Source: Nocardioides panacis
GTDB lineage: Bacteria; Actinomycetota; Actinomycetes; Propionibacteriales; Nocardioidaceae
NCBI RefSeq assembly: GCF_019039255.1
Contig: NZ_CP077062.1
Coordinates: 682,001 to 746,000 of the forward strand
Reading direction: 5' to 3'
Length of the DNA: 64,000 nt
Notes under the pieces: model-generated
What the model saw: the letters and a program-made list of their open reading frames with translations, nothing else
Told to the model about the DNA's origin: nothing
Database searches by the model: none
Position numbers and translations under genes: made by a program
Shown: piece after piece, positions 1 to 64,000 of the stretch
Layout of the letters: every line of letters begins with the position of its first letter
Position numbering within the stretch: position 1 is the first letter of the stretch

Positions 1-1
1 C

Positions 2-247
2 TCGCTGTTCTTCGCGCTGTACGGCGTCGGGCTGGCGGTGTTCGCCTGGCTGCTCTACCGGCTGCAGTCCTGGACCCGGGCGCCGGTCGTGCTCGCCCAG
101 CTGATCCAGCTCGGCGTGGCCTGGAGCTTCCGGACCGGGGCGACCGCGGTCATCTCGGTGGTGCTCACCGTGGTCGCGGTCGTCGTGCTCGTCGGGGTGT
201 TCCACCCGGCCTCGCTGCGTGCGGTCGAGGAGGCCGACCGGCCCTAG
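2..247 (+). CDS. integral membrane protein, 5'-truncated by window edge
   Basis: The reading frame is open from the first bases of the window to a TAG at 245-247, so only the C-terminal part (about 81 residues) is visible. It has two hydrophobic segments: one at the very start of the visible part, and a second around AVISVVLTVVAVVVLVG followed by a short polar tail. A membrane location is clear, but no family motif can be recognised and no function is assigned. The gene converges on the sigma factor gene, with 12 bases between the two stop codons. The true start lies outside the window. Confidence 0.6.
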   Translation, partial: SLFFALYGVGLAVFAWLLYRLQSWTRAPVVLAQLIQLGVAWSFRTGATAVISVVLTVVAVVVLVGVFHPASLRAVEEADRP

Positions 248-259
248 GGTCCCGGCGCG

Positions 260-1066
260 TCAGTCGCCGGGGAGCGACTCGGCCTCGAGCGAGTCGCGCA
301 GCCGGGCGAGGGTGCGGGCCAGCAGCCGCGAGACGTGCATCTGGGAGATGCCGATCTCCGCGGCGATCTGCGACTGGGTCATCCCGCGGAAGAACCGCAG
401 GGTCAAGATGTGCTTCTCGCGGGGGTCCAGCGCCTCGAGGAGCGGCTTGATGGTCTCGCGGTTCTCGACGTGCTCCAGGGCCTCGTCGTCGCCGCCGATC
501 ACGTCGATCATCGACAGCGCGCTGTCGTCGCCGGAGTCCGGCGCGTCCAGTGAGAGCGTGGAGTAGGCGTTCGAGGACTCGAGGCCCTCGAGGATCTCCT
601 CGTCCGACACGCCGATGCGCACCGCCAGCTCGGAGATGGTGGGGGAGCGGCCGTGCTGCTGGGTGAGGTCGGCGGTCGCGGTGGTGATCGACAGCCGCAG
701 CTCCTGGAGCCGGCGGGGCACCCGGATCGCCCAGCCGCGGTCCCGGAAGTGCCGCTTGATCTCGCCCACGATCGTGGGCGTGGCGTACGTCGAGAACTCC
801 ACGCCGCGCTCGGTGTCGAACCGGTCGATCGCCTTGATCAGGCCGATGGTGCCCACCTGCAGCAGGTCGTCGAACGGCTCGCCGCGGTTCAGGAAGCGGC
901 GGGCGAAGTGCTCGACCAGCGGCAGGTGCAGGTGCACCAGCTGGTCGCGGTAGTGGCTCCGCTCCGCCTCGCTGGCACCGTCCTCGCGCAGGCGTGCGAA
1001 CAGCTCGGCGCTCCTGGCCCGCATCTGGGTCAGGTCTCCGTGGTGCTGTCGAGAGCCCCCGATCAC
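260..1066 (-). CDS. RNA polymerase sigma factor, SigB/SigF/SigG type
   Basis: Group 3 sigma-70 factor of 268 residues, normal length for the SigF family. Region 2 is seen around FDDLLQVGTIGLIKAIDRFD and EFSTYATPTIVGEIKR. Region 3 follows, and a region 4 helix-turn-helix lies near the C-terminus (MTQSQIAAEIGISQMHVSRL). The GTG start at 1066 sits 4 bases after the stop of the anti-sigma factor gene. An internal ATG at 1024 is an alternative start. In this family, release from the upstream RsbW-like kinase turns on general-stress or developmental genes. The family and partner assignment are secure; the exact regulon cannot be read from the sequence. Confidence 0.93.
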   Translation of the reverse strand: MIGGSRQHHGDLTQMRARSAELFARLREDGASEAERSHYRDQLVHLHLPLVEHFARRFLNRGEPFDDLLQVGTIGLIKAIDRFDTERGVEFSTYATPTIVGEIKRHFRDRGWAIRVPRRLQELRLSITTATADLTQQHGRSPTISELAVRIGVSDEEILEGLESSNAYSTLSLDAPDSGDDSALSMIDVIGGDDEALEHVENRETIKPLLEALDPREKHILTLRFFRGMTQSQIAAEIGISQMHVSRLLARTLARLRDSLEAESLPGD

Positions 1067-1070
1067 GCCC

Positions 1071-1454
1071 CTACTCCGCGTCGGTGGTTCCGCGCGCGAG
1101 CGTCACGGTGAGCCGGTCCCCGTCGACGTCCGCCGTGACCTCGTTGGTGAGCGCGGCGAGCACGGTCCAGGCGAAGCCGTCCCGGTTGGGCGGGCGCGGG
1201 GAGTCGCACAGCGCGGTCACGGCCACCGTGAGCCGGGTGGGCTCGAGGTCGAACGTGCAGGTCAGGTCCGAGTGCTCGCGGGCCTGCGGGAGGACCATCG
1301 CGCACGCCTCGTCCACGGCGATCCGCAGGTCCTCGATGTCGTCGAGGGTGAAGTCGAGACGGGCCGCGAGGCCGGCGGTGGCGGTGCGGAGCACGGCCAG
1401 GTAGGCGCTGTCGGCCGGGATGCGCAGCTCCACGTCCGGGTGTTTCTGTCCCAC
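1071..1454 (-). CDS. anti-sigma factor, RsbW-like HATPase
   Basis: A 127-residue protein of the HATPase_c_2 (GHKL) type. It carries an N-box-like segment (IAVDEACAMVL) and a degenerate G-box region near NRDGFAWTVL. It probably binds and phosphorylation-gates the sigma factor encoded 4 bases downstream, in an RsbW/RsbV partner switch. The open frame extends much further upstream, but the family length and the first usable codon point to GTG at 1454, preceded by a GAAGG sequence. The usual N-box Asn is replaced by Met (DEACAM), so kinase activity may be weak and binding may dominate; that is inference. Confidence 0.8.
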   Translation of the reverse strand: MGQKHPDVELRIPADSAYLAVLRTATAGLAARLDFTLDDIEDLRIAVDEACAMVLPQAREHSDLTCTFDLEPTRLTVAVTALCDSPRPPNRDGFAWTVLAALTNEVTADVDGDRLTVTLARGTTDAE

Positions 1455-1567
1455 GGAGTCGTTAACCCTTCGTCGCTCTAGCGCGAAGGAAGGCCGGACG
1501 CGCCTGCGCCCGACCCTCCTTCTGCGTCGTTCGTTGCTGTCCTTCGGCGGAGACAGGGTGAAGTCTG

Positions 1568-1969
1568 TCAGGACTTCTTGGTCTCCCAGAAGATTTCGGC
1601 AATCTCGTCGATCTTGGCCAGCAGGTCGTCGGCCACCTTGGCGTCGAGCGAGCCCTTCGCGCCGGTCGCGCCGGCGAGCTTGGTGGCCTCGTTCACGAGC
1701 TGGTGCAGCTGGGGGTACTTCTCGAAGTGCGGGGGCTTGAAGTAGTCGGTCCACAGCACCCAGAGGTGGTGCTTGACCAGCTCGGCCCGCTGCTCCTTGA
1801 TCAAGATGGCGCGGGTGCGGAAGTCGGGGTCGTCGTTTTCGTCGACCTTGGCGATGATGCCCTTGATCGACTCGGCCTCGATGCGTGCCTGTGCCGGGTC
1901 GTAGACGCCGCAGGGCAGATCGCAGTGGGCCTGGACTTCGAGGGTCTGAGCGAAGATTCGCGCGAACAT
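1568..1969 (-). CDS. sodN: nickel superoxide dismutase precursor
   Basis: Ni-containing superoxide dismutase of 133 residues, which dismutates superoxide in the cytoplasm. A 14-residue propeptide is followed by the diagnostic nickel hook HCDLPCGVYDP at residues 15-25. After cleavage, His1, Cys2 and Cys6 ligate Ni. The rest is the expected four-helix bundle (LVKHHLWVLWTDYFKPPH). The protein must be processed by SodX, which is encoded divergently 110 bases away. An AAAGGA ribosome-binding site precedes the ATG. No AT-rich Nur-type operator is obvious in the intergenic region. Confidence 0.97.
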   Translation of the reverse strand: MFARIFAQTLEVQAHCDLPCGVYDPAQARIEAESIKGIIAKVDENDDPDFRTRAILIKEQRAELVKHHLWVLWTDYFKPPHFEKYPQLHQLVNEATKLAGATGAKGSLDAKVADDLLAKIDEIAEIFWETKKS

Positions 1970-2079
1970 GCGGGTCCTTTCGTTACTGAGATGATGACGC
2001 CGACAGCGACACTACTCCGGGTCGACGTCGTGCGTTCCGGAGGGCCGACAGGCGGCGTACGAGAGGGATCGAGGTACCC

Positions 2080-2406
2080 ATGCACCCGTCCCGCATGCGT
2101 CGCGAGCTCGCGACGTGGGGCCTCGCGGTGGTCCGCGGACGGTCGATGCGGCCCACCCTGCGCGACGGTGACCGGCTGCTCGTGCGGCACGGCGCGGCGC
2201 CGCGGCCCGGTGACCTGGTCGTCGTACGCCTGCCCGACGGGGTGGTGGCGGTCAAGCGCGCCACGATGCGCCGGGACGGCGGCTGGTGGGTGGAGCGGGA
2301 CAACCCGGACGAGGGCGTCGACTCCTGGCAGGTCGGGGCGATCCCCGAGGCCGACGTGCTGGCCGTGGTCCGGCTGCGCGTGTGGCCGCTGCGGCGCCCC
2401 GGCTGA
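2080..2406 (+). CDS. sodX: nickel-type SOD maturation protease (S26 family)
   Basis: A 108-residue S26-type signal peptidase-like protease, much shorter than LepB. The Ser box GRSMRPTL places the catalytic Ser at residue 22, and VVAVKR places the general-base Lys at 59. No N-terminal membrane anchor is seen, as expected for SodX, which acts in the cytoplasm to remove the SodN propeptide and expose the Ni-binding His. The gene is divergent from sodN, the standard arrangement for this pair. It ends 78 bases before the malic enzyme start. Confidence 0.9.
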   Translation: MHPSRMRRELATWGLAVVRGRSMRPTLRDGDRLLVRHGAAPRPGDLVVVRLPDGVVAVKRATMRRDGGWWVERDNPDEGVDSWQVGAIPEADVLAVVRLRVWPLRRPG

Positions 2407-2484
2407 GTGTGGAGCGGGTCACACCCGTCTCGCGGACCGCACCACCCGAGACAGCGGGGCCGCCCGCATGGTTGCCTTGCCTCG

Positions 2485-3681
<1,197 letters not shown>

Positions 3682-3698
3682 CGGCTGGGTGCCGTCGC

Positions 3699-3704
3699 TA
3701 GGGT
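3699..3704 (+). promoter_or_regulatory. -10 box of leaderless promoter
   Basis: TAGGGT ends 6 bases before the ATG at 3711. This is the same spacing as in many other genes of this window, and no ribosome-binding site intervenes. Confidence 0.5.
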
Positions 3705-3710
3705 CGGGTC

Positions 3711-4679
3711 ATGTTCGCCGTCTACGCAGAGTCCTTCTCCTCCGACGAGCCGCTGTCCGCGCTGACGGTCGGGGAGCGTCCCGACCCGGTCGCCCCGGAC
3801 GGCTGGACGACCATCGACGTCAAGGCCGCCTCCCTCAACCACCACGACCTCTGGTCGCTGCGCGGGGTGGGCCTCAAGCAGGACGCGCTGCCGATGATCC
3901 TGGGCTGCGACGCCGCCGGGCTCGACGAGGACGGCAACGAGGTCGTCGTGCACGCCGTGGTCAGCGACCCGTCCTGGACCGGCGACGAGACCCTGGACCC
4001 CAAGCGGTCGCTGCTCAGCGAGCGGTACCAGGGCACGTTCGCCGACAAGGTCGTGGTGCCGCGGCGCAACGTGGTGCCCAAGCCCGCCTCGCTGAGCTTC
4101 GAGGAGGCCGCCTGCCTGCCCACGGCGTGGCTGACGGCCTACCGGATGCTGTACACCCAAGGCGGCCTCAAGCCCGGGGACAGCGTGCTGGTGCAGGGCG
4201 CCGGCGGCGGTGTCGCCACGGCGCTGATCGCGCTGGGCCGCGCCGGGGGCCTGCGGGTCTACGCCACCAGCCGCGACGAGGCGAAGCGCACGCGGGCGCT
4301 CGACCTGGGCGCGCACGAGGTGTTCGAGAGCAACGCCCGGCTGCCCCGTCGGGTCGACGCGGTCATGGAGACCGTCGGCAAGGCGACGTGGTCGCACTCG
4401 GTGAAGGCGCTGCGTCCCGGCGGGACCCTGGTCATCTCCGGCACGACCAGCGGGCCCGACGTGGACAACGCCGAGCTGACCCGGGTGTTCTTCCTGCAGC
4501 TGCGGGTGATCGGCTCGACGATGGGCACCCGCTCGGAGCTCGCCTCCCTGACCGAGCTGCTCGACGTGAGCGGCGTACGCCCGGTGATCGACCAGGTGCT
4601 GCCCATGGAGCAGGCCGCCGACGGGTTCGCCGCGATGGCCGGCGGCGACCTGTTCGGCAAGGTCGTCTTCACCCGCTGA
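3711..4679 (+). CDS. zinc-binding alcohol dehydrogenase family (MDR) oxidoreductase
   Basis: Medium-chain dehydrogenase/reductase of 322 residues. The GroES-like domain runs to about residue 125, and a Rossmann domain follows with the nucleotide motif GAGGGVATALIALG. The Cys/His ligands of zinc alcohol dehydrogenases are not evident, so it more resembles the quinone oxidoreductase/enoyl reductase branch. The substrate is unknown. A TAGGGT box 6 bases before the ATG and no Shine-Dalgarno sequence indicate a leaderless transcript. The stop codon lies 4 bases before the end of the convergent ATPase remnant. Confidence 0.88.
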   Translation: MFAVYAESFSSDEPLSALTVGERPDPVAPDGWTTIDVKAASLNHHDLWSLRGVGLKQDALPMILGCDAAGLDEDGNEVVVHAVVSDPSWTGDETLDPKRSLLSERYQGTFADKVVVPRRNVVPKPASLSFEEAACLPTAWLTAYRMLYTQGGLKPGDSVLVQGAGGGVATALIALGRAGGLRVYATSRDEAKRTRALDLGAHEVFESNARLPRRVDAVMETVGKATWSHSVKALRPGGTLVISGTTSGPDVDNAELTRVFFLQLRVIGSTMGTRSELASLTELLDVSGVRPVIDQVLPMEQAADGFAAMAGGDLFGKVVFTR

Positions 4680-4683
4680 GGGG

Positions 4684-5293
4684 TCAGAGGACGTGCCGGA
4701 GGTAGCGCATCGGGGCGTCGAGGTAGCGGCGCCAGTGCGCGACCAGCTCCAGCTCCTCGTACGTCGCCTCGCGCAGCCCCCACGGTCCGACCTCGAGGAT
4801 CCGGGCGCCGGGGAGGGCCGCGAGCAGCGGTGAGTGGGTCGAGAGGATCTGCGCCCCGCCGGCCGCGAGCTCGTGCAGCGTGCCGACCAGGGCGATCTGC
4901 GCGGAGAACGACAGCGCGGCCTCGGGCTCGTCGAGGCAGTACAGCCCGGGGGAGTCGAAGCGCGACCCGAGCAGCGCGAGGAACGACTCGCCGTGGCTCA
5001 TCTCGTGGAAGCGCGGCTCGAGCCGGCCGTTCGACTTCGGGTGGTCCTCGAGGTAGCTGTAGTAGCCGTGCATCGTCTCGGCGCGCAGGAAGAACCCCAC
5101 TTGCTGGCGCCGGCCCCGCGATCGTGGACTTGCCGCTGCCGTTCTCCCCGACCAGCAGCGTCACCCCGCCGGGCAGGTCCCAGCCCTCACGCAGCAGCTG
5201 CTCCACCGCCGGCACGGAGGCCGGCCACTCGACGTACGACTCCGGCGCGCGGTCCGACGCGGTGATGCGTCGGACCGGGCGCTGGTCGATCAC
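4684..5293 (-). pseudogene. AAA family ATPase (ABC-type), internally deleted and frameshifted
   Basis: The N-terminal part (GTG at 5293) contains a Walker A motif, GENGSGKST. The C-terminal part lies in another frame (from about 5100 to the stop at 4684) and contains an ABC-like signature (MSHGESFLALL), Walker B (LYCLDEPEAAL) and an H-loop (ILSTHSPLLAA). Between them the normal linker of roughly 40 residues is missing. The sequence jumps from the Walker A helix straight to RGAGASKW in a third frame, and one further G is missing before GFFLRAE. The expected family length is about 240-260 residues. Either a real decayed gene or a local assembly error. GTG 5293 overlaps the stop of the preceding small gene (GTGA), so the two were probably translationally coupled. 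Confidence 0.8.
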
Positions 5294-5469
5294 TCGTCGT
5301 CGGGGTCGTCGAGCCGGGCCAGCCAGGTGGCCAGCCGCTCGACCGGGATCTCGAACTCCGGGAAGGTGTCCACGAACTCCTGCATGCGGTCAGCCACCCA
5401 GGCGAGCGTGACCTCCTCGTCGCCGCGGCGCTTCTCGAGCTCCTCGAGCCCTCGGTCGGTGAAGTACAC
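5290..5469 (-). CDS. small conserved actinobacterial protein (DUF6104-like), kgd partner gene
   Basis: A 59-residue acidic protein beginning MYFTDRGLEELEKRRGDEEV and ending ATWLARLDDPDDE. It has no membrane segment. It starts with GTG 5469, 3 bases after the kgd stop, and its stop overlaps the start of the ATPase gene. I recognise the pattern as a small conserved protein commonly found next to kgd in Actinobacteria (DUF6104-like). Its function is unknown, but the position suggests co-expression with 2-oxoglutarate metabolism. Confidence 0.75.
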   Translation of the reverse strand: MYFTDRGLEELEKRRGDEEVTLAWVADRMQEFVDTFPEFEIPVERLATWLARLDDPDDE

Positions 5470-5472
5470 GGC

Positions 5473-8400
5473 TCAGCTGAACGCCTGCTGCATGAGCGCC
5501 TTCTGCTCCTCGATGTGCCGCGAGTGCTGGCCCACCGAGGGGGAGGAGGACTCCGGACGGGAGACCCGGTAGAACGGGATGCCGCCGAGCTCGGGCGTGA
5601 GGTTCAGGGCCATGTGCGGCCACGGGCCCATGTTGGCGGGCTCGTCCTGCACCCAGCGGACCTCCTGGAGGTTCGGGTACTTCGCGAGCTCGGCCTTGAG
5701 CTCCTCGACCGGACGCGGGTAGAGCTGCTCGACGCGGACGATCGCCGTGTGCGGGGTGTCGCCCTCCCGCTTCTTGCGCTCGACCATCAGGTCCCAGGTG
5801 ATCCGGCCGCTGCACAGCAACACCTTCTCGACCTTGCTCGCGTCGACCTGGTCGTCGCCGACCACCGGGCGGAAGGTGCCCTCGGTGAAGTCCTTCGGCT
5901 GCGACGCGGCCTCCTTGCGCTTGAGCATCGACTTGGGGGTGAACACGATCAGCGGACGGTGCTCCTCACCCAGCGAGTGCTTGCGCAGCAGGTGGAAGTA
6001 GCTCGCCGGGGTCGACGGCTGGGCCACCACGAACGCCTCGTCGGCGCCCATCGCGAGGAACCGCTCGATGCGGGCCGAGGAGTGGTCCGGGCCCTGGCCT
6101 TCGTAGCCGTGCGGCAGCAGCAGCACGACGCCGGACTGCTGGCGCCACTTGGTGTGGCTGGCGGTGATGAACTCGTCGATGACGATCTGGGCGCCGTTGA
6201 CGAAGTCGCCGAACTGCGCCTCCCACAGCACCAGCGCGTCGGGACGGGCCACCGAGTAGCCGTACTCGAACCCGAGGACGGCGTACTCCGAGAGCAGCGA
6301 GTCGTAGACGTAGAACTGGGCCTGCTCCTCGGTGAGGTTGGCCAGCGGCGTCCACTCGTCGGCGTTCTGCCGGTCGATGATGGTCGCGAAGCGGGACACG
6401 AAGGTGCCGCGGCGCGAGTCCTGGCCGGAGAGCCGGACCGGGCGACCGTCCATGAGCAGCGAGCCGAACGCCAGGATCTCGCCGGTGCCCCAGTCGATGG
6501 GGCCCTCGTTGATCGCGGCGGCCCGACGCTGCAGCTGGGGGAGCACCTTGGGGTGCACGGTGAAGCCCTCGGGGGCGTTGACGTGCGCGTCGGAGATCCG
6601 CTTGAGGGTCTCCATCGGGATCGCCGTGCTCTCCTCGAAGCCGTGCTTCTCGGGGTAGTCCGGCACGGTGGTCCACTCCGTGGGGCCCTTGCTGGCCTCC
6701 CGCACCTCGGTGAACACCCGCTCGAGCTGCTGCTGGTAGTCGCGCAGCACCTGCTCGGCCTCCTCGACCGTGATGTCGCCGCGGCCGATCAGGGACTCGG
6801 TGTAGAGCTTGCGCACCGAGCGCTTCTGCTCGATGAGGTCGTACATCAGCGGCTGCGTGTACGACGGGTCGTCGCCCTCGTTGTGACCGCGACGGCGGTA
6901 GCAGACCAGGTCGATGACGACGTCCTTCTTGAACGCCTGGCGGTACTCGAAGGCGAGCCGCGCGACCCGGATGCAGGCCTCGGGGTCGTCGCCGTTCACG
7001 TGGAAGATCGGCGCCTGGACCATGCGGGCCACGTCGGTGCAGTAGAGCGAGGAGCGCGACGAGGCGGGCGAGGTGGTGAAGCCGACCTGGTTGTTGACCA
7101 CCACGTGGATGGTGCCGCCGGTGCGGTAGCCGCGCAGCTGCGAGAGGTTCAGCGTCTCGGCGACCACGCCCTGGCCGGCGAACGCCGCGTCGCCGTGCAC
7201 GAGCAGCGGGAGCACCGGGAACGCGGCGCCCTTGTTGAGCACGTCCTGCTTGGCACGGGCGATGCCCTCCAGGACCGGGTCGACGGCCTCGAGGTGGGAC
7301 GGGTTCGCCGCCACCGACACCTTGACCCGCGCCCCGCTGCCGGCGGAGAACTCGCCCTCGGCGCCGAGGTGGTACTTCACGTCGCCGGAGCCCTGCACGG
7401 TGCGGGGGTCGATGTTGCCCTCGAACTCGCGGAAGATCTGGCTGTACTTCTTGCCGACGATGTTCGCGAGCACGTTGAGCCGGCCACGGTGCGCCATGCC
7501 GATCGCGACCTCGTCGAGGCCGCCCTCAGCCGCCGCCTCGCAGATCTCGTCGATCAGCGGGATGGTCGTCTCGCCGCCCTCGAGGCTGAAGCGCTTCTGG
7601 CCGACGAACTTGGTCTGCAGGAAGGTCTCGAAGGCCTCGGCCTGGTTGAGCTTGAGCAGGATCCGCAGCTGCTCCTCGCGGGGCGGCTTCACGTGCGGCT
7701 GCTCGACGCGCTGCTGGATCCAGCGACGCTGCTCCGGGTCCTGGATGTGCATGTACTCGATGCCGACGGTGCGGCAGTAGGAGTCCCGCAGGATGCCGAG
7801 GATGTTGCGGAGCTTCATGAAGCGCCGGCCCTCGCCGCCGAACGAGCCGGTGGCGAACTCCCGGTCGAGGTCCCACAGCGTCAGGCCGTGGCTCTCCACC
7901 TCGAGGTCGGGGTGGCTGCGCTGCTGGTACTCCAGCGGGTCGGTGTCGGCCATGATGTGGCCGCGCACCCGGTAGGCGTGGATCAGCTCGAGGATCCGGG
8001 CCTGCTTGGAGATCTCGTCGTCGTGGCTGGCCGAGATGTCGCGCGACCAGCGGATCGGCTCGTAGGGGATCCGCAGGGCCCGGAAGATCTCGTCGTAGAA
8101 GTCGTCCTCGCCGAGCAGGAGGGCGTGCACGCGCTTGAGGAACTCGCCGCTCTGCGCGCCCTGGATGACCCGGTGGTCGTAGGTCGAGGTCAGCGTCATG
8201 ACCCTGCTGACCGCGTTGCGGCTCAGCGTCTCGTCGGACGCGCCCTGGTACTCCGGCGGGAAGTCCATCGAGCCGACGCCGATGATCGCGCCCTGGCCCT
8301 TCATCAGCCGCGGCACGGAGTGGTTGGTGCCGATGGTGCCCGGGTTGGTCAGGCTGATCGTGGTGCCCTGGAAGTCGGAGACCGCGAGCTTGTTGTTGCG

Positions 8401-9270
8401 CGCCTTGCGGACGATCTCCTCGTAGGCCGTCCAGAACGCGGCGAAGTCCATCGACTCGGCGGCCTTGATCGAGGGCACCAGGAGCTGGCGGGTCCCGTCG
8501 GGCTTGGGCAGGTCGATCGCGAGGCCGAGGTTGATGTGCGCCGGCGTGATCAGGGTGGGCTTGCCGTCGACGACGTCGAACCCGACGTTCATCTCGGGCA
8601 TCGTGCGCAGCGCCTTGACCAGGGCGTAGCCGATCAGGTGCGTGAACGACACCTTGCCGCCGCGGGCGCGGGACAGGTGGTTGTTGATGACGATGCGGTT
8701 GTCCCAGAGCAGCTTCACCGGGACCGAGCGGACGCTGGTGGCGGTCGGGACCGTCAGGCTGGCGTCCATGTTCTGGACGGTGCGGGCGGGGGCGCCGCGC
8801 AGCACGGTGAACGTGGGCTGGTCCGAGGCCTTGGCCTCGGCCGGCTTCTCCGGCTCCTTGGGCACCGGGCTGGTGCTCGAGGGCTGGGTGGGGCGGGCGT
8901 CCGCGCGGGTGGCGGTGTCCGACGACGGCTTCGCGATCGCGGCGGCCTTGTCGGCGGCGGCGCGAGCGGGGGCCGGAGCGCTGGCGGGGGCCTTCGCCGG
9001 AGCCTTCGCAGGCGCCTGGGCGGGTGCCGCGGGCTGGGCGGCGGCCGGGGCCTGCGCGGGCGCGCTCGTCGCGGGCTTCGCGGTGTTCCCGTTGCCGTTG
9101 GGTTCGTGGTGCTTGAAGAAGTCCCACCACACCTTGTCGACGCTGTTCGGGTCGCGCTGGTAGCGCTCGAACATCTCGTCCACCAGCCACTCGTTCGCGC
9201 CGAACGCGGCTAGGGGGTCGACGGCTGACTCGCTGTCGACGGGGGATGCGCCTTTCGAAGACTCGGCCAC
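5473..9270 (-). CDS. kgd: multifunctional 2-oxoglutarate metabolism enzyme (E2-E1 fusion)
   Basis: Actinobacterial Kgd/OdhA of 1265 residues: 2-oxoglutarate decarboxylase/dehydrogenase E1 fused to an E2 acyltransferase core, a cytoplasmic TCA cycle enzyme. A short OGDH N-terminal segment ([13 protein letters not shown]) is followed by a low-complexity Ala/Pro linker at roughly residues 55-125. The E2 catalytic domain has the motif YDHRVIQG, with its His near residue 366. The thiamine-diphosphate E1 domain has AHRGRLN near 593 and GDAAFAGQG near 695, then the pyrimidine-binding and C-terminal domains. The lipoyl domain is absent, as usual. The frame is open another 426 bases upstream, but GTG 9270 fits the family and is preceded by GGAAGAGG. 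Confidence 0.96.
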
Positions 9271-9396
9271 GGCCTGGATCGCCTCTTCCGATGAATTTCT
9301 GTGATGAATCTCTAGGGTGGGAACGGCTACCAGGCTAGACCGTGACGCCAACCCGGCGCAGCCCGGGATCGCCGCTGACGGCCAGGTGTTGCCAGG

Positions 9397-9409
9397 GTCA
9401 CGTCGTGAC
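9397..9409. promoter_or_regulatory. 13-bp perfect palindrome between kgd and lipoprotein gene
   Basis: GTCACGTCGTGAC is a perfect inverted repeat with one central base in the 175-bp divergent intergenic region. It lies 36 bases upstream of the lipoprotein GTG. Candidate operator; the regulator is unknown. Confidence 0.35.
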
Positions 9410-9445
9410 TGGCTCCCAGTCCCCGTCCAGGAAGAGGCGACCGGT

Positions 9446-10084
9446 GTGAAACCGCCCCTCCGCACGTCCCTCGCGCGCTCCGGACTGGTCCTGCTGACCT
9501 CGGCGGCAATGCTCACCGCCGCCGCGGGCTGCACCGACGAGGACCCCCCGTCGGCGGCGCCGTCGAGGACCGCCGCACCCACCCCGACCAGCACCCCGGT
9601 GCCGGACTCGGTGCCGCTGAAGGTGGTCGTCACCCGGGTGTCCGGGAAGCTGCCGGCCGCGAGCCGCCCGGCTCTGGAGGCGAACGTGGGGCGCACCCTC
9701 TCGGCGTACGTCGACGCGGCGTTCCTGGGCGGCGACTACCCGCGCTCGGACTTCTCCGGCTCCTTCGGGGCGTTCACCCCGGGCGCGGCCGAGGACGCGC
9801 GCCGCGACCAGGCGCTGCTCACCAACGCGGCGTTCGGACCCTCGACCGAGTCCGTGCGGGCGACCCGGCGCACGGCGTACCTCTCGGTCCTGGCGCCCTA
9901 CCGGGTGGCCGCCGGCGTCACCGCGAAGGTCGACCTGGTCTTCGTGGTCGACCGGGGCGACCGGCCCGCCCAGCGGGTCCGGCTCGCCGGCCGGCTGCTG
10001 CTGACCCGGGCCGCCGACGACGGCCGGTGGGCCGTCTTCGGCTACGACCTGCACCGTTCCGTGACCCCGAGGAGTGTCTCGTGA
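9446..10084 (+). CDS. putative secreted lipoprotein
   Basis: A 212-residue protein with a lipoprotein signal: positive start ([12 protein letters not shown]), hydrophobic core, and lipobox AAGC with Cys at residue 29. A Ser/Pro/Thr-rich linker follows, then a globular extracytoplasmic domain of no recognised family. GTG 9446 is chosen because GGAAGAGG lies just upstream and the signal peptide starts there; the frame itself is open from before 9317. The stop overlaps the start of the LCP gene by four bases (GTGA), so the two proteins are probably made together and may both act at the cell envelope. Confidence 0.75.
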
Positions 10085-10977
10085 GGGCCGTCCGCCGATC
10101 CGTCCTGCTCGGCCTGGTGCTCGCCGTGGCCGCGGTGGTGATGCCCCCGTCCACGGTTCGGACCGCGGACACCTCCCTGGTCGTGGTGCGCACCGCCCAG
10201 GCGGTGGACCACCCGCGCTCGGTGGTCTGGATCCTCTGCCTCGGCTCGGACGCCCGCCCCGGGGAACGGCTGATCGGCACCCGCGCGGACGCGATCCAGC
10301 TGGTCGGGCTCAACCTGGACACCGGCGCCGGCACCATGATCGGCGTCCCGCGCGACTCCTACGTGGACATCGCCGGGCACGGCCACGACAAGATCAACGC
10401 CTCCATGACGTACGGCGGCCCGCAGCTGATGGCCGACTCGGTCGGACGACTGGTCGGCGTGCGGCCCGACTACGTGTTCACCACCGGCTTCCTCGGGTTC
10501 CGCGGGATGGTGCGCGCGATCGACGGGGTCACCGTCGACTCGAGGTTCGCGTTCTCCGACCCGGTCCGGCCGCAGGGCTACAAGAAGGGGATCAACCACC
10601 TCAACCCGTTCCAGGCGCTGATCTTCGGCCGGGTCCGGCACCCGCTGCCGCGCGGCGACTTCGACCGGTCGGCCAACCAGCAGGAGCTGCTGCGGAGCAT
10701 CCTGCGCAAGGTGCGGGTGCACCAGTCGGATCCGGGGTTCATGGAGCGCGGGCTGCTGGCGTCGGTGAAGTTCATGGACACCGACCTGACGCCGGCCGAG
10801 CTCTACCGGCTCGCGCAGGCCGTCACCGCGATCCGGCCGGGCAGCCTGCACGGCTGCGTGATCAGCGGGCCGACGGGCGACGCGGGCGGGGCCAGCGTGG
10901 TGTTCCCGGACGTGGCCCAGGCCCGGCGGCTGGGGGACGACGCCCGCAAGGACGGCACCCTGGACCACGGATGTTGA
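10081..10977 (+). CDS. LytR-CpsA-Psr (LCP) family protein
   Basis: A 298-residue envelope protein with an N-terminal membrane anchor (residues about 6-25) and an LCP catalytic domain. Recognisable conserved segments are GTRADAIQLV, GVPRDSYVDI (pyrophosphate-binding Arg), HDKINASMTYGG and RSANQQELLRSI. LCP enzymes transfer undecaprenyl-linked glycopolymers to peptidoglycan outside the membrane. A WecA/TagO-type initiating transferase is encoded at 23394. It is coupled to the preceding lipoprotein gene and is followed by tRNA-Arg on the other strand. Confidence 0.88.
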   Translation: MRAVRRSVLLGLVLAVAAVVMPPSTVRTADTSLVVVRTAQAVDHPRSVVWILCLGSDARPGERLIGTRADAIQLVGLNLDTGAGTMIGVPRDSYVDIAGHGHDKINASMTYGGPQLMADSVGRLVGVRPDYVFTTGFLGFRGMVRAIDGVTVDSRFAFSDPVRPQGYKKGINHLNPFQALIFGRVRHPLPRGDFDRSANQQELLRSILRKVRVHQSDPGFMERGLLASVKFMDTDLTPAELYRLAQAVTAIRPGSLHGCVISGPTGDAGGASVVFPDVAQARRLGDDARKDGTLDHGC

Positions 10978-10979
10978 GC

Positions 10980-11055
10980 TGGTGCCCCCCGGTAGGATTC
11001 GAACCTACGCCACCGCCTCCGGAGGGCGGTGCTCTATCCCCTGAGCTACGGGGGC
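10980..11055 (-). tRNA. tRNA-Arg (CCG)
   Basis: Cloverleaf read on the minus strand. The 5' acceptor is GCCCCCG, followed by a D-arm with GCTC/GAGC, an anticodon stem CCGCC/GGCGG with loop CTCCGGA (anticodon CCG), a T-arm GTAGG-TTCGAAT-CCTAC, and an encoded CCA end. The 3' acceptor strand is one base too long: CGGGGGGC where CGGGGGC would pair with the 5' strand. This leaves a bulged G in a six-base homopolymer (10985-10990). The gene is otherwise canonical, so a base-call error is likely. Confidence 0.93.
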
Positions 11056-11094
11056 TCATGGTGCGGGACGAGCGTACATGACGTGGGAGGACCC

Positions 11095-11500
11095 GTGATG
11101 GGGGGCAAGGTCTCGACGCCGCCGGGTGCTGCCCGGGTGCTGGTCGTCGACGACTCCGCCGCCATCCGCACGCTGATCGTGGTGAACCTCCGGCTCGAGG
11201 GGTACGACGTCCGCGAGGCCGACGACGGCGAGCACGCTCTCGAGGTCGTGGGGGGAGTGGCGCCCCGACGTGATCACCCTCGACGTGGTGATGCCCCGGC
11301 TGGACGGCTTCGCGACCCTGGAGCGGCTGCGGGCCGACCCGGACACCGTGGACATCCCGGTCGTCCTGGTCACCGCCCGGGCGCAGGTCGCCGACCGGGA
11401 GCGGGGCGACGCGCTCGGCGTCGACGCCTACCTCACCAAGCCGTTCGAGCCGGCCCACCTGGTCGAGGTCGTCGGCGCCCTGGCCCGCACCGGCCCGTAG
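11095..11500 (+). pseudogene. single-domain response regulator, frameshifted by one base
   Basis: CheY-like receiver domain without an output domain. The N-terminal half (RVLVVDDSAAIRTLI, acidic pocket) starts at GTG 11095 or ATG 11098 after GGAGG. The C-terminal half (ITLDVVMPRLDGF with the phospho-acceptor Asp, then VLVTA and the conserved Lys in AYLTKPF) is in another frame. Removing one G from the six-G run at 11250-11255 joins them as EVVGEWRPDVITLD, exactly the expected sequence. The reconstructed protein is about 134 residues. Likely a functional gene with a homopolymer error; no cognate kinase is adjacent. Confidence 0.82.
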
Positions 11501-11513
11501 CCCGCGCCGCCGA

Positions 11514-11519
11514 TACCCT
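11514..11519 (+). promoter_or_regulatory. -10 box of leaderless argS promoter
   Basis: TACCCT ends 6 bases before the GTG at 11526; probable promoter of the argS-lysA-hom-thrC-thrB run. Confidence 0.5.
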
Positions 11520-11525
11520 GGGGCG

Positions 11526-13193
11526 GTGAATCCCGAACAGCTGTCCGCCGCGATCGTCCAGGCCCTCGAGGCCCTCGTCCAGGAGGGCTCCCTGAGCCTG
11601 CCCGACGGGGTGCCCGCCACGGTGGTCGTCGAGCGCCCGCGCAACCGGGAGCACGGTGACTACGCCACCAATGTCGCGCTGCAGCTGGCCAAGAAGGCCG
11701 GCGTGCCGCCGCGCGACCTCGCGACCGCGCTGGCGGCCCGGCTGGCCGAGGCCGACGGCGTCGCGAGCGCCGAGGTCGCCGGGCCGGGCTTCCTGAACAT
11801 CCGCGTCGAGGCCGGTGCGCAGGGTGCGGTCGCCGCGCAGGTCGTCGAGGCCGGCGCGTCGTACGGCACCACGCAGACGCTGGCCGGCACCCGGTTCAAC
11901 GTCGAGTTCATCTCGGCGAACCCGACCGGCCCGATCCACCTGGGGCACACCCGCTGGGCGGTGGTGGGCGACGCCATCGCGCGGGTGCTGGAGGCCGCCG
12001 GCGCCGAGGTCGCCCGGGAGTTCTACATCAACGACCGCGGCAACCAGATGGACAAGTTCGGCGCTTCGCTGGAGGCCGTGGCGCTCGGCCTGCCGGTGCC
12101 CGAGGACGGCTACCTCGGCGACTACGTGCACGACCTCTCCCGCCGGGTGGTGGAGGAGAACCCGCACATCCTCGACCTGCCCGAGGGGGAGCGGGTGGTG
12201 GCCTTCCGGGAGGCGGGCTACAAGATCCAGCTCGCCGAGCAGCAGGAGCAGCTCGGTGGCTTCCGGACCAACTTCGACGTGTGGTTCTCCGAGCGGAGCC
12301 TGCACGACGGGGACAAGGTCAGCAGGAGCCTGGAGAAGCTCCGCGGGCAGGGCCACCTCTACGACGCCGACGGCGCGCTGTGGATGCGGACCACCGACTT
12401 CGGCGACGACAAGGACCGGGTGCTCGTCCGGTCCAACGGCGAGCTGACCTACTTCGCCTCGGACGCGGCCTACTACGTCGACAAGCGCGAGCGTGGCTTC
12501 GACGTGTGCCTGTACCTCCTCGGCGCCGACCACCACGGGTACGTCGGCCGGCTGAAGGCCATGGCCGCGTGCACCGGGGACGACCCGAGCCGCACGCTCG
12601 AGGTGCTGATCGGCCAGCTGGTCAAGATCCTGCGCGGCGGCGAGGAGATCCGGCTCAGCAAGCGGGCCGGCACGATCGTCACGCTGCAGGAGCTCGTCGA
12701 GATGATCGGCGTGGACTCGCTGCGCTACACGCTCTCGCGCTACCCCGCGGACTCGCCGCTGACCCTCGACGTCGAGGAGATCACCCGGCAGGCCTCGGAC
12801 AACCCGGTGTTCTACGTGCAGTACGCCCACGCCCGGCTGTCCGCGGTGCTGCGCAACGGCGCCGACCTGGGGCTGACCCCGCCGCGCGGCGACGCGTTCG
12901 ACCCCGCGCTGCTCGCCCACGAGAAGGAGGGCGAGCTGCTGCGCGCGCTCGCCGAGTTCCCGCGGGTGATCGCCACCGCCGCGGAGCTCCGTGAGCCGCA
13001 CCGGGTGGCCCGCTACCTGGAGGACACGGCGTCGAAGTTCCACCGGTTCTACGACGCCTGCCGCGTGCTGCCCATGGGCGAGGAGGACCCGGCGCCGATC
13101 CACGCCGCCCGCTTGCTGCTCGTCGAGGCGACCCGCACCGTGATCGCCAACGGCCTGCGGCTGCTCGGCGTCTCCGCGCCGGAGCGGATGTAA
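11526..13193 (+). CDS. argS: arginyl-tRNA synthetase
   Basis: Class I aminoacyl-tRNA synthetase of 555 residues that charges tRNA-Arg with arginine in the cytoplasm. The N-terminal Add1 domain is followed by the HIGH-type motif (PTGPIHLGH), the KMSK-equivalent (RLSKRAGT) and a DALR anticodon-binding C-terminus. The GTG start has a TACCCT box 6 bases upstream and no Shine-Dalgarno sequence, suggesting leaderless initiation. The stop TAA shares one base with the lysA ATG. The argS-lysA-hom-thrC-thrB order is typical of Actinobacteria. Confidence 0.97.
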   Translation: MNPEQLSAAIVQALEALVQEGSLSLPDGVPATVVVERPRNREHGDYATNVALQLAKKAGVPPRDLATALAARLAEADGVASAEVAGPGFLNIRVEAGAQGAVAAQVVEAGASYGTTQTLAGTRFNVEFISANPTGPIHLGHTRWAVVGDAIARVLEAAGAEVAREFYINDRGNQMDKFGASLEAVALGLPVPEDGYLGDYVHDLSRRVVEENPHILDLPEGERVVAFREAGYKIQLAEQQEQLGGFRTNFDVWFSERSLHDGDKVSRSLEKLRGQGHLYDADGALWMRTTDFGDDKDRVLVRSNGELTYFASDAAYYVDKRERGFDVCLYLLGADHHGYVGRLKAMAACTGDDPSRTLEVLIGQLVKILRGGEEIRLSKRAGTIVTLQELVEMIGVDSLRYTLSRYPADSPLTLDVEEITRQASDNPVFYVQYAHARLSAVLRNGADLGLTPPRGDAFDPALLAHEKEGELLRALAEFPRVIATAAELREPHRVARYLEDTASKFHRFYDACRVLPMGEEDPAPIHAARLLLVEATRTVIANGLRLLGVSAPERM

Positions 13194-14596
13194 TGGCCCG
13201 CGCGCACGAGGCCGGCTGGGCGCACGGCGAGGGGTTCTCCCGCGGGCCGGCCTGGCTGCGTCCCCCCGAGGACGTGAACGCCCTGGTCCCGCTGCTGTGG
13301 TCCTCGACCGCCCGCAAGACCGACGACGGCGCCCTCGAGGTGGGCGGCGTCGACCTGCGCGCGCTGGTCGCCGAGCACGGCTCACCGGCCTACGTCCTGG
13401 ACGAGGCCGACTTCCGGTCGCGGGCCCGGGCGTTCCGCGACGCGTTCGCCGGCTACGACGTCTACTACGCCGGCAAGGCGTTCCTGTGCACGACGGTCGC
13501 CCGGTGGGTCGCGGAGGAGGGCCTGAGCCTCGACGTCTGCTCGGCCGGCGAGCTCACCGTCGCGCTGCGGGCCGGGTTCGACCCGGCCCGGATCGGCTAC
13601 CACGGCAACAACAAGACCACCGCCGAGCTGCGCCGCGCGGTGACCGCGGGTGTCGGCCGGGTCGTCGTCGACTCGTTCCAGGAGATCGAGCGGCTGGCCG
13701 CGGTGACCCGCGAGCTGGGGGCGACCGCTCGGGTGCTGGTCCGGGTGACCGCCGGCGTCGAGGCGCACACCCACGAGTACATCGCCACCGCCCACGAGGA
13801 CCAGAAGTTCGGCTTCTCGATCACCTCGGGCGACGCGCTGGACGCCGTACGACGGGTGCTGGACGCGCCCGGGCTCGAGCTGCGCGGGCTGCACTCGCAC
13901 ATCGGGTCGCAGATCTTCGACACCTCCGGGTTCGAGGTCGCCGCGCGCCGGGTGCTGTCGCTGCACGCCCAAGTGTCCTCCGAGCTCGGCGTGACGATGC
14001 CCGAGATGGACCTCGGCGGCGGCTTCGGCATCGCCTACACCACCCAGGACGACCCCTCCGACCCCGCCCAGCTGGCCACCGAGCTGACCAAGATCGTCGA
14101 GCACGAGGCCCGGGCGCTCGGCATCGAGGTGCCGGAGCTCTCGATCGAGCCGGGCCGGGCGATCGTCGGGCCGGCGATGTGCACGGTCTACGAGATCGGC
14201 ACCGTCAAGGAGGTCGGCCTCGACGCCGGCGCCCGCCGCACCTACGTCTCGGTCGACGGCGGGATGAGCGACAACATCCGCACCGCGCTGTACGACGCCG
14301 ACTACTCGTGCACGATCGCGTCACGCCGCTCGGAGGCTACCCCGGTGCTCGGCCGCGTGGTGGGTAAGCACTGCGAGGCCGGCGACATCGTCGTCAAGGA
14401 CGAGTTCGTGCCCGGCGACCTCGTCCCGGGGGACCTGCTGGCGGTGCCCGGGACCGGTGCCTACTGCCGCTCGATGGCCAGCAACTACAACCACGCGCTG
14501 CGCCCGCCGGTGCTGGCGGTCCGCGACGGAGCGGTCACGATCGCCGTCCGTCGTGAGACGGAGGACGATCTGCTGCGCACGGACGTGGGAGCCTGA
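13193..14596 (+). CDS. lysA: diaminopimelate decarboxylase
   Basis: PLP-dependent fold-type III decarboxylase of 467 residues that makes L-lysine from meso-diaminopimelate. The PLP lysine is in YYAGKAF. Other conserved segments are GLHSHIGSQIF, IEPGRAIVGPA and the C-terminal VPGTGAYCRSMASNYN, which contributes to the active site. ATG 13193 overlaps the argS stop (TAATG), giving translational coupling. A genuine C6 run near the start (13262-13267) is in frame, unlike the disrupted runs elsewhere in the window. Confidence 0.97.
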   Translation: MARAHEAGWAHGEGFSRGPAWLRPPEDVNALVPLLWSSTARKTDDGALEVGGVDLRALVAEHGSPAYVLDEADFRSRARAFRDAFAGYDVYYAGKAFLCTTVARWVAEEGLSLDVCSAGELTVALRAGFDPARIGYHGNNKTTAELRRAVTAGVGRVVVDSFQEIERLAAVTRELGATARVLVRVTAGVEAHTHEYIATAHEDQKFGFSITSGDALDAVRRVLDAPGLELRGLHSHIGSQIFDTSGFEVAARRVLSLHAQVSSELGVTMPEMDLGGGFGIAYTTQDDPSDPAQLATELTKIVEHEARALGIEVPELSIEPGRAIVGPAMCTVYEIGTVKEVGLDAGARRTYVSVDGGMSDNIRTALYDADYSCTIASRRSEATPVLGRVVGKHCEAGDIVVKDEFVPGDLVPGDLLAVPGTGAYCRSMASNYNHALRPPVLAVRDGAVTIAVRRETEDDLLRTDVGA

Positions 14597-14600
14597 TCCC

Positions 14601-15911
14601 GTGAACACGAGCTCGAGGAAACCGCTGAGGCTCGCCCTGCTCGGCTGCGGGTCGGTCGGCAGCCAGGTCGTGCGCCTGCTGCGCGAGCAGGCCGACGACC
14701 TGACCGCGCGGACCGGCGCGGAGATCGAGCTGGTCGGCGTCGCCGTACGACGGCCGGACCTGCAGCGCGACGCCGAGGTGCCGCGCGAGCTGCTCACCAC
14801 CGACGCCGTGGGCCTGGTGTCGCGCGGCGACCTGGACCTGGTCGTGGAGGTGATCGGCGGCATCGAGCCGGCCCGCTCGCTGATCCTGACCGCGCTGGAG
14901 AACGGCGCGTCGGTGGTCACCGCCAACAAGGCGCTGCTCGCCGAGGACGGCAGCACGCTGTTCGCCGCGGCCGAGAAGGCCAACCGCGACCTCTACTACG
15001 AGGCCGCGGTCGCCGGCGCGATCCCGATCATCCGGCCGCTGCGCGAGTCGCTGGCCGGCGACCGGGTCCGCCGGGTGCTGGGCATCGTGAACGGCACCAC
15101 CAACTTCATCCTCGACAAGATGGACACCCTCGGCAGCGGGTTCGCCGAGGTGCTCGAGGAGGCCCAGGCGCTCGGGTACGCCGAGGCCGACCCGACGGCC
15201 GACGTGGAGGGGTACGACGCCGCCGCGAAGGCCGCGATCCTCGCCAGCCTCGCGTTCCACACCCGGGTGACCGCCGCCGACGTCTACCGCGAGGGCATCT
15301 CGGAGGTCAGCGCCTCCGACGTCGCCTCGGCCCGGGACATGGACAGCGTCGTCAAGCTGCTCGCGATCTGCGAGCTCCGCGACGGCCCGAACGGCCCGGC
15401 CGTCTCGGCGCGCGTGCACCCCGCGATGATCCCCAGGTCGCACCCGCTGGCCAGCGTCCGCGGCGCCTACAACGCGGTCTTCGTGGAGAGCGAGGCCGCC
15501 GGCCAGCTGATGTTCTACGGCCCCGGCGCCGGCGGGTCGCCGACCGCGAGCGCGGTGCTCGGCGACCTGGTGACGGTCGCCCGCAACCGGCTCAACGACG
15601 TGCGCGGCCCGGGGGAGTCGGCCTACGCCCAGTGCGAGGTGCTGCCGATGGGCGACACCCTGACCCGCTACCACGTGGCGCTCGACGTCGACGACCGCAC
15701 CGGCGTGCTGGCGGCCGTGGCCCAGGCCTTCGCCGAGCACGGCGTCTCGATCCAGACCGTCCGCCAGGAGGGTCACGGCGACGACGCGCAGCTCGTCGTG
15801 GTCTCGCACCGCGCCACCGACGCGGCGCTGTCCGCGACCGTCGAGGATCTGCGGGCCCGGGACTTCGTGCACGACGTGTCCTCGGTGATGCGCGTCGAGG
15901 GGGACTCCTGA
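14601..15911 (+). CDS. hom: homoserine dehydrogenase
   Basis: NAD(P)-dependent homoserine dehydrogenase of 436 residues, in the aspartate-family pathway to Thr and Met. The Rossmann motif [11 protein letters not shown] is at residues about 14-24, and the catalytic region includes TANKALL and [13 protein letters not shown]-terminal ACT domain ([15 protein letters not shown]) implies feedback control by threonine. GTG 14601 begins 4 bases after lysA; the open frame extends further upstream within lysA but without support. The stop overlaps thrC (TGATG). Confidence 0.97.
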
Positions 15912-17005
15912 TGAGCACCACCGAGTCCGGGGTGGTGACCGGCGCCCACCAGTGGCGCGGCGTCATCGAGGAGTACCGCTCCTGGCTGGACATCCCGGAC
16001 AGCACCCCGACCATCACCCTGCGCGAGGGCGGCACCCCGCTCGTCGACAGCCGCTGGCTCTCGGAGCTGACCGGCGCCGAGGTGTGGCTCAAGGTCGAGG
16101 GCGACAACCCCACCGGCTCCTTCAAGGACCGCGGCATGACCGTCGCGCTGTCGGTGGCGGTCGGCGAGGGCGCCGAGGCGGTCGTGTGCGCCTCGACGGG
16201 CAACACCTCCGCCTCGATGGCGGCGTACGCCGCGCGGGCCCGGATCAAGCCGCTGGTGCTGGTGCCGCAGGGCAAGATCGCCGCCGGCAAGCTGGCCCAG
16301 GCGATCGTGCACGGCGCCCAGGTGATCATGGTCCGCGGCAACTTCGACGACTGCCTGCGGCTCTCCCGCGGGCTCGCCGCCGACTACCCGGTCGCGCTGG
16401 TCAACTCGGTGAACCCGATGCGCCTGGAGGGGCAGAAGACCGCCTCCTTCGAGATCGTCGACTTCCTCGGTGACGCCCCGGACGTGCACGTCCTGCCCGT
16501 GGGCAACGCCGGCAACATCTCGGCGTACTGGAAGGGCTACACCGAGTACGCCCGCGCCGGCCGGAGCACGCGGACCCCGCGGATGCTCGGCTGGCAGGCC
16601 GCCGGCGCCTCGCCGCTGGTCTCGGGCGCGCCGGTCAGCGATCCCGAGACCGTCGCCTCCGCCATCCGGATCGGCAACCCCGCCTCGTGGCACCTCGCGG
16701 TCGCGGCGGCCTCCGAGTCCGGCGGCCGGTTCCGCGCGGTCACCGACGAGCAGATCCTCACCGCGCAGCGCGCGCTGGCGGCCAACGACGGGGTGTTCGT
16801 CGAGCCCGCCTCGGCGGCCGGGGTGGCCGGCCTGCTCACCGAGGTCGCCGAGGGCACGTCGTACGCCGGCCGGCAGGTCGTCGTGACGGTGACCGGCCAC
16901 GGCCTCAAGGACATCGACACCGCCCTGTCCACGTTCACCGACCTGGTCGACACGGTGGTCGACGCCGACGTCGACGCGGCCGCAGAGGCGGCGGGGCTGC
17001 GTTGA
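15911..17005 (+). CDS. thrC: threonine synthase
   Basis: PLP-dependent fold-type II enzyme of 364 residues that converts O-phosphohomoserine to threonine. The PLP lysine is K72 in [11 protein letters not shown]. The phosphate-binding loop is GNAGN ([16 protein letters not shown]), and the Ser/Thr-rich segment ASTGNTSAS is conserved. The ATG shares a base with the hom stop, and the gene ends in TTGA overlapping the thrB start, so hom-thrC-thrB is one translational chain. Confidence 0.97.
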
Positions 17006-17913
17006 CCACGCTCGTGTCCGGGCCGGTGACGGTCTCGGTGCCGGCGACGAGCGCGAACCTCGGTCCCGGCTTCGACGCGCTCGGGCTCGCGCTCGACCAC
17101 CGCGACCGGGTGACCGCCGAGGTGGTCGACGAGCCCGGTGTCCGGATCACGGTGTCCGGGATGGGGGAGGGCAGCGTGCCGCTCGACGAGCGGCACCTGG
17201 TCTACCGCTCGATGCTCGCCGCGTTCGCCCACATGGGGCACGCGGTGCCCGGCCTCCGGCTGCACTGCGAGAACGTCGTGCCGCACGCCCGCGGGCTCGG
17301 CTCCTCCTCGGCGGCCATCGTCGCCGGCGTCTGCGTGGCCCGGGGCCTCGTGGGCGGCGGCTCGCTGCTGATGGACGACGACGCGGTGTTCGCACTCGCC
17401 GCCGACCTCGAGGGGCACCCGGACAACGTGGCCCCGGCGCTGTACGGCGGCTTCACCGTCGCCTGGCGCGAGGGGGAGCGGTTCCGGGCCACCACGCTGG
17501 CCGTCGACCCGCGGGTCCAGGTCGTAGCGCTCGTGCCGCCGGTCGGCGTCGAGACGTCGGTGGCCCGGGGCCTGCTGCCCGCGACCGTGTCGCACGGCGA
17601 CGCCGCCGCCAACGCGGGACGTGCGGCGCTGCTGGTGGCGGCCCTGGGGCGGCAGCCCGAGCTGCTGCTGCCCGCGACCGAGGACCGGCTGCACCAGGGC
17701 TACCGGGAGCCGGCGATGCCGGACTCGCTGCGGCTGGTGCGCGCCCTGCGCGCCGACGGCCTCGCCGCGGTGGTCTCGGGCGCCGGGCCGACCGTGCTGG
17801 TGCTCACCGACCGCAGCCAGCAGCGGGTGGTGGCCGGGAGGGCCCCTGAGGGCTGGACCGCGCTGACCGTCCCGATCGACGCGGACGGTGCCCGCGTCGA
17901 CCTTCCGGAGTAG
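17002..17913 (+). CDS. thrB: homoserine kinase
   Basis: GHMP-family kinase of 303 residues that phosphorylates homoserine. It shows the N-terminal [20 protein letters not shown], the ATP loop [16 protein letters not shown] (motif 2) and a C-terminal GAGPTVL motif. I place the start at TTG 17002, which overlaps the thrC stop (TTGA). GTG 17014, four codons downstream, is the alternative. It is the last gene of the argS-lysA-hom-thrC-thrB run; 231 bases of rho leader follow. Confidence 0.95.
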
Positions 17914-18037
17914 CCGTCCGGGACGATCCCGAGGTGCTAGGCTGCCGGTGCGCCGGTGACCGTGGTGCGTAACGACGCGCCGAGCAGCGATTCACGCGGC
18001 CGCGCATTTCTCTCCCGCCTCCTCCGTCCTGCCTCGT

Positions 18038-18059
18038 CCCTCGGTGCTTCGCACCGGGG
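18038..18059 (+). promoter_or_regulatory. hairpin in rho leader
   Basis: CGGTGC-TTC-GCACCG extends outward to a 9-bp stem (one G-T pair) about 85 bases upstream of the rho GTG. No T-tract follows. The 231-bp thrB-rho gap (17914-18144) otherwise holds no gene. A leader hairpin before rho could take part in autoregulation, which is known for rho in other bacteria; here this is inference. Confidence 0.35.
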
Positions 18060-18144
18060 TGGGGACACCAGGTCGAGGAGCGGAACCACATTGAACGAGG
18101 CCGCCGGCGACGCCGGATCGGTCCGAACGTGGGAAGGACCTCAC

Positions 18145-20301
18145 GTGAGCGAAACGACCACGACCCCTGCAGCCAGCGACTCCGAGCCCGCGGGCTCCAA
18201 GCGCCGTGCCGGCGGTCTGTCCGGCATGCTGCTGCCCGAGCTCAAGCAGATGGCGGGCGGCCTGGGCATCAAGGGCGTCGGCGCCCTGCGCAAGAGCCAG
18301 CTGATCGACGCCATCAAGGCCGCCCAGGCGGGCGGCGGCTCCGGCGGTGGCCCCGGCGGTGGCCCCGGCGGTGGCCAGGCGCAGTCCGGCGCCCCGACGG
18401 AGACCAAGCGGTCCCGCGGCACCACCCCGGCCGCCCAGGCCGAGGCCCCGAAGCAGGAGGCCCCGAAGCAGGAGGCCCCGAAGCAGGAGGCCCCGCGGGC
18501 CGAGTCCGCGCAGTCCGCCCCCGAGCCGCAGGCGCGCAGCGAGCGTCCCGCCCGCAGCGAGCGCCCGGCCCGGGGCGAGCGTCCCGTCGAGGAGCGGTCC
18601 GAGGACCGTTCCGGCGCGGACCGCAGCCGCGGCAACGAGCGGGCCGGCGAGCGCGGCAGTGAGCGCCCGAACGACCGCGGCGGCGACCAGGGCGCGGAGA
18701 CCTCCGAGCGTGGCCCGCGCGGCCAGCAGAACGCCGGCACCCAGGGCGGTCAGCAGCACCAGGGCGGCAACCAGGGCAACCAGGGCGGCAACCAGGGCAA
18801 CCAGGGCGGCAACCAGGGCAACCAGGGCGGCAACCAGGGCAACCAGGGCGGCCAGCAGAACCAGGGCGGCCAGCAGAACCAGGGCGGCCAGCAGAACCAG
18901 GGCAACCGCAACGACGACCGGGACGAGGAGGGCGGCCGCCGCAACCGGCGTCGCCGCGGCCGCGACCGCGCCGACCGCAACGACAACCGCTCCGACAACC
19001 GGAACGACGGGCGCAACGACGGGCGCAACGACGGCCGGGGCGACAACCGGAACGACGGGCGCAACGACGGCCGGAACGACGGGCGCAGCGACCGCAACGA
19101 CCGGAGCAGCCGCGGCAGCCGCAACGAGCCCGACACCACGGTCCTCGAGGACGACGTCCTGGTGCCGGCCGCCGGCATCCTCGACGTGCTGGACAACTAC
19201 GCCTTCGTGCGGACCAGCGGCTACCTGCCCGGCTCGGACGACGTCTACGTCTCCCTGTCGATGGTCCGCCGGCTCGGCCTGCGCCGCGGCGACGCGATCA
19301 CCGGCCAGGTGCGCCAGCCCCGCGAGGGCGAGCGCAAGGAGAAGTTCAACCCGATGGTGCGCATCGACACCATCAACGGCGCCGACCCGGAGGCCGCCAA
19401 GGGCCGGGTCGAGTTCCAGAAGCTCACCCCGCTCTACGCCTCGGAGCGGCTGCGCCTCGAGACCGACTCGGCCAACCTGATCGGCCGCGTCATCGACATC
19501 GCCGCGCCGATCGGCAAGGGCCAGCGTGGGCTGATCGTGTCGCCCTCCAAGGCCGGCAAGACGATGATCATGCAGTCCATCGCGAACTCGATCACCACGA
19601 ACAACCCCGAGTGCCACCTCATGGTGGTGCTGGTCGACGAGCGTCCCGAGGAGGTCACCGACTTCGAGCGCTCGGTCAAGGGCGAGGTCATCTCCTCGAC
19701 GTTCGACCGGCCGGCCAGCGACCACACCGCGGTCGCCGAGCTGGCCATCGAGCGTGCCAAGCGCCTCGTCGAGCTCGGCCACGACGTGGTCGTGCTGCTC
19801 GACGGCATCACCCGGCTGGGCCGGGCGTACAACCTGGCCGCCCCGGCCAGCGGCCGGATCCTGTCCGGCGGCGTGGACTCCGCCGCGCTCTACCCGCCGA
19901 AGCGCTTCTTCGGTGCCGCCCGCAACATCGAGGACGGCGGCTCGCTGACGATCCTGGCCACCGCGCTGATCGAGAGCGGCTCGAAGATGGACGAGGTGAT
20001 CTTCGAGGAGTTCAAGGGCACCGGCAACATGGAGATTCGGCTGCGCCGCGACTTCGCGGACAAGCGGATCTTCCCGGCGATCGACGCCGTGCAGTCCGGC
20101 ACCCGCCGCGAGGAGCTCCTGATGAGCAAGGAGGAGCTGTCCATCGTCTGGAAGCTCCGCCGGGTGCTCTCGGGACTCGACAGCCAGCAGGCCCTCGAGC
20201 TGCTCCTCGAGCGGCTCAAGAAGTCCTCGAGCAACTACGAGTTCCTGACCCAGGTCCAGAAGACGACGCCGACCGTGAGCGGTCGCGGCGACAAGGACTA
20301 A
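18145..20301 (+). CDS. rho: transcription termination factor Rho with long disordered insert
   Basis: Hexameric RNA helicase of 718 residues, much longer than E. coli Rho (419) because of an actinobacterial N-terminal insert. The Rho_N (SAP-like) helix pair is near residues 25-60. A disordered region at roughly 62-332 contains Gly-Pro, APKQE, GGNQGNQ/GGQQNQ and RNDG repeats. An RNA-binding cold-shock fold (SGYLPGSDDVYVS) and the ATPase domain follow. The ATPase has Walker A (SPSKAGKT), Walker B region (VVVLLDGITRLGRAYN) and DERPEEVTDFER. GTG 18145 is preceded by AAGGA; the frame upstream is open but not conserved. Confidence 0.96.
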   Translation: MSETTTTPAASDSEPAGSKRRAGGLSGMLLPELKQMAGGLGIKGVGALRKSQLIDAIKAAQAGGGSGGGPGGGPGGGQAQSGAPTETKRSRGTTPAAQAEAPKQEAPKQEAPKQEAPRAESAQSAPEPQARSERPARSERPARGERPVEERSEDRSGADRSRGNERAGERGSERPNDRGGDQGAETSERGPRGQQNAGTQGGQQHQGGNQGNQGGNQGNQGGNQGNQGGNQGNQGGQQNQGGQQNQGGQQNQGNRNDDRDEEGGRRNRRRRGRDRADRNDNRSDNRNDGRNDGRNDGRGDNRNDGRNDGRNDGRSDRNDRSSRGSRNEPDTTVLEDDVLVPAAGILDVLDNYAFVRTSGYLPGSDDVYVSLSMVRRLGLRRGDAITGQVRQPREGERKEKFNPMVRIDTINGADPEAAKGRVEFQKLTPLYASERLRLETDSANLIGRVIDIAAPIGKGQRGLIVSPSKAGKTMIMQSIANSITTNNPECHLMVVLVDERPEEVTDFERSVKGEVISSTFDRPASDHTAVAELAIERAKRLVELGHDVVVLLDGITRLGRAYNLAAPASGRILSGGVDSAALYPPKRFFGAARNIEDGGSLTILATALIESGSKMDEVIFEEFKGTGNMEIRLRRDFADKRIFPAIDAVQSGTRREELLMSKEELSIVWKLRRVLSGLDSQQALELLLERLKKSSSNYEFLTQVQKTTPTVSGRGDKD
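18763..18900 (+). repeat. in-frame tandem repeats in rho (4 x 21 nt, then 3 x 18 nt)
   Basis: Four perfect or near-perfect 21-nt units encode GGNQGNQ (18763-18846). Three 18-nt units encode GGQQNQ (18847-18900). They lie inside the disordered Rho insert, and slippage here would change repeat number without shifting frame. A separate 15-nt unit encoding EAPKQ is repeated three times at 18442-18486. Confidence 0.9.
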
Positions 20302-20352
20302 GCCGGGACCGAGCGGGAAGAAACCGGCCCACCCCGCGGGTTGAGAAGGCTG

Positions 20353-20390
20353 CAGGGAGCCGATTGGCGCAGTGCCAGGGCTCCCTGGCA
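20353..20390 (+). terminator. overlapping inverted repeats after rho
   Basis: Two mutually exclusive stems share the same bases. CAGGGAGCC (20353-20361) pairs with GGCTCCCTG (20379-20387), and GCCAGGG (from 20374) pairs with CCCTGGC (to 20389). The element lies between the rho stop and rpmE with no T-tract. It could be a terminator for rho or a switchable leader for rpmE; the sequence does not decide which. Confidence 0.45.
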
Positions 20391-20465
20391 GACTGGATGG
20401 CTGGTTCCGGTTCACGTTCCCCGTGAGGGGACGACCCGGCGACCGAACCCCTCGAGAGGAAAACC

Positions 20466-20690
20466 ATGAAGAAGAACACGCACCCGGAGTACACCGAGAC
20501 CTCGGTGACCTGCACCTGCGGCAACACGTTCACCACCCGCAGCACCGTCAACAGCGGCACGATCCGCTCCGACGTGTGCTCGCAGTGCCACCCGTTCTAC
20601 ACCGGCAAGCAGAAGATCCTCGACACCGGCGGCCGCGTCGCCCGGTTCGAGAAGCGCTACGCCGCCAAGACGGCGGACGCGAAGAAGTAG
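20466..20690 (+). CDS. rpmE: 50S ribosomal protein L31, zinc-binding type
   Basis: Ribosomal protein L31 of 74 residues. It is the C+ (zinc) form, with paired cysteines in TCTCGNTF and [13 protein letters not shown]. The C-terminal tail is Lys/Ala-rich ([12 protein letters not shown]). A GAGAGGAAAACC ribosome-binding site precedes the ATG. The C+ form is usually the constitutive copy and acts as a zinc reserve when a C- paralogue replaces it under zinc limitation; no paralogue is in this window. Confidence 0.97.
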
Positions 20691-20698
20691 CTCCAGCC

Positions 20699-20735
20699 GA
20701 GCGCCGGCCCCCGCAGCAGCGGAGGGTCGGCGCTC
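20699..20735 (+). terminator. terminator hairpin after rpmE
   Basis: A 12-bp stem (GAGCGCCGGCCC with GGGTCGGCGCTC, one G-T pair) and a 13-base loop begin 8 bases after the rpmE stop. A moderately T-rich sequence (TGTCTGTGTCC) follows. Confidence 0.7.
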
Positions 20736-20769
20736 TGTCTGTGTCCGGACCCATCTGCGGGAGGCAAGC

Positions 20770-21852
20770 ATGTTCGAGGCGGTCGAAGGACTGGTGACCG
20801 AGCACGGTGAGCTCGAGCACCGGCTCGCGGACCCGAGCATCCACGCCGACCAGGGTCTGGCCAAGCGGCTCAACCAGCGCTACGCCGAGCTGTCCGCGAT
20901 CGTGCGCGCGTACGACGAGTGGCTGCGGCTCGGCGACGACATCGGGGCCGCCCGCGAGCTCGCCCACGAGGACGCCTCGTTCGCGGAGGAGGCCGAGGTG
21001 CTCTCCGAGCGACGGGTGGTCGCCGAGGAGCGGCTGCGGCACCTGCTGGTGCCCCGCGACGCCGCGGACTCCAAGGACGCGCTGCTGGAGATCAAGTCCG
21101 GCGAGGGCGGCGAGGAGTCGGCGCTGTTCGCCGGCGACCTGCTGCGGATGTACACCCGCTACGCCGAGCGGCGCGGCTGGAAGACCGAGCAGCTCGACGC
21201 CAACGAGTCCGACCTCGGCGGCTACAAGTCGGTCACGGTCGCGGTGAAGGCCAAGGGCACCCCCGAGCCCGGAGAGGCGCCCTACGCGCTGCTGAAGTTC
21301 GAGGGCGGCGTGCACCGCGTGCAGCGGGTCCCGGTCACCGAGAGCCAGGGCCGCGTGCACACCTCCGCGGCCGGCGTCCTGGTGATGCCGGAGGCCGAGC
21401 AGGTCGACGTCACCATCGAGGAGAAGGACATCCGGATCGACGTGTTCCGCTCGTCGGGCCCCGGCGGCCAGTCGGTGAACACCACCGACTCCGCGGTGCG
21501 GATCACCCACCTGCCGACCGGGATCGTGGTCAGCTGCCAGAACGAGAAGAGCCAGCTGCAGAACCGCGAGCAGGCGATGCGCATCCTGCGGGCCCGGCTG
21601 CTGCAGGCCGCCCAGGACACCGCGGACGCCGAGGCGTCGGACGCCCGCCGCTCGCAGGTCCGCACGGTCGACCGCTCGGAGCGGATCCGGACCTACAACT
21701 ACCCCGAGAACCGGATCTCCGACCACCGCACCGGCTACAAGTCCTACAACCTCGACGCGGTCCTCGACGGCGACCTGGAGGCGGTCATCACCTCCTGCGT
21801 CGAGGCCGACCTCGCGACCCGGCTCGACGCGATCGAGTCCCAGACCTCGTGA
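20770..21852 (+). CDS. prfA: peptide chain release factor 1
   Basis: Class I release factor of 360 residues that recognises UAA/UAG. The tripeptide anticodon is PVT ([14 protein letters not shown]), which identifies RF1 rather than RF2. The catalytic GGQ lies near residue 232 ([16 protein letters not shown]). A TGCGGGAGGCAAGC ribosome-binding site precedes the ATG. The stop overlaps prmC (GTGA), whose product methylates this same GGQ glutamine. Confidence 0.97.
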
Positions 21853-22697
21853 CCCGCGAGCTGGTCCGGCAGGCGGCGCTCCGGCTGGCCGACGCCGGCG
21901 TCGCGAGCCCCGACTTCGACGCCGCCGAGCTGCTCGCGCACGTCCTGGGCACCACCCGCTCGCGTCTCGGGCTGGTCGACGCGGTGACGCCCGAGCAGGC
22001 CGAGACGTACGACGCGCTGGTCACCCGCCGCGCCGCCCGCGAGCCGCTCCAGCACCTCACCGGGTCCGCCGCGTTCCGCTACGTCGAGCTCGCGGTGGGG
22101 CCCGGGGTGTTCGTCCCGCGCCCGGAGACCGAGCTGCTCGCCGGCTGGGCCGTCGAGCAGGCCGCGGCCGTGGTCGCCGCGGGCCGGGTGCCGGTCGTCG
22201 TCGACCTCTGCACGGGGTCCGGGGCGATCGCGCTCGCGGTCGCGACCGAGGTCCCCACGGCCGAGGTGCACGCCGTCGAGCTCGGCGACCCGGCGGTCGA
22301 GTGGGCGGCCCGCAACCTCTCCGGCACCGGCGTCGACCTGCGGCACGGCGACATGGCCGACGCCTTCCCCGACCTGGACGGCACCGTCGACGTGGTGGTC
22401 TGCAACCCGCCCTACATCCCGCTGGACGCCTACGAGTCGGTCGCCCCCGAGGCCAGGGACCACGACCCCGAGCTGGCGCTGTTCTCCGGCCAGGACGGCC
22501 TGGTCGCGATGCGGGTGGTGGAGCGGGTCGCGGCCCGCCTGCTGGTGCCCTCCGGCGTGGTCGGCGCCGAGCACGCCGACGCGCAGGGCAGCTCCGCGCC
22601 GGCGGTCTTCGTGGCCACCGGTCGCTGGTCCGACGTACGCGACCACGCGGACCTGGCAGGTCGCTCCCGCTTCGTGACCGCGCGACTGGCACGATGA
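21849..22697 (+). CDS. prmC: release factor glutamine methyltransferase
   Basis: SAM-dependent N5-glutamine methyltransferase of 282 residues that modifies the GGQ motif of RF1/RF2. An N-terminal substrate-binding helical domain is followed by the SAM motif [14 protein letters not shown] and the diagnostic NPPY tetrapeptide ([13 protein letters not shown]). The C-terminus ([14 protein letters not shown]) matches the family. GTG 21849 overlaps the prfA stop, the usual coupling of enzyme and substrate. Confidence 0.95.
22690..22695 (+). promoter_or_regulatory. -10-like box before the Sua5/YwlC gene
   Basis: CACGAT inside the 3' end of prmC ends 6 bases before the GTG at 22702. This is the leaderless spacing seen at many genes of this window. 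Confidence 0.35.
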
Positions 22698-22701
22698 CGG
22701 G

Positions 22702-23388
22702 GTGCCAGACGTGATCGACGACCAGCCCGCCGCGCAGCGGTTCTCCACCGCCGAGGAGACCGAGCGGGAGGCAGGCATCGCGAACGCCGCCCTCGCGGTG
22801 CAGCGCGGGCAGCTCGTGGTGCTGCCGACCGACACGGTCTACGGGATCGGCGCCGACGCCTTCGACCCCGAGTCGGTGCGCCGGCTGCTGGCCGCCAAGG
22901 GCCGGGGCCGGGAGATGCCGCCCCCGGTGCTGGTGTCCGCGCCGACGACCCTCGACGCGCTCGCGGTCGGTGTCCCGTCGTACGCCCGGGCGCTGATCAC
23001 CGAGCTGTGGCCCGGGCCGCTCACGCTGGTCTGCCGGCAGCAGCCCTCGCTGCAGTGGGACCTCGGCGACACCCGGGGGACCGTCGCGGTCCGGATGCCC
23101 GACCACGAGGTCGCCCTCGAGCTGCTCGCGCGCACCGGCCCGCTCGCCGTCAGCAGCGCCAACCGGACCGGGCTCCCGGCGGCCACGGACGCCGACCAGG
23201 CCGAGGCGATGCTCGGCTCGTCGGTCGCGGTCATCCTCGACGGCGGTCCGACGCCCGGCGCGCTGCCGTCCACCATCGTCGACGTCACCGGGCCGGCCGG
23301 CCGGGTGCTGCGGCTGGGTGCGGTCTCGCTCGAGCGGCTCAACGAGATCGTCGCGCCGCTCGGCGTCGAGATCTCCGACGAGGGCTAG
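22702..23388 (+). CDS. L-threonylcarbamoyladenylate synthase (Sua5/YwlC/TsaC family)
   Basis: A 228-residue YrdC-domain protein that makes threonylcarbamoyl-AMP, the first step of the t6A37 tRNA modification. Conserved segments are VVLPTDTVYGIGADAF, AKGRGREMPPPVLV, WPGPLTLV, VAVRMPDH and AVSSANRTG. No C-terminal Sua5 domain is present, so it is the short TsaC type. It follows prmC by 4 bases and precedes the WecA-like gene by 5 bases. Confidence 0.93.
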   Translation: MPDVIDDQPAAQRFSTAEETEREAGIANAALAVQRGQLVVLPTDTVYGIGADAFDPESVRRLLAAKGRGREMPPPVLVSAPTTLDALAVGVPSYARALITELWPGPLTLVCRQQPSLQWDLGDTRGTVAVRMPDHEVALELLARTGPLAVSSANRTGLPAATDADQAEAMLGSSVAVILDGGPTPGALPSTIVDVTGPAGRVLRLGAVSLERLNEIVAPLGVEISDEG

Positions 23389-23393
23389 GACCC

Positions 23394-24527
23394 GTGCGCG
23401 AGTACCTCACCGTCTTCCTGGTCGCCGCGGTCGTGACCTACCTGCTCGGCGTGGTGGCGCGCGAGATCGCGCTGCGGACCGGGGCGGTCGCCCGGGTCCG
23501 GGACCGCGACGTGCACGCCGTCCCGATCCCGTACTTCGGCGGGGTGGCGATGCTCGGGGGACTGGCGGCGGCGTACCTCGTGGCGCACCGGCTGCCGTTC
23601 CTCTCGCTCAGCGACAACCAGGTCTTCCACGACGCGAAGTTCGTGCTGATCGGCGGCGCGATGATCTGCCTGCTCGGGGTGCTGGACGACCTGTTCGAGC
23701 TGGACGCGCTGACCAAGCTCGGCGGCCAGGTGCTCGCCGCCGGCTTCCTGGTGATCAACCAGGTGCAGTTCTTCGCCATCCAGCTGCCGGGCCGCGGCCA
23801 GTTCAGCCTGGACAGCACGCAGGCGGCACTGATCAGCGTGGTGGTGGTGGTGGCGACCGTGAACGCGGTGAACTTCGTGGACGGCCTCGACGGCCTGGCC
23901 GCCGGCGTCGTGGGGATCGGCGCGGTGGCGTTCTTCGCCTTCGCCTACAAGCTCGCGGACGCCAACGACGAGACGCTCGCGATCAGCGCCGCCCTGCTCT
24001 GCGCCGCGCTCGGCGGGGCGTGCGCGGGGTTCCTGCCGCACAACTTCTTCCCGGCCCGGATCTTCATGGGCGACTCGGGCTCGATGCTGATCGGCCTGGT
24101 GCTGGCCGGCTCGGCGCTCAGCCTGACGGGCCAGTTCGCCACCGTGGACATGACCCAGGGCGCCGGCGGCTCGCAGGCCAGCCTGCTGCCCACGCTGCTG
24201 CCGATCATCCTGCCGATCTCGATCCTCGTGGTGCCGTTCGCGGACCTGGTGCTGGCGGTGATCCGGAGGACCCGGGCCGGCCGGTCGCCCTTCTCGCCCG
24301 ACAAGGAGCACCTGCACCACCGGATGCTCGAGATCGGCCACTCGCACCGCCGCGCGGTGCTGATCATGTGGCTGTGGGCCGGGCTGATCGCGTTCGGGGG
24401 AGTGCTGGCCAGTCTCTACGCCAGCCCGCTGACCACGGCGGTGCTGGCCGTCTGGGTGGTGCTGACCGTGGTGCTCACCTTCGTGCTCCCCCCGCGTGCA
24501 GCGTCCACGGGTGACCGGCTGAGTTGA
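23394..24527 (+). CDS. WecA/TagO-type undecaprenyl-phosphate glycosyl-1-phosphate transferase
   Basis: Polytopic membrane enzyme of the MraY/WecA family, 377 residues. It transfers a sugar-1-phosphate, probably GlcNAc-1-P, to undecaprenyl phosphate and so starts a cell-wall glycopolymer. The acidic motifs LGVLDDLFELD and NFVDGLDGLAAG and the cytoplasmic His motif HLHHRM are all present, along with about ten or eleven hydrophobic segments. GTG 23394 follows the upstream gene closely. Together with the LCP protein at 10081 it implies a teichoic-acid-like or arabinogalactan-like polymer. Confidence 0.93.
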   Translation: MREYLTVFLVAAVVTYLLGVVAREIALRTGAVARVRDRDVHAVPIPYFGGVAMLGGLAAAYLVAHRLPFLSLSDNQVFHDAKFVLIGGAMICLLGVLDDLFELDALTKLGGQVLAAGFLVINQVQFFAIQLPGRGQFSLDSTQAALISVVVVVATVNAVNFVDGLDGLAAGVVGIGAVAFFAFAYKLADANDETLAISAALLCAALGGACAGFLPHNFFPARIFMGDSGSMLIGLVLAGSALSLTGQFATVDMTQGAGGSQASLLPTLLPIILPISILVVPFADLVLAVIRRTRAGRSPFSPDKEHLHHRMLEIGHSHRRAVLIMWLWAGLIAFGGVLASLYASPLTTAVLAVWVVLTVVLTFVLPPRAASTGDRLS

Positions 24528-24674
24528 CGGGCGATATCGCCTGGGTCAGGGTGGGATGCACCCTCTCGATTATCGGGTTGCCCGGACCTTGTGCTAGTTT
24601 TCACAAGCGCTCAGCAAACGCTCAGGAACTCCCGCTGGACGCCGCCCCCGCCCCGCCACAGATCGGCCGCCGAC

Positions 24675-25163
24675 ATGACGACCGCACGCGTGACCTCCGG
24701 GTCCACCGCCAGGCCTGACCGCCCGGCGACCGTAGGCGGACAAGTGCGCGCGGCCCTTCTCCTCACCGCCCTCCTCGGCCTGCTCGGCACCGGTCTCGGT
24801 GCGCTGCTCGGCGGCTCGCCCGCCGCCCTGGGTGCGGTCGTCGGCTTCGCGATGGTGCTGGTCTTCTTCGGCACCGGTGCCGTGGTGGTCAACGCGGTCG
24901 CCTCGGTCAGCCCGGCCGCCTCGATGCTCGTCGCGCTGCTGACCTACACGCTCCAGGTGGTGCTCGTGGGCGTGGTGTTCGCGGCCCTCGACCGCAGCGG
25001 AGCCCTGGACGGCCCGGTCGACCGGACCTGGGCGGGCGGGGCCGTCGTGGTCGCGACGCTGGTTTGGTTGGTGTCTCACATCATCTCCGTGACCCGGTCC
25101 CGGCAGCCCCTCTACGACCTCCCCGAGCGGCCCTCGGAGGGCCTGGACGCGAGTGCGCGATGA
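24675..25163 (+). CDS. putative ATP synthase protein I (AtpI-like) membrane protein
   Basis: A 162-residue protein with about four transmembrane segments (ALLLTALLGLLGTGLGALLGG, AVVGFAMVLVFFGTGAVVV and two more). It lies just upstream of the ATP synthase genes, the place of AtpI-like assembly proteins in Actinobacteria, which help c-ring assembly. The assignment rests on position and topology rather than a motif. ATG 24675 is chosen; the frame is open to 24591. The 147-bp region before it contains a direct repeat of CGCTCAG. Confidence 0.65.
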   Translation: MTTARVTSGSTARPDRPATVGGQVRAALLLTALLGLLGTGLGALLGGSPAALGAVVGFAMVLVFFGTGAVVVNAVASVSPAASMLVALLTYTLQVVLVGVVFAALDRSGALDGPVDRTWAGGAVVVATLVWLVSHIISVTRSRQPLYDLPERPSEGLDASAR

Positions 25164-25193
25164 CACTCCTTCACTGCTATTGTCCGGTGCGCG

Positions 25194-25427
25194 ATGACTC
25201 AGCAGCATCCGCAGAAACCTCCACCCCGAGGCGGGGACCCCTGGCACGCGTACGGGTACATCGTCTCGGGAGTGTTCCTGTACGGCTTCCTGGGCTGGCT
25301 GGCCGACCGCTGGCTGGGCACCACGTTCCTGGTCGCGATCGGGATCCTGGTGGGCGCCGGGTTCGGCATCTACATGACCATTGCTCGGTTCGACGCTCTG
25401 CCTCGAAGGCAGAAAGAAGAGAAGTAG
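25194..25427 (+). CDS. AtpZ/AtpI family protein
   Basis: A 77-residue membrane protein with two hydrophobic helices (YIVSGVFLYGFLGWLADRWLG and FLVAIGILVGAGFGIYMTIARF). It matches the AtpZ/AtpI family, which works with AtpI in inserting the c-subunit ring or in Mg/Ca handling. It lies 10 bases before the atpB GTG and is presumably the first or second gene of the ATP synthase operon. Confidence 0.8.
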   Translation: MTQQHPQKPPPRGGDPWHAYGYIVSGVFLYGFLGWLADRWLGTTFLVAIGILVGAGFGIYMTIARFDALPRRQKEEK

Positions 25428-25437
25428 GGGTACCACG

Positions 25438-26235
25438 GTGAGCCTGGCAGGAAGTGTCGTGATCTCGACCGAGGAGTTCGTCCCCCCGGGGCCGGGCGAC
25501 TTCGAGCTGCCCGACGTCTTCACGATCGCGGGCGTGGGCGTCACCAAGCCCATGCTCCAGCTCGTGCTGGCGGGCGTGCTGGTGTTCGGGTTCCTCTACC
25601 TGGCCTCGCGCAAGCGGGCGATGGTCCCCGGCAAGCTCCAGTTCGCCGGCGAGAGCGCCTACGGCTTCGTCCGCAACTCCGTGGCCCGCGACATCATCGG
25701 CAGCCACGACTTCATGCGCTTCGTGCCCTACCTGGTGACGGTCTTCTTCTTCATCCTGCTGAACAACTTCTTCGGCTCGATCCCGTTCATCCAGTTCCCG
25801 ACGTTCTCGCGCTCGGGCATGGTCTACGGGCTCGCCGCGCTGTCCTGGATCGTCTACAACTACGTGGGCATCCGGAAGCACGGCTTCCTGGGCTACCTCA
25901 AGCTGCAGTGCGTCCCCGGCGGCATCACGGGCCCGATCCTGGCCCTGCTCATCCCGCTGGAGTTCATGTCGAACCTGATCGTGCGGCCGGTGACGCTGGC
26001 CCTGCGACTGTTCGCGAACATGTTCGCCGGCCACATCCTGATCCTGCTGTTCGCGGTCGGCGGCGAGTACCTCCTGGTGCACGGCGCCACGCTCATCAAG
26101 CCGGTCGGCATCCTTGCCTGGCTGCTCTTCATCGCGATCAGCTTCCTCGAGCTGCTGGTCCAGTTCCTGCAGGCCTACGTGTTCGTCCTGCTGAACGCCA
26201 TGTACATCTCGGGCGCTCTCGCAGACGAGCACTGA
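25438..26235 (+). CDS. atpB: F0F1 ATP synthase subunit a
   Basis: Membrane subunit a of the proton-translocating ATP synthase, 265 residues with five to six transmembrane segments. The essential stator Arg is in RPVTLALRLFANMFAGH, facing the c-ring Glu. GTG 25438 begins 10 bases after the preceding stop. A genuine in-frame C6 run occurs near the start. Order and spacing with atpE, atpF, atpH, atpA, atpG, atpD and atpC show one operon. Confidence 0.97.
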   Translation: MSLAGSVVISTEEFVPPGPGDFELPDVFTIAGVGVTKPMLQLVLAGVLVFGFLYLASRKRAMVPGKLQFAGESAYGFVRNSVARDIIGSHDFMRFVPYLVTVFFFILLNNFFGSIPFIQFPTFSRSGMVYGLAALSWIVYNYVGIRKHGFLGYLKLQCVPGGITGPILALLIPLEFMSNLIVRPVTLALRLFANMFAGHILILLFAVGGEYLLVHGATLIKPVGILAWLLFIAISFLELLVQFLQAYVFVLLNAMYISGALADEH

Positions 26236-26296
26236 GACGCTTCACCGCCCTACCTGATCGACAGACCTACAAGAGAAACCATCGAAGGGAACCATC

Positions 26297-26500
26297 GTGA
26301 ACGGCAACCTGAACATGATCGGCTACGGCCTCGCCGCCATCGGCCCCGGTGTCGGCATCGGCCTGATCTTCGCCGCCTACATCAACGGTGTGGCTCGCCA
26401 GCCCGAGGCGCAGAGCCGCCTGCAGTCGATCGCCATCCTGGGCTTCGCGCTCGCCGAGGCGCTCGCCATCATCGGCATCGCGCTCGCGTTCGTTCTCTGA
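26297..26500 (+). CDS. atpE: F0F1 ATP synthase subunit c
   Basis: A 67-residue hairpin proteolipid. The first helix contains the Gly-rich [10 protein letters not shown], the polar loop is ARQPE (residues 33-37), and the proton-carrying carboxylate is E54 in [12 protein letters not shown]. No Na+-binding Gln/Ser pattern is evident, so coupling is to protons. GTG start with an AAGGGAACC ribosome-binding site. Confidence 0.97.
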
Positions 26501-26520
26501 TCACCGCCCCACGTCACTGA

Positions 26521-27089
<569 letters not shown>

Positions 27090-27090
<1 letters not shown>

Positions 27091-27899
27091 TGCAGGGCGC
27101 CTCCTCCGACTCGCTCCACGCACTGACCGAGGCCCTGGCCTCGGCGGTCGAGGGCGGCACGGACGCGTCGAAGATCGGCGACGACCTCTTCGGGGTCGCC
27201 GCGGTCCTCCGGCGCGAGCCCGGCCTGCGCCGGGTCGCGACGGACGTGTCCGTCTCGCCGGAGGCCAAGGCCGACCTGCTGCGCGGCATCTTCGCCGAGC
27301 AGATCGACCCCGCGTCGGCGGACCTGGTGGCTCAGGCAGCCGGTCGCCGCTGGGCCGCCTCCCGCGACCTCGCGGACGCCCTCGAGCACCTGGGCGTCGT
27401 CGCGGTCGTGCGGGGCGCCGAGCAGACGGGCAAGGCCGACGACCTCGAGAACGAGCTCTTCGCGTTCGAACGCCTGGTGTCGGGGAGCCCCGAGCTCCGC
27501 GACGCGCTCTCGGACCCCGCCCGCAGCACCGCCGACAAGCGCCGGCTGCTCAACGACCTGCTCGACGGCAAGGCCTCCTCGGCCACCGTCCGGCTGGCCG
27601 AGCAGGCCGTCGCCGGCACGCACCGCACCGTCGTGGTCGCGCTCGAGAGCTACCAGAAGGTGGCCGCCGAGCACCGCAACCGGCTGATCGCCACCGTCCG
27701 GGTGGCCCGCGGCCTCGCGGAGCACGACGCACAGCGCCTGCAGGACGCCCTGGCCCGTCAGTACTCCCGGCCGGTGCACCTCAACGTCGTCGTGGACCCC
27801 GACGTGATCGGCGGGGTGCGGGTGGCGATCGGTGACGACGTCATCGACGGCACCGTCGCGAACCGCCTCGACGACGCACGACGCCAGCTCGCCGGCTGA
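27090..27899 (+). CDS. atpH: F0F1 ATP synthase subunit delta
   Basis: A 269-residue delta (OSCP) subunit of the longer actinobacterial form, not fused to b as in mycobacteria. The C-terminal part (YSRPVHLNVVVDPDVIGGVRV) is the conserved OSCP signature. It connects the stator to the top of the alpha3beta3 hexamer. The ATG overlaps the atpF stop. Confidence 0.95.
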
Positions 27900-27953
27900 C
27901 CGGCACCCCCCGACAACACAGCACGAGATACCCAAGAGAGCAGGGATGAGGAA

Positions 27954-29594
27954 ATGACGGAGCTTTCGATCCGTCCGGAGGAGATCCGGGACGCACTCCA
28001 GCGGTTCGTGTCGGACTACAAGCCCGAGACGGCCAGCCGCGAAGAGGTCGGCAGGGTCGCGGAGGCCGGGGACGGCATCGCCCGCGTGTCCGGCCTGCCC
28101 TCCGCGATGGCCAACGAGCTCCTCGAGTTCGAGGACGGCACGCTGGGTATCGCGCAGAACCTCGACACCCGCGAGATCGGCGTCGTCATCCTCGGTGACT
28201 TCGACAAGATCGAGGAGGGCCAGACCGTCCGTCGTACGGGCGAGGTCCTCTCGGTCCCGGTCGGGGACAAGTTCCTCGGTCGCGTGGTCGACCCGCTCGG
28301 CACGCCCATCGACGGCCTCGGCGAGATCGAGAGCGAGGGCCGCCGCGCCCTCGAGCTCCAGGCTCCCGGCGTGATGGCCCGCAAGTCGGTGCACGAGCCG
28401 CTCGCCACCGGCATCAAGGCGATCGACTCGATGACCCCGATCGGCCGCGGCCAGCGCCAGCTCATCATCGGTGACCGCTCGACCGGCAAGACGACGATCG
28501 CGATCGACACGATCATCAACCAGAAGCAGTACTGGGAGACCGGCGACCCGGACAAGCAGGTCCGCTGCATCTACGTCGCCATCGGCCAGAAGGGCTCCAC
28601 CATCGCCTCGGTGCGCGGTGCCCTCGAGGAGGCCGGCGCGCTGGAGTACACCACCATCGTGGCCTCCCCGGCGTCCGACTCCGCCGGCTTCAAGTACCTC
28701 GCCCCGTACACCGGCTCGGCCATCGGCCAGCACTGGATGTACGCCGGCAAGCACGTGCTGATCGTGTTCGACGACCTCACCAAGCAGGCCGAGGCGTACC
28801 GCGCCGTGTCGCTGCTGCTGCGCCGCCCGCCGGGCCGCGAGGCCTACCCGGGTGACGTGTTCTACCTGCACAGCCGGCTCCTCGAGCGCTGCGCGAAGCT
28901 GTCCGACGAGCTCGGCCACGGCTCGATGACCGGTCTGCCGATCATCGAGACCAAGGCCAACGACGTGTCGGCGTACATCCCGACCAACGTCATCTCGATC
29001 ACCGACGGCCAGATCTTCCTGCAGTCGGACCTGTTCGCGTCCAACCAGCGCCCGGCCATCGACGTCGGTGTGTCGGTGTCGCGCGTGGGTGGTGCGGCGA
29101 TGACCAAGGCGATGAAGAAGGTCACCGGCTCGCTCAAGGTCGACCTCGCGCAGTTCCGCGCGATGGAGGCGTTCGCGATGTTCGCCTCGGACCTCGACGC
29201 CGCGTCGCGCCAGCAGCTGGACCGGGGTCAGCGCCTGATGGCCCTGCTCCGCCAGCCGCAGTACTCGCCCTACCCGGTCGAGGAGATGGCTGCGTCGCTG
29301 TGGACCGGCACCACCGGTCGCCTGGACAAGGTCCCGGCCGACGACGTGCTGCGCTTCGAGTCCGAGTTCCTGGACTACCTGCGCCGCTCGCACGAGGGCA
29401 TCCTGTCCGGCATCCGCGAGTCGCAGGACTTCACCGACGACACCGCCTCGGCGATGGAGGACGCGTACAACTCCTTCCTCGACCAGTTCGAGACCTCGGA
29501 CGGGGACTCCATCAAGCCTGGCAAGGAGTCGCACGAGGCCCTCGAGGACGAGGACGTCGAGCAGGAGCAGATCGTCAAGCAGAAGCGGGGCTGA
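27954..29594 (+). CDS. atpA: F0F1 ATP synthase subunit alpha
   Basis: A 546-residue non-catalytic nucleotide-binding subunit. The P-loop is GDRSTGKT ([13 protein letters not shown]), with [14 protein letters not shown] and the alpha signature near [14 protein letters not shown]. The acidic C-terminal extension ([11 protein letters not shown]) is an actinobacterial feature. It lies 54 bases after atpH and 3 bases before atpG. Confidence 0.98.
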
Positions 29595-29597
29595 CCG

Positions 29598-31999
<2,402 letters not shown>

Positions 32000-32088
32000 G
32001 TCCTCGGAGTTCCTGCTGGTTCCACCGGGTCCGCCCCGCACCGCGGGGCGGACCCACCCCAAGTCAGAGCAACGATTGAGGAGTCCGC

Positions 32089-32490
32089 GTGAGTGACGAC
32101 CTGATGCAGGTTGAGCTGGTCGCCGCCGATCGGCTGGTCTGGTCGGGCGAGGCCAAGATGGTGATCGCCCGCACCACCGAGGGCGACGTCGGCATCCTGC
32201 CCAACCACGCGCCGATGCTGTCCACGATGGTGCACGGCCTCGTCGACGTGACGACCTCCGACAACGAGACCTGGATCGCCGCGGTCGACGCCGGCTTCCT
32301 GTCGGTGGCCAACAACCGGATCTCGATCCTGGCCGAGCACGCCGAGATGTCCCACGACATCGACCTCGAGCGGGCCCGCACCGACCTGGAGCGCTGCCGC
32401 AGCGAGGGCGCCGGGGACGACGAGGCCGTCGAGAAGGCCGAGGAGGCCTGGGCCGAGGCCCGGGTCCGGGCGGCCGAGCGCGCGTCCTGA
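32089..32490 (+). CDS. atpC: F0F1 ATP synthase subunit epsilon
   Basis: A 133-residue rotor subunit and intrinsic inhibitor. The N-terminal beta sandwich (VGILPNHAPMLS) is followed by a charged C-terminal helical tail (DDEAVEKAEEAWAEARVRAA). GTG 32089 is preceded by TTGAGGAG. It is the last gene of the ATP synthase operon; the next gene follows after 49 bases. Confidence 0.96.
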   Translation: MSDDLMQVELVAADRLVWSGEAKMVIARTTEGDVGILPNHAPMLSTMVHGLVDVTTSDNETWIAAVDAGFLSVANNRISILAEHAEMSHDIDLERARTDLERCRSEGAGDDEAVEKAEEAWAEARVRAAERAS

Positions 32491-32539
32491 CCCAGCCCGT
32501 CCCCGAGATCCCTCCGTGTGCATGGAAATGAGGCGATAG

Positions 32540-32977
32540 ATGCCGTTGTGGGAGTGGCTGGTGGACTCCGTCGGGGTCCTGCTGTTCCTGCTGCTGCTCT
32601 ACGGCCTCTGCCTGGTCGTCCGCCGCCGGTGGATCTCGCGCAACGGTGGCACGTTCGAGTTCAGCGTCCGCGTCCGGTCCGGTAGGGCCGGACGCGGCTG
32701 GATTCTCGGCGTCGGTCGCTACTCCGGCGGCCTGCTCGAGTGGTTCCGGATCTTCTCGCTCGCGCCGCGGCCGCGGTACTCCTACCAGCGCGCGGAGCTC
32801 GAGTACGTCGGGCGCCGCGACCCCGTGGGCGTCGAGTCCTACTCGCTGTACTCCGGTCACATCATCGTGACCTGCAAGACCCCGTCCGGCCCGCTCGAGG
32901 TGGCGATGAGCCCCGACGCGCTGACCGGGTTCCTGGCCTGGCTCGAGGCCGCCCCGCCCGGCCAGCGCCGCCGCTGA
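32540..32977 (+). CDS. DUF2550 family membrane protein
   Basis: A 145-residue protein with one N-terminal transmembrane helix (VGVLLFLLLLYGLCLVV) and a small cytoplasmic beta-rich domain (RAGRGWILGVGRYSGGLLEWFRIFSL). The family is found downstream of atpC throughout Actinobacteria, and its function is unknown. The gene is convergent with the adenosyltransferase gene. The 99-bp gap between them has only weak inverted repeats. Confidence 0.85.
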   Translation: MPLWEWLVDSVGVLLFLLLLYGLCLVVRRRWISRNGGTFEFSVRVRSGRAGRGWILGVGRYSGGLLEWFRIFSLAPRPRYSYQRAELEYVGRRDPVGVESYSLYSGHIIVTCKTPSGPLEVAMSPDALTGFLAWLEAAPPGQRRR

Positions 32978-33076
32978 CGCCGTGCAGGCAGAGTCACCTG
33001 TCCTGTCGGGAGGTGGCATCGGCCACGCGCGTCCACAGCCGGGCTGCTCGGGAGAGCTACCGGTCCTGCGGCGCCG

Positions 33077-33649
33077 TCAGCGCTCGCCGCCCGGCTTCCA
33101 GAGCACGTCGCCGGTCGCCCGGTTGGCGTGCCGGGCCAGGATGAACAGCAGGTCCGAGAGCCGGTTGAGGTACTTGATCGCCAGCACGTTCATCGTGTCG
33201 GCGTGCTCCTCGTAGGCCGCCCAGGCCGACCGCTCCGCCCGGCGTACGACGGTCCGGGCGACGTGCAGGTGCGCGGCGCCGGGGGTGCCGCCGTTGAGGA
33301 TGAAGGACCGCAGCTTGGGCAGGTCCTCGTTGTACTGGTCGCACCAGGCCTCGAGCCGGTCGACGTACGCCTGCTCGATGCGCAGCGGCGGCCACTCGGG
33401 GTTCTCCACGACGGGCGTGCAGAAGTCGGCGCCCACGTCGAAGAGGTCGTTCTGGACCGTGGTGAGCAGCGTGACCACCTCGTCCTCGAGGCCGCCGGTG
33501 GTCAGCGCGACGCCGAGGTGCGCGTTGGCCTCGTCGACGTCGGCGTAGGCCCGCAGCCGCAGGTCGTTCTTGGTCGTGGTGCTCATGTCGCCGAGCTTGG
33601 TCTCGCCGGCGTCGCCGGTCCGGGTGTAGATGCGCGTGAGGTTGACCAT
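33077..33649 (-). CDS. ATP:cob(I)alamin adenosyltransferase, PduO type
   Basis: A 190-residue PduO/MMAB-type enzyme that makes adenosylcobalamin. The ATP-binding N-terminus is [17 protein letters not shown], followed by [10 protein letters not shown], and the C-terminal motif RRAER..A carries the catalytic Arg/Glu helix. It supplies the cofactor for the two acyl-CoA mutases in this window (35491 and 63507), and MeaB (56258) would guard them. ATG 33649 is favoured over GTG 33655 because a TAGGGT box lies exactly 6 bases upstream. Confidence 0.94.
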
Positions 33650-33655
33650 GCCCAC

Positions 33656-33661
33656 ACCCTA
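33656..33661 (-). promoter_or_regulatory. -10 box of leaderless adenosyltransferase promoter
   Basis: TAGGGT on the minus strand, 6 bases before ATG 33649. It lies within a 45-bp divergent region shared with murA. Confidence 0.5.
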
Positions 33662-33681
33662 GGCGCGCCCGGGGCGCCCAC

Positions 33682-33687
33682 TAGCAT
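33682..33687 (+). promoter_or_regulatory. -10 box of leaderless murA promoter
   Basis: TAGCAT ends 7 bases before the murA ATG at 33695, with no Shine-Dalgarno sequence between. It lies back-to-back with the adenosyltransferase -10 box. Confidence 0.5.
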
Positions 33688-33694
33688 CAGCCTG

Positions 33695-35008
33695 ATGCAA
33701 GGATTCCAGGTCCGGTCCGAGGGGCCGCTCTCGCACCCGTTGCGCGGCACCGCGCACGTCGGCGGCGCCAAGAACAGCGCGCTGAAGCTGATGGCGGCCG
33801 CGCTGCTGGCGGAGGGCCGCACCCGGGTCACGAACGTCCCGGACATCCTCGACGTGCACGTGATGGCCCGGCTGCTCGAGGAGCTCGGCTGCACGGTCGC
33901 GGTCGAGCACCCCGGCCGGGTGGTCGACGCGAACCCCAGCGGGACGGTCACCATCGACGTGCCCGCCGAGCTCGGGCACGTGGCGCCCTACGACTTGGTG
34001 CGCCGGCTGCGGGCCTCGATCAGCGTGCTCGGCCCGCTGGTGGCCCGCTGCGGCCGGGCCCGGGTCGCGCTGCCGGGCGGCGACAACATCGGCTCGCGGG
34101 GCCTGGACATGCACATGACCGGGCTGACCGAGCTCGGCGCGGAGGTCCGCATCGAGCACGGCTTCGTGGTCGCCGAGGTGGCCGGCCGGCTGACCGGCAC
34201 CAACCTGTGGCTGGACTTCCCGAGCGTCGGCGCCACCGAGAACCTGCTGATGGCCTCCGTGCTCGCCGACGGTACGACGGTCATCGACAACGTCGCGCGC
34301 GAGCCGGAGATCATCGACCTGTGCGAGATGCTCGTCGAGATGGGCGCGATGATCGAGGGCGTCTCCACCTCGACGCTGACCGTGCACGGGGTCCCGCGGC
34401 TGCGGCCCGTCGAGCACGCCACGGTCACCGACCGCATCGTGGCCGGCACCTGGGCCTTCGCGGCGGCCATCGCAGGGGGAGAGCTCACCGTGCACGGCGG
34501 CCAGGCCAGGCACCTCGACATCGTGCTGGACAAGCTCGTCTCGGCGGGGGCGATGGTCAGCGAGCTCGAGACCGGGTTCCACGTGCACGTGGACGACCGG
34601 CTCGCCGCGTTCGACGTGGTGACGCTGCCCTACCCGGGCTTCCCGACCGACCTGCAGCCGTTCTCGATGGCGCTGGCGGCGGTCAGCGACGGCACCGCGA
34701 TGATCACCGAGAACGTCTTCGAGGCGCGCTTCATGTTCGCCCAGGAGCTCGCCCGCCTCGGCGCCGAGCTGCGCACCGACGGGCACCACGCGGTGGTGCG
34801 CGGCCGGCCGGTGCTGTCCGGGGCGCCGGTGGTCGCGCACGACATCCGGGCCGGTGCGGCGCTGGTGCTCGCGGGCATGGCCGCGCAGGGCACGACGACC
34901 GTCGCGGAGTCCCAGCACATCGACCGCGGCTACCCGTACTTCGTGGAGATGCTCTCCGGTCTCGGGGCGGACGTCTGCCGGGTCGACGTACCCGATCTCC
35001 AGGCGTGA
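33695..35008 (+). CDS. murA: UDP-N-acetylglucosamine 1-carboxyvinyltransferase
   Basis: First committed peptidoglycan enzyme, 437 residues: adds enolpyruvate from PEP to UDP-GlcNAc. It shows [19 protein letters not shown], the phosphate-binding [18 protein letters not shown] and the late signature [15 protein letters not shown]. The catalytic loop reads [10 protein letters not shown], with Asp at residue 130 where most MurA enzymes have the fosfomycin-reactive Cys. The same substitution occurs in mycobacteria and confers intrinsic fosfomycin insensitivity. The ATG is preceded by a leaderless-type promoter. Confidence 0.96.
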
Positions 35009-35118
35009 CCTGCGACACACCCGTCACTCCTGCGACGCAACCTTTCGGCCCGCTCGTACGTCATAGTGGGTGCGAGGGTCGGCCACGGGGGGTCGGCCCG
35101 CTGCGGAGGGAGCGACGG

Positions 35119-35427
35119 GTGCTCGTCACCACCGAAGGTCCGACGATGCGTCTCGGCGGCCGGTTCGACGGCCGGTCCACCAGCGAGGTCCGGGACCTGC
35201 TCGTCGCCCAGATGAGCGCCCACCACGACGTGGTCGTGGACATGACCGACGTGGAGTCCGTCGACGCGACCGCGCTGCGGCTGCTCGCCGCGGCCAGCGC
35301 CCGGATGGAGCGCGAGGGCCGCACCCTCACCCTGCGGGGCGTGTCGCCGGCCCTGCGCCGGGTGATCGCCTTCACCCGGCTGCGGCGCTGGATCAGCGTC
35401 GAGCGGGCCGCCACCCCTGTCGCCTAG
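35119..35427 (+). CDS. STAS-domain protein, anti-sigma factor antagonist-like
   Basis: A 102-residue protein with a STAS fold ([19 protein letters not shown], then [22 protein letters not shown]). In RsbV/SpoIIAA proteins the segment after the Asp holds the Ser that an RsbW kinase phosphorylates; here it is SVDATAL, so a Thr may be the target. GTG 35119 has GGAGG 11 bases upstream. It is probably a partner-switch element, but it is unlinked to the RsbW-like gene at 1071, so pairing is unproven. Confidence 0.8.
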
Positions 35428-35455
35428 GTTCCCGAGTGGAGTAGTTCACACCCGG

Positions 35456-35484
35456 TTACCGAGCGGTCACATCCGCCGTACTCT
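35456..35484 (+). promoter_or_regulatory. promoter of ethylmalonyl-CoA mutase, leaderless
   Basis: -35 TTACCG (35456-35461), 17-base spacer, -10 TACTCT (35479-35484), then 6 bases to the ATG at 35491. No Shine-Dalgarno sequence is present. Confidence 0.55.
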
Positions 35485-35490
35485 CGGGCC

Positions 35491-37506
35491 ATGAACGAGA
35501 AGAAGGACCGTCCGTGGGTGATGCGGACGTACGCCGGCCACAGCTCGGCCACCGAGTCCAACGCGCTCTACCGCAAGAACCTCTCGAAGGGGCAGACCGG
35601 CCTGTCGGTCGCCTTCGACCTGCCGACCCAGACCGGCTACGACCCGGACCACCCGCTGGCCCGCGGCGAGGTGGGCAAGGTCGGCGTCCCGGTCCCGCAC
35701 CTCGGGGAGATGCGCCGGCTGTTCACCGACATCCCGCTGGACACGATGAACACCTCGATGACGATCAACGCCACCGCGATGTGGCTGCTCGCCCTCTACC
35801 AGGTGGTGGCCGAGGAGCAGGCGCTCGAGGCGGGCGCCACCGAGGACGACTTCGAGCAGGTGCACGGGAAGCTCGCGGGCACCACCCAGAACGACATCAT
35901 CAAGGAGTACCTCTCCCGCGGCACCTACGTGTTCCCGCCCGAGCACTCGCTGCGGCTGACCAGCGACCTGATCTCCTACACCGTCAACCACATCCCGAAG
36001 TGGAACCCGATCAACATCTGCAGCTACCACCTGCAGGAGGCCGGCGCGACGCCGACGCAGGAGCTCGCCTACGCGCTGTGCACCGCGATCGCCGTGCTCG
36101 ACACCGTGCGCGACTCGGGACAGGTCGCCCCCGAGGACTTCCCCACCGTGGTCGGACGGATGTCCTTCTTCGTCAACGCCGGCGTGCGGTTCGTCGAGGA
36201 GATGTGCAAGATGCGCGCCTTCGTGCGGCTGTGGGACGAGATCACCCGCGAGCGGTACGGCGTCGAGGACGACAAGATGCGCCGCTTCCGGTACGGCGTC
36301 CAGGTGAACAGCCTGGGGCTCACCGAGGCGCAGCCAGAGAACAACGTGCAGCGGATCGTCCTGGAGATGCTCGGTGTCACGCTGTCCAAGGACGCCCGGG
36401 CCCGCGCCGTCCAGCTGCCGGCGTGGAACGAGGCCCTCGGGCTGCCCCGGCCCTGGGACCAGCAGTGGTCGCTGCGGCTGCAGCAGGTGCTGGCCTTCGA
36501 GTCCGACCTGCTGGAGCACGACGACCTGTTCGAGGGGTCGAAGGTCGTCGAGGCCAAGGTCGAGGAGCTGGTCACCGGGGCCCGCGCCGAGATGGACCGG
36601 GTGCAGGCGATGGGCGGCGCCGTCGCGGCCGTCGAGTCCGGCTACATGAAGCAGGCGCTGGTCTCCTCGCACGCCGCCCGCCGGGGTCGCATCGAGTCCG
36701 GCGAGGACCGGGTCGTCGGCGTGAACTGCTACCAGACCACCGAGCCGTCCCCGCTGACCGCGGACCTCGACACCGCGATCCAGTCGGCCGACCCCGAGGC
36801 CGAGCGGTCCGCGCTCGAGGGCCTGCGGCAGTGGCGCGAGCAGCGCGACGCGGCCGCCGTCGAGGCGGCCCTGGCCGGGCTGGTCGAGGCCGCCACGTCG
36901 GGCGCCAACCTGATGGAGGCGACCCTGGTCGCGGCCCGGGCCGGTGCGACGACGGGGGAGTGGGCCGGTGCGCTGCGCGGGGTCTTCGGCGAGTTCCGGG
37001 CGCCCACCGGTGTGTCGGGGGCCGTCGGGGTGGCCGACGCCGGCGCCGACCTGACGAAGGTGCGTGAGGACGTCCGCCGTACGGGGGAGGAGCTCGGCAG
37101 CCGGCTCCGGCTGCTGGTCGGCAAGCCGGGCCTGGACGGTCACTCCAACGGCGCCGAGCAGGTCGCGGTGCGCGCCCGGGACGCCGGGTTCGAGGTCGTC
37201 TACCAGGGCATCCGGCTGACGCCCGAGCAGATCGTGGCCGCCGCGGTGGCCGAGGACGTGCACTGCGTCGGCCTCTCGATCCTGTCGGGGTCGCACATGG
37301 AGCTGGTGCCGGCGGTGCTGGACGGCATGCGCGAGCACGGCATCGAGGACGTGCCGGTGGTGGTGGGCGGGATCGTGCCGTCGGGCGACGCGGCACGGCT
37401 CAAGGAGATGGGCGTCGCGGCGGTGTTCACCCCCAAGGACTTCGGCCTTACCGAGATCATGGCGGGCATCCTGGGAACGATCCGCCGCGCGAACTCGCTG
37501 GCCTGA
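35491..37506 (+). CDS. ecm: ethylmalonyl-CoA mutase (MeaA-type, adenosylcobalamin-dependent)
   Basis: Single-chain B12 mutase of 671 residues that converts (2R)-ethylmalonyl-CoA to methylsuccinyl-CoA in the ethylmalonyl-CoA pathway. The catalytic barrel begins with the Ecm-type MRTYAGHSSATESNALYRKN and SVAFDLPTQTGYDPDH. The C-terminal cobalamin domain has the base-off motif D549-x-H551-x-x-G554 (GLDGHSNGAEQ). The RTYAGH sequence and single-subunit layout separate it from methylmalonyl-CoA mutase. Pathway partners in the window are thiolase, 3-hydroxybutyryl-CoA dehydrogenase, Ccr, epimerase and MeaB. Confidence 0.93.
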   Translation: MNEKKDRPWVMRTYAGHSSATESNALYRKNLSKGQTGLSVAFDLPTQTGYDPDHPLARGEVGKVGVPVPHLGEMRRLFTDIPLDTMNTSMTINATAMWLLALYQVVAEEQALEAGATEDDFEQVHGKLAGTTQNDIIKEYLSRGTYVFPPEHSLRLTSDLISYTVNHIPKWNPINICSYHLQEAGATPTQELAYALCTAIAVLDTVRDSGQVAPEDFPTVVGRMSFFVNAGVRFVEEMCKMRAFVRLWDEITRERYGVEDDKMRRFRYGVQVNSLGLTEAQPENNVQRIVLEMLGVTLSKDARARAVQLPAWNEALGLPRPWDQQWSLRLQQVLAFESDLLEHDDLFEGSKVVEAKVEELVTGARAEMDRVQAMGGAVAAVESGYMKQALVSSHAARRGRIESGEDRVVGVNCYQTTEPSPLTADLDTAIQSADPEAERSALEGLRQWREQRDAAAVEAALAGLVEAATSGANLMEATLVAARAGATTGEWAGALRGVFGEFRAPTGVSGAVGVADAGADLTKVREDVRRTGEELGSRLRLLVGKPGLDGHSNGAEQVAVRARDAGFEVVYQGIRLTPEQIVAAAVAEDVHCVGLSILSGSHMELVPAVLDGMREHGIEDVPVVVGGIVPSGDAARLKEMGVAAVFTPKDFGLTEIMAGILGTIRRANSLA

Positions 37507-37569
37507 CATACCGGGTGCGGTCCTGGGTACCGGCAAGGACCAATCCCCTCACGTCACCCCAGGAGAAAC

Positions 37570-38070
37570 ATGTCGACCGACGCCATCGTCCTGCTCAAGG
37601 CCGACCACAAGGAGATCCGCAAGGTGTTCTCCGACTTCGAGAAGGCCGGCGAGAACGCGAACGCGGCCAAGGGCAAGCTCGTGAACAAGATGATCGAGCT
37701 GCTCACGGTGCACACCTACATCGAGAACGAGGTGATGTACCCCCGCGTCCGTGCGCTGCTGCCCGAGCTCGAGGACGACGTGCTGGAGTCCTACGAGGAG
37801 CACCACGTCGCCGACCTGCTGGTCGTCGAGCTGGCGGCCCTGAAGCCGACCGCCGAGCGGTTCACCGCCAAGACCACGGTGCTCATCGAGAACGTCCGGC
37901 ACCACATGGACGAGGAGGAGCAGGACTGGTTCCCCCAGGTCCGCGCCGGGCTGGGACGCGCCACCCTGCAGCAGATCGGGGCCGAGATGGTCGAGGCCCG
38001 CAAGAAGGCGCCGCGCAAGCCCTCCCAGCCCAGCGCGCTGAAGAAGACGATCGACGCCGTGATCGCCTAA
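37570..38070 (+). CDS. hemerythrin-like HHE domain protein
   Basis: A 166-residue four-helix bundle with His/Glu motifs typical of hemerythrin-like proteins: KADHKEIRKVF, VHTYIENEVMYP, YEEHHVADLLVVEL and HHMDEEEQDWFP. It probably binds a di-iron centre for oxygen, peroxide or NO sensing or scavenging in the cytoplasm; the ligand is not known. AGGAGA lies 6 bases before the ATG. The 63-bp gap after ecm suggests its own promoter, though none is clear. Confidence 0.9.
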   Translation: MSTDAIVLLKADHKEIRKVFSDFEKAGENANAAKGKLVNKMIELLTVHTYIENEVMYPRVRALLPELEDDVLESYEEHHVADLLVVELAALKPTAERFTAKTTVLIENVRHHMDEEEQDWFPQVRAGLGRATLQQIGAEMVEARKKAPRKPSQPSALKKTIDAVIA

Positions 38071-38222
38071 AGTCTCGTCTGTGGACGACTCCGGTCTGGG
38101 CAGAGGTGGGCAAAGCGCACCCAGAAGCGTGACTCGGCTCGCAAACAGGGCCAGAATGCTTCGGTGGGGACGGCGGCTCGGGCCCGTCCGCGCACCGTCA
38201 TCGGTCGGGGGAGCTTGAGCAG

Positions 38223-39530
38223 GTGGGTCTGACGTCCAGCGTCACCGGGCACGGCTCGTTCGAGGCGCGGCTCCCGCCGCAGCCCACGAGCGTCGCCGAG
38301 GCGCGCTCGCTGATGCGCGGCCTGCTCGGGCAGACCGGCCGCGCGGACCTCGTGGAGACCGCGGTGCTGCTGGTCAGCGAGGTGGTCACCAACGCGCTCC
38401 TGCACGCCGGCACCGACATCGACCTCGCCGCGGTGCTCGGCGTGGACGGGCTCCGGGTCGAGGTCGGGGACGGCAGCCCGCACCTCCCGTCCCGACGCCG
38501 GTACGCCGCGACCGCGGGCACCGGGCGCGGGCTGCTGATGCTCGAGTCGATGGTCGACGACTGGGGCGTCACCCGGCGCCCGGGCGGCAAGGTCGTGTGG
38601 TTCCGGATCTCCGGTCCCGACCTGGACCTCGAGGACCCGGTCGAGCTGCGCGGGGACCGCGCCGGCCGCTCGGACGGCCGGCGCGACAACGTGGCGGTGG
38701 AGCTGCGCAACGTGCCCCTGCTGCTGCACGCCGCCTGGCAGGAGCACGCCGAGGCGCTGCTGCGCGAGTACCTCCTGGCCAGCCTCGACGAGCCGGGCGG
38801 CCAGGACCCGATCCAGATGCACGCCGACGCCACCGACGCGATCGCCGTGCTCGAGGAGCACATCCCGCGGACCGGGGTGGAGATGGTGGCCGACGCGCTG
38901 ATGGACGACGCCCTCGAACCGGGCGTGTCGGCCGCGGTGATCCGGGTGCCGGTGCCCCGCGCCTCGGTCTCGCACTTCGCCACCCTCGACCGGGCGATCG
39001 AGGCGGCGCTGGACCTGTCCCGCGAGGGGCTGGTGCTGACCCCGCCGACCCAGCCGGAGGTGCAGGCGTTCCGCAAGTGGATCTGCCGGCAGGTGCTCAG
39101 CCAGGCTTCCGGGGCACGTCCCGAGCCGTGGCAGGTGCCGGCCGACGCCGTCGGCGCGATGGTCCTCCCCGAGGGCTGGGACCCGACGGTCGTCACCCGG
39201 GCCGCGCACGGCCTGATCGCCGCCGACGCGACGAGCCGGATCCTCGCGGTCAGCGCCGCGGCGGCCACGCTCCTGGGGTACGACGACCCGGTCGAGCTGG
39301 TCGGGAGGCGGATCGTCTCGATCGTGCCGGAGCGCTACCGGCAGGCGCACGTCGCGGGCTTCACGATGTACCTCCTGGTCGGCCGCAAGCCGCTGCTCGA
39401 CCGGCGGGTGCAGATCCCCGCGCTGCGCCGGGACGGCACCGAGGTCGAGATCGAGCTGACCGTGCGCTCGCCGGGGATCGGCACCGGGCAGTCGGTGCTG
39501 CTGGCCGACATCCGGCCCGCCCGGCGTTGA
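38223..39530 (+). CDS. RsbW-type HATPase domain fused to C-terminal PAS domain
   Basis: A 435-residue signalling protein. Residues about 15-140 form an anti-sigma-type HATPase domain with N-box VSEVVTNALLHAG and G-box GTGRGLLML. A helical middle region of no recognised family follows (residues about 160-330). A PAS domain closes the protein (AADATSRILAVSAAAATLLGYDD to about residue 430). A kinase-like N-terminus with a sensory PAS suggests a sensor in a partner-switching network with the STAS protein at 35119 or the sigma factor at 260 (inference). GTG start with GGGGAG upstream. Confidence 0.82.
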   Translation: MGLTSSVTGHGSFEARLPPQPTSVAEARSLMRGLLGQTGRADLVETAVLLVSEVVTNALLHAGTDIDLAAVLGVDGLRVEVGDGSPHLPSRRRYAATAGTGRGLLMLESMVDDWGVTRRPGGKVVWFRISGPDLDLEDPVELRGDRAGRSDGRRDNVAVELRNVPLLLHAAWQEHAEALLREYLLASLDEPGGQDPIQMHADATDAIAVLEEHIPRTGVEMVADALMDDALEPGVSAAVIRVPVPRASVSHFATLDRAIEAALDLSREGLVLTPPTQPEVQAFRKWICRQVLSQASGARPEPWQVPADAVGAMVLPEGWDPTVVTRAAHGLIAADATSRILAVSAAAATLLGYDDPVELVGRRIVSIVPERYRQAHVAGFTMYLLVGRKPLLDRRVQIPALRRDGTEVEIELTVRSPGIGTGQSVLLADIRPARR

Positions 39531-39579
39531 CCCGGCTGGCTATCGTCGGGAGGGGGGCCGTCGTGACCGGGAGGTGGGA

Positions 39580-40170
39580 GTGCTCAGGCGTACGCCGCTG
39601 CTCGTCCTGGCCGCCTCCGCCGCCCTGCTGACCGGGTGCCACGACCAGCCGGCCCCACGCCCCGCTGCGGCTCCCAGCGGCCAGGTCACGCCGGCGCTCG
39701 GCGGACGGCTGGCGGCCGCCCACCGGCCCCCGGACCGGCCGATGAACCGGCTCGAGCGCCCGGTGCACGCGCGGCTGGCGGCCCAGGTCGCCGGCCAGGG
39801 CCTCACGCTGACCTACCTGGACTGCCCGCCCTGGGACGGCACCGTGCCCAGCCGGATGACCTGCACGGCGTACGTCGACGGGGTGCTCGCCCGGGTCGCG
39901 GTGCACCTCAAGGCGGCCGTGGAGGGCAAGGCGGTCAGCTTCGACGCGAAGCTGCTCGACGGCGTCATCGCCACCCGCAACCTGGAGGCCACCCTGCGGC
40001 GGCAAGGCTGGCAGCGCGCCGACTGCGGTGACGCGCCCGCCTACCCCGCCACCGTGGGCAGCCGGATCGTCTGCCGCGTGACCGGCTCCGCCGGCGGCCG
40101 CTACGTCCAGGCCACCGTCACCGAGCGCTCCGGAGCCGTGATGATCGCCGACTACCGGGCCCGGTCCTAG
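39580..40170 (+). CDS. lipoprotein with tandem DUF4333-like repeats
   Basis: A 196-residue exported protein with a clear lipobox (ALLTGC). The mature part contains two similar Cys-bounded units: YLDCPPWDGTVPSRMTCTAY and, about 70 residues on, DCGDAPAYPATVGSRIVCRV. Each probably has one disulphide. This resembles the DUF4333 family of actinobacterial lipoproteins; its role is unknown. GTG 39580 is chosen for its spacing to GGGAGG; GTG 39574 is possible. Confidence 0.75.
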   Translation: MLRRTPLLVLAASAALLTGCHDQPAPRPAAAPSGQVTPALGGRLAAAHRPPDRPMNRLERPVHARLAAQVAGQGLTLTYLDCPPWDGTVPSRMTCTAYVDGVLARVAVHLKAAVEGKAVSFDAKLLDGVIATRNLEATLRRQGWQRADCGDAPAYPATVGSRIVCRVTGSAGGRYVQATVTERSGAVMIADYRARS

Positions 40171-40172
40171 GG

Positions 40173-40178
40173 CAGACT
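40173..40178 (+). promoter_or_regulatory. -10-like box of leaderless start
   Basis: CAGACT ends 6 bases before ATG 40185. It fits the NANNNT-N6-start pattern of this window but is weak on its own. Confidence 0.3.
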
Positions 40179-40184
40179 CTCCCC

Positions 40185-41111
40185 ATGGCCAGGGTCGTCG
40201 TCGTCGGTGCGGGTGTGGTGGGGCTGTCGTGCGCGGTGCGGCTGCTGGAGGCCGGGCACCGGGTCGACGTGGTCGCCCGGGACCTGCCGCTGGAGACGAC
40301 GTCGGCGGTCGCCGCGGCGCTGTGGTACCCGTACCGCGCGTTCCCGCACGAGCGGGTCGCCGGCTGGTCGGAGGCCACCTACCGGGCCCTCGACGACCTG
40401 TCCGGCGTGGACGGCACCGGCGTCCGGATGCTCCCCGGGACCGAGCTGCACCACACGCGGCAGGCGGACCCCTGGTGGCGGGACGCCGTGCCCGAGCTGA
40501 CCCGGGTGACCGGCCTCGAGCCGCCGTACGCCGACGGCTGGTCGTTCGTCTCCCCGGTCGTGGAGATGCCGGTCTACCTGCCCTGGCTGGCGGCCCGGGT
40601 CGAGGAGCTGGGCGGCACGCTGACCCGGATGGCGCTCACCGCGCTGCCGGACCACGCCGAGGTGGTGGTCAACGCGACCGGCCTCGGCGCCCGGCGGATG
40701 GCCGATGACCCGTCCCTGCTGCCGGTCCGCGGCCAGGTCGTGTACGTCGAGCAGGTCGGCCTGGACCGGTGGTGGCTGTCCTCGGGCGCCGAGGGCGGAC
40801 CGGTCTACGTGGTGCCGCGCTCGCGGGACGTCGTGGTCGGCGGCACGGACGACGAGGGGGAGTGGGACCGGCGCCCGGACCCGGACGTGGCCAAGCGGAT
40901 CCTCGCGCGGGCCGTCGAGGTGGTGCCCGCGCTCCGCCGGGCCCGGGTCCTGGGCCACCGGGTGGGGCTGCGGCCTGCGCGCCCCGCCGTACGCCTGGAG
41001 GTCGAGGTCGCCGACGGCCGGCGGGTCGTGCACTGCTACGGGCACGGGGGCGCCGGCGTGACCCTGTCGTGGGGCTGCGCCGACGAGGTCGCGGCGCTGG
41101 TCGGCGCCTAG
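40185..41111 (+). CDS. FAD-dependent D-amino-acid oxidase-like protein
   Basis: A 308-residue DAAO-family flavoprotein. The FAD-binding dinucleotide motif is at the N-terminus (VVVVGAGVVGLSCAVRLLEAG), and TTSAVAAALWYPYRAFP is the DAAO signature. Further conserved parts are LPVRGQVV, YVVPRSRDVVVGGT, RVGLRPARP and the C-terminal YGHGGAGVTLSWG. It would oxidise a D-amino acid to the 2-oxo acid with peroxide release; the substrate is not known. It converges on the DUF952 gene, and the two overlap by 4 bases. Confidence 0.9.
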   Translation: MARVVVVGAGVVGLSCAVRLLEAGHRVDVVARDLPLETTSAVAAALWYPYRAFPHERVAGWSEATYRALDDLSGVDGTGVRMLPGTELHHTRQADPWWRDAVPELTRVTGLEPPYADGWSFVSPVVEMPVYLPWLAARVEELGGTLTRMALTALPDHAEVVVNATGLGARRMADDPSLLPVRGQVVYVEQVGLDRWWLSSGAEGGPVYVVPRSRDVVVGGTDDEGEWDRRPDPDVAKRILARAVEVVPALRRARVLGHRVGLRPARPAVRLEVEVADGRRVVHCYGHGGAGVTLSWGCADEVAALVGA

Positions 41112-41416
41112 GACCGCCGTACGTCGACCACGGCGGCGAGGTCCACCGGCCCGTAGACGTGCGGGTAGGCCTGGTCCGCCCCGGCGAGCTGCTCGCTGCG
41201 CCACGGGGAGGTCAGCAGGTCGGTGTCGATCTCCAGCAGCAGCACGTCGTCGAGGTCGGAGAACCACAGCGCGTGGACGCCCTCGACCTGGTGCGCCTCG
41301 GAGCAGTGCACGAAGCCCTCCTGCTCGAGGCTCCGGCCGCGCGTGGAGGTCGTGTAGCTGCCGGACTCGCGGGCCGCCGCCCAGGCCTCGGGCGTGGTGA
41401 GGTGGAAGATCCGCAT
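41108..41416 (-). CDS. DUF952 family protein
   Basis: A 102-residue protein beginning [19 protein letters not shown] and containing EGFVHCSEAHQVEGVH and YPHVYGPVDLAAV, the DUF952 signature. The fold is ADP-ribosyltransferase-like in this family, but its activity is unknown. The ATG shares a base with the nucS stop (TGATG), so it is translated after nucS. Confidence 0.88.
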   Translation of the reverse strand: MRIFHLTTPEAWAAARESGSYTTSTRGRSLEQEGFVHCSEAHQVEGVHALWFSDLDDVLLLEIDTDLLTSPWRSEQLAGADQAYPHVYGPVDLAAVVDVRRS

Positions 41417-42090
41417 CAGAACAGCCGCTCGGTGGGGTCGTCCATGCCGCGCAGCGCGTCGTAGTCCACCACCGCGCAGGCGATCCCGCGGTCGGTGGCC
41501 AGCACCCGCGCCTGGGGCTTGATCTCCTGGGCCGCGAAGATGCCGCGCACCGGGCGCAGCTGGGGGTCCCGGTTGAGCAGCTCGAGGTAGCGGGTGAGCT
41601 GCTCGACGCCGTCGATCTCGCCGCGGCGCTTGATCTCCACCGCCACGGACCTCCCCTCGGCGTCGCGGCACATCAGGTCCACGGGGCCGATCGCGGTGGG
41701 GAACTCGCGGCGTACCAGCGTCAGGCCCTCGGCAAGGGTCGCCGGGTGCTCGGCGAGCAGCTCCTGGAGGTGCTTCTCCACGCCGTCCTTCTGCAGGCCG
41801 GGGTCGACGCCGAGGTCGTGGGCGCTGTCGTGCAGCACCTCCTCCAGCAGGATCCGCAGCGTGTCGCCGTCCTTGCCCGTGACCAGCCACTCGGGCACGC
41901 CCTCCTCGCTGGTGCCCTCGGCGACCTTGCAGGGCGGGGACATCCAGTTCAGCGGCTTGTAGGAGCCCCCGTCGGAGTGCACCAGCACCGACCCGTCGTT
42001 CTTGCGCATGATCACGCGCGTCGCCATCGGCAGGTGGGCGGTCAGCCGGCCTGCGTAGTCGACCTGGCAGCGCGCAACGACGAGTCTCAC
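41416..42090 (-). CDS. nucS: mismatch-specific endonuclease NucS/EndoMS
   Basis: A 224-residue endonuclease of non-canonical mismatch repair, used by Actinobacteria that lack MutS/MutL. The N-terminal DNA-binding domain ([35 protein letters not shown]) is followed by a PD-(D/E)XK nuclease domain ([25 protein letters not shown] with catalytic Asp, Glu and Lys). GTG 42090 gives the family's usual N-terminus ([13 protein letters not shown]); the open frame upstream is not conserved. A TAGATT box lies 8 bases upstream. Confidence 0.95.
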
Positions 42091-42136
42091 GAGGCGGCAA
42101 TCTACCTGCCCGCGGGTGTTGTTCCTCACGGCGGTG

Positions 42137-42148
42137 GCCATGCATGGC
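42137..42148. promoter_or_regulatory. 12-bp palindrome between nucS and hydroxyacyl-CoA dehydrogenase gene
   Basis: GCCATGCATGGC is a perfect inverted repeat centred 22 bases upstream of ATG 42165 in the 74-bp divergent region. Candidate operator, low confidence. Confidence 0.3.
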
Positions 42149-42152
42149 GTGC

Positions 42153-42158
42153 CATGAT
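42153..42158 (+). promoter_or_regulatory. -10-like box of leaderless start
   Basis: CATGAT ends 6 bases before ATG 42165. Confidence 0.35.
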
Positions 42159-42164
42159 GCGGCC

Positions 42165-43955
42165 ATGACGAGCAGCACACGTGACTTCAGCTCCATCGGC
42201 GTGATCGGCCTGGGCACCATGGGGGCCGGCATCGCCGAGGTCTTCGCCCGCAACGGCTACCAGGTGGTCGGCGTCGAGCAGACCGAGGAGAGCCTCGAGC
42301 GGGGCCGCGCGCACGTCGAGCACTCGACCGGCCGCGCGGTGAAGCGCGGCAAGCTCAGCGAGGAGGCGCAGGCCGAGCTGGTCGGCCGGATCGCGTTCAC
42401 CACGGACATGGCCGACGTGAAGGACTGCGGGCTCGTCGTGGAGGCCGTCGTCGAGAAGCTGCACGTCAAGCAGCAGATCTTCCGGGCCCTCGACGAGATC
42501 GTCTCGGTCGACGCCGTGCTCGCGACCAACACCTCGTCGCTGTCGGTCACCGAGATCGGCACCGCCACCTCGCACCCGGGACGCGTCATCGGCGTGCACT
42601 TCTTCAACCCGGCCCCGGTGCAGAACCTCGTCGAGATCATCCGCACGGTGGTCACCGAGCCGCAGGTCCTCGAGGACGCCGCCGAGCTGGCCAGGTCGCT
42701 GCAGAAGACGCCCGTCGTCGTGGGGGACAAGGCCGGGTTCATCGCCAACGCGCTGCTGTTCGGCTACCTCAACCACGCGGCCTCGATGTTCGAGGGCCAC
42801 TACGCGACCCGCGAGGACCTCGACGCCGCGATGCGGTTCGGCTGCGGCTACCCGATGGGCCCGCTGGCGCTGCTGGACCTGATCGGCCTCGACACCGCCT
42901 TCGAGATCCTGGACACGATGTACAAGCAGGGCCGCGACCGGCTGCACGCACCGGCCCCGATCCTCAAGCAGATGGTCACCGCCGGCCTGCTCGGCCGCAA
43001 GTCCGGCCGCGGCTTCTACACCTACGAGGCCGCCGACAGCCCGGTCGTCGTGGACGACGCGCTCACGCCGTCGCCCGACGACCAGCCGCAGCTGCGTCGC
43101 GACATCCGCCGGGTGGGCGTGGTCGGCACCGGCACGATGGCCACCGGCATCGTCGAGGTCTTCGCCAAGGCCGGGTTCGCGGTCACCTTCGTGGGCCGCG
43201 CCCAGGACCGCCTCGACGGGGTCCGCGCGACGATCGAGAAGTCCCTGGACAAGGCCATCCAGCGCGGCAAGCTCGAGGAGTCCGCGCGCGGGGAGGTGCT
43301 CGGCCGGCTGACCGGGACGACCTCGCTCGACGACCTGGCCGACGCCGACATCGTCGTGGAGGCGATCGCCGAGGACCTGAAGATCAAGACGGTGCTCTTC
43401 GAGAACCTCGACGAGATCTGCAAGCCGGACACGATCCTGGCCACCACGACCTCCTCGCTGCCGGTGATCGCGCTGGCCTCGGTCACCAGCCGGGCGCGCG
43501 ACGTGGTCGGCATGCACTTCTTCAACCCCGCGCCGATCATGAAGCTGGTCGAGGTGGTCAGCACGGTCGCGACCGGCGACGACGTCGCGGAGACCACCCG
43601 CGCGCTGTGCGCGGCCGTCGGCAAGGTCGCCGTGTCCTGCGGCGACCGGGCGGGCTTCATCGTCAACGCGCTGCTGTTCCCCTACCTCAACGACGCGGTG
43701 AAGATGCTCGAGGCGCACTACGCCACGGCCGACGACATCGACACCGCGATGAAGTACGGCTGCGCGCTGCCGATGGGCCCCTTCGAGCTGCTCGACGTGG
43801 TCGGCAACGACGTCTCGCTGGCCATCCAGCGCGAGCTGTACCTCGAGTTCCGCGAGCCCGGCTTCGCGCCGGCGCCGCTGCTGGAGCACCTGGTCACGGC
43901 CGGCTACCTGGGCCGCAAGACCCAGCGCGGCTTCCGCGACTACACCGTGCGCTGA
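42165..43955 (+). CDS. tandem-duplicated 3-hydroxybutyryl-CoA dehydrogenase
   Basis: A 596-residue protein made of two complete 3-hydroxyacyl-CoA dehydrogenase copies, each about 285-290 residues. Each half has an NAD motif ([14 protein letters not shown] near residue 15; [14 protein letters not shown] near 322), a catalytic His segment ([18 protein letters not shown]) and a C-terminal dimerisation domain ending [12 protein letters not shown] or [10 protein letters not shown]. It converts acetoacetyl-CoA and 3-hydroxybutyryl-CoA and could feed the Ccr route or fatty acid metabolism. The second half has a less standard GxGxxA, so one half might be regulatory. ATG 42165 is preferred over 42144. 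Confidence 0.93.
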
Positions 43956-43965
43956 GCCGTCGGGG

Positions 43966-43971
43966 GACACT
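43966..43971 (+). promoter_or_regulatory. -10-like box of leaderless start
   Basis: GACACT ends 6 bases before ATG 43978. Confidence 0.3.
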
Positions 43972-43977
43972 GGTGCC

Positions 43978-44561
<584 letters not shown>

Positions 44562-44565
<4 letters not shown>

Positions 44566-44801
44566 GCGCCGACCGGGTGGAGACCTGGCGCGGCGAGGAG
44601 TACGTCGTCCGGCGGCTCACCGGCTCGGCGTCCACCAAGCCGTACCGCTGCCCGGGCTGCCACCAGGTGATCCGGCCGGCCACCCCGCACACCCTGGCCT
44701 GGCCGGTGCTGCCCTCGACGTTCTCCTCGACCGCCACCGGGCTCGACGAGCGGCGGCACTGGCACACGGCCTGCTGGGCGGCGCGCGACGCCCGTCGGTG
44801 A
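44562..44801 (+). CDS. small CxxC protein
   Basis: A 79-residue soluble protein with one zinc-ribbon-like half site (YRCPGCHQVI) and later His/Cys residues (RRHWHTACW) that could complete a metal site. Short proteins of this kind are common in Actinobacteria and often labelled ATP/GTP-binding protein without evidence. The function is unknown. GTG 44562 overlaps the stop of the channel gene. Confidence 0.7.
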
Positions 44802-44812
44802 GAATGGGCGGC

Positions 44813-45592
44813 ATGCCTGCCATCCGCGCGAACTCGGTCCTGCCCGCCCGACGGGAGGCGGTCACGCTGCACACCGCCGACGGTCTCGAGCTGGTCGGCG
44901 AGCTGTCGCTGCCGCTGGACCGCGACCCGGTCGCCACGCTGATCTGCCTGCACCCGCTGCCGACGCACGGCGGCATGATGGACAGCCACGTGATCCGCAA
45001 GGCGGCGTTCCGGCTGCCGGCCCTCGCCGGGGTGGCGGTGCTGCGCTTCAACACCCGCGGCACCTCCAGCGAGCAGGGCACCAGCCAGGGCAGCTTCGAC
45101 AACGGTGACGCCGAGCGGCTCGACGTCGCCGCCGCCATCGAGTACGCCGAGTTCCACGACCTCCCGGACCTCTGGATCCTGGGCTGGTCGTTCGGCACGG
45201 ACCTGGCCCTGATGCACGGCCTGGACCCGGCCGTGCACGGCGCGATCCTGCTCTCGCCCCCGCTGCGCTACTCGGGTCCCGAGCACCTCGCGGCGTGGGC
45301 GGCGTCCGGCAAGCCGGTCACCGCGCTGGTGCCCGAGCACGACGACTACCTGCAGCCCCCGGAGGCCCGGGAGCGGTTCGCCGCCGTGCCGCAGGCGGAG
45401 GTGCTCGGCATCGACGGCGCCAAGCACCTGTGGGTCGGAGACGCCGAGACCGTCCTGGACCTGGTCGTGGAGCGGGTCGCTCCCGGGGTCGACGTACCGC
45501 TGCCGACCGAGTGGGACGGGCCGATGGAGACCGCGGACACCAGCGCGTACGCCGACCGGACGACCGCGGTCTTCAAGGACGTGCCGCGCTAG
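44813..45592 (+). CDS. alpha/beta hydrolase
   Basis: Alpha/beta-hydrolase fold protein of 259 residues. The nucleophile elbow is GWSFGTD. An N-terminal oxyanion segment (LICLHPLPTHGGMMDSHV) and the strand VLRFNTRGTSSE resemble the short serine aminopeptidase/dienelactone hydrolase-like group, and a catalytic His is likely in AKHLWVGD. The substrate is unknown. ATG 44813 is chosen because a GAGAAT box lies 7 bases upstream; GTG 44798 and ATG 44804 are in-frame alternatives. The stop shares a CTAG with the convergent gene. Confidence 0.82.
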   Translation: MPAIRANSVLPARREAVTLHTADGLELVGELSLPLDRDPVATLICLHPLPTHGGMMDSHVIRKAAFRLPALAGVAVLRFNTRGTSSEQGTSQGSFDNGDAERLDVAAAIEYAEFHDLPDLWILGWSFGTDLALMHGLDPAVHGAILLSPPLRYSGPEHLAAWAASGKPVTALVPEHDDYLQPPEARERFAAVPQAEVLGIDGAKHLWVGDAETVLDLVVERVAPGVDVPLPTEWDGPMETADTSAYADRTTAVFKDVPR

Positions 45593-46695
45593 CGGGCTTC
45601 CTGTCTCGGCATGAAGACCTCCTTGACCAGCAGCGTGATCGCGGCGGCGGTGGGGATCGCCAGCAGCGCCCCGATGACGCCGAGCAGGCCGGCGCCGACC
45701 AGCGCGGCGATCACGATGATCGAGCCCGGCAGGTTCACCGAGCGCGACATCACCCGCGGGTAGATCACGTAGTTCTCGAACTGCTGGTAGACGACGTAGA
45801 AGATCACGCAGTAGAGCCCGATGTGCGGGTCGGTCGCGAAGCCGATCAGCGTGACGATCACGGCGCCGAGCGTGGCGCCGATCATCGGGATCACGTCGAG
45901 CAGGGCCACCACGGCGGCCAGCGCGACGGCGTACTCGCTGAGGCCGACCACGAACAGGAAGACCATCGAGGAGACGCCGGCCGCCATCGCGACCACGAAG
46001 GCGCCCGAGACGTAGGAACCGACGTTGTCGATGATCTTGTCGCCGAGCTCGGCGACCCGCTCCCGGCTGCTGGCCGGCGCGAACCGGTAGGCGGAGCGCT
46101 TCACCTTGGGCAGCGTCGCCAGGAGGTAGAGGGTCAGCACGACCACGATGAAGGTGTTCGCCAGGAACGACAGCAGCTTGAGCCCGACGCCGACGACGCC
46201 GCCGAACAGCGCCGAGCCGACGTTGCCGCCGGACAGCGCCTTCTGGGCCTTGTCGAGCAGGTCGTACTGGTTGTCCAGGCGCCGGATGGTGCCGTTGTGC
46301 TGGAGCTCGTCGAACCAGCCGGGGGCGTTCTTGACGATCGTCGAGACCTGGTCGGTGATCACCGGGGCCAGGGCGACGAAGAACAGCGCGACCGCGAGCA
46401 GCACGCCGGTGATCACCACCAGCACCGACCAGCTGCGGGCCAGGCCGCGGCGGCCGAGCCACTCGACGACCGGGTTGAGCCCGGCCGCCAGGAACCCGGC
46501 GACCACGATCAGGATCAGCGTGGAGCCGACGGACAGGATGATGCCGCCGAGCCACCAGGCCAGGAAGGCCCCGACGGCGAGGAAGAAGCCGAGCTTGAAC
46601 GGGTGCTGAAGGGAGATGTCGCTGCCGCGGGCGGCCCGGGTCGCGTCGGTGGCCTGACGGGTGACCCGGCCCGCCCGAGTGGACGGCAGGCTCAC
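45589..46695 (-). CDS. AI-2E family (PerM-like) transporter
   Basis: A 368-residue polytopic membrane protein of the AI-2E/UPF0118 family. It has seven to eight hydrophobic segments, a soluble loop near residues 120-165 and the late family motif LLDVIPMIGATLGAVIV. Members have been linked to autoinducer or Na+/H+ export, but the substrate here is unknown. The GTG start overlaps the stop of the upstream coiled-coil gene by 4 bases, so the two are co-translated. Confidence 0.9.
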   Translation of the reverse strand: MSLPSTRAGRVTRQATDATRAARGSDISLQHPFKLGFFLAVGAFLAWWLGGIILSVGSTLILIVVAGFLAAGLNPVVEWLGRRGLARSWSVLVVITGVLLAVALFFVALAPVITDQVSTIVKNAPGWFDELQHNGTIRRLDNQYDLLDKAQKALSGGNVGSALFGGVVGVGLKLLSFLANTFIVVVLTLYLLATLPKVKRSAYRFAPASSRERVAELGDKIIDNVGSYVSGAFVVAMAAGVSSMVFLFVVGLSEYAVALAAVVALLDVIPMIGATLGAVIVTLIGFATDPHIGLYCVIFYVVYQQFENYVIYPRVMSRSVNLPGSIIVIAALVGAGLLGVIGALLAIPTAAAITLLVKEVFMPRQEAR

Positions 46696-47873
46696 GTGGT
46701 GCTGCTCGGCTCGTCGCCGAACCCGGTGATGACGTCGCGCAGCGCGCCGAGCTGGCCCACGATCGCGTCGCGGCGCTTCTGGTAGCGGTCGACCTCGGCC
46801 TTGAGCACCGCGAGCTCGCGCTCGGCCTCGGCCTGGCCGGCCGCGGTGAAGGTCGCGGCCTGGGTCTGCGCGGAGGAGACGATCTGCTCGGCCTCGCGGC
46901 GGGCGTGGCTGAGCAGCCGGTCGGCCTCGTCGTGGGCCTGCTTGCGGTGGCTGGCGGCCGCGGAGACGGCCTCCCGGCCGCGGGCCTCGGCGGCGTTGGC
47001 GCGCGCCTCGGCCTCCTCCACGAGCTTCTGGGTCTCGGCGGTGGCGGTGGTGTGGTGCTCGGCCGCCTCGCGGGTCAGCCGCTCCTTCTCCACCGCGAGC
47101 GTGCGGCGGGCCTCCTGGACCTCGCGGTCGGCGGCGGCGCGGGCCTGCTCGGCGTCCCGCTTCGCGCTGGTCCGCATCGCGTTGGTCTCCTGCTGGGCGG
47201 CGAGCCGCAGCTGCTCGCTCTCGCGCCGGGCGGAGCCGAGCAGGTCGTCGGCCTCGGCCTTGGACATCGTGCGCTCCTGCTCGACGTCGGCCATCGCGCG
47301 GGCGCGGGTCTCGTCGAGCTCCTTGAGCTGCACCATCCGCATGTCCTCGGCGTCGCGGGCGGCCTCGGCGCGCAGCACGTCCGCGTCCTTGGTGGCCTGG
47401 CGCTTGATCTCGTCGGCCTGGGCGCGGGCCTGGACCAGCACGTCGTCGGCCTGCTCCTCGGCGAGCCGCAGCATCTCGCTGGCCCGGCCGCCGAGCCCGG
47501 CGTAGGTCGGGTTCTCGTTCTCGGAGACCTGCTGGCGCAGGTCGGCGAGCTGCTGCTCGAGCGCGGTCACCTTGGTCCTGGTGTCCTGCAGGCTCGCGCT
47601 GAGCCCGGCCTTCTCCCCGGCCAGGGTGCTGATCTGCCGGTCGACCGCGGCGGTGTCGTAGCCGCGCCGGACGACCGGGAACGTCGTCCGGGCCGAGCTG
47701 CTCTCGGCCCGGGCGGGCGCCGCCGGGGCCGGGGCCGCCGCCGGGGGAGCGGCAGGCGTCGTGGTGGTGGGGCTCTTCTGCTGCTGCTTCACCGCAGGAA
47801 TCACCTGGGTCGCCTCGTTGTCCCCGTTGTCCTCCGGGTCGTCGAAGATGGACAGGCCAGGTCGGTCGCTCAT
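46692..47873 (-). CDS. coiled-coil scaffold protein, DivIVA/Scy/FilP-like
   Basis: A 393-residue protein. The N-terminus is acidic and disordered with an Ala/Pro linker (residues about 1-60). A short DivIVA-like segment (FPVVRRGYDTAAVDRQISTLAGE) leads into a nearly continuous Ala/Glu/Arg coiled coil to residue 370. This architecture is that of polar growth or cytoskeletal scaffolds of Actinobacteria, often called cellulose-binding proteins in error. ATG 47873 is preceded by AGGAACG. A TAGGCT box at 47926-47931 probably provides the promoter. Confidence 0.82.
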   Translation of the reverse strand: MSDRPGLSIFDDPEDNGDNEATQVIPAVKQQQKSPTTTTPAAPPAAAPAPAAPARAESSSARTTFPVVRRGYDTAAVDRQISTLAGEKAGLSASLQDTRTKVTALEQQLADLRQQVSENENPTYAGLGGRASEMLRLAEEQADDVLVQARAQADEIKRQATKDADVLRAEAARDAEDMRMVQLKELDETRARAMADVEQERTMSKAEADDLLGSARRESEQLRLAAQQETNAMRTSAKRDAEQARAAADREVQEARRTLAVEKERLTREAAEHHTTATAETQKLVEEAEARANAAEARGREAVSAAASHRKQAHDEADRLLSHARREAEQIVSSAQTQAATFTAAGQAEAERELAVLKAEVDRYQKRRDAIVGQLGALRDVITGFGDEPSSTT

Positions 47874-49330
47874 CGTTCCTCCGTCGTTCGCTCGCTCTGC
47901 GTCCGTCCAGTCTCCCGGACGTTCCAGCCTATACACGGAAGGCACCCCGGACGGGATGCCTTCGGTGTGCGGAATTCGCGGGACGGGCGCGGGCTAGACC
48001 CCCGGAACCGGTTGATCGCCTCGAGGTGCCGGGCGCGCTTCTCCGGGTCGCGGACACCGAGCCCCTCCTCGGGTGCCAGGCAGAGCACGCCGACCTTGCC
48101 CTGGTGCAGGTTCTGGTGCACGTCGTACGTCGCCTGCCCGACGTCCTCCATCGCGTAGGCGCGCGACAGGGTGGGGTGGATCCGGCCCTGCGCGACCAGC
48201 CGGTTGGCCTCCCAGGCCTCGCGGTAGTTCGCGAAGTGCGAGCCGACGATCCGCTTGAGGCTCATCCACAGGTAGCGGTTGTCGTACTCGTGCATGTAGC
48301 CGCTGGTGCTGGCGCAGGTGACGATCGTGCCGCCCTTGCGCGCGGCGAACACCGAGGCCCCGAACGTCTCGCGCCCCGGGTGCTCGAAGACGATGTCGAC
48401 GTCCTCGCCGCCGGTCAGCTCGCGGATCCGCTTGCCGAAGCGCTTCCACTCCTGGGGGTCCTGGGTGTGCTCGTCCTTCCAGAACCGGAAGTCCTCGGCC
48501 TTGCGGTCGATGATCAGCTCGGCGCCCATCTTGCGGCAGATCTCGGCCTTGTCGGCGCTGGAGACCACGCAGACCGGGGTCGCGCCGCCGTTCAGCGCGA
48601 ACTGGGTCGCGTAGCCGCCCAGGCCGCCGCTGGCGCCCCAGATCAGCACGTTGTCGCCCTGCTTCATCCCGGCGCCGTTGCGGCTGACCAGCTGCCGGTA
48701 GGCGGTGGAGTTCACCAGCCCGGGGCTGGCCGCCTCCTCCCAGGTCAGGTGGGCCGGCTTGGGCATCAGCTGGTTCGACTTCACCAGCGCGATCTGGGCC
48801 AGGCCGCCGAAGTTCGTCTCGAAGCCCCAGATGCGCTGCTCGGGGTCGAGCATCGTGTCGTTGTGGCCCTCGTAGCTCTCCAGCTCCACCGAGAGGCAGT
48901 GCGCGACGACCTCGCGGCCGGGCTGCCAGGTGTGCACGCCCGGTCCGGTCGCCAGCACGACGCCGGCGAGGTCCGAGCCGACCACGTGGTAGGGCAGGTC
49001 GTGCTTCTTGGCCAACGGGGAGGTGCGGCCGTAGCGCTCCAGGAAGCCGAAGGTGGACATCGGCTCGAAGATCGAGGTCCACACGGTGTTGTAGTTGATG
49101 GCGCTGGCCATCACCGCGACGTAGGCCTCGCCGGGGCCGAGCTCCGGCAGCGCGACGTCCTCGACGTGGAGGGAGAGTCGCGGGTCCTTGTCGCGCGTGG
49201 CGAGCCCGTCGAACATGGCGGTCTCGTCCTTGTGGACGGTGACGGCGCGGTAGTGGTCAGGGATCTCGAGATCGGCGTACGCCTCGGCGGACGTCTCGCC
49301 GGCGAGGATGGCATCGAGGATCTGCTTCAC
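47870..49330 (-). CDS. ccrA: crotonyl-CoA carboxylase/reductase
   Basis: Key enzyme of the ethylmalonyl-CoA pathway: NADPH-dependent reductive carboxylation of crotonyl-CoA to ethylmalonyl-CoA. It is an MDR-fold protein with nucleotide motif WGASGGLGGYATQ. All four CO2-binding residues known from Kitasatospora Ccr are present at the same numbers: N81, F170, E171 and H365. As given, the frame reads 486 residues, ending in an unrelated 41-residue tail that overlaps the next gene. One additional G in the G5 run at 47999-48003 would end the protein normally as NRFRGV with a stop at 47994. GTG 49330 has GGAG 7 bases upstream. Confidence 0.95.
   Translation of the reverse strand: MKQILDAILAGETSAEAYADLEIPDHYRAVTVHKDETAMFDGLATRDKDPRLSLHVEDVALPELGPGEAYVAVMASAINYNTVWTSIFEPMSTFGFLERYGRTSPLAKKHDLPYHVVGSDLAGVVLATGPGVHTWQPGREVVAHCLSVELESYEGHNDTMLDPEQRIWGFETNFGGLAQIALVKSNQLMPKPAHLTWEEAASPGLVNSTAYRQLVSRNGAGMKQGDNVLIWGASGGLGGYATQFALNGGATPVCVVSSADKAEICRKMGAELIIDRKAEDFRFWKDEHTQDPQEWKRFGKRIRELTGGEDVDIVFEHPGRETFGASVFAARKGGTIVTCASTSGYMHEYDNRYLWMSLKRIVGSHFANYREAWEANRLVAQGRIHPTLSRAYAMEDVGQATYDVHQNLHQGKVGVLCLAPEEGLGVRDPEKRARHLEAINRFRGSSPRPSREFRTPKASRPGCLPCIGWNVRETGRTQSERTTEER
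47933..47968 (-). terminator. long hairpin between ccr and coiled-coil gene
   Basis: Inverted repeat: outer 4 bp (ACAC/GTGT), then 7 bp (GAAGGCA/TGCCTTC) and 3 inner bp, with single mismatches between blocks. It lies just downstream of the predicted ccr stop at 47994. No U-tract follows, which is common in Actinobacteria. The downstream edge abuts the -10 box of the next gene. Confidence 0.5.
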
Positions 49331-49366
49331 GGTGAGCTCCTGCGTCTGTGCCGGGCGGGTCGCCAG

Positions 49367-49396
49367 AATCTACCGAGCGGTAACGACCGGTGTCAG
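49367..49396 (-). promoter_or_regulatory. promoter of ccrA
   Basis: On the minus strand, CTGACA (49391-49396), an 18-base spacer, and TAGATT (49367-49372) form a good -35/-10 pair inside the 3' end of the GntR gene. It would give a short 5' leader carrying the GGAG ribosome-binding site of ccrA. Confidence 0.55.
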
Positions 49397-50113
49397 CCAG
49401 GTGTGACCTATCTGTCTCGGCGTCCCGCCGAACGCCGTGACCAGCTGGTGCTCGGCCGAGGCGAGGTAGTCGTCCAACCGGTGGGCCGCCTCGGTGGCCC
49501 GTCCCGCCTCGACCAGGTCGGTGATCGCGGCGTTCTCCGTGAGGTAGGGCTGGTGGAAGTCGCCGGGCTGGTTCATCTGGTGGAAGAACAGCCGCATCTC
49601 GGCCAGCAGCAGGTCCATCTGGGCGTCCAGCCGGGTGCTGCCCGCCAGCGCGACGACGGCACGGTGGAAGTGCTGGTTGGCGCTGGCCACGCCCGCCCAG
49701 TCGCCGCGGGCAGCGGCCGCGGTGCCCTCGTCGACCGCGCTGCGCAGCCGGGCCACCTGGGCCTCGTCGGGGGTGCCGGCGGTGAGCAGCGCGGCGGGCT
49801 CGATGAGCCGGCGCACCCGGTAGACGTCCGCCACGTCGTCGGCGTCGGGCGTGGTGACCACGACCCCGCGGTTCGGCTCCCGCACCAGGATCCGCTCGGC
49901 GACCAGCTGGCTGAGCGCCTCGCGCAGCGTGTTGCGCGAGACGCCGATGGCCTGGGCCAGGCGCTCCTCGGGCAGCCGGGTCCCCGAGCGGAGGAGTCCC
50001 TCGACGACCTGCTCGCGCAGCACGCGCGCGGCGCGGTCGGCCGAGGTGCTCATCACCGCACGGTGCCCGCGGCGCTGGTCGGCCAGGGACGTGAGGACGG
50101 CGTCGAGGGTCAT
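49370..50113 (-). CDS. GntR-family (FadR subfamily) transcriptional regulator
   Basis: A 247-residue regulator. The N-terminal winged helix-turn-helix (RLPEERLAQAIGVSRNTLREALSQL) is followed by a FCD ligand-binding domain (residues about 100-225) with metal-site type His residues (ANQHFHRAVV, FFHQMNQPGDFHQPY). Three starts are possible. ATG 50113 is chosen because TAGACT lies 7 bases upstream; ATG 50053 would give a more typical short N-terminus. It is divergent from the 5-oxoproline operon and upstream of ccrA, so it could control either; the palindrome at 50162 favours the operon. Confidence 0.88.
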   Translation of the reverse strand: MTLDAVLTSLADQRRGHRAVMSTSADRAARVLREQVVEGLLRSGTRLPEERLAQAIGVSRNTLREALSQLVAERILVREPNRGVVVTTPDADDVADVYRVRRLIEPAALLTAGTPDEAQVARLRSAVDEGTAAAARGDWAGVASANQHFHRAVVALAGSTRLDAQMDLLLAEMRLFFHQMNQPGDFHQPYLTENAAITDLVEAGRATEAAHRLDDYLASAEHQLVTAFGGTPRQIGHTWLTPVVTAR

Positions 50114-50120
50114 GGACCGG

Positions 50121-50126
50121 AGTCTA
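50121..50126 (-). promoter_or_regulatory. -10 box of leaderless GntR gene
   Basis: TAGACT on the minus strand, 7 bases before ATG 50113. Confidence 0.45.
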
Positions 50127-50154
50127 GCCACGGCCGGTTGTTGGATCGGGGGGA

Positions 50155-50183
50155 TTGCAAAATTGTTGAACAATGCCTAGGGT
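50155..50183 (+). promoter_or_regulatory. promoter and palindromic operator of the 5-oxoproline operon
   Basis: -35 TTGCAA (50155-50160), 17-base spacer, -10 TAGGGT (50178-50183). The spacer contains a perfect 13-base palindrome, ATTGTTGAACAAT (50162-50174), of the type bound by FadR-subfamily GntR regulators. Binding there would block RNA polymerase. It lies between the divergent regulator and the transporter gene. Confidence 0.7.
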
Positions 50184-50240
50184 CGAACGGATTGCTGTGA
50201 TCTGGCCCACGCCGACCGTGACCGTTCTCGAGGAGACCGC

Positions 50241-51479
50241 ATGACCGCTCCCACCCCGCCGCCACCCCGCACCGAGCCCCGGACCCGGACCCGCGAGGAG
50301 TCCAGGCTGGCGCGCTCCGCCCTGCTCGGCGCCGTCTTCCTGATGGCCACCAGCGCGATCGGTCCGGGCTTCATCACCCAGACCGCGACCTTCACCGTCC
50401 AGCTCGGCGTCGCCTTCGCCTGCGCGATCGTGCTGTCGGTCGTCGTGGACGTCGCCGTGCAGCTGAACGTCTGGCGGGTGATCGGGGTCTCCGGACTGCG
50501 TGCCCACGAGCTCGGCAACCGGGTGCTCCCCGGTGTCGGCTACCTCCTGGCCGGGCTCGTGGTGCTCGGCGGCGTGGTGTTCAACGTCGGCAACATCGCG
50601 GGCAGCGGGCTGGGAGTCGAGGCGATGTCCGGGGTCGACCCCCGGATCGGCGGCGCGCTGTCCGCGCTGCTGGCCATCGGGATCTTCGTCAGCAAGAAGG
50701 CCGGACTGGCCCTGGACCGTGCGGTCATCGGGCTCGGCCTGCTGATGATCCTGGCCACCTTGGTCATCGCGATCACCTCCGACCCGCCGGTCGGCGACGC
50801 GCTCGCGAACGTCGTACGCCCGGAGAAGTTCAGCTTCCTGGCGGTCACCACCATCATCGGCGGCACCGTCGGCGGCTACATCACCTACGCCGGCGCCCAC
50901 CGGATGCTGGACTCCGGGCGCACCGGTCCCGAGCACGTCGGGGAGATCACCCGCAGCTCGGTCGTCAGCATCCTGGTCACCGGCCTGATGCGGGCCCTGC
51001 TGTTCCTGGCCATCCTCGGCGTCGTCGTGGGCGGCGCGAAGATCGCCTCCGACGACCCCGCCGGCAGCGCCTTCCAGGCGGCCGCGGGGGAGGTCGGCCT
51101 CCGGGTCTACGGCCTCGTCCTCTGGGCCGCCGCGCTCACCTCGGTGATCGGCGCCGCCTACACCTCGGTGTCCTTCATGACCACGTCGAAGACCCCCGAG
51201 CGCACCCGCAACATGCTCACCGTCGCGTTCATCGCGATCACCGCGGCGATCTACGTGATCGTCGAGCAGACGCCGGTGACGCTGCTGGTCTTCGCCGGGA
51301 CGTTCAACGGCCTGATCCTGCCGATCGGCCTGGGCGTGCTGCTGTGGGTCGCCTGGCGCCGTCGGGACCTGATGAACGGCTACCGCTACCCGGCGTGGCT
51401 GCTCGGCGTCGGCGTGCTCGCCTGGCTGCTGACCCTCTACCTCGGGTACAACGCCGTGCAGATGCTGGGGGACCTGTGA
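50241..51479 (+). CDS. NRAMP-family transporter (YcsG-like) of the 5-oxoproline operon
   Basis: A 412-residue membrane protein with about eleven transmembrane segments and an NRAMP-like first helix ([19 protein letters not shown]). Its gene neighbourhood matches the B. subtilis ycsF-ycsG-ycsI-kipI-kipA operon, in which YcsG belongs to this branch. The NRAMP metal motif DPGN is replaced by GPGF, so it probably moves an organic substrate such as 5-oxoproline rather than a metal (inference). TCGAGGAG precedes the ATG. The stop overlaps pxpA (GTGA). Confidence 0.87.
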
Positions 51480-52234
51480 CCCGGATCGACCTCAACAGCG
51501 ACGTGGGGGAGTCCTACGGGCGCTGGGAGCTCGGCGACGACGCCGCGGTCCTCGGCGTGGTCACCAGCGCCAACGTGGCCTGCGGCTACCACGCCGGGGA
51601 CGCCACCACGCTGCGCCGGACCTGCGTGCTCGCCGCCGAGCAGGGCGTGGTCGTCGGGGCCCAGGTCGGCTACAACGACCTGGCCGGGTTCGGCCGGAGG
51701 TTCATCGACATGGACCCCGTCGAGCTGGTCGACGACATCCTCTACCAGATCGGCGCGCTGGAGGCGCTGGCCCGGGCGGCCGGGGTCACCGTGCAGTACG
51801 TCAAGCCGCACGGTGCGCTCTACAACGCGGTCGTGGAGCACGAGAGCCAGGCCCGGGCCGTCGTGGACGCGGTCCGCACCTACGACCCCGCCCTGCCGCT
51901 GGTGGGCCTGCCGGGCTCGGTGCTGCTGGCCACCGCCGAGCGGGCCGGGCTCCGCACGATCCGGGAGGCGTTCGCCGACCGGGCCTACACGCCGCAGGGC
52001 ACGCTCCTCCCGCGCCGGGAGGCCGGCGCGGTGCTCAGCGACCCGGCCGAGGTCGCCCGCCGGGTGGTGCAGATGGTGGTCGACGGGCACGTGGACGCCG
52101 TCGACGGCAGCCGGGTCACGGTGCACGCCGAGTCGGTCTGCGTGCACGGCGACTCCCCGGGAGCGGTGGCGATGGCGCGGCGGATCCGGGCGGACCTGAC
52201 CGCCGCCGGGGTCGAGCTGGGGGCGTTCGTGTGA
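51476..52234 (+). CDS. pxpA: 5-oxoprolinase subunit A (LamB/YcsF family)
   Basis: A 252-residue LamB/YcsF protein and subunit of the bacterial 5-oxoprolinase PxpABC, which hydrolyses 5-oxo-L-proline to glutamate with ATP. Conserved segments are [39 protein letters not shown] and [12 protein letters not shown] 51476 overlaps the transporter stop, and the 3' end overlaps pxpB by 4 bases. Confidence 0.95.
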
Positions 52235-53724
52235 GCGCGCCGACCGTGCTGGCCTACGGCGACCGGGCGCTCCTCGTCGAGCTCGGGGGCACCGAGCGGG
52301 TCGTCGCCTGGGTGGACGCCCTGCGCCGGCTGGGCGTGGCCGGCGTCGCCGACCTGGTGCCCGCCGCCGAGACCGTGCTGGTGGTCGCCGACGAGGGCGT
52401 GGACGTCCGGGTCCTGCGCGCGGCGCTGGCCGCCGTCGTGCCCGGGGCCGCCGGGGCTCTGCCGTCCGACGGTGACGTCGTGGAGATCCCGGTCACCTAC
52501 GACGGCCCCGACCTGGCCGACGTCGCCCGGCACACCGGCCTCAGCGAGGGCGAGGTGGTCGCGGCGCACAGCGGCGCGCTCTGGCGGGTCGCCTTCGGCG
52601 GGTTCGCCCCCGGCTTCGCCTACCTCGTCGGGGACGACGACCGGCTGCACGTCCCGCGCCGCGACAGCGCCCGCACGGCGGTGCCCGCCGGCGCGGTCGC
52701 CCTGGCCGGCGACTACAGCGGGGTCTACCCGCGCGAGTCCCCGGGCGGCTGGCAGCTGATCGGTACGACGGACCTGCGGATGTGGGACCTCGACCGGGAC
52801 CCGCCCGCCCTGCTCCGTCCGGGGGGCCGCCGTCCGCTTCGTGCAGGTGGACCGGCCGTGACCGGGCGGCTCCGCGTGCTGAGCCCCGGACCGCTCTGCC
52901 TCGTCGAGGACCTCGGCCGTAGCGGCGTCTCGGGCATCGGGGTGGGCCGCTCCGGCGCCGCGGACCGGGCGGCGCTGCGCCTGGCGAACCGGGCGCTGGC
53001 CAACCCCGAGGGCGCCGCCGCCCTGGAGGTGACCCTCGGGGGCCTCGAGCTCGAGGTCGTCGCCGGCCCGGTCTGGCTGTGCGTCACCGGCGCCCCCACC
53101 CCGGTCAGCATCGACGGGCGCGAGGTCGGCCCCTTCGCCGTCGTCGCGGCGGCCGAGGGGTCCGTCGTACGCCTGGGGATGCCGCCGACCGGGCTGCGCT
53201 CGTACGTCGCCGTGCGCGGCGGGGTGGACGCGCCCGCGGTCCTGGGGTCGCGCAGCCACGACGTGATGGCCGGGCTCGGCCCCGCGCCGCTGGCCGCCGG
53301 CGTCGAGCTCGGGGTCGGCGTGCCGCCCCGCAGCCAGCCGCACGTGGACCACCTGCCGCCCGGCCGGACCTCCGAGGAGGTGGTGCTCGGCGTGGTCCGG
53401 GGCCCCCGGGACACGTGGGTGGCGGACGCCGACCTCCTGGTCGCGACGTCGTGGACCGCCTCCGAGCGCAGCAACCGGGTCGGCATGCGGTTGTCCGGCG
53501 GTCGCCTCGAGCACGTCGACCCCGGCAGGCAGCTGCCCAGCGAAGGGGTCTACCGCGGCGGCATCCAGGTCCCGCCGAGCGGCGAGCCGGTGCTGTTCCT
53601 CGCGGACCATCCCGTCACCGGCGGGTACCCCGTGATCGCGGTCGTCGTGGACGCCGACGTCGACCGGGCGGCCCAGGTGCGGCCCGGACAGTGCGTCCGG
53701 TTCTGCTGGGTGGCGGCGCCGTGA
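52231..53724 (+). CDS. pxpBC: 5-oxoprolinase subunits B and C, read as one fused frame
   Basis: The frame encodes PxpB (KipI-type, residues about 1-200; [30 protein letters not shown]) followed by PxpC (KipA-type; [19 protein letters not shown] onward). Together with PxpA they form ATP-dependent 5-oxoprolinase. The fusion is probably artificial. Removing one G from the G6 run at 52821-52826 gives a normal PxpB C-terminus ([11 protein letters not shown]) with TGA at 52859-52861, overlapping a GTG start for PxpC at 52858 (288 residues). Natural PxpB-PxpC fusions do exist, so this must be verified. Confidence 0.9.
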
Positions 53725-54501
53725 ACGTCGCCGACGTGCCGCCCGCCGAGGCCCGGGCCCGCTTCCGGGACGGCCTGGTGACCCCCACCGCGGGCTGGTC
53801 GCGCGGCTGGACGCAGGCCAACCTGATCGCGGTGCCGCGGGACCTGGCCTACGACTTCCTGCTGTTCGCCCAGCGCAACCCCAAGCCCTGCCCGGTCCTC
53901 GACGTGATCGACGCCGGAGCGGTGGCCGGGCCGCTGCTCGACGGCGACATCCGCACCGACGTCCCCGCCTACCGGGTGTACGTCGACGGCGAGCTCGTCG
54001 AGGAGACCCCCGACGCGCGGGCGTCCTGGCGCGAGGACCTGGTGTCCTTCCTGATCGGCTGCAGCTTCACGTTCGAGGGCGCGCTGCTCGACTCGGGCGT
54101 GCCCGTCCGGCACGTCGAGCAGGGCGTCAACGTGCCGATGTTCACCACGTCGCGGCGCTGCCGACCGGCCGGCGCGCTGTCCGGTCCGCTGGTCGTCTCG
54201 ATGCGGCCGGTCCCGGCCGGCCAGGTCGCGGACGCGGTGCGGGTGACCTCACGGTTCCCCGCGGTGCACGGGGCCCCGGTGCACGTGGGGGGACCCGGCG
54301 GCGCTGGGCATCACCGACCTCGGCAGCCCGGACTTCGGCGAACCGGTGGACGTCCGGCCCGGCGAGGTGCCGGTCTTCTGGGCGTGCGGGGTGACCCCGC
54401 AGGCGGTGGTGCAGGAGTCCCGGCCGCCGCTGGCGATCACGCACGCACCGGGGCACATGCTGGTGACCGACGCGCGGGACAGCGACTACCTGGTGCCGTG
54501 A
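53721..54501 (+). pseudogene. YcsI/DUF1445 family (putative hydro-lyase, D-glutamate cyclase-like), frameshifted
   Basis: The family protein starts at GTG 53721 ([57 protein letters not shown]) and runs in frame to about residue 190. After the G6 run at 54287-54292 the frame is lost. With one G fewer it continues [20 protein letters not shown] through [12 protein letters not shown] to TGA at 54499-54501, about 259 residues, the normal length. The mammalian homologue DGLUCY is a D-glutamate cyclase producing 5-oxo-D-proline, which fits the operon. Its 3' end overlaps the convergent epimerase gene by 16 bases. Confidence 0.85.
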
Positions 54502-54926
54502 GGCTCGACCAGCTCGACCAGCACGCCGCCCGCGTCCTTGGGGTGCACGAAGTTGATCCGGCTGTCCGCCGTACCGCGGCGCGGCTCGTCGTAGAGCAGC
54601 CGCAGGCCGCGCTCGCGGAGCACCGCCGAGACCTGCTCGACGTCGGTGACCCGGTAGGCCAGCTGCTGCAGGCCCGGTCCGGACCGGTCGAGGAACTTCG
54701 CGATCGTGGAGGTCTCGTCGATCGGCGCCAGCAGCTGGATGCGCTGGTCGCTGTCGCCGACCGCGAGCATCGCCTCGCGGACGCCCTGGTCCTCGTTGAC
54801 CTCCTGGTGGGTGACCCGCATGCCGAAGGCGGAGGCGTAGAACGCGATCGCCTCGTCGAGGTCGGGCACCGCGATGCCGACGTGGTCGATGCACACGAAC
54901 AGGTGGTCGGGGATCTGGACGCTCAT
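54486..54926 (-). CDS. mce: methylmalonyl-CoA/ethylmalonyl-CoA epimerase
   Basis: A 146-residue glyoxalase/VOC-fold epimerase. Metal ligands are suggested by H15 (CIDHVGIAV), the central Gln/His region ([26 protein letters not shown]) and the C-terminal Glu in VLVELVEP. It interconverts C2 epimers of methylmalonyl-CoA and ethylmalonyl-CoA, which is needed between Ccr and Ecm. ATG 54926 has a CACCAT box 6 bases upstream. It is divergent from the thiolase gene, its usual neighbour in Actinobacteria. Confidence 0.94.
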
Positions 54927-55028
54927 GGGCACATGGTGTCCCGAGCCCCGGGGGAGCCGCGAGGGACTGTGACCTGTTCCTCACCCGGCAGGGCGGCACC
55001 GGCCCTCCCGCCGGGCGCCGCGGCTGGG

Positions 55029-55055
55029 TAGGGTCCGAGACGAGAAGGTTCTCGT
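55029..55055 (+). promoter_or_regulatory. thiolase promoter region with palindromic operator
   Basis: A TAGGGT -10 box (55029-55034) is followed at 55040-55055 by ACGAGAAGGTTCTCGT, a perfect palindrome with a 2-base centre. It would lie at the transcription start and upstream of the GCAGGAGG ribosome-binding site. Candidate repressor site controlling the thiolase-meaB run. Confidence 0.5.
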
Positions 55056-55072
55056 TCCCAGCAGGAGGCGTC

Positions 55073-56261
55073 ATGTCCGGATCCGTGATCGTTGCCGGTG
55101 CTCGCACCCCGATCGGCCGTCTGTTGGGCGGCCTGAAGGACCAGTCCGCCGCCGACCTCGGCGGGGTCGCCATCAAGGGCGCCCTGGAGAAGGCCGGCGT
55201 CCGCGGCGACCAGGTCGACTACGTGATCATGGGCCAGGTCATCCAGGCCGGTGCCGGGCAGATCACCGCCCGCAACGCGGCGTACAAGGGTGGCATCCCG
55301 CTCGACGTCCCCTCGATCACCATCAACAAGGTCTGCCTCTCCGGCATCAACGCGATCGCGATGGCCGACCAGCTGATCCGCGCCGGCGAGCACGAGATCG
55401 TCGTGGCCGGCGGCATGGAGTCGATGACCCAGGCGCCGCACCTGCTGCCGAAGTCGCGGGAGGGCTTCAAGTACGGCGACGTGGAAGCTCGTCGACTCGA
55501 TGGCCTACGACGCGCTCTACGACCAGCTCACCGACCAGCCGATGGGCGGGCTCACCGAGAGCTGCAACGCCGCGGGCGCCCGGCTGACCCGCGAGGAGCA
55601 GGACGCGTTCTCCGCCCGGTCCCACCAGCGGGCCGCCGAGGCCTGGAAGAACGGCGTGTTCGACGACGAGGTCGTGCCGGTCGAGATCCCGCAGCGCAAG
55701 GGCGACCCGGTCGTGGTCTCCCAGGACGAGGGCATCCGCGGCGACACCACCACGGAGTCGCTGAGCAGGCTGCGTCCGGCGTTCGACAAGGACGGCACCA
55801 TCACCGCCGGCTCCGCCTCCCAGATCTCCGACGGCGCCTGCGCGGTCGTGGTGATGAGCAAGGCCAAGGCCGAGGAGCTCGGGCTCACCTGGCTCGCCGA
55901 GATCGGTGCCTCCGGCCAGGTCGCCGGCCCCGACTCGACGCTGCAGATGCAGCCGGCCAACGCGATCGCCAAGGCCTGCGCGAAGGAGGGCATCGAGGTC
56001 TCCGCGCTCGACCTGGTCGAGATCAACGAGGCCTTCGCGGCCGTCGGCATCGTCTCCGCCCGCGAGCTGGGCCTCTCCGAGGACAGGGTCAACGTCAATG
56101 GCGGCGCCATCGCGCTCGGCCACCCGGTCGGCATGTCCGGCGCCCGGATCGCGCTGCACCTCGCCCTGGAGCTCAAGCGCCGCGGCGGCGGCACCGGTGC
56201 GGCCGCCCTGTGCGGCGGCGGCGGTCAGGGCGACGCGCTGATCCTGCACGTCCCGGCGTGA
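55073..56261 (+). pseudogene. acetyl-CoA C-acetyltransferase, single-base frameshift
   Basis: Thiolase (acetoacetyl-CoA synthesis from two acetyl-CoA) of about 396 residues when joined. The catalytic nucleophile is C88 ([12 protein letters not shown]), the His motif is [16 protein letters not shown] and the second Cys is in [13 protein letters not shown]. The frame breaks at 55481-55487. One extra G (55483-55484) turns the expected [16 protein letters not shown] into a frameshift, after which the open frame happens to run into meaB. All catalytic residues are intact, so the gene is probably functional in the organism. It provides the first step of the ethylmalonyl-CoA route. Confidence 0.9.
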
Positions 56262-57238
56262 GCACCGGCGTCGGCGGCCGGCGTTCCCAGGCGTCGGTCC
56301 CCGACCTCGTCGGACGCGCCCGCGCGGGCGAGGCCCGTGCCGTGGCCCGGCTGATCTCCCTCGTCGAGGACGAGTCGCCGCTGCTGCGCGAGGTGATGGC
56401 CGGCCTCGCGCCGTACACCGGGAACGCGCAGATCGTCGGCATCACCGGCCCGCCCGGGGTGGGCAAGTCGACCTCGACGAACGCGCTCGTGGCCGCGCTG
56501 CGCGCGAAGGACCAGCGCGTCGGGGTGCTCGCCGTCGACCCGTCCTCGCCGTTCTCCGGCGGCGCCCTGCTCGGTGACCGGGTGCGCATGCAGGACCACG
56601 CCCTCGACACGGAGGTCTACATCCGGTCGATGGCCTCCCGGGGCCACCTCGGCGGGCTGGCCTGGACCACCCCGCAGGCGCTGCGGGTGCTGGACGCCGC
56701 GGGCTGCGACATCGTGCTGATCGAGACGGTCGGCGTGGGGCAGAGCGAGGTCGAGATCGCCGGGCTGGCCGACACCACGCTGGTGCTGACCGCGCCCGGG
56801 ATGGGTGACGGGATCCAGGCGGCGAAGGCCGGCATCCTGGAGATCGGCGACGTGTTCGTGGTCAACAAGGCCGACCGGGACGGTGCCGACCAGGTGCGCC
56901 GCGACCTGCGCAACATGATCGCGCTCGCCGAGCGGGGCGAGGACGCGTGGCGGCCGCCGATCGTGCAGACGGTCGCGCAGACCGGTCAGGGCGTGGACGA
57001 GGTCGTGGAGAAGATCGAGGAGCACCGCGCCTGGATGGAGTCGACCGGCGAGCTCGACCGGCGCCGGGTACGACGGGCGCGGGACGAGATCGAGGCCATC
57101 GCGGTCACCGCGCTGCGCCGCCGGTGGGGCAACGTGCACGAGCGCACCGAGCTCGACGCGCTGGCCGAGAAGGTCGTGGCCGGGGCGTCGGACCCGTACG
57201 CCGCCGCCGACTCGCTGCTGGCGACCTACACCGACTGA
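56258..57238 (+). CDS. meaB: methylmalonyl Co-A mutase-associated GTPase MeaB
   Basis: G3E P-loop GTPase chaperone of 326 residues that loads and protects adenosylcobalamin-dependent acyl-CoA mutases. Walker A is GPPGVGKST, switch regions are [18 protein letters not shown] and ETVGVGQSE, and the base-recognition motif is NKAD. GTG 56258 overlaps the thiolase stop (GTGA). It serves the mutases at 35491 and/or 63507. Confidence 0.95.
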
Positions 57239-57381
57239 CCCAGGACGGCCGGGGTGCCGACCGCGCGCCTCCGACCACCGGGGCCCGGACTTTGCTACGA
57301 ATGGTGCGTTCCTGTGTGCACTGCCGTGCGCCCGGGGGCCGACCACCACGCACGGGGCCACAGATCGGACGGAGCACAGGG

Positions 57382-57537
57382 ATGAAGAAGCTGCTGGGCG
57401 GCGTCGTCATCGCGTTCGCGCTGTTCTACCTCCTCACCCAGCCGCAGGCCGCGGCCGAGGTCGTCAAGGGCGCCGGCGGTGTCGTGGAGGACGCGTTCAA
57501 CGCCGTCATCGCCTTCATCAGCGCGCTGTTCCACTAG
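57382..57537 (+). CDS. small single-pass membrane protein
   Basis: A 51-residue protein with an N-terminal Lys pair and a hydrophobic helix (LLGGVVIAFALFYLLTQP), then a second amphipathic or hydrophobic stretch (VVEDAFNAVIAFISALFH). No family is recognised. It lies 10 bases before the PH-domain gene, suggesting joint expression. GGAGCACAGGG precedes the ATG. The 143-bp gap before it holds no other gene. Confidence 0.6.
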   Translation: MKKLLGGVVIAFALFYLLTQPQAAAEVVKGAGGVVEDAFNAVIAFISALFH

Positions 57538-57547
57538 GCGCCCCACG

Positions 57548-58090
57548 GTGCTGGGGTGGCTGCGCAGCGTCCGTGACGCCCGGGTCCGGCGACGCCTGCT
57601 GCGCGACGTCGACGTCCACGAGGACATCGTCGACGAGGTGCACCACCACCGGGTCGTCTACACCGTCCCGGCGGTCGAGCTGGTCCTGGCCGCGGCGGTG
57701 TTCTACCTGTTCCTGGTCTCCTCGGTCCAGGTCGGCTGGCTGCTGCTGGTGGTGATCGCCGCACTGCTCGGCCACGCCGGCTGGCGCGCGCTGCTGCAGT
57801 TCATGGACGTCTTCGTGGTCACCAACATGCGGGTGTTCCGGGTGACCGGGGTGCTCTCCAGCAAGCACGCCACCACGCCGCTGTCCCGGATCCTCGACAT
57901 CACCGTCGACCAGCCGTTCCTCGGGCTGCTGCTCGGCTACGGCCACTTCACCTTCGAGTCCGCGGCCCAGGAGCAGGGCCTGCGCGACATCCGCTACGTC
58001 CCCAAGCCCCTCGAGCGCGACCTGGTGATCCAGCGGCACGTGCAGGCCTCCGGCCTGCGCGGTCCCCGCCCCGACCACCACAGGCGATAA
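57548..58090 (+). CDS. bacterial PH-domain membrane protein
   Basis: A 180-residue protein with two transmembrane helices (residues about 38-78) followed by a bPH2-type domain (VVTNMRVFRVTGVLSSKHATTPLSRILDITVDQPFLG). The last conserved stretch is LGYGHFTFESAAQEQGLRDIRYVPKP. It is probably membrane-associated; its role is unknown. GTG 57548 is chosen by protein content; the frame is open further upstream. Confidence 0.82.
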   Translation: MLGWLRSVRDARVRRRLLRDVDVHEDIVDEVHHHRVVYTVPAVELVLAAAVFYLFLVSSVQVGWLLLVVIAALLGHAGWRALLQFMDVFVVTNMRVFRVTGVLSSKHATTPLSRILDITVDQPFLGLLLGYGHFTFESAAQEQGLRDIRYVPKPLERDLVIQRHVQASGLRGPRPDHHRR

Positions 58091-58138
58091 GGTCCGGCGT
58101 CGTGGACGCGGGGGGAGCTGTGGACGGACGGGGTCGGG

Positions 58139-58822
58139 GTGACCGGCCCGCACGGACCGCTGCTGGCCGGGGTGACGTTGCGGGCCCGGCCGGGCCGGCT
58201 GCTCGCGGTCACCGGCTCCAGCGGGTCGGGCAAGACCACCCTGCTCGCGGTCCTCGGCGGCCTGCTCCGCCCCGACAGCGGCACCGTGGCCTACGGCGAC
58301 CAGGAGGTCGGCACCCGCGACGGTGAGCCGCGCCGCGGCACCGCGCTCGTCCTGCAGACCTACGGCCTGGTGCCCAGCCTGACCGCGGAGGAGAACGTCG
58401 CGGTGGCGCTGCGGGCGCGCGCCGTCGCCCCCGACGAGGCCAACGCCCGGGCGCGCGCGGCCCTGGACCGGGTCGGCGTCGGCGACCTCGCCGAGCGGCT
58501 GGTCACCGAGCTCTCCGGGGGGCAGCTCCAGCGGGTGGCCGTGGCCCGGGCCCTGGGCGCGCAGCCGGAGGTGCTGCTCGCCGACGAGCCGACCAGCGAG
58601 CTCGACGAGGTCAACCGCGACCTGGTGGTCGCCGAGCTCCGCGCGGAGGCGGACCGCGGCGCGGTCGTGGTGGTCGCCACCCACGACCCCGAGGTCGCCG
58701 ACCGGTGCGACGACGAGCTGCACCTCGTGGACGGGCGGGCCGGGGGGCACCCGGTCCGGACGGTGCTCACCGTCGAGGACGGGCCCGAGCACGCGCACGA
58801 CCTGTTCCGGCGGCCCGGATGA
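58139..58822 (+). CDS. ABC transporter ATP-binding protein 1
   Basis: LolD/MacB-type ATPase of 227 residues as read: Walker A GSSGSGKTT, Q-loop VLQTYGLVPS, signature LSGGQLQRVAVARAL, Walker B VLLADEPTSELDE and H-loop VVATHDPEVA. The natural N-terminus is probably missing. If the G6 run at 58110-58115 had five G, the frame would begin at GTG 58102 with MDAGELWTDGVGVTGPHG, the usual start of such proteins. It is the first gene of a three-gene exporter; the stop overlaps the next ATG (ATGA). Confidence 0.9.
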   Translation: MTGPHGPLLAGVTLRARPGRLLAVTGSSGSGKTTLLAVLGGLLRPDSGTVAYGDQEVGTRDGEPRRGTALVLQTYGLVPSLTAEENVAVALRARAVAPDEANARARAALDRVGVGDLAERLVTELSGGQLQRVAVARALGAQPEVLLADEPTSELDEVNRDLVVAELRAEADRGAVVVVATHDPEVADRCDDELHLVDGRAGGHPVRTVLTVEDGPEHAHDLFRRPG

Positions 58823-59682
58823 GTGAGCGGCCGATGGGCGGCGTGGCGGTGCGCTGCGTCAACGTGGTGCAGATCTACACCACCGCGGGCGGGCACGACG
58901 TCGTCGCGCTGCGCGGGGTGGACCTCGACATCCGGCCGGGGGAGGAGGTCGCCCTGCTCGGGCCGTCCGGGTCCGGGAAGTCCACGCTGCTCAGCCTGTT
59001 CGGCGGGGTGCTGCGGCCCTCGGCCGGGAAGGTGCTGGTCGACGGGCGGGACATCTCCCGGATCCGTGAGGCCGAGCTGGGCCGGCTGCGCTCCGGCACG
59101 GTCGCCTCGCTGCTCCAGGGCGCCGGCCGCAACCTGCTGCCCTACGCCAGCCCGGAGGAGAACGTGGAGTTCGCCCGCCGGGCGCTCGGGGCGGCGGCGC
59201 GGCGCCGGCTGCCCGGTCCCGCCGAGCTGCTCGACCGGCTCGGCCTGGGCGGCCTGGCCGGCCGTCCGCTGGCCGCGATGTCCGGCGGCGAGCGCCAGCG
59301 GGTGGCCTTCGCCTCCGCCATCTCCTCGGGCGCCGGCCTGCTGCTCGCCGACGAGCCGACGTCGCAGCTGAGCCACGACGACCGCGACGCGATGGTCGAG
59401 CTGGTGCACGTGGTCAACCGGGAGTTCGGCACCACCGTCGTGCTGGTCACCCACGACCCCGAGGTCGCCGCGCGGATGCCCCGCAGCATCACCATCCGCA
59501 ACGGCCGGATCGGCTCCGAGGGCCGGCACGGCTTCGACTTCGGGGTGGTCGACGAGGACGGTGCCGTGCACATCCCCGACGACCTCGCGCGCCGGTTCCC
59601 CGCGGGCACGCTGGTGCAGTTCGAGGAGACCGCCGACGGCGTGGTGCTCCGGCCGCTCGACGAGCAGGGCGAGCGCGCGTGA
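58819..59682 (+). CDS. ABC transporter ATP-binding protein 2 with C-terminal AbrB-like tail
   Basis: A second, non-identical ATPase of 287 residues. Motifs are Walker A GPSGSGKST, Q-loop SLLQGAGRNLLPY, signature MSGGERQRVAFASAI, Walker B GLLLADEPTSQL and H-loop VLVTHDPEVA. After residue 240 there is an extra segment, VVDEDGAVHIPDDLARRFPAGTL and onward, whose strand pattern resembles the SpoVT/AbrB swapped hairpin. It may mediate dimer choice between the two ATPases (inference). ATG overlaps the upstream stop, and the stop overlaps the permease start. Confidence 0.9.
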   Translation: MSERPMGGVAVRCVNVVQIYTTAGGHDVVALRGVDLDIRPGEEVALLGPSGSGKSTLLSLFGGVLRPSAGKVLVDGRDISRIREAELGRLRSGTVASLLQGAGRNLLPYASPEENVEFARRALGAAARRRLPGPAELLDRLGLGGLAGRPLAAMSGGERQRVAFASAISSGAGLLLADEPTSQLSHDDRDAMVELVHVVNREFGTTVVLVTHDPEVAARMPRSITIRNGRIGSEGRHGFDFGVVDEDGAVHIPDDLARRFPAGTLVQFEETADGVVLRPLDEQGERA

Positions 59683-62600
59683 GGATGCTGCTGGCCGGGC
59701 TGTGGACCCGGCGCGGGATGAACGCCACCAGCCTGGCCGTCTGCGTGATCGCGGTGGTCGCCGCGGTGCTGGGTCCGATGTACGCCCGCGAGTCGGCCGA
59801 GCACCTCCTCGACACGCGGCTCGACGAGCGGGCGCCGTACACGCTGGGGCTGACCTACTCCGTCCCGGCGCAGGACGGCACCGACGTCCCGCGCGAGGAC
59901 CCAGCGGCCTTCCGGGCGCCGACGGTCGACGACCTGGTGGCCGAGGCGTCCGCGCCGTTCCGCGGTCCCGGCGTGGCCCGCTTCTGGTCGGCGGGGACCG
60001 CGTGGGCCCTGGACCCGGGCGGGCAGTTCGACCGCGGCGACCAGCGGTACGTCGCCCCGGCCTACTGGCGCCGGGGCATGTGCGAGCTCGCCGAGGTGCA
60101 GGGCCGCTGCCCGTCGGCCGCCGGCGAGGCGCTGGTGCAGGCGACGATGGCCCGCACGCTCGGCCTGGCCGCCGGCGACACGTTCGACGTGACCTACTCC
60201 GACACCTACCTGCGCCGGGGCGCGGGCGCACCCGGCGGGGTCGAGGCCCAGCGGCCGCGGACCGTCTCCTACCGGATCGTGGGCACCTACCGGATCGCCG
60301 ACCCGGCCTCGCCCGCCTGGTTCGACCTGTCCCGCTTCACCGGGCTCGACGACCTGGTCGTGCCGCCGCAGAGCGGCAGCGGTGGAGCCCCCACGGCTCC
60401 GGCGCTGCTGGTCGCGCCGGTCTCGATGACCTCCCAGACCTTCCGCGCGGGCGTCGACCGGCCGGTCGACACCGCAGCGGTCGACCTGGGCACGATGGAC
60501 GCGACCGAGCAGGCCGCCCGGGACTTCAAGGGGGCGGCGATCGACGCCGCCGCCGGCTCGCAGACCGACCTGCTGGCCGACCTGGACGTGGCCTCGGTGT
60601 TCGACCGGGTGCGCGCCGAGCGCACCGCGCTGTCCCGGGTGATGGTGGCCGCGCTGGCGCCGCTCGTGCTGCTGACCCTGCTGCTGCTGTTCGCTCTGGT
60701 GTCGACCGCCGCGCAGACCCGCCGGCCGCACGTCGCGCTGGCCAAGCTGCGCGGCCAGAGCCGCGGTCAGGTGCTCCGCTTCGCGCTGTCCGAGCCGTTC
60801 CTGGTCGTGGCGGCCGCGGTCCCGGTGGGCGTGGGCGTCGCGGTGGCCGCGGCGCACCTGACGGCCCGCGCGTGGCTGCACCCCGGCATCCCGGTCGCGC
60901 TCGACACCGTCACCTGGGCCGCCCTCGCGCTGGTGGTGCTGGCCGCCCTGGCCGCGTCCACCACGGCCGCGCTGGCGGTGGTCCGCGAGCCGCTCGCCGC
61001 CTCGCTGGCCGCCTCGGTGCGGGCGCGCCCCGCCACCCGGTCCTCGCTCGTGCTGCGCAGCGCGGTCGTCGCGGTGGCCCTGGCCGCGGTCGGCAACCTG
61101 CTGGCCTCCGGCGACCAGTCCAGCCAGCTGCTCGCGCTGCTCACCCCGATGTTCGTCGCGCTCGCGGTCGCCGTCGGGGGAGCGGCGTTGCTGCGCGTGC
61201 TGGCCCGGTCGTGGGTCCGGCGTACGGCGGCCGCCGGAGGCACCGCGGCCTACCTGGCGTCGCGCCGGCTGGGCCGGCGTCCGGACGTGGCGAACCTGAT
61301 GGTCCCGCTGCTGCTCGCGGCCGCGGTGCTGACCTTCGCGGCCTCGACGGCGTCGGCGTCGGACGCCTGGCGGGTGGCCCGGGCCGAGGCCGAGGTGGGG
61401 GCCGCCCGCACCTTCGTCACCTCCGCGACCCCCGGCCGGCTGCTCCGGGTCACCCACGAGGTGGACCCGGACGGGCGCTACCTCGCGGCCGCGGCCACCA
61501 ACACCGTCGGGGACGACCTGAGCCGCAGCGTCTTCGTGGACACCGCCCGGCTGGCCCGCGTGGTGGCCTGGGACGACGCCTGGTCCGACCGGTCGCTCGC
61601 GTCCCTGCAGCGCGACCTCGTGCCCACCGGCCGGCCGGTGACGTTCTCGGGCACGGACCTGCTGGTCGACCTCGCCGACGTGTCGCTGCGCTCCCGGACC
61701 GGCGTCCGGTCGAGCCTGCGGGTCCACTACGTCGACGGGCGCGGCGAGCAGCGCGACCTGACGGTCGGCGAGCTCCGCAACGGACCGCACCAGGTGCTGG
61801 AGGCGCGGCTCGAGGGCTGCACGCGGGAGTGCGTCCTCGAGCAGGTCTACGTCACCGGCAGCAACGTCTCGGTCAGCGACGTCCAGGGCGAGCTGACGAT
61901 CCGGTCGGTCGAGGTCGACCACCGTCTCGCCTCCTGGCACCTCGACCCCGACTCGTGGCGACCGGCCCGGCCCTTCCCGGTCTCGCTGGTGGACCCGCCG
62001 GTGGTGCTGAGCGCCGGGACGAGCGGGCTGCGCCTGCAGCTCTACCTCGGCCGGCTTCCGGACGCGGACGGGGCGCAGAGCGCCCAGGTCAGCGGCTTCG
62101 CCCGGATCACCCCCGTGGGCACGCCCGACGTCGTGCCGGCGCTGGTCACCCGGGACACCCGCACCACGTCCGCGGCGCAGCGCGGGTCCGGGATCGCGCT
62201 GGCCTACCCGGCGTCCACGGTCGCCGGCGTCTCCCTGAACGGCCAGCCGGTGCCGATGCGGGTCGTCGACCGGGTCAGCACGCTCCCGCTCGTCGGCACC
62301 GAGGGCTCCCTGGCGGACCTGCCGACCGCGCTCGTGGAGTTCGAGCCGCCGTCGGGCGCGGTGGTCACCACCCAGCTGCTCGTCGCCGCGGGCACGCCCG
62401 CCGCGGTGCTCGACCGGGTGCGCGCGGCCGGCGTCCCGCTGACCGATCCGCGCAGCCTCGCGGCCACCCTGCACGACCTGCGGACCGACGCGTTCAGCCT
62501 GGGCCTGCGGCTGTTCCTGGTGGTCGGTGCGGCCACCCTGCTGATCGCGGTCTTCGGCGTCTTCGCCTCGGCGGTGCTGCAGTCCCGCTGGCGGTCCTAC

Positions 62601-62924
62601 GAGGTGGCCGCCCTGCGGGTGGTCGGTGTCTCCCGCCGGGTGCTCGTGCGGGCCTCCGTCCTGGAGTACGTCGTCCTGCTCGGCGTGGCGGTGCTGCTCG
62701 GCGTGCTGTCGGCGTACCTCTCCCTGCTGCTCGTGCTGCCGTCGATCTCCCTGGGCACCGCCGGCGTGCACGAGCCCGCGCCGGTGTACGCGACGCCGTG
62801 GGCAGTGGTCGCCGGGGTGGCGGCCGCGCTGTTCGTGCTGGCCACGCTGATCGCGCTGCTGGTGTCGCGGCGGACCACGCGGCGGGGCCGTCCGAGCACG
62901 CTGCGCTGGGCCGAGCAGGGCTGA
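59679..62924 (+). CDS. large FtsX-like ABC permease
   Basis: A 1081-residue permease with two FtsX-type halves. There is one N-terminal helix (residues about 15-35), a large extracytoplasmic domain, a group of helices near residues 310-520, a second extracytoplasmic domain near 540-930, and the last three helices to the C-terminus. The FtsX signature is seen at TRRPHVALAKLRGQSRGQVLRFAL and SRWRSYEVAALRVVGVSRRVLVRA. This is the MacB/LolE mechanotransmission type, which may extrude lipids, peptides or antibiotics; the substrate is unknown. It shares 4 bases with ATPase 2. Confidence 0.9.
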   Translation: MRMLLAGLWTRRGMNATSLAVCVIAVVAAVLGPMYARESAEHLLDTRLDERAPYTLGLTYSVPAQDGTDVPREDPAAFRAPTVDDLVAEASAPFRGPGVARFWSAGTAWALDPGGQFDRGDQRYVAPAYWRRGMCELAEVQGRCPSAAGEALVQATMARTLGLAAGDTFDVTYSDTYLRRGAGAPGGVEAQRPRTVSYRIVGTYRIADPASPAWFDLSRFTGLDDLVVPPQSGSGGAPTAPALLVAPVSMTSQTFRAGVDRPVDTAAVDLGTMDATEQAARDFKGAAIDAAAGSQTDLLADLDVASVFDRVRAERTALSRVMVAALAPLVLLTLLLLFALVSTAAQTRRPHVALAKLRGQSRGQVLRFALSEPFLVVAAAVPVGVGVAVAAAHLTARAWLHPGIPVALDTVTWAALALVVLAALAASTTAALAVVREPLAASLAASVRARPATRSSLVLRSAVVAVALAAVGNLLASGDQSSQLLALLTPMFVALAVAVGGAALLRVLARSWVRRTAAAGGTAAYLASRRLGRRPDVANLMVPLLLAAAVLTFAASTASASDAWRVARAEAEVGAARTFVTSATPGRLLRVTHEVDPDGRYLAAAATNTVGDDLSRSVFVDTARLARVVAWDDAWSDRSLASLQRDLVPTGRPVTFSGTDLLVDLADVSLRSRTGVRSSLRVHYVDGRGEQRDLTVGELRNGPHQVLEARLEGCTRECVLEQVYVTGSNVSVSDVQGELTIRSVEVDHRLASWHLDPDSWRPARPFPVSLVDPPVVLSAGTSGLRLQLYLGRLPDADGAQSAQVSGFARITPVGTPDVVPALVTRDTRTTSAAQRGSGIALAYPASTVAGVSLNGQPVPMRVVDRVSTLPLVGTEGSLADLPTALVEFEPPSGAVVTTQLLVAAGTPAAVLDRVRAAGVPLTDPRSLAATLHDLRTDAFSLGLRLFLVVGAATLLIAVFGVFASAVLQSRWRSYEVAALRVVGVSRRVLVRASVLEYVVLLGVAVLLGVLSAYLSLLLVLPSISLGTAGVHEPAPVYATPWAVVAGVAAALFVLATLIALLVSRRTTRRGRPSTLRWAEQG

Positions 62925-62932
62925 GCCGGCAC

Positions 62933-62938
62933 TAGGGT
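62933..62938 (+). promoter_or_regulatory. -10 box of leaderless marR promoter
   Basis: TAGGGT ends 6 bases before the ATG at 62945. Confidence 0.5.
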
Positions 62939-62944
62939 GCGCAC

Positions 62945-63442
62945 ATGAGCCGCAAGAAGCTGGCGTTCGACCCGATCGACGAGGCTGCTCGCCAGTGGGG
63001 GCTGCGCTGGGAGGCCGTCGACCAGATGCACGCCGTCACGTCCCTGATGCGCGTGCAGCAGCTGGTGCTCGCGCAGCTCGACGAGATCCTGCGCCCCCAC
63101 GGACTGTCGTTCGCGCGCTACGAGGCGCTGGTGCTGCTGACGTTCTCCCGGGCCGGGTCGCTGCCGCTGGGCAAGATGGGCGAGCGGCTCCAGGTGCACC
63201 CGACCTCCGTGACCTCCATCGTCGACCGGCTCGAGGCGGCCGGCCACGTCGTACGTCGCCGGCACCCGCAGGACGGCCGGGCGGTGCTCGCGGAGATCAC
63301 CGATGCGGGGCGGGCGGTCGTCGAGGCCGCCACCGCCGACCTGGTCACCGCCCGGTTCGCCCTGGCCGACGTGCCGGCCGACGACCTGCGGCAGCTCTCG
63401 GCCCTGCTGCGGCCGGTGCGCGAGGCGGCCGGCGACTTCTAG
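62945..63442 (+). CDS. MarR-family transcriptional regulator
   Basis: A 165-residue winged-helix regulator. The helix-turn-helix is around LGKMGERLQVHPTSVTSIVDRLEAAG, followed by the wing VRRRHPQDGRAVLAEITDAG. The flanking helices form the dimer interface. It lies between the ABC exporter and the mutase. A perfect palindrome in the mutase promoter 11 bases after its stop is its likely target, so it probably controls the mutase, perhaps with an acyl-CoA ligand (inference). Confidence 0.92.
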   Translation: MSRKKLAFDPIDEAARQWGLRWEAVDQMHAVTSLMRVQQLVLAQLDEILRPHGLSFARYEALVLLTFSRAGSLPLGKMGERLQVHPTSVTSIVDRLEAAGHVVRRRHPQDGRAVLAEITDAGRAVVEAATADLVTARFALADVPADDLRQLSALLRPVREAAGDF

Positions 63443-63448
63443 TCCGGC

Positions 63449-63477
63449 TCGACCAACTTAGTTGGACGTCCTACTAT
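63449..63477 (+). promoter_or_regulatory. mutase promoter with palindromic MarR-type operator
   Basis: -35 TCGACC (63449-63454), 17-base spacer, -10 TACTAT (63472-63477). The spacer begins with a perfect 13-base palindrome CCAACTTAGTTGG (63453-63465), similar to MarR sites of the CAACT...AGTTG type. A GGGAGG ribosome-binding site follows before ATG 63507. Confidence 0.65.
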
Positions 63478-63506
63478 CTAGGGGAAGTCCACTTCTGGGA
63501 GGTTCC

Positions 63507-64000
63507 ATGTCCGACACCACCGCGTCCGCCCGTGAGCGCTGGGAGCAGCGCTACGCGAAGTCGCGGGTCCGGGAGGCGGACTTCACGACCGTCTCCGGGC
63601 TCGAGGTCGAGCCCGCCTACGGACCGGCCGACGGCTCGGGGGAGTGGCCGGGCGAGTTCCCGTTCACCCGCGGCCTCTACGCCACCGGCTACCGCGGCCG
63701 CACCTGGACGATCCGCCAGTTCGCGGGCTTCGGGAACGCCCAGCAGACCAACGAGCGCTACAAGATGATCCTGAACCGCGGCGGCGGCGGGCTCTCGGTG
63801 GCGTTCGACATGCCCACGCTGATGGGCCGCGACTCCGACGACCCCAAGGCGCTCGGCGAGGTCGGCCACTGCGGCGTCGCGATCGACACCGCCGCCGACA
63901 TGGACATCCTGTTCGGCGGCATCCCGCTGGCCGACGTGACCACGTCGATGACGATCAGCGGCCCCGCCGTACCCGTGTTCTGCATGATGCTCGTGTCCGC
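63507..64000 (+). CDS. acyl-CoA mutase large subunit (isobutyryl-/methylmalonyl-CoA mutase family), 3'-truncated
   Basis: The first 164 residues of a B12-dependent acyl-CoA mutase large subunit; the window ends inside the catalytic barrel. Visible conserved segments are TRGLYATGYRGRTWTIRQFAGFG, NERYKMILNRGGGGLSVAFDMPTLMGRDSDDP and DVTTSMTISGPA. The substrate-pocket residue equivalent to Tyr89 of methylmalonyl-CoA mutase is Phe72, as in isobutyryl-CoA mutase IcmA, so the substrate may be isobutyryl-CoA or another branched acyl-CoA. The cobalamin domain, if fused, lies beyond the window. Confidence 0.88.
   Translation, partial: MSDTTASARERWEQRYAKSRVREADFTTVSGLEVEPAYGPADGSGEWPGEFPFTRGLYATGYRGRTWTIRQFAGFGNAQQTNERYKMILNRGGGGLSVAFDMPTLMGRDSDDPKALGEVGHCGVAIDTAADMDILFGGIPLADVTTSMTISGPAVPVFCMMLVS

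Follow-up and report, generated by a model that had tools for sequence, protein, structure and literature searches.

What does the A/T-rich element between a GntR-type regulator gene and the divergent 5-oxoprolinase genes of Nocardioides panacis do, and which compound does it respond to? The element occupies positions 50155-50183 of the window (the whole stretch of 64,000 nucleotides that was analysed). An earlier note had proposed a GntR operator that is released by 5-oxoproline (5-OP) or a related acid. This proposal is supported by what has been reported for PxpR of Corynebacterium glutamicum (PMC13274462): the operator arms, the divergent layout and the kind of operon are the same, and the regulator has reciprocal best matches with its counterpart in a comparison genome (locus L183).

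Based on the observed sequence, layout, conservation and homology, and by analogy with C. glutamicum, it is highly probable that 50155-50183 serves as promoter and operator for genes of 5-oxoproline (pyroglutamate) utilisation, which form an operon under a divergent PxpR-type repressor. The palindrome ATTGTTGAACAAT within it is almost certainly the docking site of this repressor, because nearly the same switch has been proven in C. glutamicum.

Gene order and the palindrome

The features of the locus are collected in Table 1. The regulator contains both a GntR helix-turn-helix domain (PF00392, 2.2e-16) and an FCD domain (PF07729, 7.8e-19), and its gene diverges from those of the Nramp-type transporter and pxpABC, which is the layout of the PxpR system. 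KipR, the regulator of the kip genes of Bacillus subtilis, is of the IclR type. Gene order and the Pfam/NCBIfam families agree with the earlier placement of the element between a divergent FadR-type regulator and a 5-oxoproline operon. In the last gene of the operon the N-terminal part covers profile positions 8-203 of 266 and the C-terminal part (54301-54498, in another frame) positions 201-264 of 266; the break may be a real lesion (making this a pseudogene) or a sequencing error. In another genome of the same genus (L013, from G033) it is the regulator that is split, its two matches lying in different frames, with operator and transporter retained.

Table 1. Features of the 5-oxoproline locus, in window coordinates
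Feature	Position	Strand	Basis
pxpR-like GntR/FCD regulator, 247 aa, ATG at 50113	49370..50113 (stop codon included)	-	Pfam GntR and FCD; reciprocal best matches with Corynebacterium-type PxpR
TAGACT, predicted -10 for the regulator gene with leaderless-type start, 7 bases ahead of ATG	50121..50126	-	Signature in 21/48 regulators
Predicted -35 hexamer TTGCAA, operon promoter	50155..50160	+	TTG here in 25/58 operator-pxp rows, reverse 0/58
Putative PxpR-type operator, perfect 6-1-6 palindrome ATTGTTGAACAAT (ATTGTT-G-AACAAT)	50162..50174		Arms identical to those of the operator tested in C. glutamicum; conserved before pxp genes
Predicted -10 hexamer TAGGGT (TANNNT type)	50178..50183	+	TANNNT here in 14/58 rows, reverse 2/58
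Nramp-family transporter, PxpT/YcsG type	50241..51479	+	Pfam Nramp 5.4e-22
pxpA (LamB/YcsF), 5-oxoprolinase subunit	51479..52234	+	Profile matches
pxpB-pxpC fusion, 5-oxoprolinase subunits	52231..53724	+	CT_C_D and CT_A_B; NCBIfam matches
D-glutamate cyclase/YcsI-type gene, frame broken near 54290-54300	53721..54501	+	Profile matches of two parts

Behind the regulator on the minus strand, and codirectional with it, lies the crotonyl-CoA carboxylase/reductase gene ccrA (TIGR01751, 4.6e-182). The sole strict sigma-70-like match in 49300-50400 is found before this gene, at 49396-49367 (minus), which suggests that ccrA has its own promoter. PxpR control of ccrA was considered and rejected, as no site is found near the gene at up to three mismatches and it has this promoter-like match.

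The 17-base spacer (50161-50177) between TTGCAA and TAGGGT holds the whole palindrome, and the earlier note had placed hexamers, spacer and palindrome correctly. It had also held that the A/T-rich palindrome stands out, and this is borne out: among the 62 perfect 6-1-6 palindromes of the window only ATTGTTGAACAAT has at least 9 A/T of 13, whereas order-1 Markov copies of the window (n=40) contain on average 46.75 palindromes and 0.0 with at least 10 A/T. The 29-base element has a GC content of 38%, compared with 72% for the whole window. When up to three mismatches are allowed, the window gives two matches (a single place, on both strands), a count of at least two that is reached by 9 of 100 shuffles and is not rare; the evidential strength of the palindrome lies in its exactness and conservation rather than in this count. 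A second such palindrome, for instance near ccrA where the earlier note had suggested searching, is found neither there nor anywhere else in the window at up to three mismatches.

Throughout the genome (4.90 Mb, a single contig) the exact 13-mer has one copy, and the reversed control pattern has no match. It might be argued that the palindrome has arisen by chance and has no role, given that consensus matches are not the same as function and that six further places match with two mismatches. Nonetheless, the only exact copy in 4.9 Mb lies in the right intergenic gap, and its conservation extends over the family, the class sample and more distant genomes, which makes the probability of chance practically negligible. 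A wider regulon was likewise considered and rejected: the six two-mismatch places were checked for reading frames, five are without an evident target by eye, and one (L007) is the site of a sister regulator (see below).

Operators of the FadR subfamily contain TKGT...ACMA boxes with a distance between GT and AC of usually 3 bases (PMC4494728). The window operator has this form (TTGT-TGA-ACAA, with GT and AC 3 apart), although the base after GT is T, against M in the older consensus NyGTM-N(0-1)-KACNy.

Relation to PxpR of Corynebacterium glutamicum

In C. glutamicum the divergent GntR regulator PxpR represses pxpTABC (PMC13274462, May 2026). A reporter in which 5'-agattgttcaacaatct-3' was altered or deleted was 6.5-fold brighter in this species, and the available text of that paper credits the first proposal of the site to RegPrecise. 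As in the window, an Nramp-type transporter gene comes first and pxpABC follows. The same paper describes that in B. subtilis homologous enzymes (of the kip genes) and a YcsG-type transporter, both of which the window shares, are required for 5-OP use. The pairing of a GntR regulator with a 5-oxoprolinase operon is already published for C. glutamicum; among the literature matches listed for PxpR, PMC13274462 is the only one that concerns the subject.

The 12 arm bases of ATTGTTGAACAAT are identical to those of the tested C. glutamicum operator agATTGTTcAACAATct, and the core ATTGTT-N-AACAAT is present in the predicted operon promoter. The window differs from C. glutamicum, as far as described (PMC13274462), in the missing outer AG...CT of the published 17-mer, the fusion of pxpB with pxpC and the broken D-glutamate cyclase-type gene that follows.

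Orthology was assessed with the regulator of genome G626 (L183), which stood in for C. glutamicum PxpR itself; we take G626 to be a Corynebacterium-type genome. In this genome the published 17-mer is found without mismatch between genes of the GntR and Nramp families. Its regulator is 38-39% identical to that of the window (38% over 207 aa) and, searched in the window's genome, finds the window regulator first (5.4e-30; runner-up 2.5e-18). The opposite search in G626 finds L183 first (2.6e-30; runner-up 1.5e-11), so that the two are reciprocal best matches. They also have the recognition helix SRNTLRE in common (seen in L183, not in C. glutamicum itself). The deep branches of the regulator tree are weakly supported, so strict orthology of the window regulator to PxpR is considered no more than likely on this sequence comparison. 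The published GlxR site of C. glutamicum matched none of the loci examined.

Position and conservation of the operator

The earlier description of an operator embedded in a near-ideal promoter holds for the embedding, which is conserved in the window's family. Near-ideal is too strong, because the strict sigma-70 consensus scan of 49300-50400 does not report this promoter; by our own count TTGCAA agrees with TTGACA at 4/6 positions and TAGGGT with TATAAT at 3/6. We take TAGGGT to fit the looser TANNNT type of -10. On either strand of the window TTGNNN-(16-18)-TANNNT occurs only once, at 50155-50183.

Both hexamers flank the operator in the operon orientation in 12 of 58 operator-pxp pairs and in the reverse orientation in none of the 58. 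Within the window's family 9 of 11 rows have both, with a spacing of 17 or 18 bases (own count), and outside the family there are three such rows (L066, L081, L114); an operator within the spacer is consequently a family trait and not a general one. In the rows with pxpA first (26 of 30 named-genome stretches) no such hexamer pair is found at these places. L183 has TAAACT upstream of the operator, matching the published C. glutamicum layout, in which the centre of the operator is 65 bases ahead of the pxpT start and some 30 bases downstream from the predicted -10 (PMC13274462), unlike the window, where it fills the spacer. Judged from these sequences, what stays fixed is the operator, while its position relative to the predicted promoter moves between lineages. 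L011 (2260-2308), L018 (2142-2177) and L081 (5197-5233) have the operator twice ahead of the transporter gene, the two starts being separated by 23-36 bases.

For binding and direction of control in Nocardioides panacis we infer that a PxpR-type dimer on ATTGTT-G-AACAAT, between -35 and -10, would keep RNA polymerase off. 5-Oxoproline that enters the cell or forms in it would, as in C. glutamicum, bind the FCD domain and make the repressor leave the DNA, upon which the transporter, PxpA, PxpBC and the downstream gene product would be made. Direct exclusion of RNA polymerase is the simplest mechanism for the window. With its operator downstream of the -10, Corynebacterium may instead be blocked just after the start of transcription, and the blocking step may accordingly differ from that in the window.

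The regulator itself would use a separate promoter of the leaderless type. A TANNNT 5-8 bases before the in-frame start is present in 21 of 48 regulators of the PxpR group, among them the six closest (L008-L012, L045), against 1/48 for the control with out-of-frame start codons; C. glutamicum pxpR is also leaderless (PMC13274462). The operator is centred about 55 bases upstream of the regulator start, which makes strong autorepression unlikely. In divergons a single FadR-family site often acts in both directions (PMC4494728), and the regulator and ccrA are codirectional, so one could suppose that the main role of the site is autoregulation, of the regulator gene together with the ccrA gene that follows it, and not control of the operon. 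We regard this as very improbable: besides the orientation of the flanking hexamers and the promoter match of ccrA, the leaderless-type -10 of the regulator is about 40 bases away, and four loci in which the regulator lies apart from the operon (L054, L066, L083, L092) keep an exact or one-mismatch site at the operon start. In L083, however, a further one-mismatch match is found close to the regulator gene.

Conservation supports control of the operon over a wide range. The family search covered 61 genomes, of which 58 had a match, and 30 loci were fetched; in the best 11 of these 30 (L008-L018, the window's own included) the palindrome is present with at most two mismatches in all. In the class, 76 of 394 genomes matched at 1e-30 or better (79 matches). 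The 30 loci examined, again with the window's own among them, all have an operator match with at most two mismatches, and 17 have an exact one; in L056 this match falls within the regulator gene, and the true site precedes pxpA on the same contig (L039, L174). Genes of the pxp operon are found within 1.5 kb in 21/30 of these loci and within about 7 kb in five more (26/30). The other four (L058, L063, L065, L071; one near a contig end) have no pxp genes within about 7 kb, and in three of them, once read (L167, L169, L173), a metabolite/H+ symporter-type gene faces the regulator. As regulators without nearby pxp genes exist, the operator alone does not prove the ligand.

Several side observations concern such regulators. 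L167 (close to a contig start), L169, L171 and L173 have PxpR-type regulators with an exact or one-mismatch operator, and the symporter-type gene in L167, L169 and L173 matches TIGR00883 just under the cut-off. In L177 (868-2556), a more distant regulator of the group, two one-mismatch operator-like sites face an amino-acid-type ABC transporter gene (SBP_bac_3).

With at most one mismatch the published 17-mer is present in 7 of 394 class genomes (reversed control 0), with a pxp gene or the regulator in only 4 of these 7 loci. In the genus of G423, presumably Corynebacterium, 43 of 201 genomes have a match and one has a match of the reversed control; a pxp gene or the regulator accompanies 21 of the 30 loci that were fetched from the 43. 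Searching named genomes for the 17-mer without mismatches yielded 94 stretches, with no C. glutamicum among those listed. Thirty have an operator match at most 320 bases from the start of a pxp operon, including Arthrobacter, Glutamicibacter, Corynebacterium alimapuense and two Pseudomonas, 5 have a regulator match only, and 59 have neither pxp genes nor the regulator. Because the GC content is below 50% in 48 of these 59, and in 9 the match is no more than 600 bases from the end of the stretch, many are probably due to chance, though a few may still be real sites.

DNA specificity, ligand pocket and significance

A sister GntR/FCD regulator in the same genome (G000:C1:4343378-4344001) belongs to the same family, is about 38-40% identical to the window regulator and has a palindrome of equal length. 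It differs in the arms (ATTGTC-N-GACAAT), in having Ser or Pro for Asn in the helix, in keeping all three FCD metal histidines and in its target. At L007 (1501-1513 and 1526-2467; G000:C1 near 4343378-4345163) it is divergent from a DDAH/arginine-deiminase-like gene, which matches DDAH_eukar and ADI and has homologues beside 13/13 sister loci and L023, but not L022. No paper on DDAH with GntR in Streptomyces was found in the literature search.

Among the 13 sister regulators the site ATTGTC-N-GACAAT is exact for 11 and has one mismatch for 2. Asn61 of SRNTLRE is present in 53/53 PxpR-group rows and in the solved structure 2HS5, against Ser or Pro in 13/13 sister rows, a contrast that is partly circular, as the labels TT, TC and OUT were assigned from operator and neighbours. 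With the position equated by eye, it agrees with a published correlation between Asn at an HTH position and a preference for A/T in the centre of the site (PMC4494728), so that the specificity rule is a known one. The sister clade has 15 tree rows, namely the 13 mentioned, L023 with a hybrid site and L022 without a site (the last two labelled OUT); these rows form a single clade and perhaps reflect one evolutionary event. The regulator alignment excludes duplicates (L001, L046, L061), the split locus L013 and three weak ones (L075, L105, L144); the second tree and the residue counts exclude L030 and L161, whose branches are very long.

FCD regulators commonly hold a metal by three histidines (PMC6608401; TM0439, HypR type). 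In the window regulator the first is kept (H150) and the other two are replaced by N194 and Y216, the columns being matched by eye; the same two residues occur in L183. Over the 53 PxpR-group rows the second place is N in 48, D in 3 and H in 2, and the third is Y in 52 and Q in 1 (Ser in L161, outside this count), whereas all 13 sister rows have His at both. With two of the three metal histidines replaced, a metal-free 5-oxoproline pocket is likely in the PxpR group. The available text of PMC13274462 does not contain the words zinc or histidine and mentions metal only for the transporter.

The fold of the window regulator is known from solved relatives, of which the best match is PDB 2HS5 ('putative transcriptional regulator GntR', E 9.9e-41), whose record names no function. 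It shares with the PxpR group the Asn of the helix as well as the Asn and Tyr of the pocket, and the compared rows that match it best belong to this group, though in the tree it sits on a long branch. From these residues 2HS5 may be an unrecognised member of the group.

By analogy with C. glutamicum, 5-oxoproline is the best-supported inducer in this organism. PxpR of that species bound 5-OP with a KD of 726 nM and did not bind L-proline, L-glutamate, L-glutamine or L-aspartate (PMC13274462; D-glutamate is not among the ligands named in the available text). A PxpR-like regulator might bind the same site and yet respond to a relative of 5-oxoproline, such as D-glutamate, another lactam or an N-acyl amino acid: a D-glutamate cyclase-type gene, though broken, closes the operon, and some PxpR-type regulators adjoin other transporters. 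Given the ligands above, the shared pocket residues and the fact that 5-OP is the substrate of PxpABC, we consider this improbable.

While the control system is a known one, what is new here is the movable operator, the loss of two FCD metal histidines and the orphan regulators beside other transporters. More tentatively, and perhaps rather against the odds, PxpR-type regulators might constitute a widely spread FCD branch without the two metal histidines, in which the operator ATTGTT-N-AACAAT is frozen and its promoter position differs between lineages (the spacer in the window, downstream of the -10 in Corynebacterium, some other place in pxpA-first operons of the Arthrobacter type). Members without pxp genes would then mark candidates for 5-oxoproline uptake, i.e. 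the MHS-type symporter or amino-acid ABC transporter facing the regulator.

The operator together with Asn in the helix and Asn/Tyr in the pocket provides a search rule for naming 'GntR' genes, and by this token 2HS5 may already offer a structure for the PxpR group. Parts of the window may be usable for 5-oxoproline biosensors in high-GC bacteria. PxpR was described only in 2026, and reading the window from its sequence alone led to the same type of regulator. Overall, the conservation observed suggests that PxpR control reaches from Corynebacterium to other actinobacteria and some Pseudomonas.
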